This document shows positions 1 through 64,000 of a DNA stretch of 64,000 nucleotides, piece after piece. A model generated the notes under the pieces. That model ran no database searches. It had not been told where the DNA came from and saw nothing but the letters and a program-made list of their open reading frames with translations. The stretch comes from Treponemataceae bacterium (GTDB lineage: Bacteria > Spirochaetota > Spirochaetia > Treponematales > Treponemataceae): the NCBI GenBank assembly GCA_024680915.1, contig JAILBN010000023.1, positions 1 to 64,000 on the forward strand, in the 5' to 3' direction. Every line of letters begins with the position of its first letter. Position 1 is the first letter of the stretch. The position numbers and the translations under genes were made by a program.

Positions 1-1197
1 AAGAAGTAAAATAAAGTACCCAACTAAAGTTGTGTAGGCAGCTGCAACATATCCATAAACTGGTACAAATATTAAATTTAGTATAATATTTGTTACTGCA
101 GCTAGCAATGTTCCAATTGATATTACAGCTGTTTCCCCATAAAAATATTCTACATTAAAATAAAAAGCGTAAAAAAACTGACAGACCATAGCAAGAATTA
201 CTGGAGGCATTGCTGATAATGCATGCAAGTATTCTTTTCCGCCTAGCACATATAGAACTTCAGGGGCAAAAAGCATTATTCCAACAATTATAAATGAGTA
301 TAATAAAGCAAATCTCTTCGAAACATCTTTAATTTTACTATAATTCTTATCCCTTAAGTTGTCAAAAAGCCAAGGTCCCCATGCTTGATTCAAAGCCATC
401 CAAATAACGGAAGCAATTGATGAAACTGTATATGCAATAGCATACATTGCTGCTGCTTCTGCTCCGCAAGAATGTGTAATGATTATTCTATCTGAAGAAG
501 ATAGAATTGTACCGGAAAGTGCATGAGGAATTAACGGAACAGAAATACCCAATGCATACCGAATATATTTCCAATTAAAACATTTTCCCCTCTTCCATAT
601 GCTCAAAATAATAAAAGAATCGATTATTATTGCAGGAATAACAAACCCAAGTAATCTACCAATTAATTTTTCTGGCAATATGTTAACTAAAACAACAGAT
701 AAACATATTGATCCAAAAGACTGAATAACTGAATAGAAAACAAATAATTTATACTTTCTATATATATTGAATTGTATCTGTTGGAAATCAAATGCAACAT
801 AAAAAAACATATATGCAAATAATAATCTTATGCAGCGCATATCAAGACTGAGCAACCCCTGAACTTTTTCCTGAAATACTTCACATAAAACATATACAAA
901 AAGGATTAAAACATGACTTAACAAAAGAATAGATGACAAAAAAGAATCATTATCCTTATCGAAATCATATTTCGATTTATTTATTGAATTTCGCAAGTTC
1001 AAAGTTAGTATAGGAAGGAGTAAAGCTTCCCATGCCATGAAATTAGTAACAGTTCCGTACTCTGTTTTTGTTAGTAGCCTTGCAAATATTGGGGTAGTAA
1101 TAAAGGCAATTCCATTGACAAGGAATTGGCATAATAAATAATATACTGCTGCTTTTGCAGCAGAATTTTCTTCATTGTTAAGGAATCTTTTTTTCAC
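1..1197 (-). CDS. Wzx-type polysaccharide flippase (3' end beyond window)
   Basis: Membrane protein of the MOP/polysaccharide flippase type, expected to move lipid-linked glycan repeat units across the inner membrane. Translation from GTG at 1197 begins VKKRFLNNEENSAAKAAVYY and continues with FLVNGIAFITTPIFARLLTK, the family's first membrane helix and the 'RLLT-EYG' signature, then many further hydrophobic helices. An in-frame TGA lies upstream, so GTG is the first usable start, with an AGAAAG ribosome site. The gene runs off the left edge, so about 399 codons are seen. It is the last visible gene of the minus-strand glycan operon and lies 23 bp after the acetyltransferase gene. Family placement is by recognition of sequence pattern and context; the substrate is unknown. 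Confidence 0.85.
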   Translation of the reverse strand, partial: MKKRFLNNEENSAAKAAVYYLLCQFLVNGIAFITTPIFARLLTKTEYGTVTNFMAWEALLLPILTLNLRNSINKSKYDFDKDNDSFLSSILLLSHVLILFVYVLCEVFQEKVQGLLSLDMRCIRLLFAYMFFYVAFDFQQIQFNIYRKYKLFVFYSVIQSFGSICLSVVLVNILPEKLIGRLLGFVIPAIIIDSFIILSIWKRGKCFNWKYIRYALGISVPLIPHALSGTILSSSDRIIITHSCGAEAAAMYAIAYTVSSIASVIWMALNQAWGPWLFDNLRDKNYSKIKDVSKRFALLYSFIIVGIMLFAPEVLYVLGGKEYLHALSAMPPVILAMVCQFFYAFYFNVEYFYGETAVISIGTLLAAVTNIILNLIFVPVYGYVAAAYTTLVGYFILLL

Positions 1198-1220
1198 AGT
1201 TCTTTCTAGCCTATTTCAAA

Positions 1221-1718
1221 TTAGTGCGTCTGTCCTTTATTATTTAAGGATTCGTAATGATCTTTATCTCGATACTTAAAAACTTTTGCAGGGTGCCCAC
1301 CAGCAATAGCACAATATGGTATTTCCCCTACCACAACACTACCTGCTTGAATGATAGAACCTTCTCGTATGATAGAACCTCCTAAAATAATAACCCTATC
1401 CCCGATCCATACATTGTCTTCAATCAATATGGGTTTTTCAATATACGAACTATCATATGGAACAGCACTTCCATTATCATAATTATGTATTTCAGAAATA
1501 ATTAAACATTGATTTCCAGAGTGAAAATTATTACCAATAACAACTTCTCCACATCCATATATTTTTATACCATTAAAATTAACATTACTTCCCAATTTGG
1601 TTTTAGGACTAACTTTTGAGTACTTATTCACATGCAAGTTCTCACCGTATTCAAGCACTTTTCTTTTGACAAAAAAAGCGTAAAGAATAGACAAGAGACG
1701 TTTTATAATTTTAATCAT
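1221..1718 (-). CDS. Hexapeptide-repeat (LbH) acyltransferase
   Basis: Left-handed beta-helix acyltransferase of the serine-acetyltransferase/maltose-acetyltransferase superfamily, likely O- or N-acetylating a sugar of the surface glycan. Imperfect [LIV]-G-x4 hexapeptide repeats run through the middle and end: VVIGNNFHSGNQC, PILIEDNVWIGDRVIILGGS, IREGSIIQAGSVVVG, then the closing IPYCAIAGGHPAKVFKYR typical of the family. I place the start at ATG 1718 (165 aa); a TTG seven codons upstream lies in IS-end DNA. The AGGACAGAG ribosome site for ATG 1718 is itself inside the IS terminal sequence, so the insertion now supplies its translation signal. Acceptor sugar unknown. Confidence 0.85.
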   Translation of the reverse strand: MIKIIKRLLSILYAFFVKRKVLEYGENLHVNKYSKVSPKTKLGSNVNFNGIKIYGCGEVVIGNNFHSGNQCLIISEIHNYDNGSAVPYDSSYIEKPILIEDNVWIGDRVIILGGSIIREGSIIQAGSVVVGEIPYCAIAGGHPAKVFKYRDKDHYESLNNKGQTH

Positions 1719-1726
1719 TTCACACT

Positions 1727-1943
1727 CTGTCCTGCCCAAAGTGAACTTGGACTTTTTTAGGAAAGCTTATAAGGTAGTTTAAGCCTGCTGCTGATGCAGC
1801 CAATAAGCTTTTCTGTTTATATCTGCAGTATGAAGTTTTTCTCTTCGTTCTGCAAGCCTAGCTTCCTTTCTTCCTGCAAAAAAATCTTCTGGAGTCAGAT
1901 AAAGAAGTGCGCCGTGAAGACGCTCGTTGTTGTAAAAATCAAT
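1727..1943 (-). pseudogene. IS3-family transposase 3' fragment (older, truncated copy)
   Basis: A fragment of an IS3-family element. Read on the minus strand from 1949 it encodes DQIDFYNNERLHGALLYLTP followed by EDFF-AGRKEARLAERREKL and a stop near 1780, the C-terminal 'YN-RLH-AL-YLTP' end of an IS3 OrfB integrase. The outer terminal repeat is at about 1731-1772 and is shared with the next copy at 1944. The upstream part of this transposase is missing; it is cut by the second element. Confidence 0.8.
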
Positions 1944-3307
1944 CTGTCCTGCCCAAAATAAACTTGGACTTTTTTAGGAAAACTTATAAGGTGGTTTAAG
2001 CCTGCTGCTGTTGCTGCCAATAAGCTTTTCTCTTCGTTCTGCAAACCTTAATTCCTTTCTGCCTTCAAAATAATCCTCTGGAATCAGATAAAGAAGTGCG
2101 CTATGAAGACACTCTTTTTTATAAACAATCAATCCACTGTGCAATTTTTCCTTTTGCATCTTCATAACTTAAGCATGTTGCCTGGGGAACGTGTTCAGTC
2201 TTCAGAGTTGAATGAAAACGTTCAAGTTTTCCGTTGCTCTGAGGATGACAGACTCGTGCTGCTGTTTCGTAAAGTTCCAGCAGAGAAATCAAAGATTTGA
2301 AATCCTTAGAAATGAACTGCTTTCTGTTGTCGTGGATATAATTCTTGCTTTTTCTTCTGGATACTTTTCCTTTACTCTTGCAATCAGAAACCTAATGTTT
2401 ATTCCCTCCATGTTTTCACATAATGCCCAGTCCAGAATCTTTCTGGAATAACCATTCATTATGCTATAAAATAATAAAACACACCATGAACCTTGATATA
2501 TGAAATATCTGTATGCTACTGTTCATTCGAAGCCCCGGGCTGGTAAAACCTTTTTCTTCGCTTCTCCTTCATTTTTAGCCCTTTGTGAACTAAATCGTAC
2601 TCTTTCATGGTGTTATAAACGCTCGCAGGACGGACAAAGGCTACATTCTATTCTATCATCTGCCATTCAAGGTAGCGGTAGCCGTCAAGAAAGTTCTTGA
2701 GGGCGAGGACATACTTTACAAAAGGCACTCTTTCTTCCGGCGTATACCTGTTGCGTTTTGGAGTTGCGTGATTATGCCTTGTCTCAATTCTTTTCCTTGT
2801 CTGTCATTCATGCCAAGTACTTTTAGAAACTCCTGTAAAAGTTACTAAAACTGGAACAATGATTTCGGTTTTCTCTGCCATCTTCTGCACTTCAGTTTCT
2901 ATCTGAGTCCGCGTTTTAAGGCTGACCTTTTCTTTCCCTAGCTCCGACCCCAAAAGTTTTTTATCATCATGTTTTCTTCTGCAATCTCAGCTATAACTTC
3001 GTCCTTCTTTTTTAGCTTTGCTACCAGATCTTCGATTTTCCGTTGCTGCGCTTTTTCCGTTATATCTGGTCTGTGACGGTCGAAGCTTTTTCAAGAAATT
3101 CTTTCTTCCAGTTCAGGATCATATTCGTATGAATATTGTTTTCCTGAACAACATCGCTTACCGCTCGTTCATCTTGAATTACTGACATTATCATTTTCAG
3201 CTTTTCTTCTGAGCTGAATGCCCGTCTTATTCTTCCCATAAGGTTCCTTTCTTTTGTGATTATACACCTTATTAACTTTCCTTTTTTAGTCCAAGTTGCG
3301 GTTAGGC
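1944..3307 (-). mobile_element. IS3-family insertion sequence, decayed
   Basis: Near full-length IS3-type element with imperfect terminal inverted repeats. The left end (about 1949-1990) and the right end (3265-3307, read on the minus strand) share the TGCC start and AACTTGGACT, followed by AGGAAA. OrfA begins at ATG 3240 (MGRIRRAFSSEEKLKMI...), a helix-turn-helix protein that stops early. OrfB pieces are recognisable in several frames: DWALCENMEGINIRFLIA, SDN-KQFISKDF, HPQSNGKLERFHSTLK, and a C-terminal piece at 1974-2165. Frame changes and stops show it is dead. There is no intact gene in this stretch. Small open frames on the plus strand here are by-products. Confidence 0.85.
2166..3240 (-). 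pseudogene. IS3 OrfA/OrfB transposase remnants
   Basis: Broken transposase genes inside the IS. OrfA starts at 3240 with MGRIRRAFSSEEKLKM and ends early at an in-frame stop after about 59 codons. Further downstream the DDE integrase core can be followed only by changing frame: WALCENMEGINIRFLIARVK, then SDNRKQFISKDFKSLLELYE (second catalytic Asp), then HPQSNGKLERFHSTLKTEHV (catalytic Glu). No continuous reading frame spans the region. Confidence 0.75.
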
Positions 3308-4879
3308 ATTACAATCAAATCCTAAATTGACAATATTCCTAATTGCATTTATGGTTGATTCCTTGGCGTTTTCTTTCCAAAATAAATTCGTGTCATAATC
3401 AATACTATCAGAGTCCATTCCAAACATAATATCCTCCGCTGAATTAACTAGAATCGCATATCTAGAATCTATCAATACTTGAACATGTTCTAAATGACCT
3501 ATATTCAAAATAAATGTTTTTAAATTATACCCTAAGCCTTCAAACAACGCAGTTGAATATACTCCAACTTGTGCAATACTTTTTGAGAATAATTTATAAA
3601 TTGACACATCTGCGTTATCAACCACCATCACTCCAGATTCAAGTAACCAAGGGTAAGATTCTTGCCATGTAGAATACTCACCAGGATGAAGTTTATAAAC
3701 TATGGAATAATTGACTTTTGCCTTTATCAATAAGTTTTGTAATGACACAGCAAGTCGAGATAATTTCTCTCCAATAGTGCCACTAGAAATAAATATAATG
3801 GCATTGCGTTTTTCACATGTCGGATATTTTCTAATTGATTCTTCATAATACGGAAAACCTGTAGATAGAACCTTAACAGTTTTTAGGGGAAGTCTCATTT
3901 GGTTTTTCCAGAAATCAGAAAAACACAAAATATAATCTGGTAATATTTTATACTCACAATCATAAATTGCCCAATTATAGGCTACATGATATCTACCGGT
4001 AAGACCATGTTGTAATTCGATAATAGGGACTTTCATTTCATGAAGCAATTCATTAACAACCATGTTTTCAAAACGATAATATACAACTTCAATTATAACT
4101 TTTGCTTTCACAATAGGAAGCATGTTTTTAAAATATTTTTTTGTGATAACGTAATATTTATATAGATGAAATACCTTTGATAAGATAGAATCTGGATTTA
4201 TTACAACATTACTAAAATTCTTAATTCTTTTAGAAATAATATATAATGTGTCTCTGATATCACCAATCTCAGAATCAGTTAGTTTTAGTCTCCATAGTTT
4301 ACTAATTATCGATCTTATATAGAACAATCGGTCTGTATAAAAGATATTCTTTGTTTCACACGGAACATAATGACACCCCTCATTTGGATGTTCACAGGTA
4401 AGAGAATCATCAAATATATTTGCAATTGGGTCTGTATATTGACTTACATACTTTCCGTTCTCTAATATTCGCCTTGGATGACAAAAAATCAATACAGATT
4501 TAGAGCCTTTATAATTCTTTATACTATATTTTTTCGAAAATATTATTCTGGCAATATTCTTGAATAATTCCAAAGAATTGAAATGTGTTTTATTAAATGA
4601 AACCCCATCATTGTTAATTTTCGATATTATTGATGTATATGTTTCCTCTCTAATATATTGCCAATAATAAAAACCTCTAAAGGACTTAGAATATAAATCT
4701 AGTTCTTTTTCCATTTTTATATAATCTTCAATGATATGATTTGATGGCACGTACCCCCCCCTACAATACTCAATAAAATAAAAAAAACATACTGTCATTA
4801 TATACAATTTAAAATGAATCGTTGTTTTTAATATGGCTTTTAAATAAAAAGATATTTTTTCCCTAATTCTCTTTAGCAA
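3302..4879 (-). CDS. GT-B type capsule/teichoic-style glycosyltransferase
   Basis: About 525-residue protein resembling capsule polysaccharide and CDP-glycerol/polysialyl-type GT-B transferases. The middle has IELQHGLTGRYHVAYN, the C-terminal half has IYKLHPGEYSTW and TALFEGLGYN, motifs around the nucleotide-sugar pocket of such enzymes. The frame opens at TTG 4879, overlapping the polymerase gene by 17 bp. GTG 4750 or ATG 4714 are alternative starts, and the family-like part (FRGFYYWQYIR) begins only near residue 68. A run of eight G (4754-4761, coding strand) sits between the TTG and those starts. The stop codon TAA and the last Ala codon come from the IS terminal repeat, so the native end may be lost. 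Confidence 0.65.
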   Translation of the reverse strand: MLKRIREKISFYLKAILKTTIHFKLYIMTVCFFYFIEYCRGGYVPSNHIIEDYIKMEKELDLYSKSFRGFYYWQYIREETYTSIISKINNDGVSFNKTHFNSLELFKNIARIIFSKKYSIKNYKGSKSVLIFCHPRRILENGKYVSQYTDPIANIFDDSLTCEHPNEGCHYVPCETKNIFYTDRLFYIRSIISKLWRLKLTDSEIGDIRDTLYIISKRIKNFSNVVINPDSILSKVFHLYKYYVITKKYFKNMLPIVKAKVIIEVVYYRFENMVVNELLHEMKVPIIELQHGLTGRYHVAYNWAIYDCEYKILPDYILCFSDFWKNQMRLPLKTVKVLSTGFPYYEESIRKYPTCEKRNAIIFISSGTIGEKLSRLAVSLQNLLIKAKVNYSIVYKLHPGEYSTWQESYPWLLESGVMVVDNADVSIYKLFSKSIAQVGVYSTALFEGLGYNLKTFILNIGHLEHVQVLIDSRYAILVNSAEDIMFGMDSDSIDYDTNLFWKENAKESTINAIRNIVNLGFDCNA

Positions 4880-6248
4880 AAGATCTTACTCGTAAAATCT
4901 TAACAGCTCTTAGCAAAAAAGTAAGTACTAATACCATTAATAACTCTGGTGCAATGATAAATGGAAGTTGGAAAAAAGATTGATAATGCCCAAGATAACC
5001 TTGAACAAAGGTATAAGTGAGCATTGAGTAGAATCCCACAGACAACTCCTTATTGGAAGAAACCTCTATTTTATACATCATTTTCCTGTCAATAATTGCC
5101 GTTAATACAACTAACAAAAAAAGTACGATTAGAGACAAAGGAAGACCAAAATCTGCGTACAGATTGAATATTCCTATAGAACCTCCTGTTCCTCCACCCC
5201 CATCGATAACGTAATCCTTATATAAACTCGCATAAGCCTCTCGCGAAAGATTTACAGGTTTTCTGCCTATAAGCGAATCAATGAGTGTTAAGGAAACACC
5301 TTTACCAAACAAACATCCACCAAAACTTGAATCTAGTGTCATTTTTTGTAGATAAACCGAACTTGATTGCTGAACAAAAGCTCTTGTCAACATTGAGTTA
5401 AAACCATAAGAAAAGTTCTCAAGTCCCATGAATCCAGTATAAAGTGCAACAAAAAGAAATAATACTATGATTATAAAAATAATAATTCTCCGTCTAATTT
5501 TACGATTTTCATTCACGGGCTTCAATGAAAAACTTAAATTGGCTACAGGTATTAATACTCTCAATCTAATGTAATAATAATCAATAAAAATGATTATTAA
5601 TAAATATATTAATGGCACTTTTTCCGTAGTATAAAACTGCAAAAAAATGACAATAGCAAAGAAAATCCAAAACGGAACTCTGTACTTCCTCTTATTATTC
5701 AAATATTTTATATACAGTATACTGAAAAGATACAATGTAAGATAGCCAAATACTATTGTTCTATAATTATAAAAAAACGGTGCGTTATAATACGAAGTGA
5801 AATTATGTGTAACTTGCAGTCTTGCAATAGCAACAGAATAGACATCTTTACCAGAGATTAACATAACTAAAGGAATGTTACCTTTGATTATAACAAAGTA
5901 TCCAATAGCATATATTATTACAAAACTAATCAAAAGATATAGAAAAGTATCATCCACACTTCCCGAGTAACTATTAATAGTATGCTTTTGTCTTAATCTT
6001 TGACCAAATATCAGACCGAAAGGAATTATTAATGCATTCGCTAGATATAAAATATATAATGTAAAATCAAGCTTATTATATCCAAAGATCGTTCCATAAG
6101 AATTCGCAACACCTGAAAAAGAAAAAAGAATTGTGCTAATCAACATTACAAAGTCTGACAGAGATAATTGTTTTTTTCTTTTTACAAAGTAAAAAACAAT
6201 TCCAACTCCAGCAAGAAAGAAATATAATATTGATAACAATACTTTCAT
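4863..6248 (-). CDS. Wzy-like O-antigen/polysaccharide polymerase
   Basis: 461-residue integral membrane protein, probably the periplasmic-side polymerase that joins repeat units. It shows roughly ten to twelve hydrophobic helices (first: LLSILYFFLAGVGIVFYFV) with a larger loop around residues 280-360 containing LTRAFVQQSS and the GKGVSLTLIDSLIGRKP segment, the usual shape of O-antigen polymerases. Sequence conservation in this family is low, so the call relies on topology and on its place between a deacetylase and a glycosyltransferase. ATG at 6248 follows a GGAAAATG-type ribosome site. Very AT-rich compared with araB or gyrB. Confidence 0.75.
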   Translation of the reverse strand: MKVLLSILYFFLAGVGIVFYFVKRKKQLSLSDFVMLISTILFSFSGVANSYGTIFGYNKLDFTLYILYLANALIIPFGLIFGQRLRQKHTINSYSGSVDDTFLYLLISFVIIYAIGYFVIIKGNIPLVMLISGKDVYSVAIARLQVTHNFTSYYNAPFFYNYRTIVFGYLTLYLFSILYIKYLNNKRKYRVPFWIFFAIVIFLQFYTTEKVPLIYLLIIIFIDYYYIRLRVLIPVANLSFSLKPVNENRKIRRRIIIFIIIVLFLFVALYTGFMGLENFSYGFNSMLTRAFVQQSSSVYLQKMTLDSSFGGCLFGKGVSLTLIDSLIGRKPVNLSREAYASLYKDYVIDGGGGTGGSIGIFNLYADFGLPLSLIVLFLLVVLTAIIDRKMMYKIEVSSNKELSVGFYSMLTYTFVQGYLGHYQSFFQLPFIIAPELLMVLVLTFLLRAVKILRVRSFAKEN

Positions 6249-6273
6249 CTACATTTTCCTAACAACTTCAGAT

Positions 6274-7071
6274 TTAAATACTATACTTTATACCCTGTAA
6301 TAGCCGTAAAAAGTTTTCTTTGCTATTTCCTTTAATATCCACAACCCAATTCCTTGGATGTGTAAGCATCATTATAATTTTTGTGTTTCTGTTAATGCTC
6401 GATATTACTTCTTCTGAAAATCTATCAAGTAATATTTGATCAGCAAACCTCTCATTAACAAAATCATTTATGCTTTTATCATATGCTTCAACTAAAATTT
6501 TTCCCTTCTCACGAATAATCACATCATTTTTTAACAACTCATAGTTTTGAAACTGCAATCGTGTATTAATAAAATCTCCATGAGAAGCAACTGTCAAACT
6601 CTTTGAAGCTGTTTTTAAACGATAATCAATAAGATCTTCAATAAATAAATTCTGAATATCTGGAAGCACTTGTTTTATTAACTCAACATCCCTAAACCTA
6701 TGTTTCTTTTCATAATCTGCAATTTCTTCGTAATGGTATCCTGTCTCATAACCATATTCCTCAATTTCTTTTATTAGATTAACATCAATTGTTGATTTCC
6801 TAAAATAATAGGTAGATGACCCCTTACTACCGTAAACTTGTTTTTCAATCTCAAACATTTTTCTAGCTATTTTAGGTGACGTGTCAATATCATGCCTATT
6901 AATTAAAATTTTAGTATTACTGTCAAAATCTTTAGAATTAAGTATATTATAGAAATCTAAAATACCTACCATTTTATACCCTTTAATTTTTGCCGTTTCT
7001 AGTAAGTTTTTATAACTAGGCAATCTATTGGGTTTAAAATAATCCTCGTATATTCTTTTTACAAATCTCAT
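6274..7071 (-). CDS. Polysaccharide deacetylase-like protein
   Basis: 265-residue protein of the carbohydrate esterase 4-like fold. Visible are ILINRHDIDTSPKIARKMF, where the HD pair matches the catalytic-base/metal ligand site, YYFRKSTID, and GYETGYHYEE, the usual position of the metal-binding histidine, followed late by MMLTHPRNW. No signal peptide is visible, so it probably works in the cytoplasm on a nucleotide- or lipid-linked sugar. RBS GAGGAGCTAAA precedes ATG 7071. It follows a 155-bp gap that contains a branched hairpin structure. Confidence 0.65.
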   Translation of the reverse strand: MRFVKRIYEDYFKPNRLPSYKNLLETAKIKGYKMVGILDFYNILNSKDFDSNTKILINRHDIDTSPKIARKMFEIEKQVYGSKGSSTYYFRKSTIDVNLIKEIEEYGYETGYHYEEIADYEKKHRFRDVELIKQVLPDIQNLFIEDLIDYRLKTASKSLTVASHGDFINTRLQFQNYELLKNDVIIREKGKILVEAYDKSINDFVNERFADQILLDRFSEEVISSINRNTKIIMMLTHPRNWVVDIKGNSKENFLRLLQGIKYSI

Positions 7072-7123
7072 TTTAGCTCCTCTATATTTGTTTAGTTAAT
7101 TCTTCATCAGTTCCATGTACAAC

Positions 7124-7195
7124 AATACATCACTATACTGATTTTTATCATAAAAATGAAATGACTGCCATTTCAACTGAATAGTGAATTGTATT
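7124..7195 (-). ncRNA. Three-way-junction leader structure upstream of the deacetylase gene
   Basis: Within the 155-bp gap between the ketoisomerase fusion and deacetylase genes the minus-strand RNA can form a closed branched structure. The outer helix pairs 7124-7129 with 7190-7195 and 7130-7136 with 7181-7187, with a two-base bulge. It encloses hairpin GAAATG-n5-CATTTC (7158-7174) and hairpin ATTTTTA-n3-TAAAAAT (7141-7157). All stems are perfect Watson-Crick. No run of U follows, so it is not a simple terminator. Function unknown. Confidence 0.4.
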
Positions 7196-7226
7196 ACATT
7201 ATTTCTATAAACAAGAACAATTTATA

Positions 7227-8138
7227 TTACTTTTCCGTAAATCGTCTGAATTCTTTATAATCCCTTATATAATCCTCAGCTTTGTAGTAGTCGGATGCCG
7301 CAACACAAAGTACAGAATCTTTTTGTAACCAAAGCATTTCTCTCCATGTACATTGATCAATTATAACACCGATGCTCGGGTCAGAGAGTTCTATCTCTTC
7401 TCGTCCACTTTTGTTCTCAAGAATTAGTTGAATACGTCCATATGGACAAAATAATAGCTGCTTCAGTTCCTTATGAGCATGAAATCCTCGTCTTACTCCT
7501 TCTGGAACTTTTGAAATATAATAAATACGTTTAATCTCAAATGGAATCTCTCGTGTTGCCTCGAAAAATGAGAGTTCTCCAGCATCAATAGTCGGAATTG
7601 TCTTAATATGAATTACTTTACATCCAGCAACAGTCTCTCTAACATTAAATTCATCCCCCTTAAGAACAGAATACCATTTAAGGTTCTCTATTCCATTATA
7701 TCTTTTAAGAATCTTTTCTGGAACCTCTACAACTTCATGGAAATTATGCTTATCATAGAATCGTACTGCTCTATCGTTATCTCGAGCAACACACCAATAA
7801 ACACTCTCTAGTTCAAGTTCGTTAAAAGCCTTATTAAGTATAGCCTCCATCCCAAACCATGAATAACCTCGCCCCATTGCAACCGCACGAACAGTTATCG
7901 CAAATTCAGCACTACCATCTTCAATATTTTTAAGGCTTACAGTGCCCATATATTCATCAGTATCAGAAACGATAGCAAGATGTATATTCCTTTCAGAGAT
8001 ACTTGATATAATAAAATCCTGACAATCATCCATTGTTTTTGCAAGGAAATTTCCTCGAAGTTTTTCAACAACACTTATGTCATGCATCCATTCAAGCATT
8101 AAAGGAGCATCATCTTGCTTTAATTCTCTTAAATACAT
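7227..8138 (-). CDS. Fusion: GNAT N-acetyltransferase + FdtA/QdtA-like 3,4-ketoisomerase
   Basis: Two domains in 303 residues. Residues 1-160 are a GNAT fold (VSLKNIEDGSAEFAITVR, GRGYSWFGMEAI, NDRAVRFYDKHNF). Residues from about 172 are a WxcM/FdtA-type cupin: RIYYISKVPEGVRRGFHAHK with the two histidines expected at the active site, then CPYGRIQLIL and WREMLW. FdtA/QdtA convert dTDP-4-keto-6-deoxyglucose to the 3-keto sugar. The next upstream gene is an FdtB-type aminotransferase, so the pair plus the GNAT domain would make dTDP-Fuc3NAc or dTDP-Qui3NAc. Known bifunctional versions use a hexapeptide acyltransferase domain rather than GNAT. ATG 8138 with RBS GAGGA. Confidence 0.85.
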   Translation of the reverse strand: MYLRELKQDDAPLMLEWMHDISVVEKLRGNFLAKTMDDCQDFIISSISERNIHLAIVSDTDEYMGTVSLKNIEDGSAEFAITVRAVAMGRGYSWFGMEAILNKAFNELELESVYWCVARDNDRAVRFYDKHNFHEVVEVPEKILKRYNGIENLKWYSVLKGDEFNVRETVAGCKVIHIKTIPTIDAGELSFFEATREIPFEIKRIYYISKVPEGVRRGFHAHKELKQLLFCPYGRIQLILENKSGREEIELSDPSIGVIIDQCTWREMLWLQKDSVLCVAASDYYKAEDYIRDYKEFRRFTEK

Positions 8139-8153
8139 ATATCCTCTTATTTT

Positions 8154-9248
8154 TTAAAATTCGTTTATAGCATCAACAACATACTGAATTTCTTCATCAG
8201 TCATTCCGTAATACATCGGAATGCTAAGTTCTGTAGCACTGATTTCTTCAGCAGTAGGTAACGTTCCCAGTGGAATGTTCAAGTCCTTATAACATTCCTG
8301 AAGATGAATCGGAATCGGGTAATGTTTGTTAGTTCCTATTCCTTTTTCATTTAAGTGCTTCTCAAGCGCTTTTCGTTCAGCACAACGGATGCCATATATA
8401 TGCCAAACTGGTACGCAATCTGTATTAACGTAAGGAATAAAAACCTTGGGATTAGTAATGCCCTCTGTATATTTTCGTGCAATTTGTCTTCGTTCTTCGT
8501 TCATCTTATCAAGATGGGACAATTTTGTTACTAAAAAAGCCGCCTGTAGTTCATCAAGTCTACTATTGTTTCCTTTGTAGATATGATGATACTTATAATC
8601 AGACCCATAGTTTCCAAGTGCACGTACCGTGTCTGCTAGTTCTTTATTGTTTGTCACAACAGCCCCTGCATCGCCAAGGGCTCCAAGATTTTTACCAGGA
8701 TAAAAGCTGAATCCTGCGGCATCTCCAAAAGTGCCGACTTTTTTCCCTTTGTACGTGGCACCATGTGCTTGTGCACAGTCTTCAATAACCTTTAGCCCAT
8801 GTATCTTAGCTATGCCCATTATTCGTTCCATATCGCATGCTTGTCCATAAAGGTGAACCGGCATGATAGCTTTCGTTTTCTCTGATATTGCCTCTTCAAT
8901 GAATTCTGGGTTTATATTAAATGTATGAATATCTGGTTCTACGAAAATCGGCTTTGCCCCTACATAAGTTACAGCCAGAGCTGTAGCAATATAAGTATTG
9001 GACGGAACAATAACTTCATCACCTTCACCAATCCCTAATGCCTTTAGTATAAGCATCAGGGCATCCAGACCATTTCCTACACCTACACAATACTTTGCAC
9101 CACAGTATTCAGCAAACTCTTTTTCGAATCTCTTATCTTCAGCACCATCAATATACCATGAGCGTTTGAAAACACGATCAAAAGCTTCACGAATATCTTT
9201 TTCCATTTCTTTCTCCATCGGGAGAAATGTCACAAACGGAATTTTCAT
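8154..9248 (-). CDS. fdtB: FdtB/QdtB-type sugar aminotransferase (DegT/DnrJ/EryC1)
   Basis: PLP enzyme of the DegT/DnrJ/EryC1/StrS family, 364 residues, the usual length. It would transaminate dTDP-3-keto-6-deoxyhexose. Motifs: [19 protein letters not shown] (cofactor phosphate site), [13 protein letters not shown], and [19 protein letters not shown], where K is the Schiff-base lysine. It lies 15 bp upstream of the ketoisomerase fusion, which supplies its substrate. RBS AGAGGT precedes ATG 9248. Assignment to FdtB rather than another 3-aminotransferase is by context. Confidence 0.85.
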
Positions 9249-9252
9249 TATA

Positions 9253-10470
9253 TTACCTCTGATTCTCCAGAATATCAGTTAAATATCTTTCTGCTACTTC
9301 TCTCTCTGAATAATGAATGGCGGTGTCTATAGCAGCTTGACCAATTTTATTTCTCTGCTCAGTACTCATAGTTGCAATTCTCATATACACATTCTCTAGT
9401 TCCGTTTGATTGCCAGGTTCACAGATAAATCCATTTACCCCATCCTTGATCAAGCCGTCAAAACCTCCACCTTTTGAAGCTATCGTAAGACAACCTTGTA
9501 ACATTGCCTCGATATACACCATTCCAAAAGTCTCACCATCACTGATAAGAGTAAATACCTGAGCTTCGCTCATTTTTTTTAGAACCTCATCTCTCGGAAT
9601 TCTTCCTGTAAATACAACTCGTTTTCCCGCATTTAGACTATGGGCAAGCTTATGTAAACTTTCTTCCTCAGGACCACCTCCTACAACAGTAAGAGTATCC
9701 TTTAGCCCTGAATTTTTCAAAAATGCTCTAATAACTACATCAAGATGTTTACGTTTTATCAGACTGCCAACATAAATATGGCGAATACCTTCTGAAAACT
9801 CCTGTTTATCGCAAACTTTTTTTGCGCATTGAACAGCATCGTTAGGAGCACCAGAATAACAAATAAAAGGTGTATTCAGCAAACCAAGCCTTCTCCTTAT
9901 ATCTTCAGCCTCTATTACTGAGCGTGCTCCAATTGCTCCGATTTTTTTTATATTTTCTTTTATACGGTATTTTTCGATATTGACTTCCGTACAATCATGA
10001 TGAAAAACAATCGAAGATTTTGCCTTGTACTTTTCTGCAAGAATTGCTGTTAATTCCGTACTAGGATTTGCAAAATGTCCAACCACTAAATCTGGTTCAA
10101 AACCTTCCTTTTTTAAGCATTCGAATATTTCATTTGCTTGCTTTTCCATCATCTCAGCTGAATATCCATTACCAGGAAATACCTTTATCATTGGAAATCT
10201 ATATACTTTAATTCCAAACTCTTCCCTAATCAATTTTTTTCTAGAACTTAATGGCGGAAAAATATTAGAGGTTGCCCCTGCCAGCTTATTTTTTATCTGA
10301 GGTGGAATTAAATAAAACAAGAAGGGAAACCTACTTGGACAATGAGCCACTATAACTTTATTCCCTGACTTAACCCACTCCTTAGCAAAATATTCAACTG
10401 TTCTTGTTGGTTTATTATCTCCAGAATCATCTGGTTGCGGATATAATTGAGTAATAACAAGTATGTTCAT
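9253..10470 (-). CDS. GT4-family glycosyltransferase
   Basis: 405-residue GT-B fold retaining glycosyltransferase. N-terminal acceptor domain starts [20 protein letters not shown]; the C-terminal donor domain has [55 protein letters not shown] and the GT4 E-x7-E motif region [16 protein letters not shown]. Cytoplasmic, membrane-associated enzyme adding a sugar to the lipid-linked repeat unit. Four bases separate it from fdtB, and it is ten bases after the next GT4 gene. Donor and linkage cannot be read from sequence. Confidence 0.9.
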
Positions 10471-10480
10471 TTTGTTCCAC

Positions 10481-11701
10481 CTATTTCACTACAAAGTTAA
10501 TTACTTCGCATAATTTATCCACCAATTCAGGCTGATCGTACATTTCCGCTACCTTTCTGCCATTTTCTCCCATTTGCGTTATCTCTTCATCACTTAGAGA
10601 AAACAGATACTTTATAGCTTTGACAAAAGATTCTGGAGTTTGATCTTCTGTCACAACACCACAGTAATATCTATCAATGAGGTTGTACCCCCATTTTGCA
10701 TTACAAATAATAGGTGTTCCACTTGCTAAATAGTCAAACAATTTACTCTGGCTTCCACCATATTTCATAAGATTTACTTGTTTATATGTTAATAGGCTTG
10801 CATCAGCATTCACCAGTATACCTGGTATTTGCTCTTTTTTAAATCTTCCAAAAAAATGAATATTGTTTAACTGATTCTTTGCTACATAATCTTTCAAGTT
10901 CTCAAGTTGATCGCCATTTCCATATATTTGGAAATCGACATTATCAATTTTTTCTTCATGAATTTTTTTTGCCGCTTCACAGATTTTGTTAACTTGATTT
11001 GCTGAACGGATTGATCCACAGTATACAATATTAAACTTATTCATATCCCATGGCAGTTCTTCTGAGAAATCTTTCAAACACTTATTGTAAGCCTCTAAAT
11101 CACATCCCATATTTATATGAAATACCTTACTATAATTAATCTTATTTGAATAGGATTGTTCTCTAAGATAGTCCTTTCCTCCCTCCATCGAGAAAATCAT
11201 AGCGTCACTTTTTAAATAAGCGTTACGCTCTAAACGATACAATACTCTTATAAGCGGGTTTTTTTTTGAATACCCAGCATACTCGATAATACTTTCTGGC
11301 CATAAATCCACAGTATCTGTGATTACTGGTATATTTTTAAAATAATGTTTCACAAAGGGGAATAAATATGCTTCACAGTTAATTATAACACTAGGCGTTT
11401 CCTTTCTAAAACTCTTCAGTCCAAAACAAAAGGCAAGCATATTCTTAATTCGCTGCATCCCATTTCCTGAGTATTTTGGGGTATTAATATACTTATAATG
11501 GATACCATCACAGATGTCCTCTATTTTCCCATTCTGTTCAACGATATCAATATTTGTATTATGAATAGTACTCGCCGCTACTATCGTAACGGAGTAACCA
11601 CGTTTTACCAGTTCCTTCCCCCAGTTATGGTAACGAAGCATAGTATTTAAAGGTGGTTGTTGTGCATAATGACATATTATCCAAACATTTTTACTGTTCA
11701 T
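10481..11701 (-). CDS. GT4-family glycosyltransferase (WbuB-like)
   Basis: 406-residue GT-B glycosyltransferase. The start NSKNVWIICHYAQQPPLNTM with RYHNWGKELVKRGYSVTIVA is typical of WbuB-like enzymes that add an amino sugar in O-antigen synthesis. The donor domain has FNIVYCGSIRSANQVNKICE, HFFGRFKKEQIPGIL and KLFDYLASGTPIICNA. Gap to the preceding GNAT gene is one base, so translation is probably coupled. Specificity unknown. Confidence 0.88.
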   Translation of the reverse strand: MNSKNVWIICHYAQQPPLNTMLRYHNWGKELVKRGYSVTIVAASTIHNTNIDIVEQNGKIEDICDGIHYKYINTPKYSGNGMQRIKNMLAFCFGLKSFRKETPSVIINCEAYLFPFVKHYFKNIPVITDTVDLWPESIIEYAGYSKKNPLIRVLYRLERNAYLKSDAMIFSMEGGKDYLREQSYSNKINYSKVFHINMGCDLEAYNKCLKDFSEELPWDMNKFNIVYCGSIRSANQVNKICEAAKKIHEEKIDNVDFQIYGNGDQLENLKDYVAKNQLNNIHFFGRFKKEQIPGILVNADASLLTYKQVNLMKYGGSQSKLFDYLASGTPIICNAKWGYNLIDRYYCGVVTEDQTPESFVKAIKYLFSLSDEEITQMGENGRKVAEMYDQPELVDKLCEVINFVVK

Positions 11702-11702
11702 T

Positions 11703-12314
11703 TTAGTTCAAACCTCTATATCTATACTCATTCATTCTACGTCCTTCAGCCGTTACGAATGTTCTTTCTATTTTAAATCCGTTCTTTTCATAAAACCTAT
11801 TCACGCCATCATTACCATCAGCATCCGTTTCCAGGTTTATATAGGCGTAAGTATCGAAATCAACTATATCTTTTAAGCAGTTAATCAGTGCCGATCCTAC
11901 ACCTTTACTCTCTATAGCCGGATCAACACAGATTGATGCAAGTTCTACATATTTTTCTTCTTTAACCACACTCTCACTTTTCTTAAAAGCTCCAAACAGG
12001 CGTTTGATGAAGGATGGGTGACGAATTGCAGCACCTAATGAACAGAAGGCAAACTTTATAAGATGATTCTTGATAAGACCTTTGTAAAAACGTGGGTAAT
12101 CATAGGAGTAAGCAATGAAACCTACAAGCCTATCTCCTTCTTCAGCGACTATAATTCCAGATTCCTTGTCTTCCATGTAGCCAGTGTAGAGGGTCGTTAG
12201 AAAGGGAACGCCAAGTTGTGTAAGAAAAAATGAAGAAAAAGCTTGTTTGTGAAGCTCGGCAATGATTCTTATATATTCTGGACTGGACTTATAAAGTACT
12301 TTTATATCAGCCAT
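11703..12314 (-). CDS. GNAT N-acetyltransferase in amino-sugar cluster
   Basis: 203-residue GNAT protein: GIIVAEEGDRLVGFIAYSY (beta4), VELASICVDPAIESKGVGSA with the acetyl-CoA loop ESKGVGSA, then NRFYEKNGFKIERTF near the C-terminus. It sits directly next to the phosphoglycosyl transferase gene and between it and glycosyltransferases, and follows PglE/PglF-like genes. It could therefore acetylate the UDP-4-amino sugar made by those enzymes, a role played by the hexapeptide enzyme PglD in Campylobacter. That is inference from context; a protein or peptide target is also possible. Confidence 0.8.
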   Translation of the reverse strand: MADIKVLYKSSPEYIRIIAELHKQAFSSFFLTQLGVPFLTTLYTGYMEDKESGIIVAEEGDRLVGFIAYSYDYPRFYKGLIKNHLIKFAFCSLGAAIRHPSFIKRLFGAFKKSESVVKEEKYVELASICVDPAIESKGVGSALINCLKDIVDFDTYAYINLETDADGNDGVNRFYEKNGFKIERTFVTAEGRRMNEYRYRGLN

Positions 12315-13010
12315 TCAATAATATTCCTTTCCGAGTACCGCGAACACGGTTCTAAACATAGTTACTATATCTCGAAAAAAAGTGAACTTATTTATACTTT
12401 CCAAGTTCCACTTCATTTTTTCGGTGAGCACCTTTTCCACATAAGTTTTGTCTACATCATCCGCCGCACTCAGTAGCTTATCTTCATCTTTATAACGTAT
12501 ACTAGCTTCACTTGTTATTCCTGCTGGTATCAAAAGCGTAGCAAAGTATTCAGGCTTGTATTGCTCAACATATTTTAAAGCTTCTGGTCTGGTTCCCACA
12601 AAACTCATATTACCGCTGATCACATCAAACACCTGGGGCAATTCATCTAATCTAAGCCCTCTTAGCTTTGCCCCTACTTTAGTAATGCGATTGTCATTTT
12701 CAACCGTTACTGTCGCTCCTATTTTATCTGCATTGCTTACCATTGTACGGAACTTATGGATTCGAAAATGCTTTCCATATCTGGTTACTCGTTCTTGGCG
12801 GTAGAAAACTGTTCCAGAGCTATCTAATTTAATTACAATAGCTATTACTGCCATCGGGATAGCTAAAAACACCAATAAAACAATGGCTACAACCAAATCG
12901 AAAACTCTCTTTAGAAGAAGCTGTCCGCGTTTTTTATTAAGAATCTCCCAGTAAGGACGAACCTCCGGTACCTTCATAAAATCAGGGAGGTCATCCCATC
13001 GTTTCAGCAT
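12315..13010 (-). CDS. PglC/WcaJ-type initiating phosphoglycosyl transferase
   Basis: 231-residue monotopic phosphoglycosyl transferase that transfers a sugar-1-phosphate to undecaprenyl phosphate and starts the repeat unit. It has one N-terminal hydrophobic segment (RVFDLVVAIVLLVFLAIPMA), then VFYRQERVTRYGKHFRIHKF, RLDELPQVFDVISGNMSFVG with the catalytic DE pair, and GTRPE. The short form without the CoA-binding-like domain resembles PglC. Starts at ATG 13010 and overlaps the aminotransferase gene by 7 bp, so the two are translationally linked. Confidence 0.92.
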   Translation of the reverse strand: MLKRWDDLPDFMKVPEVRPYWEILNKKRGQLLLKRVFDLVVAIVLLVFLAIPMAVIAIVIKLDSSGTVFYRQERVTRYGKHFRIHKFRTMVSNADKIGATVTVENDNRITKVGAKLRGLRLDELPQVFDVISGNMSFVGTRPEALKYVEQYKPEYFATLLIPAGITSEASIRYKDEDKLLSAADDVDKTYVEKVLTEKMKWNLESINKFTFFRDIVTMFRTVFAVLGKEYY

Positions 13011-14329
13011 CCCTTAATCTCTCCAACAACCTCTTTCAATATCTCGCAAACATATTCAACATCTTCATCTGTTAGTAATGTATGCAGAGGTAAAGTAATT
13101 AAGTTTTTATAGTAGTCATAAGCGTTGGGAAAATCTTTAATATCCCATCCACACTGTTTATATGCCGTCATCATCGGAAGTGGTTTATAATGGACGTTAG
13201 TGGATACTCCCTGTTCAGCCATTTTTTCAATAATTGCATTTCTTGTCTCAACATCAATATCAGGGATACGGATCAGATAAAGATGATTTGAAGAATCCAT
13301 GTAATTTGTTTTATGCAAAAGATGCTTTATTACAAGCTCATCACAAATCTTATCATATTTTTTGATGATTTCTGCCCTGCGTAAAAGAAGGGAAGGATAT
13401 CTATCTAGCTGCCTGAGTCCGATAGCAGCCATTATATCCGTCATGTTGCACTTATACCAAGGACCGATTATATCATACTCCCATGCACCAACCTTTGTTT
13501 TTGCAAGTGCATCCTTGTTCTGTCCATGAAGAGAAAGGAGTTGATACATCTTATAGATGTCTGTATTATCAATACCGCCTATTGGAATCCATGTACTAGC
13601 CCCACCCTCAGCAGTAGTAAAATTCTTCACAGCATGAAAGGAAAAAGAAGTGAAATCAGCTAATGCGCCACAAAACTTTCTTTCGCCTTTTAAAACCCTG
13701 CTTGCACCTAAAGAATGCGCGCAGTCTGCGACAATAGCAACTCTTCCAATAGCGTTCTGAATCCTTGAAGACAATTCTCCCAAGGGTGTTGTGTCAGACT
13801 CTATCGGCTTAAATAAAGCTCTCTTTCTATCCGCTATCTCAAAAACCTTCTCATAATCACAAACAATACCACCAAGATCTACAGTCACTATTGCTTTTGT
13901 TTTTTCTGTTATCGCCTTTTCAAGTGCGTCATAATCCATTTCTGGCATGTGAGTTACACAATCACCATCCTTTTGGATATCAACAAACTTGACAGCAGCT
14001 CCACAATGAATAGCTGCCGACGCTGAAGCCGTGTAAGTATATGCTGGAACAATAACCTCATCCCCAGGACCAACTCCAAAGATTCGAAGGTTAAGCTCCT
14101 CTGCTGCAGTTGCTGAATTAAGACAGACAACTCTATTGCTCCACCTTTCAACATCTACTTCTGTTTCTATATCTGTTTTTCCAGTTTCTATATATGCAGC
14201 AAGTCTCCGTTCCAAAAGCTTTGTCCTGGGACCTGTGGTAATCCAACCAGAACTAAGTGCTTCTGCAACTTCTTTTATTTCAAGTTCACTTATATCCGGT
14301 GGACTAAATTTTATTATTCTCTTTTCCAT
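13004..14329 (-). CDS. PglE-like UDP-4-keto sugar aminotransferase
   Basis: 441-residue DegT/DnrJ/EryC1 aminotransferase, longer than FdtB because of an insert around residues 165-195. Motifs: VVCLNSATAAEELNLRIFGV, VIVPAYTYTASASAAIHCGA, VADCAHSLGA, and SFSFHAVKNFTTAEGGASTW containing the PLP lysine. Preceded in the same direction by a PglF-type dehydratase (before loaP), it would aminate the 4-keto group of UDP-GlcNAc-4-keto-6-deoxy. It is the first gene after the structured leader; AGAGAG precedes ATG 14329. Confidence 0.85.
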   Translation of the reverse strand: MEKRIIKFSPPDISELEIKEVAEALSSGWITTGPRTKLLERRLAAYIETGKTDIETEVDVERWSNRVVCLNSATAAEELNLRIFGVGPGDEVIVPAYTYTASASAAIHCGAAVKFVDIQKDGDCVTHMPEMDYDALEKAITEKTKAIVTVDLGGIVCDYEKVFEIADRKRALFKPIESDTTPLGELSSRIQNAIGRVAIVADCAHSLGASRVLKGERKFCGALADFTSFSFHAVKNFTTAEGGASTWIPIGGIDNTDIYKMYQLLSLHGQNKDALAKTKVGAWEYDIIGPWYKCNMTDIMAAIGLRQLDRYPSLLLRRAEIIKKYDKICDELVIKHLLHKTNYMDSSNHLYLIRIPDIDVETRNAIIEKMAEQGVSTNVHYKPLPMMTAYKQCGWDIKDFPNAYDYYKNLITLPLHTLLTDEDVEYVCEILKEVVGEIKGC

Positions 14330-14387
14330 ATCTCTCTTTACTCAATATCCTATCATCTTATAGATGTTGTATATTTGTTTTTCCATT

Positions 14388-14526
14388 TAAAGACAGCTCT
14401 GCCATTGGCAATAGTAAGCGAAAATTCACGAAAGAACATCTATCTTACTATTACCCGTGAAATACTATAGTCACCATGCAGGGCATGTGCTTGAACCAAG
14501 CTCCATTCTGGCATAGGCTGTCTTTA
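14388..14526 (-). ncRNA. Structured leader RNA with pseudoknot, 5' of the glycan operon
   Basis: Minus-strand RNA of about 139 nt between loaP and the PglE-like gene. P1: 14388-14397 pairs 14517-14526 (10 bp). P2: 14400-14404 pairs 14509-14513 (5 bp) across a 2x3 internal loop. P3 hairpin: 14489-14493 with 14497-14501, 3-nt loop. P4 hairpin: 14475-14479 with 14483-14487, 3-nt loop. P5: 14407-14418 with 14444-14455, 12 bp with one G-U. Pseudoknot: CGTGAA 14456-14461 pairs TTCACG 14425-14430 inside the P5 loop. All pairings except the G-U are Watson-Crick. There is no U tract after it, so it is not a terminator. The arrangement recalls the Bacillus EAR antitermination RNA in an exopolysaccharide operon, but I do not recognise it as EAR. 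Confidence 0.7.
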
Positions 14527-14540
14527 TCCGTAATCTTCTT

Positions 14541-14569
14541 ATCTTACTCAATACAACAAATAGGGTCAA
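14541..14569 (-). promoter_or_regulatory. Promoter of the glycan operon
   Basis: On the minus strand: -35 TTGACC (14569-14564), 17-bp spacer, -10 TAAGAT (14546-14541). The -35 box abuts the loaP stop codon. Transcription would start near 14534, only about 8 nt before the first helix of the structured leader, so the RNA would be the very 5' end of the operon mRNA. Confidence 0.55.
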
Positions 14570-15097
14570 TCAGTCCCTTACCACCTGCCTATGCACTTCC
14601 TCATAGGTCAGGCCCACAATTTTCATGCCGTTCATAAAGTCAAGCTCTATGTTGACCCTTTTATTCCGCCTGTTTACGGCTACAATTTTTCCGGGGATAT
14701 TCTTAAAGGGGCCGTCTTTTATTACTATCCTGTCATTCTCATCAAAGGTCACAGGCACAATTCCTATGGTAGTACCGAATTTCAACAAGGAAGTAACAAT
14801 TCCAAGATCTTTTTCTTTAAGAGGTGCTATATCTGATGTATTGGGTAAAAAACGGAGAAAACCGGAGACAGAGGTAAGACACCTCAGTCTTGAAGGATCT
14901 TTTTCTTCTGTCTCAAAAAAAATATAACCTGGGAAAAAAGCTTCTGAATACTCTTTTCCTGTTTTCAGGCGCATTTGTTTTTTCAGGAAATAAAGCTTCC
15001 CTTGAAAAGGGCTTTCAGGACTTTCCAGCATGGTCTGTACTGCTTTTATGAACTTTTCTTCTAATCCTGTACGAACGGATATACAGTACATAACCAT
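14570..15097 (-). CDS. loaP: NusG paralog, LoaP/UpxY-type antiterminator
   Basis: 175-residue specialised NusG. The N-terminal NGN domain starts MYCISVRTGLEEKFIKAVQT and contains the typical FFPGYIFFE beta-strand with the LRCLTSVSGFLRFLP region. The C-terminal KOW motif is DRIVIKDGPFKNIPGKIVAV. Such paralogs bind RNA polymerase at particular leaders and suppress termination across long glycan or antibiotic operons. Here the gene lies 5 bp after pglF and directly before the structured leader and the long operon, the expected arrangement. Two in-frame ATG codons (15097, 15091) are both possible starts. Confidence 0.9.
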   Translation of the reverse strand: MVMYCISVRTGLEEKFIKAVQTMLESPESPFQGKLYFLKKQMRLKTGKEYSEAFFPGYIFFETEEKDPSRLRCLTSVSGFLRFLPNTSDIAPLKEKDLGIVTSLLKFGTTIGIVPVTFDENDRIVIKDGPFKNIPGKIVAVNRRNKRVNIELDFMNGMKIVGLTYEEVHRQVVRD

Positions 15098-15102
15098 AAG
15101 CT

Positions 15103-16944
15103 TTATCTGTAATTTTCCTTGTCACTGTCTGGCTTATGATATTCTGGTACGCTCTTCTGAACGAATTCCACCATTTTTTCGGGTGTCATCTCAAAAAGCT
15201 TAGATATTGTATTTGAAAGATATTCCTCTGTATATTCCGGATTGTTCACCACCTTTGCCCGGAAAATTTTCTGATTCTCCGTGGGCAGCGTATTATCCTT
15301 GTTAGCCAGGAGCTCCTCATAAAGCTTTTCACCAGGTCTTAGCCCCGTAATGACTATTTCGCTTCTTCCATCCCCAAAGGTAGAGATAAGCTTCTGGGCA
15401 AAGTCATATATTTTTACCGGCTCTCCCATATCCAGGACCATGACTTCTCCGCCCTTGGCAATAGTCGCCGCACGGAATACCAAGCCCACAGCCTCTTTTA
15501 TCGCCATAAAATAGCGGATAATACGTTTGTCCGTGACTGTTATAGGATAGCCACCTTTTATTTCCTCAAGGAAGGTAGGAAGCATACTGCCCCGGCTGCC
15601 TATAACGTTTCCGAACCTTACGCAACAGAACTCGGTCTCCCTGCTGTTCAAGGCAGAAGCTATCATTTCCACTACACGCTTGGTGGCTCCCATTATATTG
15701 GTCGGGTTTACGGCTTTGTCAGTGGAAATCACTATGACCTTCTGAACACCGTTCTTCCTTGCGCTGTTGAAAACATTATAACTTCCGCAGATATTGTTAA
15801 GGATAGCTTCCTCCGGGTAAATCTCCATAAGAGGAACATGCTTGTATGCAGCCGCATGAAGAACTATATCCGGCTTGAACTCGTTGAATATCCGCTCGAT
15901 CTTCGCCGCATTCTTGATATCGCATACAACAGGAACTATCTGGTCACTCCATTCCGCCTGATAATTCAAGAGTCTTAGACCAAGGTCATGAAGCTCTGTC
16001 TCGTCAATATCAAGCAAGACCAGTCTTTTGGGTCCGAATTCCATAAGCTGTTGGCAAATCTCCGACCCTATGCTTCCTCCTGCACCTGTAACCATAATGG
16101 TTTTGCCTGAAAAAAGCTCCTGGACAGGCTCTGTCTTGGAAGTGATCAAAGATCTTCCCAGTAAGTCAGCATAATCAATATCACGGACAGAAATATCATT
16201 TGCCTTCTTTTGCTCGAAAAGCCCCGGAATAATCTTTACGTCTATATCATATTTTTTAGCTGTCTCTACTGCCTTCTGAATTTTCTCGGCACTTATTACA
16301 CTTATGGCTATAATAAGCTTATCAAAGCTTTCTGTACGGGCTATTTCCTCAAAATCGTCAATAGAACCCTTTACCTCCACCCCTTGAATAAGACGGTGCC
16401 TCAGCTGGGGATTATCATCTATGTAACCGATGATGCAGTAATTGAAGGCCCCTTTATGGGACATACGTACCATTGTGGCACCTACGTTACCAGCTCCGTA
16501 CACATATGTCCTTGGATAATTGGAACGGAACCTGTAAAAGCCCAGCATACGGTACATATATCTTATACCCATAGTACCCATCAAGGCAAAAAGGGAATAT
16601 ACGACGCTCCATCTCACTCTTTGGTCGACAAAGCCGTAAAGGCATCCCAGTATTATAGTCGCCAGGACAAAAACGATTACAATAGCCACGCAGGCTCTGA
16701 AAATAAGATCGACAGAGCCGTCACTTATCCTTATCCTGTAATATTTCATCAGGACCAGGGCAAGAAGCTGGGCACATATATAAGCTGCGAATATGTATAT
16801 ATCTATTGAGCGGATATTACCTGCAATCAGGAATTGGGTGAAAACACCCATACAAACAAAAGTAAGTATATCACAAACGAACAGTATAAAAAATTTTTGT
16901 TTTCTAGTTTTTTTTTCTAGACCTATTTTCACTACAAAGGGCAT
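15103..16944 (-). CDS. pglF: PglF/CapD-type UDP-GlcNAc 4,6-dehydratase (membrane)
   Basis: Inner-membrane nucleotide-sugar dehydratase. About four N-terminal helices, a CoA-binding-like domain (YVYGAGNVGATMVRM), then the SDR domain: IMVTGAGGSIGSEICQQL (NAD site), HAAAYKHVPLMEIYPEEAIL, ISTDKAVNPTNIMGATKR carrying the catalytic T-D-K and a modified Y/M position typical of CapD/FlmA/PglF, and ITGLRPGEKLYEELL. It makes UDP-4-keto-6-deoxy-GlcNAc for the PglE-like enzyme. I prefer ATG 16944 (GGGGAG 11 nt upstream, 613 aa) to TTG 16980, which lies only 8 nt past a -10 box. Confidence 0.9.
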   Translation of the reverse strand: MPFVVKIGLEKKTRKQKFFILFVCDILTFVCMGVFTQFLIAGNIRSIDIYIFAAYICAQLLALVLMKYYRIRISDGSVDLIFRACVAIVIVFVLATIILGCLYGFVDQRVRWSVVYSLFALMGTMGIRYMYRMLGFYRFRSNYPRTYVYGAGNVGATMVRMSHKGAFNYCIIGYIDDNPQLRHRLIQGVEVKGSIDDFEEIARTESFDKLIIAISVISAEKIQKAVETAKKYDIDVKIIPGLFEQKKANDISVRDIDYADLLGRSLITSKTEPVQELFSGKTIMVTGAGGSIGSEICQQLMEFGPKRLVLLDIDETELHDLGLRLLNYQAEWSDQIVPVVCDIKNAAKIERIFNEFKPDIVLHAAAYKHVPLMEIYPEEAILNNICGSYNVFNSARKNGVQKVIVISTDKAVNPTNIMGATKRVVEMIASALNSRETEFCCVRFGNVIGSRGSMLPTFLEEIKGGYPITVTDKRIIRYFMAIKEAVGLVFRAATIAKGGEVMVLDMGEPVKIYDFAQKLISTFGDGRSEIVITGLRPGEKLYEELLANKDNTLPTENQKIFRAKVVNNPEYTEEYLSNTISKLFEMTPEKMVEFVQKSVPEYHKPDSDKENYR

Positions 16945-16988
16945 AAAAAATAAATCTCCCCATAAAAGCTTATTCTGCAACTCTTTTC

Positions 16989-17017
16989 ATTATAGCACAT
17001 ATCATTGTCTTTGTCCA
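16989..17017 (-). promoter_or_regulatory. pglF-loaP promoter with adjacent poly-G tract
   Basis: Minus strand: -35 TGGACA (17017-17012), 17-bp spacer, -10 TATAAT (16994-16989). A run of seven G on the same strand (17027-17021) lies 3 bp upstream of the -35 box. Divergent from the araB promoter. Confidence 0.65.
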
Positions 17018-17046
17018 TTTCCCCCCCTTTGAAGCCCCTTTAGACC

Positions 17047-17075
17047 TTGCTAATGTGGGGAGCGTGTAGTAAAAT
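17047..17075 (+). promoter_or_regulatory. araB promoter
   Basis: -35 TTGCTA (17047-17052), 17-bp spacer, -10 TAAAAT (17070-17075). Start of transcription is expected near 17082, just before a nested hairpin in the leader. The weak -35 box fits an activator-dependent promoter. Confidence 0.5.
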
Positions 17076-17086
17076 TATATAAATGG

Positions 17087-17139
17087 ACTGCGTAGCTTAC
17101 ATGCGTGTTATCAATCTTCCCTTACGCATTTTACGCAGT
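17087..17139 (+). promoter_or_regulatory. Nested hairpin in the araB leader
   Basis: ACTGCGTA (17087-17094) pairs with TACGCAGT (17132-17139) and inside it ATGCGT (17101-17106) pairs with ACGCAT (17124-17129). The fold fills nearly the whole predicted 5' UTR and ends 3-4 bases before the GGGAG ribosome site of araB. It may stabilise the mRNA, control ribosome access, or as DNA serve as a regulator site. Confidence 0.45.
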
Positions 17140-17152
17140 TATGGGAGAAAAT

Positions 17153-18760
17153 ATGACAGACGAATTAAAAGAAACAGCCAAAGAAATTGAAAGTGGCAAT
17201 GCTGTCCTTGGCATTGAGTTCGGCTCAACAAGAATCAAGGCAGTATTGATAGACTCTAAGAATATTCCTATTGCCTCCGGTGCCTTCGACTGGGAGAATT
17301 CCCTTAAAGACGGTATATGGACCTATTCCCTTGAAGAGATACATAACGGGCTTGCTTCCTGTTATGCCGACATGAAAAAGGATGTTAAGGAAAAATACGG
17401 CATAACCCTGAAAAAACTCAAGGCTCTGGGTATAAGCGCAATGATGCATGGTTACCTGGCCTTTGATAAAAAGGGAAAGCTCCTTGTTCCCTTCCGCACC
17501 TGGCGCAATACAATAACAGGCAAGGCCTCTGAAGAGCTTTCTGCTCTTTTCGGTTACCCTGTTCCTGAACGCTGGAGCATCTCACATCTTTATCAGGCTA
17601 TCCTCAATAAGGAGCCCCATGTATCCCAGGTTTCTTTCTTCACCACACTGGCAGGTTACGTACATTGGCAGCTTACAGGCCAAAAAGTCCTTGGCATAGG
17701 CGATGCTTCCGGTATGTTCCCCATAGACATTGCCACAAAGAACTATAACGGAAAAATGATTTCTCAGTTCAATCAGCTTATAAAAGATAAAAACCTGGGC
17801 TGGAAGCTGGAAGATTTATTCCCCAAGATCCTGCTGGCAGGGGAAAATGCAGGAAGTCTTACTGCAGAGGGTGTAAAACTCTTAGATAAAGAAGGTGACC
17901 TTGAGGCCGGTATCCCTTTGGCTCCGCCGGAAGGAGATGCCGGAACCGGTATGGCAGCCACCAACAGTGTGAAAGTCCGCACAGGTAATGTTTCCGCCGG
18001 AACCTCTGTTTTTGCAATGGTTGTTCTTGAGAAAGACCTTTCCACGGCCTACAACGGAAAAATCGACCTTGTAACAACTCCTGACGGATCCCTTACAGCC
18101 ATGGCCCATGCCAACAACTGCACTGGTGAATACGACAAGTGGATATCCCTTTTCGGTCAGGCTGTAAAGGCATGCGGATTCGACGCTAAGAAGGGCGACC
18201 TTTACGAAAAGCTTCTGGGGCTTGCCCTTGAGGGAGATAAGGACTGCGGCGGCCTTATCCCATACAACTATATCTCTGGTGAATCCATGACAGGCTTAAG
18301 CGAAGGCCGGCCTCTTTTCGTCCGTATGCAGGAGAACAATTTCACTCTCGCCAATTTCATGCGTGCCCAGCTCTTCACCGCTCTTGGAGCCCTTCGCACT
18401 GGTATGGACATCCTTTTCGATAAGGAGAAAGTCGTAATAGATAAGCTCAACGGTCATGGTGGTTTCTTCAAAACTCAGAAAACAGGCCTGACTGTTATGT
18501 CCGCAGCTATGCATACTCCTATTTCCGCTCTTTCCACAGCCGGAGAAGGTGGTCCTTGGGGTATGGCTCTGCTTGCATCTTTCCTTGTGAACGGAAAGGG
18601 CAGAAAACTTGAGGACTTCCTTGATAATGATGTCTTTGGTAACAGCAAGGCAGTTACTGTTATGGCCAGCGATGAGGATGTGGCCGGTTTCAATACCTTC
18701 TTCGAGAATTACACCAAGGGTCTGGCTATAGAACGCACCGCTATTGAAGCTATAAAGTAA
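17153..18760 (+). CDS. araB: FGGY-family sugar kinase, probable L-ribulokinase
   Basis: Cytoplasmic ATP-dependent sugar kinase of the FGGY family, about 535 residues from ATG 17153 (GGGAG six bases upstream; earlier in-frame starts lack a site). N-terminal domain: LGIEFGSTRIKAVLIDSKNI, LGISAMMHGYLAFDK; C-terminal ATPase domain: TGNVSAGTSVFAMVVL and LNGHGGFFKTQKTGL. It is shorter than E. coli AraB and resembles the form found with araD in Bacteroides-like operons. The next gene is L-ribulose-5-phosphate 4-epimerase, so phosphorylation of L-ribulose is the likely reaction. Xylulose cannot be excluded from sequence alone. Confidence 0.82.
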   Translation: MTDELKETAKEIESGNAVLGIEFGSTRIKAVLIDSKNIPIASGAFDWENSLKDGIWTYSLEEIHNGLASCYADMKKDVKEKYGITLKKLKALGISAMMHGYLAFDKKGKLLVPFRTWRNTITGKASEELSALFGYPVPERWSISHLYQAILNKEPHVSQVSFFTTLAGYVHWQLTGQKVLGIGDASGMFPIDIATKNYNGKMISQFNQLIKDKNLGWKLEDLFPKILLAGENAGSLTAEGVKLLDKEGDLEAGIPLAPPEGDAGTGMAATNSVKVRTGNVSAGTSVFAMVVLEKDLSTAYNGKIDLVTTPDGSLTAMAHANNCTGEYDKWISLFGQAVKACGFDAKKGDLYEKLLGLALEGDKDCGGLIPYNYISGESMTGLSEGRPLFVRMQENNFTLANFMRAQLFTALGALRTGMDILFDKEKVVIDKLNGHGGFFKTQKTGLTVMSAAMHTPISALSTAGEGGPWGMALLASFLVNGKGRKLEDFLDNDVFGNSKAVTVMASDEDVAGFNTFFENYTKGLAIERTAIEAIK

Positions 18761-18772
18761 GAGGAAGCATAA

Positions 18773-19528
18773 ATGAGTTCAATATATCAGTCCCTTAAAG
18801 AAGAAGCCTTTGAAGCTAATATGGAAATTCCCAAACGGAATCTCGCTATTTATACTTGGGGTAATGTGTCAGCTTTTGACAAGGCAAAAGGTGTCTTCGC
18901 CATAAAGCCTTCAGGAGTCCCTTACGATAAAATGACAGTTGAGGACATAGTCGTGGTCGATCTGGAGCTAAAAAAAGTAGAAGGAAAACTCAATCCTTCA
19001 TCAGATACGCCTACTCATGCCCAGCTTTACAGGAATTTTGAAGGCATCGGGGGCGTGACCCACACCCATTCTCCCCATGCTACCTCATGGGCCCAGGCCT
19101 GCCGCTGCATACCTCTGCTGGGGACGACCCACGCCGACCATAGCGCCAACGAAGTTCCCTGCACCCCTATGATTTCAAAAGAAGCCGTAGAACGTGCCTA
19201 TGAGGATGAAACGGGTATCCTTATCGTCAATACCTTCCTTCATCCTGAAAAGGTAAATGCCTGTGACAATAACGGGGCAATACGCAAACCCCTTATACCG
19301 GCAGAGAACCCCATGGTTCTTGTAGCGGGCCACGGCCCCTTTACTTGGGGAGCCAATGCCGCTAAATCCGTATACAATGCCGCCGTGCTTGAAGAGATTG
19401 CCCGTATGGCATGGATTACAATGGCCGTGAATCCGCTCTTTAAGCCGCTGCCCGACTACGTTGTGAACAAACACTACCAGCGTAAGCACGGCAAAAACGC
19501 TTACTACGGACAAAGCACAGAAAAATGA
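18773..19528 (+). CDS. araD: L-ribulose-5-phosphate 4-epimerase
   Basis: Class II aldolase/AraD family enzyme, 251 residues, slightly longer than E. coli AraD. It turns L-ribulose 5-phosphate into D-xylulose 5-phosphate. Visible: TWGNVSAFDKAKGVFAIKPS, SSDTPTHAQLYRNF, GVTHTHSPHATSWAQA with two zinc histidines, and TTHADHSANEVPCT with a conserved catalytic Asp region, then AGHGPFTWG with the third zinc histidine. GAGGAAG precedes ATG 18773. Its stop overlaps the next gene's ATG by four bases. Confidence 0.93.
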   Translation: MSSIYQSLKEEAFEANMEIPKRNLAIYTWGNVSAFDKAKGVFAIKPSGVPYDKMTVEDIVVVDLELKKVEGKLNPSSDTPTHAQLYRNFEGIGGVTHTHSPHATSWAQACRCIPLLGTTHADHSANEVPCTPMISKEAVERAYEDETGILIVNTFLHPEKVNACDNNGAIRKPLIPAENPMVLVAGHGPFTWGANAAKSVYNAAVLEEIARMAWITMAVNPLFKPLPDYVVNKHYQRKHGKNAYYGQSTEK

Positions 19529-20535
19529 GAAAAAATCTCGTGCCTATAATTTTTTTTCTTGCGTCGCTTGGTCTCATCTTTGTGGCCAGCGGCTGCAAGA
19601 AAAAAACAGCAAAACAGGAAGAACCCTCTTATACCCGCAATATAATAGTCGGCTTTTCCCAGATCGGGGCCGAAAGCGCATGGCGTACCTGTAACACACA
19701 GTCAATACAGACAGCGGCATCAGAAGCAGGAATACAGCTTATTTACTCCAATGCTGAACAAAAACAGGAAAACCAGATAAAAGCCATCCGGTCCTTTATA
19801 GTCTACCAGGTTGATGTCATCGTCTTTGTGCCTATCGTCCAGGACGGCTGGGATAATGTTTTGCGGGAAGCAAAAGAAGCCAATATCCCTGTCATCATCA
19901 TTGACAGAAAAATCCGCACTTCCGATGAATCCCTTTATGCCGCCTATATCGGTGCGGACCACGTGGAAGAAGGGCGCAAGGCAGCCCGTTTCCTTCAAGA
20001 AAAATTCAAGGATACAGAAAAAACTCTGAATATCCTTGAGCTTCGTGGTACAGATGGCTCCTCCGTAACAGACGGACGGTATCAGGGATTCAGGGAAATC
20101 CTGGACAAGGATGCTCACTTTGAAATCATCCATAGTGAAACTGGTGATTTCCTTCGTTCCCGCGGAAAAGAGATAGCCGAGCGTATACTGAGTATGAACG
20201 GAACGCTTACCATTAACGATATGCCTGTTGATATAATCTATTCCCACAATGACAGCATGACCTTAGGCTTCCTGGACTCCTTCGAGCAATATGGGATACA
20301 AGGTGGCAAGGATGTCGTTATTGTCAGTGTGGATGCGGAACAGGCTGTAATCGATGCAGTAGCAGAAGGCAAGGTCAACTGCGTTGTGGAATGTAATCCT
20401 AAAATCGGCCCGCTTGTGATGGAATTCGTCCAAAGGCTGGCAAACAACAGACCTATCCCAAAGATCACAAGGATTGAAGAAACTGTTTTCACAGAGAACG
20501 ATGATCTTTCTGAGCTGGAGCCCAGAGGCTATTGA
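19525..20535 (+). CDS. Sugar-binding lipoprotein, probable sensor subunit
   Basis: 336-residue periplasmic-binding-protein-like lipoprotein (type I, YtfQ/RbsB-like). Signal peptide with lipobox FVASGCKKK near residue 24. Binding fold: VGFSQIGAESAWRTCNTQSI, VFVPIVQDGWDNVLREAKEA, PVIIIDRKI, IYSHNDSMTLGFLDSFEQYG. It is translationally coupled with araD before it and a histidine kinase after it, and has no permease of its own here. I infer that it senses the sugar for the kinase, as XylFII does for LytS in clostridia. Confidence 0.82.
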   Translation: MRKNLVPIIFFLASLGLIFVASGCKKKTAKQEEPSYTRNIIVGFSQIGAESAWRTCNTQSIQTAASEAGIQLIYSNAEQKQENQIKAIRSFIVYQVDVIVFVPIVQDGWDNVLREAKEANIPVIIIDRKIRTSDESLYAAYIGADHVEEGRKAARFLQEKFKDTEKTLNILELRGTDGSSVTDGRYQGFREILDKDAHFEIIHSETGDFLRSRGKEIAERILSMNGTLTINDMPVDIIYSHNDSMTLGFLDSFEQYGIQGGKDVVIVSVDAEQAVIDAVAEGKVNCVVECNPKIGPLVMEFVQRLANNRPIPKITRIEETVFTENDDLSELEPRGY

Positions 20536-20549
20536 AGGGCGATTTCCAT

Positions 20550-22028
20550 ATGAAGTTCCATAAATTCGGGCATTTACTACCTTTCAAAAAAACAAGCATA
20601 AAAAAGAGACTCCAGATTTCTTCTTTCTATTTCGTTTTCCTGATGATAATCCCTATTGTCTACTCAATCTCGGTTTCTTCCATACATACCTCCCAGTACG
20701 ACCGTATAATAACCAATGTAAGCCGGGCAAACCGCATCATACAGACGGTAAAGGTTGATATCTCCGATGAAATTTGGGACATAGTCGCCGGCAAAAAGAC
20801 TTTTGAGGAAGGAAAGCAGTACGAAATTCTGAACGATATAAAAAATGGAATATCAGAAATGATGCTGTCCACTGAGGATGCAAACAACAGGAGCGTTTTG
20901 GAAGTAGCCACCAGAGCCGTACAAACCTTGGAAAAATACGTCAACATCCTTGGAACACAAATAAACGAAAACGCATCTGTTTCTGATAACGAGCAGATAC
21001 TTGAGGAAGTCAGAGGCTGTGCTGCCCTTATCTACGATATCCTTCAGGATTTTATCGTCGCAGAGATAGAAACAGCCGCATTGACCAACGAAAGTATAAA
21101 GCACTCTTTCAGAACACTTACAATCATTCAGATAGTGATCATAACCTTCATGGTCGCAATTTCCATATACACATCTGTAAGTGTCTCCGAGTCTATCAGA
21201 AAACCTATACAAGATATGGAGACTCTTTCTACCTGTATCGCAGAGGGCCAGCTAGATGCACGAATAAAGCTACCCAATGTTCCGGAATTAGATCCTCTTT
21301 CCGAGAACCTCAATATAATGGCAGAAAAAATTCAAGAATTGCTTGATGAGAACATAAAAGAACAGAAAAACCTGCAGAAAGCCGAGATGAAAACCCTGCA
21401 GGCCCAGATAACACCTCATTTCCTTTACAACACCCTGGACACAATTATCTGGCTGGCAGAATCTGAAAGGAAAGAAGAGGTCATCGAGATAACAAAAGCA
21501 TTCTCCAACTTTTTCCGTATATCATTGAGCAAAGGTCATGAATGGATACAGATCGAACAGGAATTTGACCACGTAAGAAGCTACCTTACAATACAAAAAA
21601 TCCGTTATAGGGATATTCTTGATTATGAAATAGATTTCGACCCGACTCTTAAAGGACGTATTGTCCTCAAACTAATACTTCAACCCTTAGTAGAGAATGC
21701 GATATATCATGGCATAAAAAATAAGCGGGGACGGGGAAAACTGAAAGTCTCAGCCAAACTTGCTGAAAATGATTATATCTTTTTCTGTGTAGAGGATAAC
21801 GGTATAGGTTTTACAAGCCAACGTCTTGAAGAAGTTCTTTTTGAGCTGTCCGACAGAGCAGATCCTGAGAATTTGAAATCAGTTTACGGCTTATACAACG
21901 TGAACAAAAGATTGAAATTGTATTATGATATGTCTGCTTGTTTGTCTATAAAAAGCGAACATGGAAAAGGAACTTCTGTTTCATTCAAGATTCCTTCCAA
22001 ATTTTTCTCTGGGGTAGAGGATGTATAG
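20550..22028 (+). CDS. YesM/LytS-type sensor histidine kinase
   Basis: Membrane sensor kinase. One helix near the N-terminus (SFYFVFLMIIPIVYSISVSS), about 140 extracytoplasmic residues, a second helix (LTIIQIVIITFMVAISIYTS), HAMP (SIRKPIQDMETLSTCIAEGQ), then His_kinase domain LQAQITPHFLYNTLDTIIWL with the phospho-accepting His, and HATPase ILQPLVENAIYHGIKNK, VEDNGIGF and SVYGLYNVNKRL. I choose ATG 20550 behind AAGGG, rather than TTG 20532 that overlaps the previous stop. It ends inside the start of the response regulator gene. Confidence 0.92.
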   Translation: MKFHKFGHLLPFKKTSIKKRLQISSFYFVFLMIIPIVYSISVSSIHTSQYDRIITNVSRANRIIQTVKVDISDEIWDIVAGKKTFEEGKQYEILNDIKNGISEMMLSTEDANNRSVLEVATRAVQTLEKYVNILGTQINENASVSDNEQILEEVRGCAALIYDILQDFIVAEIETAALTNESIKHSFRTLTIIQIVIITFMVAISIYTSVSVSESIRKPIQDMETLSTCIAEGQLDARIKLPNVPELDPLSENLNIMAEKIQELLDENIKEQKNLQKAEMKTLQAQITPHFLYNTLDTIIWLAESERKEEVIEITKAFSNFFRISLSKGHEWIQIEQEFDHVRSYLTIQKIRYRDILDYEIDFDPTLKGRIVLKLILQPLVENAIYHGIKNKRGRGKLKVSAKLAENDYIFFCVEDNGIGFTSQRLEEVLFELSDRADPENLKSVYGLYNVNKRLKLYYDMSACLSIKSEHGKGTSVSFKIPSKFFSGVEDV

Positions 22029-23598
22029 CGTTTTTATTGTTGATGATGAAGTTATTGTACGAGAGGGTATCCGCAGCAAAATTGATTGGGACAATACTCT
22101 TTTTTCCTTCGCAGGAGAAGCTGCCGACGGAGAGATTGCCCTTTCCATGATACAGGATATTAAGCCCGATATTCTCATAACAGACATAAAAATGCCTTTC
22201 ATGGACGGTCTTGAGCTGTCAAAAATGGTAAAAAAGCTTCAGCCCTGGGTACGCATCATAATTCTTTCCGGTCACGACGAATTCGAATACGCTAAAAAAG
22301 CTATTTCCATCGGTGTAGAAGATTATATACTAAAGCCCTTCACTTCCGAAAATCTTCTGAGCAGTCTGAATAAAGTCGCTCAAGCCTTGGATAAACAGAA
22401 ACAGCAGTTTTCCAATTTCACAAGAATGAAATCTGAGCTGGAATCCTCTGCCGCATTAATCCGGGACAAACTTCTTACGGATATAGTTCTGGGAACAATG
22501 AACAGTGCCGATGCCGTCCAAAGAGCCACAGAGCTCAATATAAACCTTATCGCCCGCTATTATATAGTTCTTATAAGTGAAATCCACTCCGAACAAAACG
22601 ATGCGAATAACCTTATTTCAGCAAAATCCCGTCTTTCTTCATTAGTCGCAAATGAAACTGCCTGCACAGGTTTTTTCATCTCGCCCTATCGTTTTGTCTG
22701 TATTCTGAAAAGCAGCAACCAGGAAAACCTGGAAGATGACGCATATAACCTTGCCAATTCTTTTCTTCATGAAATAAGCAAAAATACTGATTTTTTCGTA
22801 ACTACGGCAATCGGTTCTATAGCTGACAGGACAGCTTTTATTTCCCGTTCCTATAATGATGCAGATTTTATAATAAAACTCTGTCCCTTCGCAGGAAAAA
22901 ACAGAATAGTGGGTATGTCGGATGTCCAGAAGACGGAAAAAGAAAAACTGTCTCTTCCCTCAAACAGCGACCCCCTTGTGGACCGGCTCAAATTCGCATC
23001 GGACGGAGAGATAGACCAGATTATCGCACAATATATAAACCTCCTGGGTGGGAATTCAGATCATTTCTCGATCATTGCCTCTTACCTCTTGGTGGATGTC
23101 ATAATGGCTGTCTCAAAACTTGTGGAAGAGTTGGGCGGAAACATAAAGGAGGAAATGCCGGAGCTTCTTACAAAAGGCTTCATCGACAAAGCCGTCGCCG
23201 ACCAAGAGACTTTCATAAATGAAATACGTATTGTCCTTAACAATGTACTCCATTACCGCGATTCCCATATGCAGGGAAAATACGGTGACGTAATCTTGAA
23301 AGCAAAAAAATATATAGATGAGAACTATTCAAATCAGGATATCTGTCTTCATTCTGTCGCTGAGACGGTCCATTTCAGCCCCAACCATTTCAGCACCATT
23401 TTCTCTCAGGAATGTGGCTTCACTTTTATTGAATATCTGACAAACGTGCGTATTGAGCAGGCGAAAAAGCTTCTTAAGAACACTTCCATGCGCAGTGCTG
23501 ACATAGCCTACGAAACCGGCTTCAACGATCCCCATTATTTCAGCTATATCTTCAAGAAAACAACGGGAATCACTCCCCGCGAATACCGCAATCTATAG
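22021..23598 (+). CDS. YesN-type response regulator with AraC DNA-binding domain
   Basis: 525-residue regulator. Receiver domain with MYSVFIVDDEVIVREGIRSK (acidic pocket DDE), DILITDIKMPFMDGLEL (phospho-acceptor Asp in TDIKMP), ILSGHDEFEYAKKAI and DYILKPF. A long variable middle, then an AraC/XylS double helix-turn-helix at about residues 425-525: NQDICLHSVAETVHFSPNHF and SADIAYETGFNDPHYFSYIF. Likely activates araBD and the facing transporter operon. Overlaps the kinase gene by 8 bp. Confidence 0.93.
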   Translation: MYSVFIVDDEVIVREGIRSKIDWDNTLFSFAGEAADGEIALSMIQDIKPDILITDIKMPFMDGLELSKMVKKLQPWVRIIILSGHDEFEYAKKAISIGVEDYILKPFTSENLLSSLNKVAQALDKQKQQFSNFTRMKSELESSAALIRDKLLTDIVLGTMNSADAVQRATELNINLIARYYIVLISEIHSEQNDANNLISAKSRLSSLVANETACTGFFISPYRFVCILKSSNQENLEDDAYNLANSFLHEISKNTDFFVTTAIGSIADRTAFISRSYNDADFIIKLCPFAGKNRIVGMSDVQKTEKEKLSLPSNSDPLVDRLKFASDGEIDQIIAQYINLLGGNSDHFSIIASYLLVDVIMAVSKLVEELGGNIKEEMPELLTKGFIDKAVADQETFINEIRIVLNNVLHYRDSHMQGKYGDVILKAKKYIDENYSNQDICLHSVAETVHFSPNHFSTIFSQECGFTFIEYLTNVRIEQAKKLLKNTSMRSADIAYETGFNDPHYFSYIFKKTTGITPREYRNL

Positions 23599-23610
23599 TC
23601 CCCAGGATAT

Positions 23611-23649
23611 AAAAAGACATCCGAGCTGTAACACAACCCGGATGTCAGA
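23611..23649 (-). terminator. Intrinsic terminator of the sugar ABC operon
   Basis: GACATCCG / CGGATGTC (23620-23651 region), 8-bp perfect stem; on the minus strand it is followed by TTTTTATATCC. On the plus strand no U tract follows, so it mainly ends the transporter operon coming from the right, though it lies between two convergent units. Confidence 0.7.
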
Positions 23650-23679
23650 GAGGAGATAAAGACTTATTTTTCTATGCAA

Positions 23680-24735
23680 TCAGCTTGCCATGTTGCCAAG
23701 CTTTTTCTTGCGGTAAGAAAGGATCACGCTCTGCAGCAGTATGAAGAAGCAGAGCATAAGACCTGTGGTGATACTCTGCCAATAAGGCTCCCTAAGTCCG
23801 GAAGCAACAACTACATTGTTTATTGTTTTAAGTGTCATTACTCCGAACAAAGTTCCTATTACGCTTCCCACACCACCAGAAAGCAAGGTTCCTCCGATAA
23901 TTGAAGAGGCAATAGCCTGCATCTCTGCCTGTGTAGCGTTACTGGCGTTTCCAGCACCTGTATGGAGTAAGTATATGAAACCCGCGATTCCGGCAAGAAG
24001 CCCACAAAGTATATATGCAAAAAACTTAGTGACCTTAACATTTATACCCAACATAAGGGCACTTTCACTGTTTCCACCTATAGCATACAAGTTCCGTCCG
24101 AAACGGGTATATTTGAGCATAGCCCACAAAATAAGCACTATTACAAGGGCTATTATTACACCCAATTCAATACGGGCAGGAATATAATTTCCGTTACGTG
24201 CGTATGTTCCGAGCCCCGGAATAGCAAGACGGAATTCCTCGAGCTTAAGAAAAGCTTCGTTAGTCGCTGTACGAGGAACTTTACTTACAATAGTCGTCAT
24301 ACCACGGGTAAAGAACATACCGGCAAGGGTAACTATAAAGGGCTGTATATTGAGGTATGAGACCAGGAAGCCCTGGACAATACCTATCAAAAGGCCGATT
24401 CCCAAAGCCATAAGCAAGGTTCCGAAAACACTTCCACCCTTGTCTTCCATGAAGACAACCGTGGACATAGTAATCAGAGCGACCGTTCCACCCACAGAAA
24501 TGTCTATACCGCCAGTGATCATTACTATGGTAAGACCACATGCAATGACGATCAGATAGGCATTATTGTTGAATATATCAAGGAACTGCTGGGGGTTCAG
24601 GAATCCTCCTCCCCAGATAAGCATTGCCAGCAGATACATAACAAAGAATGTACAGATTGTTATGGTAAGAAGAAGCTTTGTATTGGAAATCGGCAGTTTC
24701 GCTTTATTATTCATTGTTTTCATTGCAGATGCCAT
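23680..24735 (-). CDS. Sugar ABC transporter permease, YjfF/AraZ-like
   Basis: 351-residue inner-membrane permease of the BPD_transp_2 (ribose/galactose) family, with about eight to ten helices. It has the family region NAYLIVIACGLTIVMITGGI-DISVGGTVAL and a late IIGGTLLSGGVGSVIGTLFG motif. It is the second of two permeases in a four-gene importer, three bases after the first. With a YtfQ-type binding protein and YtfR-type ATPase the set matches YtfQRT-YjfF (galactofuranose) or AraUVWZ (arabinose). The neighbouring araBD genes favour arabinose. Confidence 0.88.
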   Translation of the reverse strand: MASAMKTMNNKAKLPISNTKLLLTITICTFFVMYLLAMLIWGGGFLNPQQFLDIFNNNAYLIVIACGLTIVMITGGIDISVGGTVALITMSTVVFMEDKGGSVFGTLLMALGIGLLIGIVQGFLVSYLNIQPFIVTLAGMFFTRGMTTIVSKVPRTATNEAFLKLEEFRLAIPGLGTYARNGNYIPARIELGVIIALVIVLILWAMLKYTRFGRNLYAIGGNSESALMLGINVKVTKFFAYILCGLLAGIAGFIYLLHTGAGNASNATQAEMQAIASSIIGGTLLSGGVGSVIGTLFGVMTLKTINNVVVASGLREPYWQSITTGLMLCFFILLQSVILSYRKKKLGNMAS

Positions 24736-24738
24736 AAC

Positions 24739-25809
24739 TTATATCCTCTCCACTTTTCTACCAGCTAAGCTGTTGCGAAGCCTATGGAAAGCCTCTTTCA
24801 CAACAGGTGAGCCTATAACGACAATCAGGATGATAACGCCAGCTTTGTAAGCCTTTACGGCTGTAGAAGAAACTTTCATAGCATACAAAGTCGTCGTAAG
24901 TGTCTGTATTATGTAAGCTCCGATTACAGAACCGGCAAGCTTGAATTTTCCTCCACCCAGGGAGTTACCTCCGATAGCGACAGCAAGAATGGCATCCATC
25001 TCAATATCTATAAGAATTGTCTCGTGGTTTATAAGACCGATGCGGCAGACATTCATAGATCCTGCGATTGATACACAAACACCCAGAATCAGGAATACGA
25101 CCATCTTCATGAGCATGGGGTTTATTCCGTTCAATCTGGCAGCTTTCTCATTTATACCTACTGACTGGATATACAAGCCCAGGTTGGTGAACTTCAAAAG
25201 AAGCTTGATCAGTACGATAAAAAGGATAACTATCAATATGGGACTCGGAATAGGAATACCAGGGATGAAACCACCAAGACCACTTAAAAGCGGGCTTTCT
25301 ACGTTAGGGGTCGCACCTCCATTTATCCAATAAGCGATAGGTCGTCCTGCCGTAAAAAGGATAAGGGAGGCTATCATAGGCTGAATATTGAATTTCGCGA
25401 TAAGTATACCATTGAAAAGACAGAACAAGATGGCTACGATACAAGCCATAACCAATGCCAGAAGGATAACCGGCACCGTAATGGTGTTAGCACGCAGTAT
25501 TTTTACGAACACACTGCCGGCAATAGCTGCCGAAGCACCGATAGAAATATCCTGACCTTTAGTGGCCGATGTTATGAGCGTCATTCCTATGGCAAGAATT
25601 ACCAGCTCCGAAGCTCCGTTCAGGATACTTACCAAGTTACCTGAAAAAACGGAGTTTCCCATATTGTTTGTCTTTATTGAAATCGAAAAGAAACTGGGAT
25701 CCCGGATAAGATTGAACACGACAAGCAAAAGCAGTGCGAATACCGGAATTGCCAATTGAGACTGAGTAAACTTTTTCAGTTCTCTGGATAAAACGAATTT
25801 TTTACTCAT
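24739..25809 (-). CDS. Sugar ABC transporter permease, YtfT/AraW-like
   Basis: Inner-membrane permease, 356 residues from ATG 25809 (AGGAGG about ten bases upstream; the longer TTG-type extension overlaps the ATPase gene without its own site). BPD_transp_2 features: ASELVILAIGMTLITSATKG-QDISIGASAAIAGS, AVAIGGNSLGGGKFKLAGSV. Overlaps the ATPase gene by 8 bp. Would pair with the following permease to form the channel. Confidence 0.88.
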   Translation of the reverse strand: MSKKFVLSRELKKFTQSQLAIPVFALLLLVVFNLIRDPSFFSISIKTNNMGNSVFSGNLVSILNGASELVILAIGMTLITSATKGQDISIGASAAIAGSVFVKILRANTITVPVILLALVMACIVAILFCLFNGILIAKFNIQPMIASLILFTAGRPIAYWINGGATPNVESPLLSGLGGFIPGIPIPSPILIVILFIVLIKLLLKFTNLGLYIQSVGINEKAARLNGINPMLMKMVVFLILGVCVSIAGSMNVCRIGLINHETILIDIEMDAILAVAIGGNSLGGGKFKLAGSVIGAYIIQTLTTTLYAMKVSSTAVKAYKAGVIILIVVIGSPVVKEAFHRLRNSLAGRKVERI

Positions 25810-27319
25810 TGTGAGCACTTCCTCCTGCAATTGTGCGCATGATATTATCTTGCGAAAGCTCATCCTCTCTAAGCTCGCCTACAATATTGCGGTCTCGCAT
25901 GACTACAAGCCTTGAGCAGACATTCAGCATTTCCTGGATCTCAGAAGAGATGAAGGTAAGGCCTACGCCCTTTTCCGCAAGTTTCAGCACCTGTTTCTGA
26001 ATCTCAACCTTTGTACCGACATCGATACCACGGGTCGGTTCATCAAGGATGAGATACTGTGGATTCGTCAAAAGCCAGCGGGCAAGAATAACCTTCTGCT
26101 GGTTACCACCAGAAAGCGATTTTATCGGAGTATCCTTGGAGGCTGTCTTTATCTGGAGGAGTTTTATATATTCATCCGCGAATTTCTCAGCCTCTGCTTT
26201 AGAGAATGGCTTGAAAAATCCTTTCAGAACCTGAAGGGCAAGTATGATATTCTCACGGACTGACAAGTCCTGAATAATTCCATCCCCTTTTCTGTCTTCT
26301 GGAAGATAACCTATACCATTTCTCATGGCTTCAAGCGGCTTAGAGATTTTGACCTCTTTTCCACTGATTTTTACGGTTCCGCCAGTCACCCTGTCCGCCG
26401 CGAAAATAGCCCGGACACTCTCACTTCGGCCAGAACCAAGTAGACCTGTAAAGCCGTTGACTTCACCTTTCATCGTCCTGAAGTTGAATGGTTTTACACC
26501 TTCAGCACTGGAAAGACCAAATGTCTCATAGACGGCTTCCTTGTCTCCCTCATAAGATTTTTTCTGCTGCTTCAGTCTTGATATATCCTCAAGATCCTTT
26601 CCAAGCATGGCAGAAATAAGGTCGACCTTCGGCAGATCTTTTATCTCATATTCTCCGACAAGCTCACCATTGCGAAGAACGGTAATCTTGTCACAGACTT
26701 CATATACCTGATCTAGAAAGTGGGTAATAAAAATGATACCGACACCGTGAGCCTTCAATTCTCTCATAAGAGAGAACAAAAGTTCTACTTCCCGCTCATC
26801 AAGAGATGATGTCGGTTCGTCCAGAATAAGAACTTTACAATCCATATCCACAGCACGTGCGATTGCAACCATTTGCTGCACTGCTATTGAACATGTTCCC
26901 AGCTGCTGGGCTGCTCTTACCGGAATCTTCAATTTTTTTAATAATTCATCCGCTCTTTTTTCTTGTGAACGCCAATTAATAAAATGATATTTTCCGCGTC
27001 CTATAAACATATTCTCTGCGACGGTCAAATTGGGACACAGAGTTATTTCCTGATATACAGTACTTATACCCATATTCTGGGCATCTTGTGGAGACCTTAT
27101 GGAGACTGCATTATTGACACCATCTACCCGGATCTCACCGGAATCCATGGTATAAACACCGGTAAGAACTTTTACCAGTGTCGATTTTCCAGCTCCGTTC
27201 TCTCCCATCAATGCATGAATCTCGCCTTTGCAAAGAGTAAAATCTACATTATTTAAGGCTCTTACTCCAGGAAAAGTCTTTGATATTCCACGCATGGATA
27301 AAACAACATTATTTTTCAT
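25802..27319 (-). CDS. Sugar ABC transporter ATPase, tandem domain (YtfR/AraV-like)
   Basis: 505-residue fused double ATPase as in RbsA/MglA/YtfR. First domain: MGENGAGKSTLVKVLTGVY (Walker A), VYQEITLCPNL (Q loop), LILDEPTSSLD (Walker B). Second domain: GLLGSGRSESVRAIF with a degenerate Walker A, YLPEDRKGDGII, SLSGGNQQKVILARWLL signature and LILDEPTRGIDVGTK. The usual length. Lies downstream of an intrinsic attenuator, which should keep its level below that of the binding protein. Confidence 0.93.
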   Translation of the reverse strand: MKNNVVLSMRGISKTFPGVRALNNVDFTLCKGEIHALMGENGAGKSTLVKVLTGVYTMDSGEIRVDGVNNAVSIRSPQDAQNMGISTVYQEITLCPNLTVAENMFIGRGKYHFINWRSQEKRADELLKKLKIPVRAAQQLGTCSIAVQQMVAIARAVDMDCKVLILDEPTSSLDEREVELLFSLMRELKAHGVGIIFITHFLDQVYEVCDKITVLRNGELVGEYEIKDLPKVDLISAMLGKDLEDISRLKQQKKSYEGDKEAVYETFGLSSAEGVKPFNFRTMKGEVNGFTGLLGSGRSESVRAIFAADRVTGGTVKISGKEVKISKPLEAMRNGIGYLPEDRKGDGIIQDLSVRENIILALQVLKGFFKPFSKAEAEKFADEYIKLLQIKTASKDTPIKSLSGGNQQKVILARWLLTNPQYLILDEPTRGIDVGTKVEIQKQVLKLAEKGVGLTFISSEIQEMLNVCSRLVVMRDRNIVGELREDELSQDNIMRTIAGGSAHNE

Positions 27320-27349
27320 TGATGATTACCACCTGCTCTTTTACGGTGT

Positions 27350-27397
27350 AAAAAAAGGCGGCGTAAAATATGCGGGAAACACACATTTCACGCCGTA
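27350..27397 (-). terminator. Attenuator between binding-protein and ATPase genes
   Basis: Minus-strand RNA: an 11-bp stem (27387-27397 with about 27356-27366, one G-U) made of CGGCGTGAAAT / ATTTTACGCCG, followed by CC and seven U. Such partial terminators are common after the binding-protein gene of ABC operons. Confidence 0.7.
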
Positions 27398-27471
27398 CAT
27401 CAAAGAGATGCCGGATTTTGTAATCATCAGAACCTTTTCAGGTCCTGGTCACCGGCACCTATTACCTAAAA

Positions 27472-28425
27472 TTAGTCACCAAGACCGTATGTATCGATGT
27501 CAGCCTGTGTAAGTGTTCTTGCATCGAAACCTTTCTCTTCGTTGATAACTTTCTTTCCAGGAACTTTACCTGATTTGATGTAACCATCAATCAGAGCTGC
27601 CTGGAATGGTGAACACTGTCCATCATAGTTCCAGTTACCTGCGAGAAGCTCACGAAGAGCCCACTTGTTGCAGTCGAATCCCATAACAACTACGTCACCG
27701 TTTACACCGTGTGTAATACCAGCTTCGTCAAGAGCAGCTACAGCACCCTTAGCCATACCGTCGTTCTCAGCATAGATAACATTGAATTTCTCGCCTGAGT
27801 TGATAACAGCTTCTGTGATTTTCTTTGCTTCTGCTTCGTCCCATGTAGCTGTCTGCTGAACAACTTTATTCATTGCACCCTTAGCGAACTGAGCATCGAG
27901 AGCTCCTGTACGTCCGATCTGAGCATCTGAACCCATAGCACCCTGGATATGGATTACATTGTACTCAGGAAGCTTGAGTGAAAGCAGCCAATCTACAGCT
28001 GTGTCACCTTCTTTAGCCATGTCAGATACAACTGCGCACTCATAAAGATCTTCGCTTGTGTTGATCATGCGGTCAAAAAGGAATACTTTGATACCAACTT
28101 CTTTTGCTGATTTGAGGACTGTGTCCCATCCGTCTGTAGCGGCAGCTGAGATAAGAAGATAATCAACACCGTCTGTGATGAACTGTTTAGCTGCATTGAG
28201 CTGCTCATCGTTCTTAAGGCTGTAGTATGTCTTAGCGGAATAACCGTTAGCTTCATTAAATACTGTCTCGAAATCTTTTACGTTAGCAGCACGATATCCT
28301 GATTCTGATGGTGGGTTATTAACGATACCTACTTTGATAAGGTTTGAGCTTGCTTCTTTTCTTCCACCAGCGAAAATAGGAGCAACCAGCAACAGTGCCA
28401 TAAGAACCAACAAGAATTTTTTCAT
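27472..28425 (-). CDS. Periplasmic sugar-binding protein of ABC importer (YtfQ/AraU-like)
   Basis: 317-residue type I periplasmic binding protein. From ATG 28425, with AGGAGG seven bases upstream, the N-terminus MKKFLLVLMALLLVAPIFAG reads as a cleavable signal peptide (cut near IFA/GG); no lipobox Cys. Further features: VGIVNNPPSESGYRAANVKD, LLISAAATDGWDTVLKSAKE, KVFLFDRMI, NVIYAENDGMAKGAVAALDE. First gene of the importer operon. An upstream in-frame extension to 28527 has no ribosome site and is not used. Confidence 0.9.
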   Translation of the reverse strand: MKKFLLVLMALLLVAPIFAGGRKEASSNLIKVGIVNNPPSESGYRAANVKDFETVFNEANGYSAKTYYSLKNDEQLNAAKQFITDGVDYLLISAAATDGWDTVLKSAKEVGIKVFLFDRMINTSEDLYECAVVSDMAKEGDTAVDWLLSLKLPEYNVIHIQGAMGSDAQIGRTGALDAQFAKGAMNKVVQQTATWDEAEAKKITEAVINSGEKFNVIYAENDGMAKGAVAALDEAGITHGVNGDVVVMGFDCNKWALRELLAGNWNYDGQCSPFQAALIDGYIKSGKVPGKKVINEEKGFDARTLTQADIDTYGLGD

Positions 28426-29010
28426 AAATTCCTCCTCTTGAAAAATAAAAAACGTTTGTAGTTTCCATATAAATCCTGGTGAAAGTCTTCCCTCTCTTTC
28501 TAAACACAGGATGTATGGATAATGCAATATTAAGACCGAATCAAATAGAAGTACATGAAATAAATTATCAATCTTGTTTAATTTTTTTTGAAATTAAAGA
28601 ATCCCATACCTATTTTTTTTCATTTTTTTGCTGTTTTTTTGAAAAAAACTTTATTTTTTTCCGAAAAGGTTAAAAAAAATACGCTGTTAGAAAAAAGGCA
28701 TAAAATAAAAAAAAGCAGCCGTTCGGCACAAACGACTGCTTTTAATTACCCTTGTTGGATATCCAGACTTTTTTGCAAATTTTTATAAAAAAATCTACTG
28801 AAAATCTTGTTTGAATCCTTTTGTAATTTATAAGAAATAACAATTTCCGTACATGAGTTTTTTTAATAAAAAAAGTTAAACTTCTTAATGCAAAAATTTC
28901 TTTATAAAAAGGTAGTTTGTTTTTTTCCGAAAAGTTGAATTTTTTCCGATTTAAAAATATTATCCGATCTTGACCCCTTCCGCCATCCTTGACTTCTTCC
29001 TGCTGACTTG
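28426..29010. other. 585-bp gene-free, very AT-rich spacer
   Basis: Between the divergent binding-protein gene and the pheT promoter. It holds runs of T and A (about 28565-28700), a terminator-like hairpin at 28709-28742 and, at 28961-29000, two GTCAAG(G/A) repeats. A 92-codon minus frame at 28742-29020 has a TTG start, no ribosome site and low-complexity content, so I do not call it. The promoter for the importer should lie here but I cannot fix it. Confidence 0.6.
28709..28742 (-). terminator. Terminator-like hairpin upstream of the importer operon
   Basis: AAAAGCAG-n-CGTT / AACG-n-CTGCTTTT with a C/A mismatch, followed on the minus strand by TTTTTTTTATTTTATG. No gene ends here on that strand, so it either stops antisense transcription from the pheT side or is part of a long regulated leader. 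Confidence 0.45.
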
Positions 29011-29039
29011 TTGTATTCAAATAAAGAGTTTGATATAAT
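29011..29039 (+). promoter_or_regulatory. pheT promoter
   Basis: -35 TTGTAT (29011-29016), 17-bp spacer, -10 TATAAT (29034-29039). Transcription would start near 29046 and leave a short leader containing the AAGAGG ribosome site of pheT. Confidence 0.7.
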
Positions 29040-29068
29040 CACGTTATCACGGACAAAAGAGGTTAAAT

Positions 29069-30793
29069 ATGCCCAAAATTGAAGTCAATGAGAAACTTTT
29101 CTTCAACCTTCTCGGTGAGAAATACGATTATGATACACTCGAAGCTAAATTAACATGCGGAAAAGCCGAACTGGATGAAAAACCTGATACGTCAAAACCA
29201 GAAGATGAGCGCGTCATCAAAATAGAACTGAATGACACAAACAGACCGGATCTATGGTCAACGGGAGGAATCGCCCGTCAGCTCCGTATACACAGAACTG
29301 GAAAAATCTCTGATTTCAGCTCTTTTCTTTCCTACAATAAAAATTTCAAAGATTTTGGAAACCGTGTAGTTAATGTAGATCCTGAACTGAAAGAGATTCG
29401 CCCTTATATGACCGCCTTCGTCATTTCCGGCAAGCCCATTGATGAGCCGATGCTCCTGGATATTATCCAGACCCAGGAAAAGCTTTGCTGGAACTTCGGA
29501 CGGAAACGCCGCTCAATATCGATGGGTGTTTACCGCTCAGCACAAATCAAATGGCCGGTAAACTACCACGCAGTAGATCCTGACAAAACTTCCTTTGTAC
29601 CCCTTGCCTGCGATACTCCCATGACTTGCCGGCAAATACTTACAGACCATCCCAAGGGTAAAGAATACGGCTGGATTCTAGAAGGGAAAAAGAAATTCCC
29701 CCTCCTCAGCGACTCTACTGGAGAGACGATGTCCATGGCTCCTATCATCAACAGTGCTACACTCGGAGCAGTAAAAGTCGGTGACAGTGACCTTATGGTC
29801 GAAATGACAGGAACAGACATGGCGGGGCTTCTTCTCGCGACAAATATTGTTGCCTGTGATTTTGCAGATGCCGGCTATACGATTCTTCCCGTTCAGGTAA
29901 AGCATCCTTATGATACAGGATTTGGAAAAGATATAGTGACTCCTTTCTATTTCCAGGAAACTACAGACGCTAAACTTTCAGCTGTCAATAAGAGACTGGG
30001 CTCAAATCTTTCCTCAGAAGAGGTTATACAAGCCCTTGCCAAGATGGATTGTACAGCGAAAGTCACTGAAAAAGATGGTGACACCCTTTTCACAATAACA
30101 CCACCTCCTTACCGGAACGACTTCCTCCACGAGGTGGACGTTATAGAAGATATCATGATGGGTAAAGAGCTTTCTTTCTTTGCCCCGGAAAAGCCCCATG
30201 ACTTCACTATCGGCCGCCTGCTTCCTGTGACTCTTTTAAGCCGCAAGGCTAAAGAGCTTATGGTGGGAATGGGTTATCAGGAGATGATCTTCAACTATCT
30301 CGGCTCAAAGAAGGATTATATAGATAACATGAACATCGATGCTTCCGGTGTCATTGAGATTGCAAACCCAATGAGTGAGAACTATCAGTTTGTAAGGCCT
30401 TCTATAATAGCTTCCCTGCTTTCAGCGGAGGCAGGCTCAGCTAATGCCGTCTATCCCCATAAGGTTTTCGAAACAGGAAAGGTTTCCTTCCTCTGTGAGG
30501 AAGAGAACACAGGAACGAAAACGGTCCAGAGCCTTGGCTTCCTTACAGCTTCCGGCGACGCAAACTTCAACACAGCAGCCAGTGAAGTCGCCACTCTTCT
30601 TCACTTCCTCAATCAGGAATATGTAGTTTCAGAAGCCAACGACCCAAGATTCATCCCCGGTCGTCAGGCAAATATCATGAAGAATGGTAAGAACATAGGT
30701 ATTTTCGGCGAGATTCATCCTCAGGTGCTTGAGAATTGGCAGATTACGGTTCCCTGCGTCGCCGGTGAATTGAACTTAGAGGAGCTTCTGTAA
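29069..30793 (+). CDS. pheT: Phenylalanine-tRNA ligase beta subunit, archaeal/spirochaete type
   Basis: 574-residue PheRS beta chain. It is the short archaeal-like form, not the ~800-residue bacterial form: MPKIEVNEKLFFNLLGEKYD at the start, ELNDTNRPDLWSTGGIARQL (B5/B1 region), ITPPPYRNDFLHEVDVIEDI, and VFETGKVSF in the catalytic-like domain. No N-terminal EMAP tRNA-binding domain or C-terminal anticodon-binding domain is seen. Borrelia and Treponema are known to use this type. Charges tRNA-Phe with PheS in an alpha2-beta2 enzyme; pheS is not next to it. Confidence 0.93.
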   Translation: MPKIEVNEKLFFNLLGEKYDYDTLEAKLTCGKAELDEKPDTSKPEDERVIKIELNDTNRPDLWSTGGIARQLRIHRTGKISDFSSFLSYNKNFKDFGNRVVNVDPELKEIRPYMTAFVISGKPIDEPMLLDIIQTQEKLCWNFGRKRRSISMGVYRSAQIKWPVNYHAVDPDKTSFVPLACDTPMTCRQILTDHPKGKEYGWILEGKKKFPLLSDSTGETMSMAPIINSATLGAVKVGDSDLMVEMTGTDMAGLLLATNIVACDFADAGYTILPVQVKHPYDTGFGKDIVTPFYFQETTDAKLSAVNKRLGSNLSSEEVIQALAKMDCTAKVTEKDGDTLFTITPPPYRNDFLHEVDVIEDIMMGKELSFFAPEKPHDFTIGRLLPVTLLSRKAKELMVGMGYQEMIFNYLGSKKDYIDNMNIDASGVIEIANPMSENYQFVRPSIIASLLSAEAGSANAVYPHKVFETGKVSFLCEEENTGTKTVQSLGFLTASGDANFNTAASEVATLLHFLNQEYVVSEANDPRFIPGRQANIMKNGKNIGIFGEIHPQVLENWQITVPCVAGELNLEELL

Positions 30794-30819
30794 TAGAAAC
30801 TTTCCTTAACAATGGAATG

Positions 30820-30858
30820 GGCTGTCCTGAATGTTGGAGCTTCTCAACAAAGGGCAGC
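30820..30858 (+). terminator. Terminator after pheT
   Basis: GGCTGTCC / GGGCAGCC stem with one G-U, an inner TGTTG/CAACA hairpin, followed by seven T. It ends just before the convergent methyltransferase gene. Confidence 0.75.
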
Positions 30859-30864
30859 CTTTTT

Positions 30865-31647
30865 TTATCTCCGCTTCAGCTCATAGAGAATCACTGCCGC
30901 GGCCTGGGCAACATTCAGGCTTTCCATATCATCCGCAGGAGATGGTATCGTTACGAGATAATCACACAATCCTTTTATTTCACCTGACATTCCATGCTCT
31001 TCATTGCCCAGAACAACAAGGACTGGCATAAGCTTTTCCGTACCATCGGACCTTTTCTTTTTCCGGAGCACATTCATTTTTTCTATGCTTTCTTTTCCTC
31101 TCACATCAGTACCGAAAACAAGAATCCTGCCCTTTATATCAACTAAAAGGTTTTCCATGGACTTGACTGAGTATACATTTACTTTTTCCATACCGCCCTG
31201 CGCTACGCGGTATGCGCTTGTCGTTATCCCAGCCTGAGCCTCATCCAAAGGAATCACGATATTCCTTACGGCAAAAAAGGCTGCCGATCGTATAATTGCC
31301 CCAAGGTTATTGGCATTTCCGACTCTATCAAGTAAAAGAACGTCTTCTCCTTTCTCTACCCACCTGTTTACATCAGATGGCGAAAGCCGCAATATCTCAG
31401 GCTGTGGAATCATCGCCACCACGCCCTGATGATGGACGCTTCCACAAAGCTTCTCCAATTCAGAACCGCTTCCTACCTGGTTGTACGGAGCCTTTCTTTG
31501 AGCCATTGAACGGCATAAATCCCCGAACTGAGCTGCCCTGTCAGCTGTAAAATATAGTCTTTGTATCTTATCCGGACTGTTTCTCTCCAGTGATTTAACG
31601 GCCTCAAAGCCACAGACCGCAAGTTCCTTGTTCAATTTATTTTTCAT
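30865..31647 (-). CDS. TrmH/SpoU-family RNA 2'-O-methyltransferase
   Basis: 260-residue SPOUT methyltransferase. N-terminal substrate-binding region (LYFTADRAAQFGDLCRSMAQ) and a knotted C-terminal domain with the three family motifs: LDRVGNANNLGAIIRSAAFF, VLVVLGNEEHGMSGEI and IPSPADDMESLNVAQAAAVI. It should methylate a ribose in tRNA or rRNA with S-adenosylmethionine; RlmB- or YfiF-like, target uncertain. ATG 31647. Confidence 0.88.
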   Translation of the reverse strand: MKNKLNKELAVCGFEAVKSLERNSPDKIQRLYFTADRAAQFGDLCRSMAQRKAPYNQVGSGSELEKLCGSVHHQGVVAMIPQPEILRLSPSDVNRWVEKGEDVLLLDRVGNANNLGAIIRSAAFFAVRNIVIPLDEAQAGITTSAYRVAQGGMEKVNVYSVKSMENLLVDIKGRILVFGTDVRGKESIEKMNVLRKKKRSDGTEKLMPVLVVLGNEEHGMSGEIKGLCDYLVTIPSPADDMESLNVAQAAAVILYELKRR

Positions 31648-31683
31648 GACCCTAGGAATTTACCATGGAATAGATTAGGGTTC

Positions 31684-31700
31684 AAGATATCCCATATCTT
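31684..31700. repeat. Perfect inverted repeat upstream of the methyltransferase gene
   Basis: AAGATAT-CCC-ATATCTT, 7 bp on each side, 36 bp before the start of the TrmH-family gene and downstream of a TATAAT on the minus strand. Could be an operator or a small leader hairpin. Confidence 0.4.
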
Positions 31701-31763
31701 CAAACCTCTTTTTATCCCTTAATTATACTTGGTACAAAAAAGCTTTACTTTCCATTTTGACAA

Positions 31764-31792
31764 TTGATGAAAAAATGTCTTTTTGATATAAT
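31764..31792 (+). promoter_or_regulatory. Promoter of the ECF S-component gene
   Basis: -35 TTGATG (31764-31769), 17-bp spacer, -10 TATAAT (31787-31792). It gives an ~90-nt leader with a small AGCCG-T6-CGGCT hairpin (31845-31860) followed by CAATCTTTTT, which might act as an attenuator. Confidence 0.6.
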
Positions 31793-31887
31793 CCCATGAC
31801 TTTGCCGGAACTCTTCTATAAGTTTTTATTCCCGCTTGTCAAAAAGCCGTTTTTTCGGCTCAATCTTTTTATTTACGAGGTGTTTCT

Positions 31888-32517
31888 ATGGATAATACTT
31901 CAAGAAAAAACCGAAATTTCTCTATTGCCCTTACTGGTGCTATGGGTGCTCTTACAGTTTTATTCGCATTTACACGCCTGGGAATGATTCCTTGGTTCTC
32001 CGGGGCTTCAATCACAATACTTCACGTCCCTGTAATCCTTTGTACTTTAATCGCCGGTATTTGGGCTGGTTCAGGCGTCGGGCTTATTTTCGGTGTCAGT
32101 TCACTAATTGTTGCAGCTACACAGGGTGAAGGCCTGGATCTTTATTTCGTGAATCCTCTTATTTCTGTTTTGCCCCGTCTTTGTATTGCACCTGCCGTTT
32201 ACTTCTCTTTCTTAGGCTTCAAGAAAATCTCCCAGAAAACAAAATTCTTCCCTCTGGCTCTTTCTTATGGACTTTCTGCCTTTATAGGAACCATGGCAAA
32301 CTCCTTTCTTGTTTTGGGTGCCCTTGTCATCTCAGGTGCAATTCCTGTGGAAGTTATGTTCACAGTTCTTTTCTCGAATACACTTCTGGAAGCTGCCGCT
32401 GCTGTAATTATCTGTGTTGCTGTAATACTCATAAAAAATGCAACGATTTCTTCCAAAAACAAGAAATCAAAGTTTTCACAAATTAACGAAAGCTCTTCCG
32501 ACTCCACTGAAAAATAA
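31888..32517 (+). CDS. ECF transporter S component (substrate-specific subunit)
   Basis: 209-residue membrane protein with about six helices. N-terminal RNFSIALTGAMGALTVLFAF matches the conserved AxxxA-type first helix with which S components dock onto EcfT; GIWAGSGVGLIFGVSSLIVA and FIGTMANSFLVLGALVISG follow. No ATPase or EcfT gene lies nearby, so it probably uses a shared energising module (group II ECF). Vitamin or metal substrate cannot be told from sequence. Start at ATG 31888 after CGAGGTG. Confidence 0.82.
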   Translation: MDNTSRKNRNFSIALTGAMGALTVLFAFTRLGMIPWFSGASITILHVPVILCTLIAGIWAGSGVGLIFGVSSLIVAATQGEGLDLYFVNPLISVLPRLCIAPAVYFSFLGFKKISQKTKFFPLALSYGLSAFIGTMANSFLVLGALVISGAIPVEVMFTVLFSNTLLEAAAAVIICVAVILIKNATISSKNKKSKFSQINESSSDSTEK

Positions 32518-32524
32518 ATAATTC

Positions 32525-32544
32525 TGCCGGGTTTTTACCCGGCA
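32525..32544 (+). terminator. Hairpin after the ECF gene
   Basis: TGCCGGGT-TTTT-ACCCGGCA, 8-bp perfect stem. The following U run is missing (AATGACC), so it is a weak terminator or an mRNA-protecting end. Confidence 0.45.
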
Positions 32545-32602
32545 ATGACCAAAAGCTCCCCCACACTTGCAGTAATTCAAAAAATGAACGATTATTAATG
32601 AT

Positions 32603-34015
32603 ATGAAAATCATAATCGTAGGTGCAGGTTTTACTGGAACTCAGCTTGCAAAACGTCTTATCGATGAGAAAAACGATATTATTCTTATCGATAGAAATGA
32701 AGATATAGTACGCCATGTTTCCAACAGGTTGGATTGCATGGTTATGCAAGCTGACGGCAACAGTCTCTCCACACTGCAGGAAGCAGGCATCGCAGAGGCC
32801 GATGCCCTTGTTGCGGTTACTGGAACAGATGAGCTCAATATGATAACCTGCTCCCTTGTTAATTCCCTTTACCCTTCAGTGCTTAAAATTGCCCGTGTCA
32901 GGAATTATGACTACTATTTGAACTCCGCCAAAGATGACAACTCCTCAAAGCATCTTTATGGTATTGATTTTATGATACATCCCGATGTGGAGGCTGCGGA
33001 AGCTATTACGGCGGCAATTGAGCATGGTGCTGTCACCGAGGTCGTAGATCTTGAGAATACCGATTATGAGCTTATCCAGCTCAATATAGAAAAACATAGC
33101 CCCTTCAACGAGCAACCGATTCAATCTATAAGACAGCTGACTAACATTCCATTCCTTGTTGCCTACGTGGAAAAAAATGGGGTTTCCTCCATGCCTTCCG
33201 GAGCCACCATAATTCATGAAAATGACAGAATAGGTCTTCTGACTTCAAAGAACAACGTAACGGCTTTGCTTACTGTCTGTGGAGCAAGAATCCAAGAATT
33301 CCGCAAAATTGCTATACTTGGGGCAGGGAAAATTGGAACTGGAGTAGCTGATAAGCTTGTAGTTCATGAAAAAACAAATTTCCTGAGCCGTTTCCTTGAC
33401 ATCAGGAAAAAAATAACCAGAAAGATAGTAATGATTGATTCGGATGACAAGCTTACGAAAGAGGCTGCCGAACGTTTCCCAGAAATAAATGTTTTCAGGG
33501 CGGATATTGCAGACGAAAGTATTATCGACGAAGAAAACCTTTCTTCATACAACCTGATTATCGCGGCTTCCCATAATCATGAAAAGAACATGATTTCTTC
33601 TGCCTACTTGAAATCCCTTGGAGCCGAAAGAACCGTATGCCTTGTAACAAGCTCAAGTTATGCTTCCATTGCTCGTAACATAGGTATAGATGTGGCTATT
33701 CCTTTAAGGGATACTATAATCGACAGCATAATAAGCCATCTCCGTGGAAAAGGGGTTTCCAGTATCCATACCATTTCAGACAGCGGACTTGAGCTTGAGG
33801 AAATACAGATATCTGAAAAAGCCAGTATCACAGGAAAACCACTTAAAGAAATAGCCGAACCTGGCTTGTTCCTTATTTTGCTATACTGCCAAAAGGATAC
33901 AGAAAAATACGTGATACCGGATGGAAACACCAAGCTGGAGCAGGGTGATAAAATCATACTTATTGTCAATACAAAAGATGATAATCGGATTATGAACAAG
34001 TTCGGGATACAATAA
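32603..34015 (+). CDS. trkA: Trk potassium uptake regulatory subunit TrkA
   Basis: 470-residue cytoplasmic ring protein gating TrkH. Two halves, each NAD-binding TrkA_N plus TrkA_C: KIIIVGAGFTGTQLAKRLID and later KIAILGAGKIGTGVADKLVV, with VAVTGTDELNMITCSLV and IIAASHNHEKNMISSAYLKS, and a C-terminal EIQISEKASITGKPLKEIAE. The usual bacterial length. There is no good ribosome site before ATG 32603. Its stop overlaps the trkH start by one base (TAATG). Confidence 0.93.
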   Translation: MKIIIVGAGFTGTQLAKRLIDEKNDIILIDRNEDIVRHVSNRLDCMVMQADGNSLSTLQEAGIAEADALVAVTGTDELNMITCSLVNSLYPSVLKIARVRNYDYYLNSAKDDNSSKHLYGIDFMIHPDVEAAEAITAAIEHGAVTEVVDLENTDYELIQLNIEKHSPFNEQPIQSIRQLTNIPFLVAYVEKNGVSSMPSGATIIHENDRIGLLTSKNNVTALLTVCGARIQEFRKIAILGAGKIGTGVADKLVVHEKTNFLSRFLDIRKKITRKIVMIDSDDKLTKEAAERFPEINVFRADIADESIIDEENLSSYNLIIAASHNHEKNMISSAYLKSLGAERTVCLVTSSSYASIARNIGIDVAIPLRDTIIDSIISHLRGKGVSSIHTISDSGLELEEIQISEKASITGKPLKEIAEPGLFLILLYCQKDTEKYVIPDGNTKLEQGDKIILIVNTKDDNRIMNKFGIQ

Positions 34016-35460
34016 TGACAGTTTTTTCAATTATAAGAGTAAACAGCATGCTGCTGGCCATAATAGCGATAACGATGTTTCTTCCTGCTGGTGTCTCAAT
34101 TTATTATGGTGAATTTGATATTTTCTTCTCTTTCCTGATTCCAGCACTGGTGGCTATTGTCGCGGGAGTTTTTTTCTTCTTCATAGGACGGAAAAAGCAC
34201 TTCAAGCTATCCTCAAAGGCAGGATTTATAACTGTAGCAACCTGCTGGCTTAGTGCAAGTCTATTAGGCTCTCTTCCTTTTCTTATCTCCGGCTGCATTC
34301 CATCCTTTACAGATGCTTTTTTTGAAAGCGTCTCTGGTTACACGACAACGGGAGCCACCATCCTTTCTGATGTACAGTCCTTGCCCCGAGCCATGAACTT
34401 ATGGCGCGCCCAGATGCACTGGCTCGGTGGTATGGGAATAGTAGCCCTTACCGTCGCCTTGCTGCCTTTGTTCGGAGTCGGTGGTTTCCAGCTTATCAAA
34501 GCCGAGACCACAGGACCAGAAAAGGGAAAAATAACACCCAAAATAACACAAACAGCAAAAATCCTTTGGTTCATCTACTTTGGCTTTACTGTAGTCCAAA
34601 CCCTCCTTTTGATGCTTGCAGGTATGGATTTTATAGATGCCCTGATACATACATTCTCAACACTCGGAACCGGCGGATTCTCATCAAGAAACAGCAGTGT
34701 GGGTCACTACAATTCTGTTGCCATTGACTGGATTTGTACTATCTTTATGATTCTTTCCGGAGTTAACTTCAGCCTTTATTACAAGCTCTTCCAAGGAAAA
34801 TTCAAGGAATTAAGAGAGAATTCCGAACTCAAAGCTTATCTTGCCATTATTATTGTAGCCACGCTTCTGATTACCTTTTCAATAAAGCCCCTATACGGTT
34901 CTTTTATGAACGCACTTAGGTATGCTTCTTTCCAAGCTTCCACCATAATGACGACTACGGGATTCTCAACCGCAGACTACACACAATGGCCTCCATTTGC
35001 TCAGATTATAATTTTTTTCCTCATGTTCATCGGTGGATGTTCCGGCTCAACCGGTGGTAGTGTAAAAGTAATAAGATGGGTTATTCTCGGCCGGCAGATG
35101 AAAAATGAGCTTAAACGGCTCCTACATCCTCATGGAATTTTCGGCATCCAATTAAATAAACACCCTGGCCGTAAAGATGTAGTCCTTAATGTCGCTGGTT
35201 TTTTCTATATCTACTTTATTATTGTTTTAATTACATCCCTTGTCGCGGCATTGGGAAATGCGGATGTAATAACATCTTTTACGACAGGTCTTTCTCTTGT
35301 GGGAAATATAGGTCCTGGTTTTGGTAAAATAGGTCCAATATACAACTACAGCTTTTACCCTGCTTTCGCAAAATGGTGGTTTTGTGTCGCAATGATTGCC
35401 GGAAGGCTTGAGTTCTACACAATGATTATTCTATTTATGCCTTCTTTCTGGAAAAAATAA
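34015..35460 (+). CDS. trkH: Trk potassium channel subunit TrkH
   Basis: 481-residue inner-membrane potassium transporter. Four helix-pore-helix repeats with selectivity-filter regions such as SGYTTTGATIL, STLGTGGFSSRNSS, TMTTTGFSTADY and GLSLVGNIGPGFGKIGP; also RAQMHWLGGMGIVALTVALL and GGCSGSTGGSVKVIRW. Works with TrkA in K+ uptake. Ends two bases before the convergent deacetylase gene with no obvious terminator between. Confidence 0.94.
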   Translation: MTVFSIIRVNSMLLAIIAITMFLPAGVSIYYGEFDIFFSFLIPALVAIVAGVFFFFIGRKKHFKLSSKAGFITVATCWLSASLLGSLPFLISGCIPSFTDAFFESVSGYTTTGATILSDVQSLPRAMNLWRAQMHWLGGMGIVALTVALLPLFGVGGFQLIKAETTGPEKGKITPKITQTAKILWFIYFGFTVVQTLLLMLAGMDFIDALIHTFSTLGTGGFSSRNSSVGHYNSVAIDWICTIFMILSGVNFSLYYKLFQGKFKELRENSELKAYLAIIIVATLLITFSIKPLYGSFMNALRYASFQASTIMTTTGFSTADYTQWPPFAQIIIFFLMFIGGCSGSTGGSVKVIRWVILGRQMKNELKRLLHPHGIFGIQLNKHPGRKDVVLNVAGFFYIYFIIVLITSLVAALGNADVITSFTTGLSLVGNIGPGFGKIGPIYNYSFYPAFAKWWFCVAMIAGRLEFYTMIILFMPSFWKK

Positions 35461-35462
35461 GC

Positions 35463-36194
35463 TTATCTGTAAACTTTTGGATCAGCAAAACGGATTCCAC
35501 GTTCAAGAAGAAGCTTTATCTGTTTCTTGAAATATCCTGGTACGCACTCTTCTGTTTCCGTATGGTCATGGATAAGTATTATATTCTTAGCTAGGAAACC
35601 TTCAGGAGCCTTCCCGCTATCCCCATTCTCGTATGCGTCTTTAAGAGGCCTCAACCCGAAAAATTTATCAGTGCGGTTTATGACATTGTCAAAAGTGAAG
35701 GAGTTTCCTGGTCTTATATTATATTCAGCAAAATCAAAGGTCCAATAAACATCCAGATTGTTTTTCTGACCTTTTTCTAAATATTCCTTATCATCAAATT
35801 CCCTGTCATCGATATGAGAAAAGCCATTATCCTTCAAAAAAGCCTGTAAACTTTCTTTATTCTTACCTCCCTGGTCTCCATAAGGAAAGCGGAAAAGCTT
35901 ATATTCCCTCTTTTTTCCTGCCTCCTCATATATGCTTTCCAAGATTTTCTCGTTACGGAGTATTTCTTCCTTAGCCTCATCAAGACTCAGTTCACTGAAA
36001 TGAGGATGGCTATAACTATGGTTCTGCAGCACCGCACCATATTTCAAAGCATAGAGGGCTTCCTTTCTATTTTGTTCCAATCTCTGTCCCCAGCAGAACA
36101 TTATGGGTTTCACACTTATATAAACAAGAAAATCTATTATCGAAGGGGTTTGTTTTGTAGGCACATCATCAATCGTTAAAAAAGCTGTTTTCAT
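35463..36194 (-). CDS. NodB-type polysaccharide deacetylase
   Basis: 243-residue carbohydrate esterase 4 domain protein. TFLTIDDVP-type start (AFLTIDDVPTKQT, catalytic Asp), QNHSYSHPHFSEL with the two metal histidines, KLFRFPYGDQGGK and a late LIHDHTETEE. No signal peptide is visible, so secretion is uncertain. RBS GAGG plus GGAAAAG upstream of ATG 36194. Next to a lytic transglycosylase and a LysM protein, so peptidoglycan modification is a reasonable guess. Confidence 0.85.
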   Translation of the reverse strand: MKTAFLTIDDVPTKQTPSIIDFLVYISVKPIMFCWGQRLEQNRKEALYALKYGAVLQNHSYSHPHFSELSLDEAKEEILRNEKILESIYEEAGKKREYKLFRFPYGDQGGKNKESLQAFLKDNGFSHIDDREFDDKEYLEKGQKNNLDVYWTFDFAEYNIRPGNSFTFDNVINRTDKFFGLRPLKDAYENGDSGKAPEGFLAKNIILIHDHTETEECVPGYFKKQIKLLLERGIRFADPKVYR

Positions 36195-36235
36195 TCTTTT
36201 CCATCCTCTCTTATTCTATTTATGCTTGTGAACAA

Positions 36236-38314
36236 TCAAAGCGTTCCTTTTAGTTCTTTTAAAACTTCTGTGATTGCTTTTTCATAATAAAGGTTTCCAT
36301 AAAGACAGGCAGATGTCAATATTTTTTTCCCATATTCTCTGGTTTCTTCTATCGGCACCACCTCCAAGAAAAGATCATTTGGTAAAAAGCTGAATTCTTC
36401 TTTCCATCTTCTAACCCTGGTTATCCCGCAGTTATAGGAAAGAAAAGCGTCCATAGCATTTCCTTCAAGCCTTGAGACAAGTTCCTGAAGATAATAAATA
36501 CCAAAATCCATGTTAGTTTCTGCATCTATAAGGCTGTATTCTTCTTTTTTCAATTTCCGGGCAATATCTGCGGCAGTCTCTTCCATCAGCTGGCATAAGC
36601 CTATGGCTCCTGCAGAAGAATAAACATCATAATCAAAATAACTTTCTGTACGCATAAGCCCATATATAAAGTACTCAGGAACCTTATAAGCATTCGCTTT
36701 TTCTGTCACTTCTTCCTCATAAAACCTTGGATACAAAGCTCTTTCAATATCTTTCCTATAAATATACTCGCTATCACTTAAACCTGTACTTGCAAGCCTG
36801 AGAATATCTGCATAGACATCTTTGTTATCTTTTTCTATATCTTTCAGGATACCTATCAAGGAAAGAGAAACTTTCTCTGAAATATTCCTCCAATTATCCT
36901 TGTAATACCCGTAAAACCTTGAATACAATTCGTTTTCTATCAGACCTTCCGCCAGTTTTTCCTCTTCAGACCCTCTTGCTTCCAACAACACCTCTTCTGA
37001 TGAGTAAAACTCAGCTTCTGTTTTATTAAGCTTATCCGCCAGCAGAATCCTATAATAACAGTTCGACTCAGATTTTTCCCATGCCATATTCAATAAAGAG
37101 GATATATATGCTGTTTTTGAACCGGATGGTGGGAATGAGAGCTCCTCTTCTATAAGCCTTGCTGTTATATAGGCATATTTTGTGAAGCTGGCTTCACTAA
37201 GAAAGAATTTATTCTTTTCAAAAATTTCACAGAATAAATCGAACCCCTTTGAATAAATAATATCCATGCATATGTCATCAAGAAAATCATCAAAATATTC
37301 AGGATCCGACCACAAGGGAGCAAGTTCATTTAATGCTGTCACAGCCTTTTCTACTGATATGTGCCTTGCAGTCTCTAGGTAATACCACAATGCATTATCA
37401 CGGGCTGATACATTGTCAGCAAAAGAAAATGACGCCCGTAAATTCTCAAGTGCAGTGTTTCTGTAGGGAGCCCCAGCTTTATCAAGCAAACGCCCCGCAT
37501 AGAAAAACAAAATCTGTTTTTTCTCGTTTGTGTCGGCAACTGCTGCTGCCCTGGAAAAAAGCAGAGCATCCTCAGCCTTATCTGTACTTCCATAAAGATA
37601 AGCTTTTCCTATGTCTGAAAGAACAGAAGCTGGCTTGCTGCATATAAACTCAATGATATCCTTTTCATTTTGTACAAAAAAACTCATCTCATTATATGCT
37701 CTTGAATAATTACCAGAATTCACATATAGACGGAGATTTACTATTCTCTGGAAAGTTTTATAAAACTCCTCGTTGAAATATTTATATTCTGTATAAGAAC
37801 TGTCTTTGTACCAATCATCGAGAAATTCCCGGTGATATGAAGTAATTCTATTTCCTGTGAACCAATCCTCGAATTCACTTGCAAAAGCATTGTTTCCTGT
37901 TTTTGCAAGCGCAAGTAAACGGAATTTTATATATTCGTTATCTTTCCCAAGGAACTCCCTTTTTTCTTCTGAAAAATCATAAAGCGCATCATATTTTCCG
38001 GCTTCATATAAAACAGCCATATAACGGCAATTAATCGAATTATCCTCTGGAAATTTTTTTAAGGCTTCTCCGATAATCTCAACAGCTTCTTTTTTGTTTA
38101 TCTCAGATAAAAATAAAGAACACAGCTTTGAAACAAGAGGAGATGAATTTCTCACACCCTTTTCAAAAAGTGTAACTGCCTCATTTTTTTCACCACTTTC
38201 AATTTTTTTCAGACCAAGAAAATAATAATTATCAGTTTTCTCTTCATTTTTCGCACAAGAACAAAAAAGGAACATCAAGGAAAAAAATAGAATGATTATC
38301 TTTTTTCTATTCAT
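36236..38314 (-). CDS. Lytic transglycosylase lipoprotein (SLT domain)
   Basis: 692-residue lipoprotein with lipobox LFCSCAKN near residue 20, a long helical TPR-like superhelix and a C-terminal SLT domain: YFIYGLMRTESYFDYDVYSS with the catalytic Glu, SAGAIGLCQLMEETAADIAR and FLSYNCGITRVRRW. Architecture as in Slt70, which cleaves the glycan strands of peptidoglycan. Starts four bases after the LysM gene, so they form an operon. Confidence 0.92.
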   Translation of the reverse strand: MNRKKIIILFFSLMFLFCSCAKNEEKTDNYYFLGLKKIESGEKNEAVTLFEKGVRNSSPLVSKLCSLFLSEINKKEAVEIIGEALKKFPEDNSINCRYMAVLYEAGKYDALYDFSEEKREFLGKDNEYIKFRLLALAKTGNNAFASEFEDWFTGNRITSYHREFLDDWYKDSSYTEYKYFNEEFYKTFQRIVNLRLYVNSGNYSRAYNEMSFFVQNEKDIIEFICSKPASVLSDIGKAYLYGSTDKAEDALLFSRAAAVADTNEKKQILFFYAGRLLDKAGAPYRNTALENLRASFSFADNVSARDNALWYYLETARHISVEKAVTALNELAPLWSDPEYFDDFLDDICMDIIYSKGFDLFCEIFEKNKFFLSEASFTKYAYITARLIEEELSFPPSGSKTAYISSLLNMAWEKSESNCYYRILLADKLNKTEAEFYSSEEVLLEARGSEEEKLAEGLIENELYSRFYGYYKDNWRNISEKVSLSLIGILKDIEKDNKDVYADILRLASTGLSDSEYIYRKDIERALYPRFYEEEVTEKANAYKVPEYFIYGLMRTESYFDYDVYSSAGAIGLCQLMEETAADIARKLKKEEYSLIDAETNMDFGIYYLQELVSRLEGNAMDAFLSYNCGITRVRRWKEEFSFLPNDLFLEVVPIEETREYGKKILTSACLYGNLYYEKAITEVLKELKGTL

Positions 38315-38318
38315 CTCA

Positions 38319-39644
38319 TTACTGTTCTGGTATTGAAAGATATGTTCCAGAAAGAATAAAATCTGGATTTTCCAAATTGTTGGCGTCGGAAATAATCCTA
38401 TATAACCAAGGATTCCTGTAATAGAATCCAGCTAAATCCCAGAGAGTATCGCCCCACTTCACAAGATGTTGGATTATACTTGAAACTTCTTTTTTATTAT
38501 TTTTATTTCCTGGCACAACAGGCGGCACTGTTTCATTCAAAACAACTATTCTATTCTCTTCTGATTGCCGTACGGTAGGAGAATTCGCAACAACTACTTC
38601 TTCTTCTGCCATTATTTCTTCTACTTCTTCTGTCACTGTCTGTTCAGTAACAACACCTTCTTCTTTATTCATTCCTGTTAATTTCATTATAGATGGCGTA
38701 AGATAAAGTATTATTGCAAGAGCAGCTATCGATATAACAGCACATAAGGCGCATATTACAATTGATATTAAAAGCTTTTTGTCTTTTTTTCTTTTTGTTT
38801 CCTCAAATAGATTATCATCGGAAAACAAGGCATTTGTCATGCTATCACGCTGGGCATATTCATATTCAGGCTGAGTTTCCATATAATTCGTATAATTATC
38901 CTCACTTTTTGTTATTGTATCTTCTTCTGGTATTGAGAAATCTATATCTAAATCATCATTAACCTGGCTTCTATTATCGGATAACTCTGGAATCTCATCA
39001 AAATCAGGCAAGGAATCAAATGTAAAGGGTTTTTCCTCTTCGTCTATGCTTTTATCATCATCTAAAAAATCTGTCGAGAATGAGAAATCATCATCCGACA
39101 GAACAGCTTCGGCTTCTGGTTCCTCCAGCAAAGGCTCTTCTGCCACTGTCTCCTCAATGACCGGCTCTTCGATAACTGAATCCTCAATAACTGGCGCCTC
39201 CATAACAGGATCCTCACTTAAGGGCCCGCTTAGCACTGAATCGTCTATAGAATCCTTTGCGGTTACAGAATAATCAGGTTCATCAAAAATAGATTTAGCC
39301 CCCATATTCACAAGCGAATCGCTTATATCTGCTCTTTCTCCAGTCTCCGGGTCTTCTATTTCTGCTGATAACATATTATTCTCATCAATTTTAATTAAAA
39401 GCCCAAAAGAAGGCTCCTCTTTCGGATGGGGTACAAGATTATCTATTAAAAGTGTATCAACATAATCGGCATCTTCCATCTTTCCAGTCTCTGACCTGTA
39501 AAGATTTACCTGGATAGTCGTCTGTTCATCTCTTGCAGTTGTAATCTCTAATCTTTTTTCTCCTGCTTTTCCTTCTTCGAGAATCGGATAAAAAGATCCA
39601 TCTGCAATTTTTATTCCTATCATAGCTTTGCTCAACCGATACAC
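38319..39644 (-). CDS. LysM-domain membrane protein with acidic linker
   Basis: 441 residues. N-terminal region (MIGIKIADGSFYPILEEGKA) of unknown fold, an acidic middle (about residues 145-185) with repeated short blocks of the type x-x-E-E/D-P/S-V-I, one transmembrane helix (LLISIVICALCAVISIAALA), an E/V-rich stretch and a C-terminal LysM motif (VKWGDTLWDLAGFYYRNPWL). Bacterial LysM domains bind peptidoglycan GlcNAc. In an operon with the lytic transglycosylase, so it may place or regulate it at the cell wall. Confidence 0.82.
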   Translation of the reverse strand: MYRLSKAMIGIKIADGSFYPILEEGKAGEKRLEITTARDEQTTIQVNLYRSETGKMEDADYVDTLLIDNLVPHPKEEPSFGLLIKIDENNMLSAEIEDPETGERADISDSLVNMGAKSIFDEPDYSVTAKDSIDDSVLSGPLSEDPVMEAPVIEDSVIEEPVIEETVAEEPLLEEPEAEAVLSDDDFSFSTDFLDDDKSIDEEEKPFTFDSLPDFDEIPELSDNRSQVNDDLDIDFSIPEEDTITKSEDNYTNYMETQPEYEYAQRDSMTNALFSDDNLFEETKRKKDKKLLISIVICALCAVISIAALAIILYLTPSIMKLTGMNKEEGVVTEQTVTEEVEEIMAEEEVVVANSPTVRQSEENRIVVLNETVPPVVPGNKNNKKEVSSIIQHLVKWGDTLWDLAGFYYRNPWLYRIISDANNLENPDFILSGTYLSIPEQ

Positions 39645-39730
39645 CTCTGCTAAATGTTATTATGCTTAAACATTATTGTCAACGATACTGTTTTTTCTAA
39701 ATCATCTTTTCTTTTGTTTTATATGCTTTC

Positions 39731-39759
39731 TTGACATGTATTAAATAGATGTACATAAT
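39731..39759 (+). promoter_or_regulatory. Promoter of the TPR-protein gene (leaderless layout)
   Basis: -35 TTGACA (39731-39736), 17-bp spacer, -10 CATAAT (39754-39759). The ATG of the TPR gene starts six bases after the -10 box, at the expected transcription start. Confidence 0.65.
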
Positions 39760-39765
39760 TACGAT

Positions 39766-41124
39766 ATGCCTTCTATATTACCTATCATAGTAGCTGCAAT
39801 CGTTGTCTTCAGCATAATTGCTTTGTTTCTAATTATATCAGGAGCTAAACGTAGGAATGCAAATTCTTCCTCTGCACAAAAAAACAGACAGACAATTATT
39901 CGTGAGGCTACAAAAAAACTTTCCCAAGATCCTCACAATCCTTCCGGGCTTCTTTCTCTGGGTGACCTATACTATAAAGAGCAGCTTTGGGACAAGGCTT
40001 ATCCTCTATATGATACATTGCTCGGAATAGCTGTCGCTCATCCTGAGGTTGATATTTTCACCACAGCTCTTAGACAAGGCATATGTGCCTTAAAAATAAA
40101 TAAACATGAAGATTCCTTCAAAGGTCTTATTCAAGCTAGAAAACTTCAACCCGATAATTTTGAGGTGAATTTCTATCTTGGCCAGGCCTTTTATCTTAAT
40201 AACGAATTCGACAAAGCTATTCCTTTACTGAAAAAAGCTATTACAATAAATAAAGAAGTTCCAGATACTTATAGGTTTGTTGGACTTGCCCTTTATAAAT
40301 TTCACAGCTTCAGGGAATCTCTTCCATATATAAAAAGAGCTCTTGATTTGAGTCCTGATGATAAGGAGCTTCTTTTTTCAATGGCTGATGCCATGAACGA
40401 AAGCAGTAATGGAGACAAAGCCCTTAAGATTTTCTTGCATCTTCGTCCTGATCCGGAATTCGGTGCGAAGTCTTGTCTTGCAGCTGGTATTATTCATGCA
40501 AATTCAAATCAACATGACAAAGCGATTCTTGATTTTGAGATAGGCCTGAAACATTCACAGGCTCCTTTGGATATTCTCACAAATATACGTTACAGGCTAG
40601 CCCATTCATATCTTGCTTTATCGGATATATCAAGAGCATTGAATATATTAAAGGATATACAACAGACTTCACCAGGTTTCAAAGATGTCCAATCTCTTAT
40701 AGCTCGCTATCAGGAACTTACACAGAATGCCAATTTACAGATATATCTGATTTCCAGTAATAGTGATTTTATTGCCTTGTGCAGAAAAATCGTATCCATT
40801 TATTTTGGTAGAGCCTTTGTCAAAATTATCGATATAACTGCAACAAACGAATGTACAGAAGTTCAAACAGAGATAGAGACATCAAAGTGGGAAGATTCTG
40901 TAATATTCAGATTTTATAGAACAACAGGATCAACAGGAGAATTATTCGTCAGAGAATTCCATTCTCGCCTGAGAGATTTGAAGGCTGGACGGGGTCTTTG
41001 TTTTACAGCAGGAACCTACACAGAAGAAGCCCGCAAATTTATTGAAGGTCGTCCGATTGATTTGATTGATAAATCTGGGCTAATCAAGATACTTAATAAG
41101 ATAGATTCAAAGAACCCATTTTAA
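39766..41124 (+). CDS. TPR-repeat membrane protein
   Basis: 452-residue protein with one N-terminal helix (IIVAAIVVFSIIALFLIISG) and several tetratricopeptide repeats between about residues 50 and 330, e.g. NFEVNFYLGQAFYLNNEFDK and DTYRFVGLALYKFHSFRESL. The C-terminal ~110 residues (ISSNSDFIALCRKIVSIYFG...) form a separate unrecognised domain. Such proteins are common in Treponema; partner unknown. No ribosome site before ATG; the promoter layout predicts a leaderless mRNA. Confidence 0.8.
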   Translation: MPSILPIIVAAIVVFSIIALFLIISGAKRRNANSSSAQKNRQTIIREATKKLSQDPHNPSGLLSLGDLYYKEQLWDKAYPLYDTLLGIAVAHPEVDIFTTALRQGICALKINKHEDSFKGLIQARKLQPDNFEVNFYLGQAFYLNNEFDKAIPLLKKAITINKEVPDTYRFVGLALYKFHSFRESLPYIKRALDLSPDDKELLFSMADAMNESSNGDKALKIFLHLRPDPEFGAKSCLAAGIIHANSNQHDKAILDFEIGLKHSQAPLDILTNIRYRLAHSYLALSDISRALNILKDIQQTSPGFKDVQSLIARYQELTQNANLQIYLISSNSDFIALCRKIVSIYFGRAFVKIIDITATNECTEVQTEIETSKWEDSVIFRFYRTTGSTGELFVREFHSRLRDLKAGRGLCFTAGTYTEEARKFIEGRPIDLIDKSGLIKILNKIDSKNPF

Positions 41125-41125
41125 C

Positions 41126-41800
41126 TTATTTTCGTTTAACCAGAACAAGATTTCTTTCATATTCGCCATTATCATTTAAGAAGGGCACTTGTAAAGGAAT
41201 CTTTCTATACTCAGGAACTATCTGCTTAATCTGCTCCATTTCTTCAATTATCTTTTCTTCCTTGGCCTTATATGCAGCAAGATAGCCTCCGTGCTTCAAC
41301 ACACGGATAAGCTTCTTTGTCATTTTGAATTCTAAGGGACGAAAGGCTCGGAAAACTGCGATATCTATACTTTCCTGAGAAACCCTCTCAAGATCCACAT
41401 TTTCAACAGACACATTTGAAAGACCAAGAACTGCGACACAGTTTTCTAAAAACAAGCAGCGTTTGCTCATCCGTTCTATCAGTCTGAATCTCACATCCCT
41501 CATACATATTGCTAGAGGGATTCCCGGCAAACCTCCCCCTGAACCTATGTCAGCGATGCATATCTCGTCACTTCCCTCTTTTTTCTTCTCATCAGCAAGC
41601 TTACGTACTACTTCATAGGCGGAAAGACTGTCTAAAATATGCTTTATAACTATTTCATCATCTGATTTAGCACCCACAAGATCATAGGCACTATTAAAAA
41701 GAATTAGTTCATTTATGTATTTTTTTAGTTCTTCTTCCAGGCTTGGAATAGAGTCTGCAGAAAACCCTAATTTGACTAAGCCTTCATGTAAATAATCCAT
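41126..41800 (-). CDS. rsmG: 16S rRNA m7G527 methyltransferase RsmG
   Basis: SAM-dependent methyltransferase (GidB) that modifies G527 of 16S rRNA. Motifs: NSAYDLVGAKSDDEIVIKHI-LDSL, CIADIGSGGGLPGIPLAICM (SAM site), RFRLIERMSKRCLFLENCVA and IAVFRAFRPLE. I choose ATG 41800, behind AGGAAAT, giving 224 residues; an ATG at 41821 lies directly next to a possible -10 box (TAACAT) and has no ribosome site. rsmG is often near the replication origin. Convergent with the TPR gene, one base apart. Confidence 0.92.
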   Translation of the reverse strand: MDYLHEGLVKLGFSADSIPSLEEELKKYINELILFNSAYDLVGAKSDDEIVIKHILDSLSAYEVVRKLADEKKKEGSDEICIADIGSGGGLPGIPLAICMRDVRFRLIERMSKRCLFLENCVAVLGLSNVSVENVDLERVSQESIDIAVFRAFRPLEFKMTKKLIRVLKHGGYLAAYKAKEEKIIEEMEQIKQIVPEYRKIPLQVPFLNDNGEYERNLVLVKRK

Positions 41801-41963
41801 ATATTTCCTATTCGAGACCATATGTTAGACCATTTCATGTACTTCATCAACACTTATAAAGTTTTTTGGTCCGCATTTCCTTAATGAGGAACTGCATATT
41901 ATAAATATGTTTTAAAAAAAGAGAAACATTTAAAAATTTCATCTGTATTTCCTTTATTTGTAC

Positions 41964-41991
41964 TTGACAATTGTTGATAAAGTGATATTAT
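41964..41991 (+). promoter_or_regulatory. Promoter of the accessory recombinase-like locus
   Basis: -35 TTGACA (41964-41969), 16-bp spacer, -10 TATTAT (41986-41991), overlapped by a perfect inverted repeat. The following AGGAGGACAGC is a strong ribosome site for the 63-residue gene. Confidence 0.65.
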
Positions 41992-41997
41992 CAACAA
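41971..41997. promoter_or_regulatory. Perfect 10-bp palindromic operator over the -10 box
   Basis: TTGTTGATAA-n7-TTATCAACAA. The two arms are exact complements and span the -10 hexamer, the classical position for a repressor site. Each arm is one mismatch from a DnaA box (TTATCCACA-like), so DnaA binding is an alternative. Confidence 0.6.
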
Positions 41998-42010
41998 ACA
42001 GGAGGACAGC

Positions 42011-42202
42011 ATGACAGACAATATTCATAATTCAGAAATTGAATCCATGGATTTATCACCATTCAAAAACCTTTCTTTCATGAGAAAAGAAGATGCTATT
42101 AATATGGGCATCTCTATCTGCGAAAGAGAGCACAGACCCATCACAGAAAGCAATATTAAAGGTTACTTAAACAATCTCGATATGGATTTGGCTTATAACT
42201 AA
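42011..42202 (+). CDS. Small unknown protein, first gene of accessory locus
   Basis: 63-residue acidic protein (begins MTDNIHNSEIESMDLSPFKN) I do not recognise. It has a strong ribosome site (AGGAGGACAGC), a good promoter and a perfect palindromic operator, all of which argue that it is real. No signal peptide or membrane segment. Followed by a hairpin (42210-42250) and then the recombinase-like gene, likely the same transcript. It could be the operator-binding protein or a partner of the recombinase homologue; both are guesses. Confidence 0.65.
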   Translation: MTDNIHNSEIESMDLSPFKNLSFMRKEDAINMGISICEREHRPITESNIKGYLNNLDMDLAYN

Positions 42203-42209
42203 TTCATCT

Positions 42210-42250
42210 GGACAAGGTACGGACTTCGTGTGCTGCTATATGCCTTGTCC
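42210..42250 (+). repeat. Intercistronic hairpin
   Basis: GGACAAGG (42210-42217) pairs with CCTTGTCC (42243-42250) around a 25-nt loop, between the 63-residue gene and the recombinase-like gene. No U tract follows, so it is more likely an mRNA processing or attenuation element than a terminator. Confidence 0.5.
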
Positions 42251-42275
42251 CTGATTTATAGAAGGGAAAATTATC

Positions 42276-43130
42276 ATGAAAGAAATAACAGATAATTCGG
42301 ATTTAAACGAGAAAGAAAGAAAATATCTGGAATTGAAGTTAACTCAAGAAGAATGCATAGACTCTTTTCTTGAACAATTTAAAAACGAATATACAAAGAG
42401 AACCTATAAAGCCGCCTTCAAACGGATAAAGGATTACTGTGCTCAAAAAAATATTCTGCTTCTAAACTTCACCCCGACTATTGCAGATGAATGGATTCGC
42501 TACGAAATAGAAACCGGACGTGCCCCCGCATCCGTTAGAAAAGACGTTGCCACAATATCCTCCTTTTTTACCTATATGGAGAAAAAACTCAAAACCACTT
42601 GGAATCCCTTTCGTGGTACAAAAGCCCGCCCCAAACTCATACCCACTGAAAAAATCCTTGTTCCGGACAAGAAAGATTATGAGACCATAATCAGAAAGAT
42701 TCCAGAAGATTTATCAGTAGTCATTCAGTTCATCGCAGTTACAGGCCTAAGAGCGGGGGCCTTCGAAACTCTCTGCCTCAAAGATAATGTCCTGCAATAT
42801 GAAATGAATGATAAAATTCACACCCTGCCTGTTACAGCCCCAGTGGAGAATTTAATAAATGAATACCGACTTAACCCTGAAGAACTTTTTCCCAAATGGA
42901 AGGCACATAAAATAGAAAACCTTCTTAGATATTACACAAAATTGTTGTATACAAATGGAATTATCAAGGCTGTTTATTCCGCTGATGACTTCAGAAATTA
43001 TTTTGCCATCAATGAGTATTCAAAAAATAAAGACATATACAAACTTTCAAGGCTTCTCAATCATTCATCCTTACTGACTACACAAAAATTTCTAAGCAGC
43101 CTTAATATTGAAATCCAAATAACTTATTAG
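42276..43130 (+). CDS. Tyrosine-recombinase homologue lacking the nucleophile
   Basis: 284 residues with XerC/D-like layout: an N-terminal SAM-like core-binding domain (YTKRTYKAAFKRIKDYCAQK, ASVRKDVATISSFFTY) and a catalytic-like domain. Box I Arg is present (AVTGLRAGAFETL, R159), as are the second Arg (DDFRNYFA, R240) and the late His (LLNHSS, H263). The position of the first box II His is Asp (D237) and the residue nine after H263, where the nucleophilic Tyr belongs, is Phe (F272). It is therefore probably unable to cut DNA and may act as a DNA-binding protein. Preceded by GAAGGG. Confidence 0.8.
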   Translation: MKEITDNSDLNEKERKYLELKLTQEECIDSFLEQFKNEYTKRTYKAAFKRIKDYCAQKNILLLNFTPTIADEWIRYEIETGRAPASVRKDVATISSFFTYMEKKLKTTWNPFRGTKARPKLIPTEKILVPDKKDYETIIRKIPEDLSVVIQFIAVTGLRAGAFETLCLKDNVLQYEMNDKIHTLPVTAPVENLINEYRLNPEELFPKWKAHKIENLLRYYTKLLYTNGIIKAVYSADDFRNYFAINEYSKNKDIYKLSRLLNHSSLLTTQKFLSSLNIEIQITY

Positions 43131-43176
43131 AGAAATAAAATTACCGTCGCTAATGCGACAAAAAGGAGTAGATAAT

Positions 43177-43470
43177 ATGAGAAGTTTTAAGGATTATAAC
43201 GGACGGGTCGTTATAATGGGAAACGGAGAATTGGCCAACGGCACCTATCCTTTGGAGGGTTGTTACTTCAGGTTCAAAAACGGTCTCCTCAACAATGAGT
43301 TAAAAGACGATGGGAAAGTTCTGCCGGCTATAGAATCAAAAGACGGCACCCATGTAGAATTTTATGAGAATGGCAAGCTTCACAGGAAAGATGGACCTGC
43401 CATCATAGATCTTCTGGACAACATTGAGGAATGGTGGTTTGAAGGCCACAGATTCGAACGAAAAGGATAA
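43177..43470 (+). CDS. Small hypothetical protein with 'NGKLHR-DGPA' repeat-like motif
   Basis: 97 residues from ATG 43177 (GGAG site; an earlier ATG at 43153 lacks one). It begins MRSFKDYNGRVVIMGNGELA and contains EFYENGKLHRKDGPAIIDLL followed by EEWWFEGHRFER, the pattern of MORN-like/YwqK-like short repeats frequent in Treponema hypothetical proteins. 46 bp after the recombinase homologue; may belong to the same accessory unit. No function can be given. Confidence 0.6.
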   Translation: MRSFKDYNGRVVIMGNGELANGTYPLEGCYFRFKNGLLNNELKDDGKVLPAIESKDGTHVEFYENGKLHRKDGPAIIDLLDNIEEWWFEGHRFERKG

Positions 43471-43483
43471 CACAGCAGAGTTT

Positions 43484-43524
43484 AAGTCCTGGTGCCTTAT
43501 CTGATTGGTGGCTACCAGGACCTT
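43484..43524 (+). repeat. Hairpin after the accessory genes
   Basis: AAG-TCCTGGT / ACCAGGA-CTT with a one-base bulge. It lies 14 bp after the 97-residue gene and could close its transcript, though no U run follows. An 80-codon frame starting with GTG inside this stem (43492-43734) has no ribosome site and is not called. Confidence 0.4.
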
Positions 43525-43810
43525 AAAAATAATTGTGATAATACTTTTTGCGATTTTCTGAAAGAATTAAAATTTACCCTCAGCATAGTAAAAGGTTATA
43601 TTACATACATATTATTTGGATATCCCTCATCAGAAATTCTAAAAAACTTATCTACAACAGATATTAATCATATATATATACTTCTCCAAGCATTCCCGTC
43701 TATTGAGCTCAGTAATCTTGGAATAGAAATCTAAACTTTTCAAGGAGTTTTTTCGTAAAGATTACACTTTTCATTTGTGCTTTCTTCGGATTGAACCAAT
43801 ACCTTGAACG

Positions 43811-43842
43811 CAAAAAAAAAGCTGTCCAAATCTTTGGACAGC
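43811..43842 (-). terminator. Terminator of the tRNA gene
   Basis: Minus strand: AGCTGTCCAAA-n-TTTGGACAGC stem followed by nine U, seven bases after the tRNA 3' end. Perfect 10-11 bp stem. Confidence 0.9.
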
Positions 43843-43848
43843 TGAAAA

Positions 43849-43922
43849 TGGGCCCACCTGGACTTGAACCAGGGACCGACGGATTATGAGTCCGCAGCTC
43901 TAACCAACTGAGCTATAGGCCC
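43849..43922 (-). tRNA. tRNA with CAT anticodon, likely tRNA-Ile2
   Basis: 74-nt cloverleaf. Acceptor stem GGGCCTA pairs with TGGGCCC, with discriminator A; D arm AGCTCAGTTGGTTAGAGCT; anticodon arm CGGACTCATAATCCG with anticodon CAT; T arm CCTGGTTCAAGTCCAGG. CCA is not encoded. CAT can be elongator Met, initiator or lysidine-modified Ile2. The GGGCCTA acceptor and A discriminator resemble spirochaete Ile tRNAs, so Ile2 is my first choice and elongator Met the second. It is not initiator type, because position 1-72 pairs. Confidence 0.9.
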
Positions 43923-44018
43923 TTATCTGTTTAACTCTATCATAAATTACAGGTGCTGGTCAAGACTTCCTTATTGCCTATTCCCAAACACCTGTTTTAC
44001 TTATTCATTCAACCGGAC

Positions 44019-45026
44019 TTACTGAACTTTCACCAATTCCACATCGAAAGAGATGGTTGCATTAGGAGGAATAACATTATTTACCCCTTGGCTGCCATAT
44101 GCAGTTTCTGGAGGAAGAATGATCTTTCTTTTTTCTCCCACCTTCATATCCTGAACCATAGCATCAAATCCTGTTATCATCTGACCAGTACTTGTCACAA
44201 AGTCTAAGGTTCCTCTTCCTTCTGATGAATCAAATACAGTTCCATCCTCCAGATAACCAGTATAATGAACAGAAACCTGCTTTACTATTCCTACTTTTTC
44301 GCCGCTTCCCTCTTTCAGAATTTTGTAATCCACTTTTTTTGCGACTGCTTCATAATAAGCTCTTGCTTCTGCAACCGCTGCTTCATATGCTTCCTGCTGC
44401 TTTTTACCTATTTTTTCCATCGCGCTGTCAAAATCATCTTGAGTAGCGGTAAAAGCTTCTGCCTCTGAGCCTTGGCGGACAATAGTTATGTGTTTAATTG
44501 TATCGCCTTGTTTTATACTGTTTACAACATCCTGCCCTGTAACAACTTTTCCAAAAACAGTATGCTTTCCGTCAAGCCATGGAGTTTCCACATGGGTAAT
44601 AAAGAATTGACTTCCGTTTGTATTTGAACCAGAATTAGCCATTGAAAGTACGCCTGGTCCATCATGCTTCAGAGTGTCTACAAACTCATCATAGAATCTA
44701 TATCCTGGTCCTCCTGTTCCGTTCCCAGCAGGATCTCCACCTTGAATCATGAAATTTTCTATAACACGATGGAATGTAAGCCCATCATAAAAAGGCTTGC
44801 CTTCAGCCGCATCAAGAGTACCTTCCGAAAGACCTACAAAGTTTATAACTGTAAGAGGTGTCTCTTTATAGTGTAATTGGAGGACAATATCTCCTTTGCT
44901 TGTCTCCATTATAGCAAAAATACCGTCTTTTCCTTTTATGGCTTCCATGTTCTTATCCATTGCAGAACAACCTCCTAAAATGAAACAAATTAATAAAATA
45001 AAACTAAAAAACTTACTTTTCCTCAT
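44019..45026 (-). CDS. Dual-family immunophilin: cyclophilin-FKBP lipoprotein
   Basis: Peptidyl-prolyl isomerase with two unrelated catalytic domains. Lipobox FILGGCSAM near residue 22, so it is membrane-anchored in the periplasm. Cyclophilin domain (about 35-195): [44 protein letters not shown] domain (about 235-335): [46 protein letters not shown]. The cyclophilin-FKBP order matches the CFBP protein described from Treponema denticola. Start ATG 45026 overlaps the previous gene by 14 bp; an upstream extension has no site. Confidence 0.92.
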
Positions 45027-45732
45027 AATTCTTCTTAAACCAATTATATACAGCATCTAATCTGGAAACAAACGAATCCTTTATAAAATCATCAATAAAT
45101 GGGAAGGAAGCTATATCTCCTTCTACCAAGGCATAAAATCCTATTTCCTTGCTTCCATTAACAACAAGAAAAGTCAGTTTTAATGTTTTAGGACCTGCCG
45201 CTGTAAAAATACCATACTTCAATGAATCAAGATTCACAGAAGTAAAATATATCTCTTCCCCTTTTTGCTTATAGTTCATTTCATATACAGATTTTCCGAA
45301 GCTATTATCGTTCTGCAAAATATAAATCTTTTTCCCGTCAGCAGATCCATAAGTAACGTCGGGAATTTTCGTTTTGCCTTTTTCATCACTGACTGTATAG
45401 CATTCCGGATAAAGAACCTCATATTTTTTCTCACTGTTGGAATAATACTCTATTCCCTGCATTGTTGAGAAAGAACGAGTCATTATAGAAATATCTTCTA
45501 TACTTATATTTTCTTTTTTAGGAAGCACATAATACGCTTCTGCGACAAAATTAGCGGTCTTCCCTTTTTTTCCGGCCCATTCCTCACTTATTTGTTTACC
45601 AAAATAAGTATCTGGACAAAGCTTCAGAGGTACATTTTTTTCTTTATAGTAAACATTGTAGTCTTGTGCCGTCAAAAGAAAAGCACTTAGTAATAAAAAA
45701 ACTGATAAACCAACCTTTCTCAAAAACATCAT
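45013..45732 (-). CDS. Conserved exported hypothetical protein
   Basis: 239 residues with a clear cleavable signal peptide ([20 protein letters not shown], cut near TAQ). The rest has no motif I recognise; it is beta-rich with the segments [20 protein letters not shown] and [20 protein letters not shown]. Its start overlaps the jag stop and its end overlaps the immunophilin start, so the genes are translationally coupled. Likely periplasmic; similar uncharacterised proteins occur in Treponema as far as I recall. Confidence 0.75.
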
Positions 45733-46427
45733 CTAAGTCCTTTATATATTACACGAACTTGTTTATAAAGGCCTTCTCCTTCACTTTTTGTCTCTACATC
45801 TCCGATATCATTAAGTGTAGTGTGTATAAGCCTTCTCTCAAAAGGATTCATAGGCTCAAGAAGAATAGAATTCCGACTGGCTCTTACTTTATCTGCAGTT
45901 GTATAAGCAAGACGTACAAGAGATTCTTCTCTTCTAATCCTATAATTCTCACTATCAAGGATAATCCTTACATCCTCTCTTCCTAGTCTGCCCGCATATA
46001 CATTGGCAAGAAGCTGTAAAGCATCCAGATTTTTTCCTTTTCTTCCTATTAGAATTGAAGAGCTTGATGAATTCAGTTTTATTCCTATTTTATGATCTTC
46101 TCTGAACATCACTTCTACTTTTACTTCATATCCCATTTTTCCTATCATCTCAGAAATGAACTCTATGAGTTTCTTCTCAAATTCATCTTGAGGAAGAGGA
46201 TTCGCAAAAATTCTTTTTGCGCTCACATAATTATTGTCGCTTCCTACAGATTTCTCTTCAACTTCATCTTCTGTCTGAACTCTTATACGAACATATCCTT
46301 TTTTAAAAAGACTGTTCTTCTGGGTTTCAAGAATTTCAACATCAAACTGATCACTCTCTAATCCTAATTCAGCAGCAGCAAGCTCTATGGCTTCTTTTTC
46401 CGTCTTTGCTTCAAATTCGTATGTCAT
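45729..46427 (-). CDS. jag: RNA-binding protein Jag/KhpB (KH + R3H)
   Basis: 232 residues from ATG 46427 behind GAGGTG. Jag_N domain at the start (TYEFEAKTEKEAIELAAAEL), a KH domain (GIKLNSSSSSILIGRKGKNL-DALQLL) and a C-terminal R3H domain (NPFERRLIHTTLNDI). Cytoplasmic RNA chaperone; in Gram-positives it works with KhpA in cell-envelope control. It follows yidC, as in many bacteria. Confidence 0.92.
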   Translation of the reverse strand: MTYEFEAKTEKEAIELAAAELGLESDQFDVEILETQKNSLFKKGYVRIRVQTEDEVEEKSVGSDNNYVSAKRIFANPLPQDEFEKKLIEFISEMIGKMGYEVKVEVMFREDHKIGIKLNSSSSSILIGRKGKNLDALQLLANVYAGRLGREDVRIILDSENYRIRREESLVRLAYTTADKVRASRNSILLEPMNPFERRLIHTTLNDIGDVETKSEGEGLYKQVRVIYKGLR

Positions 46428-46489
46428 AATTGCACCTCGCAAATATAAAATTCAGAAACTCTGGGCATCATTTTTTAACGCCCTTCTAT

Positions 46490-48280
46490 TTACTTTTTCT
46501 TTTTGTTAGGAACAAAAACAGGTCTTTCATTTGCTTTTGCAGCTTCAATCTCAGCCCGTTTTTTCTTCATCATCCTGTTTATAATAACCTGCTGTCCCAT
46601 CATAAGCATATTACTGAAAGTCCAGTAAATAAGCAGTCCTGAGGGTGCATTATAGAACATAAAGAAGAACACAACATACATGACATAGAATGTTATCTTC
46701 ATTGTCTTTCCTTGAGCACCTTGATTAGCAGCGTTTGTGATGAATCCTTGAATAAATTGTGATCCAAGATAAATAACTGGAAGAATACGTATTTGATTTC
46801 CAATAAAAGGAATGTTGAATCCTAAAGTATAGACACTATCACCTACCGACAAATCTGGTATCCATCCAGGGATAAACATAGCTCCGCGGAATTCAAAATA
46901 GTTATTGAACAAATTGAACATGGCTATGATTATAGGGAATTGGATAAGCAGTGGAAAACATCCCATCATAGGATTATATTTAGCTTCCTTATAGAATTTA
47001 GCCATCTCCATGTTTAATTTTTCTTTGTTGTCTTTGTACTTTTCTTGAATTTCCTGCATCTTAGGCTGCATTTCCTGCATTTTTATCGTTGATACAGAGC
47101 TTTTCTTTGTAAGAGGGAATAAAGCTATTCTTAATAATAATGTCATCAGTATAATCGAGACACCATAATTAGGAATAATTTTATACAATAATTCCATTAT
47201 CCATTTCAAAGCAATTTCAAGCCAGGACAAGATTCCACTTGACTGAAGGCTATAGTCGAATTTCATATTCGCAACACTCCAGCCATTATCGGAAGCGTTG
47301 TTATATCTTTTCAAATCACCGTCAGTTCTTGGTCCTGCATAAATATAATATGTATCTTGTACAGATTTCTGAAGGATCGGGACACGTACCAACATGTTCT
47401 GTGCGTCCGGATATCCTTCCTTTTCTGTCTTTGTGGAATAAACTACTTTATTCATTATCGTTGTGGAAGAAAGAGGAGATATTAACAGAGCGAAGTACTT
47501 TCCTGTCACACCTGTCCATGTGAAGGAATCTGTGTATTCTTTAGTCTGCCCATCACTAAGTGTTTGAGTTTTGCTCTTTTCGCCTGTGAAAGACTGGAAA
47601 GTCCTGTTCTCATATCTATCCTGTTTTCTATTATAATAAGGACCAATCTGAGGGGAAGAGCGTAACGTATAGGCTGTATTATTAATATTCAAGCCTTTCA
47701 TAGAATCTGATCCTTCTATGTAAACATCCAATTTGAAAACATATTCTCCAGGCATGAAGGTATATTTTTTCACAAGTGTAAATTCACTTATAGAGCCATC
47801 AGCATTTTTTAATGCAAATGGTCTTGAAAAACGGACTGTTTTGTCATCTATTTTTTCTGTATAGAATAACTCATTAATTATAGAATTGTTTTCATTTCCT
47901 AAAGCTATAGAAAAAGCTCTGTTTGTCTCTGAGAGATTGTTTTGCTCAACCATATTAACATAGCTTTCTCCGTCTTTATGCTTCAAAAGCTCATAACTGA
48001 TGATATCTCCGCCTTTGTTTGTGAGCGTTACATTTATTAGATCTGTTGATATGTTTATTTCTTCCTCGTTCAGGTCTTTAAAAGAAGTCACGTTAAGACT
48101 ACTAATATTTTCTATAGAATCAGTGATAATCGTAGGATTATTTTCTACTAGAGCCGTATTATTCTCTGTGCTTACTTCTTCTGCAACAGGCATTGATTGC
48201 ATAGAATTAATTTGTATGAATGAAAAAACTACAATAACTAATGTGGATAAAACAATTGCCCAGATAGTATTTTTTTCCAG
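46490..48280 (-). CDS. yidC: Membrane protein insertase YidC, probable CTG start
   Basis: Inner-membrane insertase, about 596 residues. Large periplasmic domain (FTLVKKYTFMPGEYVFKLDV, ARKQDRY-type region) and C-terminal 60KD_IMP domain: YKIIPNYGVSIILMTLLLRI, KMQEMQPKMQEIQEKYKDNK, PMMGCFPLLIQFPIIIAMFN, FYVMYVVFFFMFYNAPSGLL, plus a basic tail. The first ATG (48202) would omit the conserved N-terminal helix. In frame upstream, codons to 48280 read EKNTIWAIVLSTLVIVVFSF after a CTG, with AAGGAG five bases before it and a stop at 48290. No ATG, GTG or TTG is available, so CTG 48280 is the likely start. Confidence 0.9.
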   Translation of the reverse strand: MEKNTIWAIVLSTLVIVVFSFIQINSMQSMPVAEEVSTENNTALVENNPTIITDSIENISSLNVTSFKDLNEEEINISTDLINVTLTNKGGDIISYELLKHKDGESYVNMVEQNNLSETNRAFSIALGNENNSIINELFYTEKIDDKTVRFSRPFALKNADGSISEFTLVKKYTFMPGEYVFKLDVYIEGSDSMKGLNINNTAYTLRSSPQIGPYYNRKQDRYENRTFQSFTGEKSKTQTLSDGQTKEYTDSFTWTGVTGKYFALLISPLSSTTIMNKVVYSTKTEKEGYPDAQNMLVRVPILQKSVQDTYYIYAGPRTDGDLKRYNNASDNGWSVANMKFDYSLQSSGILSWLEIALKWIMELLYKIIPNYGVSIILMTLLLRIALFPLTKKSSVSTIKMQEMQPKMQEIQEKYKDNKEKLNMEMAKFYKEAKYNPMMGCFPLLIQFPIIIAMFNLFNNYFEFRGAMFIPGWIPDLSVGDSVYTLGFNIPFIGNQIRILPVIYLGSQFIQGFITNAANQGAQGKTMKITFYVMYVVFFFMFYNAPSGLLIYWTFSNMLMMGQQVIINRMMKKKRAEIEAAKANERPVFVPNKKKK

Positions 48281-48333
48281 GATATCTCCTTAAAAAAATT
48301 CGTCCCCTAAATGTTACTATAGTTCATAAAAAA

Positions 48334-48582
48334 TTAAGGGACAGGATCATATCCACCTTCATGAAATGGATTGCACCTTAAAATTCTCCTTATCGCTAAA
48401 AAAGTACCTTTTAAGGGGCCGTATTTTTTTATAGCTATAAGGGCATAATTTGAACAAGTCGGATAATAACGACAACAAGGCGGAAAAAGAGGGGATATAA
48501 AAACCTGATAAAATTTTATAAGCAGGCATAGAATACGAATGAAAAATCTTCTTATTTCTTTAATAATCCTGCTTTTTGACAT
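48334..48582 (-). CDS. yidD: Membrane protein insertion efficiency factor YidD
   Basis: 82 residues: [33 protein letters not shown] and [17 protein letters not shown], the full YidD signature with conserved cysteines. Peripheral inner-membrane helper of YidC. Its start lies inside the rnpA gene (31-bp overlap), the common arrangement. Confidence 0.95.
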
Positions 48583-48923
48583 AAACTACGAAATCTCTCA
48601 CACCGCGAGGGGAACGTATCATTTCCAGGATAAATTAGTAATAACATGTCATATCCTGTGTTCAGGTGTGATTTTAAATAACGATATGCTTCGCGGCTCA
48701 ATCTTTTGGAACGATTACGCTGAACCGCATTTCCGTAACCGTGGGGCAAAACAAATGCTATCCTATTTATATTTGAACAATTCTGTAAAAAAAACAGCTT
48801 TGCTCCTTGAATACTTACTTTCTGCCCATCCTTAAAAAGAGTTTTAATCTCTTGTGGCCGCTTTACCCTTTCACTCTTAGTAAAGCGGCCTGTTTTTAAC
48901 AAGTCCGTCTCTTTTTCCTTCAA
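48552..48923 (-). CDS. rnpA: Ribonuclease P protein component
   Basis: 123 residues. Binds the catalytic RNase P RNA that trims tRNA 5' ends. Signature [20 protein letters not shown] (RNR motif) with the preceding [20 protein letters not shown]. Two bases after rpmH. Confidence 0.93.
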
Positions 48924-48925
48924 TA

Positions 48926-49081
48926 TCAGTAAGGCTTTTTCTCGTCTGATACAGTAAGCTTATAGCGTCCTTTTGCACGTCTTCTCTTAAGAACAAGACG
49001 TCCACCTCTTGTTGCCATGCGAGCACGGAAACCAAATTTCCTGTTTCTTTTTACTTTACTTGGTTGATATGTCCGTTTCAT
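48926..49081 (-). CDS. rpmH: 50S ribosomal protein L34
   Basis: 51 residues from ATG 49081, AAGGAG nine bases upstream: [20 protein letters not shown] then [19 protein letters not shown]. The sequence is typical of L34 with a slightly longer C-terminus. A longer in-frame start at 49174 would add 31 residues without a ribosome site and is rejected. Confidence 0.97.
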
Positions 49082-49235
49082 TGAACACGTCTCCTTTATG
49101 TTCAGAATATCATAGATATTCCTTAAAATTTTTCTCTTATTAAGAAAATTACAGTAGGGAGTAAAATATATCACTAATAATAATTATTAGTCAATTAGTT
49201 AAGTGTTTTCCTATATAATGTCTATAAGGCAATTA

Positions 49236-49730
49236 TTACTTAAAAAAAACTTCGAACATTTTTTTTATTTCATCTGGAACTTTTTTTTCAGTATATTCAT
49301 ACTTCCCTTCATAATTTCCTGTTCTTTTTTCAATTGCTTTGTCAATTTCTTCTGCTGTAACATCCCTTAAAGTGTTTTTCTCTTCTTTCTTTTGTTTTCC
49401 TATAAAAAATGAAATCCTTTCTATTTTTAAATCAGGATATTTCTTATTCAGTAAATTCAAAATGGTATTTTTATATAAATAGAATAATTGTAATCTTGTG
49501 GGGTGATCAGTTTCTATAAAAAGAGTATTGTTATTATAATCTTTTATTCTGCTATGATCAGCAAGCTGACTGCTTATATCCATTCTTTCACTGTCATTAT
49601 GATTTTTTCTTATTTGCATTATAATATCGCGCCAAGAAGATTCTATCATGGCTATTTTTTTGTTTTCGTAAGAAACTGTACCAAAATATGTATTTATAAT
49701 TTCTTCTGCCTTTTTGAAAGAATCATTCAT
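49236..49730 (-). CDS. DUF721/DciA-like protein
   Basis: 164 residues with the DUF721 core (SSWRDIIMQIRKNHNDSERM, LADHSRIKDYNNNTLFIETD, HPTRLQLFYLYKNTILNLLN). DciA-type proteins load the replicative helicase in bacteria without DnaC/DnaI, and the gene commonly follows recF. Overlaps recF by 8 bp. The C-terminal 50 residues are charged and variable. Role by family and position. Confidence 0.8.
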   Translation of the reverse strand: MNDSFKKAEEIINTYFGTVSYENKKIAMIESSWRDIIMQIRKNHNDSERMDISSQLADHSRIKDYNNNTLFIETDHPTRLQLFYLYKNTILNLLNKKYPDLKIERISFFIGKQKKEEKNTLRDVTAEEIDKAIEKRTGNYEGKYEYTEKKVPDEIKKMFEVFFK

Positions 49731-50814
49731 ACCATTTTCCTTTATTTATATTGAATATTTTCGTAGTGCTTTTCATATATCTATTATAAGGTTCTCCTGG
49801 TAAGAATGTGCAGAACATTTGATCATATTCCGGAAGTAGAGAAATAATCTTCTCCCTTTTATCAGGATCAAGCTCTAGAAAAACGTCGTCCATAAGTAAA
49901 ACAGGCTTCTTTTCCGTTATTTCTGTGTAATAGGTAGCCTGTGCTATTCTTAATATCAACGCAGAAAGACGTCTTTGACCTGTTGAAGCGGTTGGAATGA
50001 ATGGCTGCTTATTTCTGACAAACTTTATTTTATCTCTGTGTGGTCCATAAAATGTCGTATTCATTATCCTATCTGTATCATATTTTTGAATCATAAAGTC
50101 ATTTATTTCATTTTCATCTATCATTTTCCAAGAAGGATCATACATAAGAGATACATTATCTATTCCAGTTACATCACAATATATTTTACCAAAAATCCTG
50201 TTGAACTGACAAATAGCCTGCTTTCTTTTTTTTTGAATGCTTATTCCTTCTCTGATTAATGACGGATTGTATAATTCTATTAATTCGCGATTATTCTCTT
50301 TTCTAAGACTTTGTTCTTTTATTATGGAATTCCTTGATTTCAAAATATGCCTGTATTTTCTTAAGGTATCCAGATATTTTTCATCATACATAGAAAGTGA
50401 TTGATCTATGAAAAACCTTCTTCTTTCTGGTTCACCAACAGCAAAATCCAGATCATCATGACAAAAAAGAACACAAGGAATAGTATTTAGAAGCTCCTTT
50501 CTGTCTTTTATTTTTTTATTGTTTTTTTCTATTACTTTTTTTGATTTGGAATATGACACCTTTATTATATCTGTTTTTTCATTATTCTCTTTAAAAAAAC
50601 CTTTTACACAGTATGAATCATATCCATCCTTTATTATCTCATTCTCGTTCCGTGTCCTGAAAGATGATGCATAGGAAGACATATATATTGCTTCAAGTAT
50701 ATTACTTTTACCTTGTCCGTTTTCTCCAACAAAATAAACCTCCTTTCCAAGGAGGTTTATTGTATCGAAATCAAGATTTCTGAAATTTACTACTGAAAGT
50801 GATAAGAAGGGCAA
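49723..50814 (-). CDS. recF: DNA replication and repair protein RecF
   Basis: 363-residue SMC-like ATPase that loads RecA at gaps. Walker A VGENGQGKSNILEAIYMSSY, signature ASTGQRRLSALILRIAQATY, Walker B KPVLLMDDVFLELDPDKR. Start is TTG 50814 (MPFLSLSVVNFRNLDFDTIN), with GGAG eleven bases upstream inside the end of dnaN. Eight bases separate it from dnaN. Confidence 0.94.
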   Translation of the reverse strand: MPFLSLSVVNFRNLDFDTINLLGKEVYFVGENGQGKSNILEAIYMSSYASSFRTRNENEIIKDGYDSYCVKGFFKENNEKTDIIKVSYSKSKKVIEKNNKKIKDRKELLNTIPCVLFCHDDLDFAVGEPERRRFFIDQSLSMYDEKYLDTLRKYRHILKSRNSIIKEQSLRKENNRELIELYNPSLIREGISIQKKRKQAICQFNRIFGKIYCDVTGIDNVSLMYDPSWKMIDENEINDFMIQKYDTDRIMNTTFYGPHRDKIKFVRNKQPFIPTASTGQRRLSALILRIAQATYYTEITEKKPVLLMDDVFLELDPDKREKIISLLPEYDQMFCTFLPGEPYNRYMKSTTKIFNINKGKWYE

Positions 50815-50822
50815 TAGATTTG

Positions 50823-51926
50823 TTACTCCATCTGCATCGGCATTATTATATGAAAATAATCTGATGCTGGTTCTGGTCTCATTGTTATAGCTCTCATTTT
50901 CTCAGTAAATTCAAAGCATACTTTTTCGCTTTCTGTCACTTTAAGAGGCTCATCTATATAAATATAGTTTAGAGCTATATTAACCTCTTCTCCATCATAT
51001 CTACATGGTATCTCTTCTTTTGCTATACCAAGCTCAGATTCCTGTGAACTTATAACAAGAACACCAGGTTTCACTTCAAAATAGATTCTTTGTGATTTTT
51101 TATCGATAAGAAGACCAACTCTATGAAGTGCTTCCTGAATATCCTTTTTTTCTACAGTAAAGCTGTATAATTGTTTTTCAGGAATAACCCTCATGTAATT
51201 AGGAAATTGCCCATCAATAAGAACAGAAGTAAACTGATAATTTCCGAATTTTATGAATATAACTTTTTCTACAATTGCTATTGATATGAATCCTTCAGAA
51301 GGAGCCCTCTTAATAATTATATTAAGAATTTTTGGAGGAACTATGGCAGAAGAAAAATCGTTTATTCCTTGACATAAATTTTTAGATGAGAAAGCCAATC
51401 TTCTTCCGTCTGTAGCGACCAGATTTAAATCATCTCCTTTTTTCTCGAAGAAAACACCGTTCATAAAGAAACGGGTTTCATCATCTGAAACAGCAAAAAT
51501 AGTCTGGGTTATCATATTCTTAAATTCTTTTATTGGTATATCAAAATATGGAACATTTTCTGCAGATGTGAATTCAGGGAATTTATCACTTGCCATACTT
51601 TTTAATTTGAACTGAACTTTTTTTGTTATAGGCTTTATTACTACGTTTGAATCCTTTTGTGAGAACTCAATCTCACCAGATGGAATTGAATTAAGTATGC
51701 TTATGAATTTATCACAGAAAATGGTTGTTGTACCTTCTTCTTCTATATCGATTGGAATTTTTGTCTCAAAGTTTACCTTAATATCTGTAGCTTTTATTGT
51801 CAAAGAATCATTTTCTGCAGTAAAAAGAACATTTGATAGGATAGAAAGAGTATTTTTTGTCGAGATTATTTCTTGTGCGATTGCGATTTCTTTAAGCATT
51901 GCATCACGATCAAATGTGAATTTCAT
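50823..51926 (-). CDS. dnaN: DNA polymerase III sliding clamp (beta)
   Basis: 367-residue clamp of three similar domains: MKFTFDRDAMLKEIAIAQEI at the start, LVATDGRRLAFSSKNL in the middle and the end PASDYFHIIMPMQME, which carries the hallmark P-M-(R/Q)-(L/M) C-terminus near the partner-binding cleft. Strong AAGGAG before ATG 51926. Confidence 0.96.
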   Translation of the reverse strand: MKFTFDRDAMLKEIAIAQEIISTKNTLSILSNVLFTAENDSLTIKATDIKVNFETKIPIDIEEEGTTTIFCDKFISILNSIPSGEIEFSQKDSNVVIKPITKKVQFKLKSMASDKFPEFTSAENVPYFDIPIKEFKNMITQTIFAVSDDETRFFMNGVFFEKKGDDLNLVATDGRRLAFSSKNLCQGINDFSSAIVPPKILNIIIKRAPSEGFISIAIVEKVIFIKFGNYQFTSVLIDGQFPNYMRVIPEKQLYSFTVEKKDIQEALHRVGLLIDKKSQRIYFEVKPGVLVISSQESELGIAKEEIPCRYDGEEVNIALNYIYIDEPLKVTESEKVCFEFTEKMRAITMRPEPASDYFHIIMPMQME

Positions 51927-52179
51927 ATTTATCTCCTTTTTTAGGAAATTATCAAAATCTTAGGTTTTGATAACTCTTTATTATATCTTATATATATATA
52001 AAATAATAATAGTAATAAGACTTGTTAATATCTTAATAACTATTGCAATTTATTAATTTAGCATAAATTACATTTATAAAAACACGCTGTTTTTTATAAA
52101 TGCTTTATTAACAAATACACAAGATTTTGTGTATTGCACTTTTATTAAACACTATTTTAACATACTTTGCACAGGTTGT
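51927..52179. other. dnaA-dnaN spacer, candidate oriC
   Basis: 253 bp, extremely AT-rich, no gene. Contains three perfect inverted repeats: TTATCAAAA-n7-TTTTGATAA (51949-51973), a 12-bp pair CATTTATAAAAA / TTTTTATAAATG (52071-52102) and AATACACAA-n4-TTGTGTATT (52114-52135). TA-rich runs (51985-52020) could unwind. No canonical TTATCCACA box is seen; TTATCAAAA may be the local variant. The position between dnaA and dnaN is the usual place of a bacterial origin. Confidence 0.55.
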
Positions 52180-53592
52180 CTAAATAGTTTTTTTATAATC
52201 TTTTACAGTTCTTATCAGAAGCTGAATTTTGCTGTCAAATTTTGAATCTTCTTTTATTGCTTCTTCAATTTTTTGACAAGAATGTACTACAGTAGTATGA
52301 TCACGGCCAAATTCCGCTCCTATTTCGGTAGTTGAGAATTCTGTTATCTCTCTTGCTATGTACATAGCGATTTGTCTTGGCATTATTATATTCTTAGTAC
52401 GTTTCTTTCCTTTTATATCAGAAGAAGAAATACCATATTCCTCTGCTATTACTTTTATTATTGTATCTATACCAAGATTTGCCTGTTTTGGTGAACTTAT
52501 AAAATCCCTCAGAAGTTGATTAGCTGTTTCTATAGTGATTTCCTGCTTATCTATAAGTTCATTATATGCCACGATCTTTAATATAGCTGCTTCAAGATCC
52601 CTGACGTTTGACGCAATGTTATGAGCGATGAAATCTATAATAGGGGATGGAATTTTTTTATTACTCTGCTCAAGCTTTTTTTCAACAATGGCACGTCTTG
52701 TCTCATAATCTGGTGGTTGCAAATCTACATTAAGACCCCTTTCAAAACGGGATCGTAACCTGTCGGACAAATTTTTTAATTCAGATACAGGACGGTCACA
52801 GGTAAATACAATCTGTTTGTTGGAATCATAAAGAGCATTGAAGGTATGAAATAATTCTTCCTGGGTACCATCTTTTTTTTGAAGGAAATGTATATCGTCT
52901 ATTAAAAGAATATCCACAGAACGATATTTTTCCTTGAATTTTGAAGGTGTTTTTTCTCCCAAAGCTTTTATAAATTCGTTAGTGAAGTTTTCTGCAGTTA
53001 TATAGATTATTTTAGATTTAGATTCTTTCCATGCATAATTACCTATGGCTTGCATAAGATGTGTCTTTCCAAGACCTACACCACCATACAGAAGAAGTGG
53101 ATTATAGGTTTTACCAGGATTTTTTGCTACAGAAAGAGCAGCATTATAAGCAAAGGCGGAGTTATTACCTAAAACAAAATTGTCAAAGGAATATTTTTCT
53201 GAAAGCTGCGGATGAGATTTTAAGTTTTTTTTGTCTTCTGTTTTCGGAGCTGAAGAAACATTCTTTTTATAAGGACTATCTTCTTTTATAGTTTCATTGT
53301 CTTCTGTGTTTTCAGTAATTTTGTTTGTTCTCTGTTTTATTTCAAATTCAAATAATAAGTCTTGTCCTGAAAGATCAGTTATTATGTTTTTTAATTTTCC
53401 TATATCTCCACGTCTTATAAGCTGTTCTTTAAAAAAGTTGGAAGGAACAGAAAGAACGATGGTAGAATCATGAGATTTGACATAATCAAGTGATGTTATC
53501 CAAAGATGGAATTCATCTGAAAGATTTTTGCTTTCATATTCTGAAAAAAGAATTTTTATGGCTTCTTCCCAAAAGACTTTGAAATCTGACAT
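52180..53592 (-). CDS. dnaA: Chromosomal replication initiator DnaA
   Basis: 470 residues from ATG 53592 (MSDFKVFWEEAIKILFSEYE, the normal N-terminus). Domain III AAA+: LLYGGVGLGKTHLMQAIGNY (Walker A), DILLIDDIHFLQKKDGTQEE (Walker B), SRFERGLNVDLQPPDYETR (sensor/arginine). Domain IV: QIAMYIAREITEFSTTEIGA-EFGRDHTTVVHSCQKI, the DnaA-box helix-turn-helix. A TTG at 53628 would add 12 residues but coincides with the -35 box. The -10 box ends six bases before the ATG, which predicts a leaderless mRNA. Confidence 0.96.
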   Translation of the reverse strand: MSDFKVFWEEAIKILFSEYESKNLSDEFHLWITSLDYVKSHDSTIVLSVPSNFFKEQLIRRGDIGKLKNIITDLSGQDLLFEFEIKQRTNKITENTEDNETIKEDSPYKKNVSSAPKTEDKKNLKSHPQLSEKYSFDNFVLGNNSAFAYNAALSVAKNPGKTYNPLLLYGGVGLGKTHLMQAIGNYAWKESKSKIIYITAENFTNEFIKALGEKTPSKFKEKYRSVDILLIDDIHFLQKKDGTQEELFHTFNALYDSNKQIVFTCDRPVSELKNLSDRLRSRFERGLNVDLQPPDYETRRAIVEKKLEQSNKKIPSPIIDFIAHNIASNVRDLEAAILKIVAYNELIDKQEITIETANQLLRDFISSPKQANLGIDTIIKVIAEEYGISSSDIKGKKRTKNIIMPRQIAMYIAREITEFSTTEIGAEFGRDHTTVVHSCQKIEEAIKEDSKFDSKIQLLIRTVKDYKKTI

Positions 53593-53598
53593 TCCATA

Positions 53599-53628
53599 AT
53601 TATACTCTGCCTTTACTTTTTTTTTCAA
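53599..53628 (-). promoter_or_regulatory. dnaA promoter
   Basis: Minus strand: -35 TTGAAA (53628-53623), 18-bp spacer with an A run, -10 TATAAT (53604-53599). Six bases then separate it from the dnaA ATG. Confidence 0.65.
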
Positions 53629-53674
53629 TCAGTTTATACTCTTTTAATATTTCTAATCCATTTAAGGGGTATGA

Positions 53675-55594
53675 ATGAGTGCCTCATATTCAGCCACAAA
53701 TATTCAAGTTTTAAAAGGTCTGGAAGCAGTTCGTAAACGTCCAGGTATGTATATTGGTTCTACTGGTCCAGACGGATTACATCATCTTGTATACGAAGTT
53801 GTAGATAATTCAATCGATGAAGCAATGCAGGGTCAATGTGATAGTATTTTTGTTACATTGGAAAAAGATGATATTGTCAGAGTAGAAGATAATGGTCGCG
53901 GAATACCTGTAGATATTCATCCTACAGAAGGAATCAGTGCATTGGAGCTCGTTCTGACACGACTTCATGCAGGTGGTAAATTTGATAAAGGATCATATAA
54001 AGTTTCTGGAGGATTGCACGGAGTCGGTGTATCTTGCGTAAACGCTCTTTCTGAATGGATGGAGGCTACTGTCTGTAGAGAAGGAAAAAAATATATACAG
54101 AAATATGAGAAAGGCAGTCCTGTTTCTAAAGTTACGGAAGTTGGTTCAACAGAAAAACGCGGAACAGCGATAAGATGGAAGGCTGATTCTTCAATATTCA
54201 CAGAAACTACTGAATACAGTTTTGATGTTCTTTCAATCAGATTACGGGAGCTGGCTTTTCTTAACAGTGGGATAACAATAGTTTTAAGGGATGAAAGAAA
54301 AGATACTACAAAAGAAGTTGTTTTTAAATTCGAAGGTGGTATAAATCATTTCGTAAAATATATAGATGAGAAAAAAAATGTAGTACCAGAAGAGCCTATA
54401 AATATAACTGGAGAGAAAGACGACATAATAACCGAGATTTCTCTTCATTATAACGATGGATATAATGAGAACATATTGTCCTTTGTAAATGACATAAATA
54501 CAAGAGAGGGAGGCTCTCATCTCGAAGGATTTAAAATAGCCCTTACCCGGGTTATGAACGATTTTTTGGATAAATATCCTAAGATACAAAAACGACTGGA
54601 TAAAGATGAAAAGCTTACCGGTGATGATGTTCGTTCTGGACTTACCGCTGTAATCTCTATGAAAGTTCCAGAACCACAGTTCGAAGGACAGACAAAGACA
54701 AAGCTTGGAAATACTGAAGTCAGAACAATCGTTGATTCCCTTGTTAGAGAAAAATTGACGATTTATTTTGAGCAGAATCCAAAAATAATCGAGATGATTC
54801 TTGATAAATGTGTCAGCGAAGCTTCTGCTCGTATAGCTGCGAAAAAAGCAAAAGATGCCACAAGAAAGAAATCACTTTCCGACTCTTTCGGTCTGCCGGA
54901 AAAGCTTTCAGATTGTTCTCTTAAAGATCCTGAGCAATGTGAGCTCTATATAGTTGAGGGAGATTCTGCTGGCGGTTCAGCTAAAAAAGGTCGTGATCCA
55001 AAAACCCAGGCTATTCTTCCTTTGTGGGGAAAGATGCTCAATGTAGAGAAAGTAAGACCAGAAAAGGTTGTGAACAACGACAAACTTGAGCCGGTAATCG
55101 CCACACTAGGAACAGGCTTCGGAAAAGACTTCAATATTGAAAAACTCCGTTATCATAAAATTATCATAATGGCTGATGCCGATGTTGACGGTTCTCATAT
55201 TAGGACACTTCTCCTTACTTTCTTTTTCCGGTATATGCCGGAAGTCATAGAAAAGGGATATGTATATCTTGCTATGCCTCCTCTTTTCAGAGTTCAGTTA
55301 GGAAGAAAAGATCCGGTTTATTGTTATTCAGATGCGGAAAGAGATGCAGCGCTTGAAGCTCTTGGAGAGCAGAGAGGTAAGGCCGAAGTTCAAAGATATA
55401 AAGGTCTTGGTGAGATGGACGGGAAACAGCTGTGGGAAACAACAATGGATCCAACCCACAGAAAAATGCGTGTTGTAACGATACCGGATGCGATTGCTGC
55501 CGACAAGATTTTTACAGTGTGTATGGGTGAGGAAGTTGAACCAAGACGCCAATTTATAGAAGAGAATTCCAGTTACGCTAATCTGGATTTCTAA
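53675..55594 (+). CDS. gyrB: DNA gyrase subunit B
   Basis: 639-residue ATPase subunit of gyrase. GHKL ATPase: GLEAVRKRPGMYIGSTGPDG, VYEVVDNSIDEAMQG, VEDNGRGIPVD, GGLHGVGVSCVNALS; TOPRIM: YIVEGDSAGGSAKKGRDPK and IIMADADVDGSHIRTLLLTF; C-terminal RYKGLGEMDGKQLWETTMDP. RBS AAGGGG before ATG 53675. Divergent from dnaA across 46-80 bp. A CCGGAA-n3-TTCCGG hairpin follows the stop. Confidence 0.97.
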   Translation: MSASYSATNIQVLKGLEAVRKRPGMYIGSTGPDGLHHLVYEVVDNSIDEAMQGQCDSIFVTLEKDDIVRVEDNGRGIPVDIHPTEGISALELVLTRLHAGGKFDKGSYKVSGGLHGVGVSCVNALSEWMEATVCREGKKYIQKYEKGSPVSKVTEVGSTEKRGTAIRWKADSSIFTETTEYSFDVLSIRLRELAFLNSGITIVLRDERKDTTKEVVFKFEGGINHFVKYIDEKKNVVPEEPINITGEKDDIITEISLHYNDGYNENILSFVNDINTREGGSHLEGFKIALTRVMNDFLDKYPKIQKRLDKDEKLTGDDVRSGLTAVISMKVPEPQFEGQTKTKLGNTEVRTIVDSLVREKLTIYFEQNPKIIEMILDKCVSEASARIAAKKAKDATRKKSLSDSFGLPEKLSDCSLKDPEQCELYIVEGDSAGGSAKKGRDPKTQAILPLWGKMLNVEKVRPEKVVNNDKLEPVIATLGTGFGKDFNIEKLRYHKIIIMADADVDGSHIRTLLLTFFFRYMPEVIEKGYVYLAMPPLFRVQLGRKDPVYCYSDAERDAALEALGEQRGKAEVQRYKGLGEMDGKQLWETTMDPTHRKMRVVTIPDAIAADKIFTVCMGEEVEPRRQFIEENSSYANLDF

Positions 55595-55635
55595 GGAAAG
55601 ACATCCCGGAATAATTCCGGAAGCATATAAAGAAA

Positions 55636-56160
55636 ATGGCAAAAATTATTTTACCTACATTAGAGACAGAAAGATTGATACTTCGTCCACTTACAGTAGA
55701 TGATGCAGATGCGATTTTTAAATGGACCGGCGATTCTCGTGTAAATAAATACATGATTTATCCACTTTACAAAAAAGCCGAGGATGGTCGTGAATGGCTT
55801 GAATCCTTGTACGAGGATAAAGATAAGATCGATTATGGTTTTGTTTTGAAAGAAACAGGCGAGCTCATAGGCAGCGGCGGACTTTATTATCATCCGGATA
55901 TTGATGTATGGAGTGTAGGTTATAATCTTGCCTATGACTATTGGAACCATGGTTATACACCGGAAGCAATCACAAGAATCCTGGAATATGTTCAGAGTAA
56001 GAATGATGTTCATGCAATTGCAGGAACCTTTGCTATAGGAAATGAAGGTTCCCGTCGCGTAATGGAAAAGCTCGGCATGACCTTTTATGAAGATTGCGAG
56101 TATACAAAGCTTGATGGTAGTGAGACCTTTAAGGCAAAAACCTACCATAAGATTTTTTGA
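55636..56160 (+). CDS. RimJ/RimL-type GNAT acetyltransferase between gyrase genes
   Basis: 174-residue GNAT: LETERLILRPLTVDDADAIF at the start (family signature), GFVLKETGELIGSGGLYYHP, VGYNLAYDYWNHGYTPEAIT and GNEGSRRVMEKLGMTFYEDC. Such enzymes acetylate protein N-termini or small molecules. Placed between gyrB and gyrA with short gaps (41 and 24 bp), so it should be co-transcribed with them. Target unknown. Confidence 0.88.
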   Translation: MAKIILPTLETERLILRPLTVDDADAIFKWTGDSRVNKYMIYPLYKKAEDGREWLESLYEDKDKIDYGFVLKETGELIGSGGLYYHPDIDVWSVGYNLAYDYWNHGYTPEAITRILEYVQSKNDVHAIAGTFAIGNEGSRRVMEKLGMTFYEDCEYTKLDGSETFKAKTYHKIF

Positions 56161-56184
56161 TAGAAAATTGACCAAGAAACATAG

Positions 56185-58680
56185 ATGGAGAAAATGATGG
56201 AAGAAGTAAAAACTCCTCAAGGTGGGACAGTAATAAAAATCCCGATTGAAGATGAAGTAAAACAGGCTTATATTGATTACTCAATGTCTGTTATTGTCCA
56301 GCGTGCTTTGCCAGATGTGCGGGATGGATTGAAACCTGTTCACCGCAGAATCATGTATGCGATGGACACACTTCATCTTGCCAGCGGTGGAAAGACTAAA
56401 AAGTGTGCCACGATTGTCGGTGATGTTCTTGGACATTATCATCCCCATGGAGATGCTTCGGTTTATGATGCCCTCGTCCGTCTTGGTCAGGATTTTGCTC
56501 AGAGATATACAACAGTAACGCCACAGGGTAACTTCGGTACCATTGCGGGAGATCCACCTGCAGCTTACAGGTACACAGAAGCCAAGATGTCAAAGATTAC
56601 GGAAGAAATGGTTTCTGATATAAATAAAGAAACTGTCGATATGGTACGAAACTTTGACGATACGACAGATGAGCCTTCTGTCCTTCCATCAAAATTCCCA
56701 TTTTTACTTTGTAACGGAACTACAGGTATTGCCGTAGGTATGGCTACAAATATGCCGCCCCATAATTTACGTGAAGTAGCATCTGCAATTAGTGCCTATA
56801 TAGATAATAATGATATTTCTATAGAAGAATTGATGCATCATATTAAAGGACCTGATTTTCCTACGGGTGGCATTATTTATGGTACAGCAGGAATAAAAAA
56901 AGCATATTTAACAGGCCGTGGAAAAGTAACCATGCGCTCAAAGTTCAAGATTGAAACAGACAGGAACGGAAGAGAATCAATAGTATTTACTGAAGTTCCT
57001 TATGGAATAAATACGACGAATATAATCAGACGTATAAAGGAGCTTGTTAGAGACAAGCAGATTGACGGAATATCAAATGCAAATGATGAGTCTTCAGATC
57101 GTTCAGGAATGCGTCTTGTTGTAGATTTGAAAAAAGGCGCAATAACAAAGATTGTATTGAATCAGCTTTTTACAAAAACGGATCTTCAGTCTAATTTTGG
57201 TGTTATAAATCTTGCTCTGGTTCCTGTGACAAAAGATGATGGTACACGCTATCTTCGTCCTGAAGTTTTGACACTTAAAAAAATAATAAAATATTTCGTA
57301 AATCATCGTGATGAAGTAATAACTCGTCGTACACAATATGATTTGAAAGTCGCAAAGCACAGAATGCATATTTTGGAAGCTTTGATTACTGCAATAAATA
57401 ACATTGACGAAGTAGTTAAGATTATACGTAATTCTCGTGATACTGAGGATGCAAAAGTTCAGCTTGAAAAGCGTTTTAATTTTGATGATGAACAAGCACA
57501 GGCAATTGTAGATATGCAGCTTAAGAGACTTACTCATCTACAAATTGAAGATCTGCAAAAAGAAATCAAAGAGCTTCAAGTTTGGATAGATTATCTTGAG
57601 GATCTTCTTGCCCATCATGAGAAAATCCTTCAGAAAATTAAAGATGAGACAAACGAGCTTGCAGCAAAATATGGTGATGACAGAAGAACCGATATTGTAG
57701 CTGATGAAATTGAGCAGCTTAATATAGAAGATTTAATAAAAGAAGAGGATATGGTTGTCCTTATTTCAAGGATGGGATACATAAAGTGCATTCCTACATC
57801 TTCTTACAGAAGTCAGTCCAGGGGTGGTAAAGGGTCAAACAGCGCAAAGCTTGTTGAGGATGATTATATAAAACAGCTTTTCATCGCTTCTAATCATGAT
57901 TATGTTCTCTTTATCTCGACCTTAGGAAAAGCCTATTATCTAAAGATTCATGAAATACCTGAGTCCAGCAAAAATTCAAGAGGAATACATATCAAGAGTC
58001 TTCTTGAGATAGGAGCCGATGAAGAAATTGCCACGACAGTTTCATTGAAATCCTTCGATGAGGAAAAATTCTTGTGTCTTGCAACAGCAAAGGGAATTGC
58101 AAAAAAAGTTAAAGTAAGTGAATTCAGAAATGCTAAGGCAAAAGGAATTATTGCTATAAAGCTTGATGAAGATGATAAAGTTGTTTCCTCAATTTTGACT
58201 GAGGGAAATAACGAGCTAGTTTTTATATCCAAACATGGTCAAGCCCTGCGTTTTAATGAAAATGATATAAGAGTAATGGGAAGAGCTGCAAGAGGAGTTA
58301 CCGGATTGAAGCTAAAAGCCGGAGATGAGCTTACATCCGCAGTTTGTGTTGATGACACAAAGAACATGCTTCTTATAACATCCGGTGGATCAGGTAAACA
58401 ATTGAAATTCTCAGAATTTATGCAGCATGGTAGAGCAACAGGTGGTCAGCTTTGCTATAAAGTCTCAGACAAAACCGGAGAAATCATAGGTGCTGTTTCA
58501 GTAGCAGAAGAAGATGAAATTGTTTGTATAACAAGCCAGGGAAAAACAATACGTTCAAAAATATCAGAAATTAGTGTTCAAGGTAGAGCAGCTTCAGGTG
58601 TTCGTGTCCTAGATATTCAAGAGCCAGATATGGTTATTGCAATAGATAGAGTTAATCCTGAAAATGATGAAGAAGAATAA
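56185..58680 (+). CDS. gyrA: DNA gyrase subunit A
   Basis: 831-residue breakage-reunion subunit. IDYSMSVIVQRALPDVRDGL-KPVHRRIMYAM, GDVLGHYHPHGDASVYDALV, PAAYRYTEAKMSKI with the catalytic Tyr, and six C-terminal beta-pinwheel repeats including SYRSQSRGGKGSN, the gyrA-box (QxRGGKG). GGAG at 56187-56190 suggests that ATG 56197 may be the actual start (four codons shorter). Followed by overlapping parS sites that also form its terminator. Confidence 0.96.
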   Translation: MEKMMEEVKTPQGGTVIKIPIEDEVKQAYIDYSMSVIVQRALPDVRDGLKPVHRRIMYAMDTLHLASGGKTKKCATIVGDVLGHYHPHGDASVYDALVRLGQDFAQRYTTVTPQGNFGTIAGDPPAAYRYTEAKMSKITEEMVSDINKETVDMVRNFDDTTDEPSVLPSKFPFLLCNGTTGIAVGMATNMPPHNLREVASAISAYIDNNDISIEELMHHIKGPDFPTGGIIYGTAGIKKAYLTGRGKVTMRSKFKIETDRNGRESIVFTEVPYGINTTNIIRRIKELVRDKQIDGISNANDESSDRSGMRLVVDLKKGAITKIVLNQLFTKTDLQSNFGVINLALVPVTKDDGTRYLRPEVLTLKKIIKYFVNHRDEVITRRTQYDLKVAKHRMHILEALITAINNIDEVVKIIRNSRDTEDAKVQLEKRFNFDDEQAQAIVDMQLKRLTHLQIEDLQKEIKELQVWIDYLEDLLAHHEKILQKIKDETNELAAKYGDDRRTDIVADEIEQLNIEDLIKEEDMVVLISRMGYIKCIPTSSYRSQSRGGKGSNSAKLVEDDYIKQLFIASNHDYVLFISTLGKAYYLKIHEIPESSKNSRGIHIKSLLEIGADEEIATTVSLKSFDEEKFLCLATAKGIAKKVKVSEFRNAKAKGIIAIKLDEDDKVVSSILTEGNNELVFISKHGQALRFNENDIRVMGRAARGVTGLKLKAGDELTSAVCVDDTKNMLLITSGGSGKQLKFSEFMQHGRATGGQLCYKVSDKTGEIIGAVSVAEEDEIVCITSQGKTIRSKISEISVQGRAASGVRVLDIQEPDMVIAIDRVNPENDEEE

Positions 58681-58708
58681 TTAATTATTATAAAGAGAAG
58701 AATCTAAA

Positions 58709-58738
58709 TGTTTCACGTGGAACGTTTCACGTGAAACA
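58709..58738. promoter_or_regulatory. Two overlapping ParB parS sites
   Basis: TGTTTCACGTGGAACG (58709-58724) and CGTTTCACGTGAAACA (58723-58738) match the parS consensus TGTTNCACGTGAAACA at 14 and 15 of 16 bases. They share two bases. parS sites near the origin recruit ParB/Spo0J and SMC for chromosome segregation. No parAB gene lies in the window. Confidence 0.82.
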
Positions 58739-58747
58739 TTTTTTTTA
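58709..58747 (+). terminator. gyrA terminator formed by the parS pair
   Basis: TGTTTCACGTG and CACGTGAAACA form an 11-bp perfect stem with an 8-base loop (58709-58738), followed by TTTTTTTTATT. Thus the parS pair doubles as an intrinsic terminator on the gyrA strand. Confidence 0.75.
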
Positions 58748-60073
58748 TTGTATATTATAGACAAATATTTTGGAAAGACGTTTTCTATCATACTTCTCTT
58801 GTTTGCATTTTGGTAATTCAGAAAGATCTGTTTGTATAAAACCAAGCTTTTCAAACCAATCAGCAGTTTGTGTTGTAAGTATGAATACTTTAGAAAGCTT
58901 CATAGCTTTTGCTTTTTCTATTAAATAAGAAATCATTTTAGGCCCTATACCAATATTAGAACATGAATGATCCACAGCGACAGCTGCGATTTCTGCAGAT
59001 GTATCGTCTAGTATATGAAGAGCAGAACATGCCTTTATTCCACCGTCAAGTTCGTAAACAATAAAATCGTCGATTCGGTCAAGAATATTTTGTTCTGTTC
59101 TTGGAAGTAAAATCTGTTTTTCAATAAAGGGTCTCATTAAATTTAAAATAGGTGCTATATCAGATTTAGTGATTTTTCGGATACCACCATAGGAATCTTT
59201 ATAAATCATTGTTCCTGTACCAATGTCTGAGAAAATCTCACAAGGTAAGGAACCATCGATAAATCCGTTAACAATATGGCATCTTTCAACACCGTTTTGA
59301 CATGCTAAATCAGATAATTTAAGAAGTGATAATAAAGATCTTTTTTCAGTCTCATTTTTGGAATTAAGCTTTAACAGAGACTTCAATTGGTCTAAATTCA
59401 AGGAAGGTATAAAATCTTCCCCTAAGACATCATCAGGCAATAAAAAGTCTTTATCTGAAAGATTGTCATAAGGACTCATGAAAAAAAGCTTTTTTGCATT
59501 AAGCTTTATTGCTATTTCTGTAGCAAGTGATGCTGAAGAAATGTTATATGGTCGTCCCGTTGAGCTCCAGCCTATACATGGAAAAATAGGGATAAAACCT
59601 TCATCTAAAACAGTATTCAATGCATTTGAATCTATACTGGCAATCTCACCTGCAGTACAAAAATCTATACCGTTAAGAACTCCTTTTCCGCGAGCTTTTA
59701 CCCAGTTTCCTATAACAGCAGAAAGGTTTTCTTCTGCAAGATATGTCATAATTTTATTTGATACATCAAAGGCAGCCATTTTTATAAGGGGGATAGCAGA
59801 TAAATCCGTAATTCTTGTATCGTCAGCATAATGCCAAGGAATATTTGCCATACGGAGTGTAGAGTCTATGCTTCTTTTTGCGCCTGGAACTATAACAATT
59901 TTTATTCCTGATTCATGGAGATAAGCGATATCATGAATATGACTGGAAAAAAGAGTTGAGTTTATAATATCTTCGTCAATATGAATTACAATAAGGGAAT
60001 TCTTAAATAATGAAACATAACGGAGAACGTCCCGTATTCTTCCCGCTTTGTTATATATAAGCTGAGTGTCCAT
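58745..60073 (-). CDS. argA: Amino-acid N-acetyltransferase (N-acetylglutamate synthase)
   Basis: 442 residues: an amino-acid-kinase-like N-terminal domain (IVIVPGAKRSIDSTLRMANI, AVIGNWVKARGKGVLNGIDF, PIFPCIGWSSTGRPYNISSA) and a C-terminal GNAT domain from about 300 (DSYGGIRKITKSDIAPILNL, AEIAAVAVDHSCSNIGIGPK, ADWFEKLGF). Makes N-acetylglutamate in the first step of arginine synthesis and is usually inhibited by arginine. No ribosome site; ATG follows a -10 box by six bases. Confidence 0.93.
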   Translation of the reverse strand: MDTQLIYNKAGRIRDVLRYVSLFKNSLIVIHIDEDIINSTLFSSHIHDIAYLHESGIKIVIVPGAKRSIDSTLRMANIPWHYADDTRITDLSAIPLIKMAAFDVSNKIMTYLAEENLSAVIGNWVKARGKGVLNGIDFCTAGEIASIDSNALNTVLDEGFIPIFPCIGWSSTGRPYNISSASLATEIAIKLNAKKLFFMSPYDNLSDKDFLLPDDVLGEDFIPSLNLDQLKSLLKLNSKNETEKRSLLSLLKLSDLACQNGVERCHIVNGFIDGSLPCEIFSDIGTGTMIYKDSYGGIRKITKSDIAPILNLMRPFIEKQILLPRTEQNILDRIDDFIVYELDGGIKACSALHILDDTSAEIAAVAVDHSCSNIGIGPKMISYLIEKAKAMKLSKVFILTTQTADWFEKLGFIQTDLSELPKCKQEKYDRKRLSKIFVYNIQ

Positions 60074-60079
60074 GGCGAA

Positions 60080-60108
60080 AGTATATCTAAGAGGTTTTTT
60101 AAAGTCTA
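60080..60108 (-). promoter_or_regulatory. argA promoter (leaderless layout)
   Basis: Minus strand: -35 TAGACT (60108-60103), 17-bp spacer, -10 TATACT (60085-60080), then TTCGCC and the ATG of argA. The start codon falls on the expected transcription start. Confidence 0.55.
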
Positions 60109-60128
60109 TATGAAAATTTTATAAAAAA

Positions 60129-60173
60129 AATCCTGAAACGAACATAAGAAATACATAGTTCATTTCAGGATTC
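60129..60173 (-). terminator. htpG terminator
   Basis: AATCCTGAAA / TTTCAGGATT, 10-bp perfect stem with an inner GAAC/GTTC extension; on the minus strand followed by eight U. Confidence 0.85.
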
Positions 60174-60205
60174 TTAATTTTGATATTATATATCTAAAAT
60201 GATGT

Positions 60206-62212
60206 CTATTTTGTCAGTAATTTATTCATACGTTTAACAAAATCGGCAGGATCCTTAAGCTCTCCGCCTCCGATAAGTAAAGCTTGATCAAGAAGAACAA
60301 AAGAAACATCCTCTATATATTGTTTATCTTCACTATTTTTGACAGATTGTACTAAAGGATGATCACCGTTGATTTCAAGAATCGGTTTTACTCCGCCACC
60401 AAAATTCGTTTGACCCATTGCCTTCATCATTCTTTCCATCTGAAGTGAAGGATCATTCTCGTCAACAACTATACAAGAAGGAGATTCGGAAAGACGTTTA
60501 GAAAGAACAACTTCCTTAACATTCTCGCCAAGGGCGGTCTTTATCTTTTCAACGACTGGCTTGAACTCTTTCTCTTTTTTCTCTGCTTCTTTCTTATCTA
60601 CACCAAGCTCGTCATCACTACCAGCTCGGTTAACGGCTTTCAAGTCGAAATCTTTGTATTTACCGAGAGATGGAATAATAATATCATCAATTTCATCAGC
60701 CATTATAAGGACTTCAAAACCCTTCTTCTTATATGCCTCAAGAAGTGGTGAATTCCTTAGATTCTGTTCGTCATTTCCAGTTATGTAATAAATGGCTTTC
60801 TGGTCAGTCTTCATCCTCTGGACGTAATCTGCAAAGCTTGTCCAGTTATTCTCACCAGTTCCAGATTCATCAGTACTCTTGAAACGTATAATTTCACAAA
60901 GCTCATCACGGTTTGCGAAATCAGAATAAAGACCTTCTTTTAATGGACGATTGTATTGAGAAAGGAAGCGGTGCCATTTATCAACAGTTTTTTTATTTTC
61001 TTCACTGAGCTCTACAGTCTTCCCGTCAGCACCTGTTCCTGCATCCTTTTGAGATTTCAGAATCTTCTCTGCATTCTCACCGAGCTTCTTGAATTCTCCG
61101 AGCAGCTTTTTTACTGAGGCTGTTTTTATAGAAGTCAGTATTCTGTTTTGCTGAAGGATTTCACGGCTTACGTTAAGAGGAAGATCCTCTGAATCAATGA
61201 TACCTCTTACGAATCTTAAGTAAGCCGGGAGCAACTCCCTGTCATCATCTGTTATGAATACGCGCTTTACATATAGCTTAACACCGCTCTTATAGTCAGC
61301 CTGGTACATATCAAATGGAGCAGTCTCTGGAACATAAAAGAGTGTAGTGTATTCCTGAGTTCCTTCTGCATGTGTATGAATATGGAGAAGAGGATCTGTA
61401 GAGTCATGGGAAATTGTTTTATAAAAATCGTTATAGTCCTCTAACTTCAATTCTGATTTCGGACGTTTCCAAAGAGCGCTTGCGCTGTTGATTTTATCAA
61501 CCTTGTTCTCGGCTCCTGTCTCTTTACCTTTATCATCATATTTTTTCTGAACATAATGGAGGAAGATTGGGAAAGCAATATGATCAGAATATCTTTTGAT
61601 AAGCTCTTCAATCTTCCAACGGGAAGCGTATTCTTTATCGTCATCATTAAGATACATAACAATGGCAGAACCGTGGGAACCTTCTTTATCAAAACCGAAC
61701 TGAAGGGCTTCTTCACTGTTATCCGCCAATTCGTTTACATCATAGGAGCTTGTTCCCTCGCTGGTCCATTTGTAAAGTTGTTTTTCGCCGGCTTTACGGG
61801 TAATTACATCGATTTTTTTTGATGCCATAAAAGCTGAATAGAAACCGACACCGAATTGTCCTATCAAGGCTGAATCTTTTTTGGCGTCATTTTCCAGCTT
61901 TTCCAGAAAGGCTTTTGTCCCAGAACGGGCTATTGTCCCCAGGTTATTGTCAAGGTCATCAGAATTCATACCAATTCCGGTATCTTGTACAATAAGCGTT
62001 TTTTTATTCTCATCAAAGGAAATATCAATTCTTGGTTCGAAATCGACGTTTTTGTACGTTTCGTTTGAAACAGTCAGGTACTTAAGTTTATCGAGTGCAT
62101 CGGATGCATTGGAAACAATTTCCCTGAGGAAAATGTCTTTATTGGAATAAAGAGAGTGAATAATAAGTTTGAGAAGTTGAGATACTTCTGTTTGGAACTG
62201 ATGAGTAGCCAT
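60206..62212 (-). CDS. htpG: Chaperone HtpG (Hsp90)
   Basis: 668 residues from ATG 62212 (AGGAGG six bases upstream): MATHQFQTEVSQLLKLIIHS, FLREIVSNASDALDKLKYLT, VQDTGIGMNSDDLDNNLGTI, ARSGTKAFLEKL and GQFGVGFYSAFMAS, the GHKL ATP site; middle domain with GVKLYVKRVFITDDDRELLP, RGIIDSEDLPLNVSREILQQ. The C-terminal part ends DPADFVKRMNKLLTK. Cytoplasmic ATP-dependent chaperone. The open frame extends to 62293 without a ribosome site. Confidence 0.97.
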   Translation of the reverse strand: MATHQFQTEVSQLLKLIIHSLYSNKDIFLREIVSNASDALDKLKYLTVSNETYKNVDFEPRIDISFDENKKTLIVQDTGIGMNSDDLDNNLGTIARSGTKAFLEKLENDAKKDSALIGQFGVGFYSAFMASKKIDVITRKAGEKQLYKWTSEGTSSYDVNELADNSEEALQFGFDKEGSHGSAIVMYLNDDDKEYASRWKIEELIKRYSDHIAFPIFLHYVQKKYDDKGKETGAENKVDKINSASALWKRPKSELKLEDYNDFYKTISHDSTDPLLHIHTHAEGTQEYTTLFYVPETAPFDMYQADYKSGVKLYVKRVFITDDDRELLPAYLRFVRGIIDSEDLPLNVSREILQQNRILTSIKTASVKKLLGEFKKLGENAEKILKSQKDAGTGADGKTVELSEENKKTVDKWHRFLSQYNRPLKEGLYSDFANRDELCEIIRFKSTDESGTGENNWTSFADYVQRMKTDQKAIYYITGNDEQNLRNSPLLEAYKKKGFEVLIMADEIDDIIIPSLGKYKDFDLKAVNRAGSDDELGVDKKEAEKKEKEFKPVVEKIKTALGENVKEVVLSKRLSESPSCIVVDENDPSLQMERMMKAMGQTNFGGGVKPILEINGDHPLVQSVKNSEDKQYIEDVSFVLLDQALLIGGGELKDPADFVKRMNKLLTK

Positions 62213-62351
62213 TTTTCCTCCTAAAACACTGTTGCTTAAAAATTTGCAACTATATGTACGTAATAAAATAATAAAAAAAAGATTTAAAGGCAAATAATGT
62301 TAGTTTTATAAAAAAGAGAATATACAGATTTCAGGTATGAAATATTTTACA

Positions 62352-62396
62352 ATGAAAAAGCAGACCAAAAGGGTCAAAACCCTTAAGGTCTGTTTT
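62352..62396 (-). terminator. Terminator of the DAACS symporter gene
   Basis: Two nested arms CAGACC / GGTCTG and AAGGGT / ACCCTT, followed on the minus strand by CTTTTTCATT. Confidence 0.75.
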
Positions 62397-62409
62397 AATT
62401 TCATTAATA

Positions 62410-63639
62410 TTATTCGTATTTTGAAAATTCCTTTAAATCGATAAATTTCAATTTATGTGCTGTAAAATAAGAACCATAAATCATAGTAACAACATCAATA
62501 ACAGCTGCGAAGGAACATATTACGGGAACAACTGGCTTCAGAATTAAATAACCTGCTTCAAAACCACGTCCATATTGTAAGCAGATGATAATAAGTGCTG
62601 TGTAGACACCCTTGGTTGGTAGTGACCCAAGGCAAAAAGAAAGTAAGCATGATATAGCCGTAAGCCAGAGAATATCGGAAGGTGATATGCTGAGGTTAGA
62701 ATATGATTTCAAAATTACGATAAAAGAAATGATTAAAGTAAGAGCAGATCCGCCTCTTGCAAAAACAGAGAAAAAAGGAAGAGAAATTGTATTCGCACGA
62801 CGTCTTATACCAAGGCAGTCTTTTGTATGCTTGAGAGATACTGCAAGAGAGATGTTGGAGTCTCCTGTGATAAAAGCTGTCAAAACAGGAGCGATGGAAG
62901 CGTATAATATCTTATATGGATGCTTTTCCTTACAAAATATAAAAATAGCTAATGGATAAAGAATAAAGGCAATGAATATGAAGTTTCCAAGCAGGAGCAG
63001 TATGAGACTGTTATAGATACCAGTCTTGACGATTTCAATAAAAGACAGAAACCATTTACAAGATAAGGCTATGAGTCCAACAGAGATAATCTCAAGGACT
63101 ATAGAAAGAATATTGAAACAAACCCTGGAAAGAGAATCAAACAAAGAAACTGCTTGCTTTGATGCGTTTTTATCTGCAGCACAACCAGCTCCTGCGAAAA
63201 TTGCGAACAATATGACAGGAAGATAAAAAACACCGTCGATGAAAACTTCGAAGCTTGAATAAGGGAATAATTTCAAAATGTATTCTTTCATTCCCGTGGT
63301 AATGTTTTCTGAAACAACGTCTACAAGAATAGGAATACGTGGGAGTTTGAAAATAGAAATTGAAGCTAGGCCAAGGAGAGAAAGAATTACGGAAGAGACT
63401 ATTATGACTAAGAAAGTCAGAAGAAAAGTCTTAAGCATCATTTTTGTTTTCAGTAATTGAAAAACAGCTACAGAAATACTGAAAAAGAGGAGAGCTGGCA
63501 GAATATATCTACCACAACGGATAGTTATATCTGATACTATATTCAAGAACTCCGAAGAATTAAGGGCATCTGCCGGAAAAACAAAAGTTGCTATAATACC
63601 AAGGGCACAACCAATTATATATTTAATCCATATTTTCAT
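62410..63639 (-). CDS. Dicarboxylate/amino-acid:cation symporter (DAACS)
   Basis: 409-residue inner-membrane secondary transporter of the GltP/DctA/SstT family. Typical start (IKYIIGCALGIIATFVFPAD), about eight helices plus re-entrant loops; AFITGDSNISLAVSLKHTKD-CLGIRRR stands for the usual serine-rich hairpin (less serine than normal), then ISLPFFSVFARGGSALTLII and LGSLPTKGVYTALIII. Substrate (glutamate, aspartate, serine or C4 acid) uncertain because of the divergent hairpin. Promoter places ATG 63639 at the transcription start. Confidence 0.82.
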   Translation of the reverse strand: MKIWIKYIIGCALGIIATFVFPADALNSSEFLNIVSDITIRCGRYILPALLFFSISVAVFQLLKTKMMLKTFLLTFLVIIVSSVILSLLGLASISIFKLPRIPILVDVVSENITTGMKEYILKLFPYSSFEVFIDGVFYLPVILFAIFAGAGCAADKNASKQAVSLFDSLSRVCFNILSIVLEIISVGLIALSCKWFLSFIEIVKTGIYNSLILLLLGNFIFIAFILYPLAIFIFCKEKHPYKILYASIAPVLTAFITGDSNISLAVSLKHTKDCLGIRRRANTISLPFFSVFARGGSALTLIISFIVILKSYSNLSISPSDILWLTAISCLLSFCLGSLPTKGVYTALIIICLQYGRGFEAGYLILKPVVPVICSFAAVIDVVTMIYGSYFTAHKLKFIDLKEFSKYE

Positions 63640-63646
63640 AGAGGAA

Positions 63647-63675
63647 AGAATACCTTAACAGTTAAGGTGCGTCAA
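63647..63675 (-). promoter_or_regulatory. Promoter of the symporter gene with palindromic operator
   Basis: Minus strand: -35 TTGACG (63675-63670), 17-bp spacer, -10 TATTCT (63652-63647). A perfect palindrome CCTTAAC-T-GTTAAGG (63653-63667) fills the spacer. ATG begins seven bases after the -10 box. Confidence 0.7.
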
Positions 63676-63701
63676 GTTTATATTACAGAGGACATCTAAC
63701 T

Positions 63702-63764
63702 AAAAAACCCCGGACAATGATATATGTCCAAGATTTTGGTACATATCACAAGGTCGGGGTTTTC
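63702..63764 (-). terminator. Terminator of the gltD-like gene
   Basis: AAACCCCG / CGGGGTTT with an inner TGATAT-n-ATATCA arm; on the minus strand followed by TTTTTTAG. Confidence 0.8.
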
Positions 63765-63804
63765 AAAAATCGGTAACGATAAAAAACTCGATTTCCTTTA
63801 TAAT

Positions 63805-64000
63805 TTAAGCAAGGTATTCGTTTATTCCGGCTGCGGCTTTTCGACCCTCGCCCATCGCAAGAATTACGGTCGCTGCTCCTAGCACGATGTCACCACCAGC
63901 CCATACACCGTCGAGCGAAGTTTTGGAATTTTCATCGACTGTAATATGGCCTTTTGCATCAGCATTAAGACCTGGTGTTGTTCTTACCATAAGCGGATTG
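63805..64000 (-). CDS. gltD: Glutamate synthase small subunit-like, C-terminal end (partial)
   Basis: The last ~65 codons of an FAD/NAD(P)-binding oxidoreductase; the gene begins beyond the right edge. TSLDGVWAGGDIVLGAATVI and AMGEGRKAAAGINEYL are the C-terminal FAD-binding signature of GltD and its relatives (NADPH-dependent glutamate synthase, dihydropyrimidine dehydrogenase subunit A). GltD is the most common match for this spacing. The methionine at 63990 is internal. Confidence 0.8.
   Translation of the reverse strand, partial: NPLMVRTTPGLNADAKGHITVDENSKTSLDGVWAGGDIVLGAATVILAMGEGRKAAAGINEYLA

Follow-up and report, generated by a model that had tools for sequence, protein, structure and literature searches.

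On the minus strand of the window (the whole 64,000-nt stretch of Treponemataceae DNA that was analyzed), a UDP-sugar 4,6-dehydratase-like gene is followed by a loaP-like gene for a NusG paralog, a promoter-like site, a structured element, and a long run of glycan genes (Table 1). The glycan-operon proteins encoded at 3302-4879 and 6274-7071 (minus strand) have no Pfam match. The initial annotation had placed a highly structured RNA between the NusG paralog and its glycan operon, and the element was recovered there, at 14387-14527 on the minus strand; its minimum free energy is -51.8 kcal/mol (z = -5.4), and none of 200 shuffled sequences was as stable. The plus-strand fold gives z -4.7. The minus strand is that of loaP and the glycan operon, and it is also identified as the strand of the RNA, since many of the variants among homologs are G-U pairs, and these would become A-C mismatches if the opposite strand were read.

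Table 1. Features of the loaP-linked leader RNA and its surroundings, in window coordinates.
Feature	Position	Strand	Basis or remark
LoaP-linked leader RNA: the entire conserved element in the window copy	14387-14527	minus	Covariance model R1, E = 6.9e-14 (own genome); R2, 79.6 bits; fold z -5.4
Promoter-like site TTGACC-17-TAAGAT	14541-14569	minus	Ends 13 nt 5' of the RNA
P1 5' strand AUAAAGACAG	14518-14527	minus	Partner 14387-14396; fold and covariation
P1 3' strand CUGUCUUUAA	14387-14396	minus	Fold and covariation
P3 5' strand: weak GCC in the window copy, where most other copies have CCAUU	14516-14518	minus	Covariation, helix 2
P3 3' strand GGU; GGUGG in most other copies	14473-14475	minus	Covariation
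P2 arm	14480-14509	minus	Covariation, helices 3 and 4
P2 core GGA-NCUUG-NUU-CAAGN-A-C, nearly invariant	14487-14504	minus	Invariant columns; candidate protein-binding hairpin
P4b 5' strand GGGUAAUAGUAAG	14444-14456	minus	Fold and covariation, helix 6
P4b 3' strand CUUACUAUUGCC	14407-14418	minus	Fold and covariation, helix 6
P4 loop, 25 nt, long in the window copy only	14419-14443	minus	Contains CGUGAA 14425-14430, opposite 14456-14461
Conserved 3' strand AAUGGnGAnG running into P1	14397-14406	minus	Paired in P4a in most homologs; covariation, helix 5
loaP-like NusG paralog, 175 aa	14570-15097	minus	Best NCBIfam match NF033641 antiterm_LoaP; fold match 8f5g
UDP-sugar 4,6-dehydratase-like gene, upstream of loaP	15103-16980	minus	
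PseC/DegT-type sugar aminotransferase, first gene after the RNA	13004-14329	minus	
Remaining glycan genes: sugar transferase, glycosyltransferases, acetyltransferases, aminotransferase, O-unit polymerase-like	1221-13010	minus	
Terminator-like hairpin closing the gene run	1146-1163	minus	

Conserved fold and covariation of the leader RNA

Of 274 genomes in the window's family (Treponemataceae-like), 140 gave a match to the LoaP protein; a contig search with the same protein returned two relatives only. The LoaP homolog L032, on the same contig as L012, is from a named Treponema sp., which marks the family as treponeme-like. A conserved sequence (UUAAAGGCAACCAUUGUUUGGCACGGAGCUUGGUUCAAGCACGnAnACCGGGUGGCGAACA...UUGCCAAUGGAGAAGGUGUCUUUAA) follows the nearest LoaPs. 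The covariance model R1, which was later refined to R2, matched 26 of the 274 family genomes at E ≤ 0.01, and 33 RNA instances were accepted in the fetched LoaP loci.

The conserved fold, on which the first consensus, a hand alignment of 24 sequences, and the refined model R2 all agree, is a three-way junction formed by the closing helix P1, a P3/P2 arm, and a long P4 arm; within the family, the RNA measures 115-140 nt. The P2 hairpin combines an asymmetric GA/A internal loop with an NUU triloop. In the R2 alignment of 33 sequences, both partners vary in 28 of the 35 base pairs; the covariation score of 0.348 compares with 0.159 ± 0.009 for shuffled alignments (reached by none of 500 shuffles) and with at most 0.129 for slid versions, and 87.0% of the cells are paired, versus 75.4% after shuffling. 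As a caveat, this alignment was fitted to the model and is biased towards it. The independent alignment of 24 sequences, made by hand and not fitted, still has both P2 and P3 exceeding all 500 shuffles in cells paired. Type 1 sequences hardly vary in P1, which makes that helix uninformative for covariation in the hand alignment. The initial annotation had called for a covariation test in homologs; homologs were found, and they covary strongly. A chance fold or a simple DNA repeat with no RNA function would have to account for covariation that beats both the shuffled and the slid controls, for G-U pairs that suit the minus strand only, and for 33 instances; with the homologs known, nothing speaks for it, the covariation refutes it, and its probability is practically negligible.

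The helices named in the initial annotation, five plus a pseudoknot, can be revised in this light: the element is structured, and P1, the P2 core, and P4b hold, but the helices should be arranged as a three-way junction, and the pseudoknot is unsupported. Two stems, the outer one of 10 bp (P1) and that of 12 bp (P4b), occur in the window copy and have counterparts in the homologs. One of the two proposed 5-bp hairpins with 3-nt loops, GCUUG-GUU-CAAGC, is the core of P2 and is kept in the homologs; the other, CAUGC CCU GCAUG, is not conserved, and its bases form part of the outer P2 arm and of P3 in the conserved structure. The 6-bp pseudoknot UUCACG/CGUGAA, which involves the 25-nt loop, does not occur in the homologs, and a comparable 6-bp match arises in about 11% of shuffles; the variable P4 region measures 56 nt in the window copy versus 28-46 nt in the others. 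Two further pairings were considered and rejected. The possible switch, in which CCAUUG pairs with the 3' CAAUGG, shows covariation not above that of shuffles in the hand alignment, and a second pseudoknot (GUUUG/CGAAC) gave an equivocal result, its paired count being reached by 23 of 500 shuffles.

An unrelated known RNA family, a possibility raised in the initial annotation, was not found: Rfam covariance models yielded no family for positions 14300-14620 even at E ≤ 10, EAR included. The window's own genome holds no convincing second copy (the C128 match consists of the 13-nt hairpin alone), and no convincing spread outside the family emerged from samples of the order (294 genomes) and of the phylum (296 genomes), under strict filters that lose weak matches. 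The single weak match outside the family, in G644, has no adjoining loaP and lacks the core hairpin, and it was discarded. Nothing on a treponeme LoaP RNA was found in the open-access papers searched. The RNA family is new relative to Rfam and the open papers searched, as are its size, architecture, phylum, and cassette behavior; RNA-guided NusG paralogs (LoaP) were already known.

Predicted transcript start and downstream glycan genes

The distance of the window's promoter-like site from the RNA puts the predicted transcription start about 6 nt before the element, in line with the spacing of about 8 nt given in the initial annotation. Among 28 scored instances, 13 have a promoter with at least 10 of 12 consensus positions that ends 6-8 nt 5' of the RNA, and a further three have a promoter matching 8-9 of 12 positions at the same spacing. 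Since a sigma70-like promoter ends 6-8 nt upstream in about half of the copies, P1 begins at the predicted +1, and the RNA opens the transcript. A minority of copies (G254, G198, and G165) has no such promoter; the RNA in these genomes would be transcribed from upstream.

The RNA begins 9-80 nt past the loaP stop in most loci and overlaps that codon in G254; this placement would suit a feedback element, with the RNA serving as the loaP mRNA's 3' untranslated region and setting the LoaP level. Such a role is nevertheless very unlikely: about half of the copies have their own promoter directly 5' of the RNA, glycan genes usually lie directly behind it, and the RNA can be divergent from loaP (a weak copy in G242), 2.4-8.3 kb downstream of it (six loci), or on a different contig (G236 and G159).

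Where they were identified, the genes behind the RNA are glycan genes of varied kind, encoding a glycosyltransferase 2, a UDP-sugar dehydrogenase, a dehydratase, a flippase, or Wzy. A metabolite riboswitch governing glycan synthesis would also appear as a compact, covarying leader that contains a junction, but the diversity of these first genes, the strict tie to LoaP described below, and the window leader itself, where no intrinsic terminator that could act as an expression platform was found between the RNA and the first gene, make this reading highly improbable. Inside the operon, 14 terminator-like sites were counted versus 5.6 in shuffles, with both strands summed; this is weak evidence.

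Association with one LoaP clade

When clade genomes are defined by a LoaP match of at least 150 bits, the RNA is present in 24 of 32 clade genomes versus 2 of 242 others (Fisher p = 1.8e-25). In a tree of 57 LoaPs, all RNA-linked proteins fall into one clade of 36 rows (support 100/99), and none of the 21 distant LoaPs is linked to the RNA. Eight clade genomes have no R1 match at the cut. Three of them, G009, G255, and G262, carry a divergent type 2 RNA, recovered in a smaller search, and a fourth, G252, has a broken loaP and a truncated RNA. In the remaining four, G003 (which holds the window's nearest LoaP relative), G194, G221, and G231, some of which are incomplete, no RNA was detected near loaP. 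The two genomes that contain the RNA without a clade LoaP, G115 and G238, have it on contigs that are short (3.9 and 10.2 kb). In the main group of distant LoaPs (L144-L160), a reading frame that looks like a nucleotide-sugar dehydratase/epimerase mostly comes directly after loaP, with no leader. Locus L076 (G071) holds as many as five loaP copies, full or partial, among other genes at 6303-14861, and an RNA only behind the last copy, 60 nt away.

The association of RNA and LoaP alone could stem from co-inheritance. Two loci of G254 (L079 and L080) share a 1,423-nt block of 98.8% identity that contains loaP and the RNA; the duplicated block stops 2 nt past the RNA, and a different glycan operon lies behind each copy. 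Several further locus pairs also lose their similarity at the 3' end of the RNA, and loaP and the RNA behave as a module. They also decay together in G252, where a loaP pseudogene with three stops is accompanied by a truncated RNA (L103, around 11619-11726, minus strand); the related G198 keeps both intact. These observations bear on an EAR- or put-like RNA able to modify RNA polymerase unaided, with LoaP as a separate factor that serves the same operons and leaves the RNA unbound. A large, complex three-way junction, beyond a simple protein-binding hairpin, speaks for such an RNA, and EAR likewise lies in an exopolysaccharide operon; yet the near-exclusive co-occurrence with one LoaP clade, the co-duplication and co-decay with loaP, and the failure of Rfam EAR to match render it unlikely.

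The window protein finds its best NCBIfam match in NF033641 antiterm_LoaP (89.3 bits, against a model cut-off of 125), and its AlphaFold model is a confident NusG fold (pLDDT 91.8). The best PDB match to the predicted fold is the NusG-RNA complex 8f5g_A (TM 0.75, rmsd 3.2, 176 columns, full length), which ranks above all other NusG structures for the arrangement of NTD plus KOW. Residues that are invariant or nearly so in the clade, and not in distant LoaPs, are K40, M42, R43, K45, and Y50 in the N-terminal beta-hairpin and N142, N145, and N149 in the KOW loop. The LoaP of Bacillus velezensis contacts its RNA through the E40/R41 and I143 regions, and mutating E40/R41 or I143 lowers or abolishes the production of difficidin and macrolactin (PMC12691694). 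The clade-specific residues map to these same regions, at positions that are approximate because they were aligned via the 8f5g sequence. E40/R41 and I143 themselves are not conserved in the clade, where the approximate alignment places K-x-M-R-L-K-x-G-K in the equivalent region; contact residues that differ from those of the B. velezensis LoaP are expected if the RNA differs. A UNCG-tetraloop hairpin was found in none of the 33 RNAs and in none of the 32 regions downstream of RNA-linked loaPs.

Proposed antitermination role and diversification

A conserved structure that is placed at the predicted transcript start, tied to one LoaP clade and to glycan operons, and joined to loaP as a module was recovered by computation. 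We consider it likely that this element acts as leader RNA to a surface-glycan operon and as the cis recruitment site of the LoaP-like paralog encoded upstream, serving processive antitermination. Three results weigh against this reading: the window leader shows no intrinsic terminator before the first gene, four clade genomes yielded no RNA near loaP, and the equivalents of E40/R41 vary. The initial annotation had offered a choice between the recognition element of the adjacent LoaP and a new EAR-like class; the covariation, the lack of an Rfam match, the LoaP-clade tie, and the glycan operons support this proposal. Anatomy, linkage in the genomes, and the example of Bacillus lead us to infer that LoaP may bind the RNA with the P2 hairpin as the contact and may act by processive antitermination. 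RNA polymerase would start at the promoter directly 5' of the element, and the first 120-140 nt would fold into the three-way junction of P1, the P3/P2 arm, and the P4 arm; LoaP could then grip P2, the hairpin that bears the GA/A internal loop and the NUU triloop, through the N-terminal beta-hairpin and the KOW loop. Loaded in this way on the elongating polymerase, LoaP would sustain elongation across a long operon prone to termination at terminators or by Rho, about 13 kb in the window.

The closest precedent is LoaP with the dfn/mln UNCG hairpin in Bacillus velezensis (mBio 2025, PMC12691694). In both systems, a LoaP-type NusG paralog adjoins a long biosynthetic operon, and the RNA lies in the 5' leader; the treponeme protein has its nearest fold match in 8f5g and its clade-specific residues in the same RNA-contact regions. 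In contrast to the small UNCG-tetraloop hairpin, the treponeme RNA is a three-way junction of 115-140 nt with a GGA...NUU...A hairpin, located at the predicted +1, and the contact residues differ; the dfn leader has an intrinsic terminator, whereas none was found in the window leader.

The EAR (eps-associated RNA) of Bacillus is likewise a large structured RNA on exopolysaccharide operons, and it probably acts on elongation; EAR is not known to have a dedicated NusG paralog beside it, and the treponeme RNA differs from it in having no Rfam match. RfaH with ops/JUMPstart resembles the present system as a NusG paralog for surface polysaccharide operons, with a short conserved site before varied polysaccharide genes; ops is read as non-template DNA, whereas RNA base pairing is conserved in the treponeme element. 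The ops element GGCGGTAGnnTG has no match in the leader, and its matches across the window are no more than expected by chance. UpxY of Bacteroides is also a NusG paralog, its gene standing first in capsule operons, but the UpxY model scores below LoaP on the window protein (31 vs. 89 bits), and the treponeme leader RNA falls outside every Rfam family.

If LoaP recruitment by the leader is correct, this would be a second LoaP-linked RNA, unrelated to the first, much larger, and from another phylum, available in 33 natural variants together with the matched proteins; the change of RNA specificity in NusG paralogs would become testable, as would the switching-on and exchange of surface-glycan operons in spirochaetes. 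More tentatively, spirochaete LoaPs and their leader RNAs may co-diversify, with one junction scaffold carrying a swappable recognition hairpin; in this proposal, the cassette of loaP, promoter, and RNA would be movable, its 3' edge would be the point of glycan-operon exchange and thus an RNA counterpart of JUMPstart, and the scaffold itself might contribute to polymerase modification.

Two hairpin types are distinguished, type 1 (GGAGCUUG...) and type 2 (GGAACUUG...), and a sister LoaP lineage perhaps carries a type 3 hairpin (GCCUGAUAGAGGC). In this lineage (L143 in G020, L110 in G131, and L161 in G224), the first 420 nt after loaP are leader-like and contain the hairpin GCCTGATAGAGG or GTCCGGTAGGGAC; L143 and L161 have the 3' framework GGGCGGAG in common with type 2 RNA, and the three sequences may represent a type 3 RNA. 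The type 3 pattern matched one genome only, so that this type rests on three sequences read by eye. Finally, L095, L096, and L076 belong to one LoaP subclade (support 100/100), and their RNAs share the hairpin variant GGAGUUUG-GUU-GAAGC, which hints at co-variation of protein and RNA.
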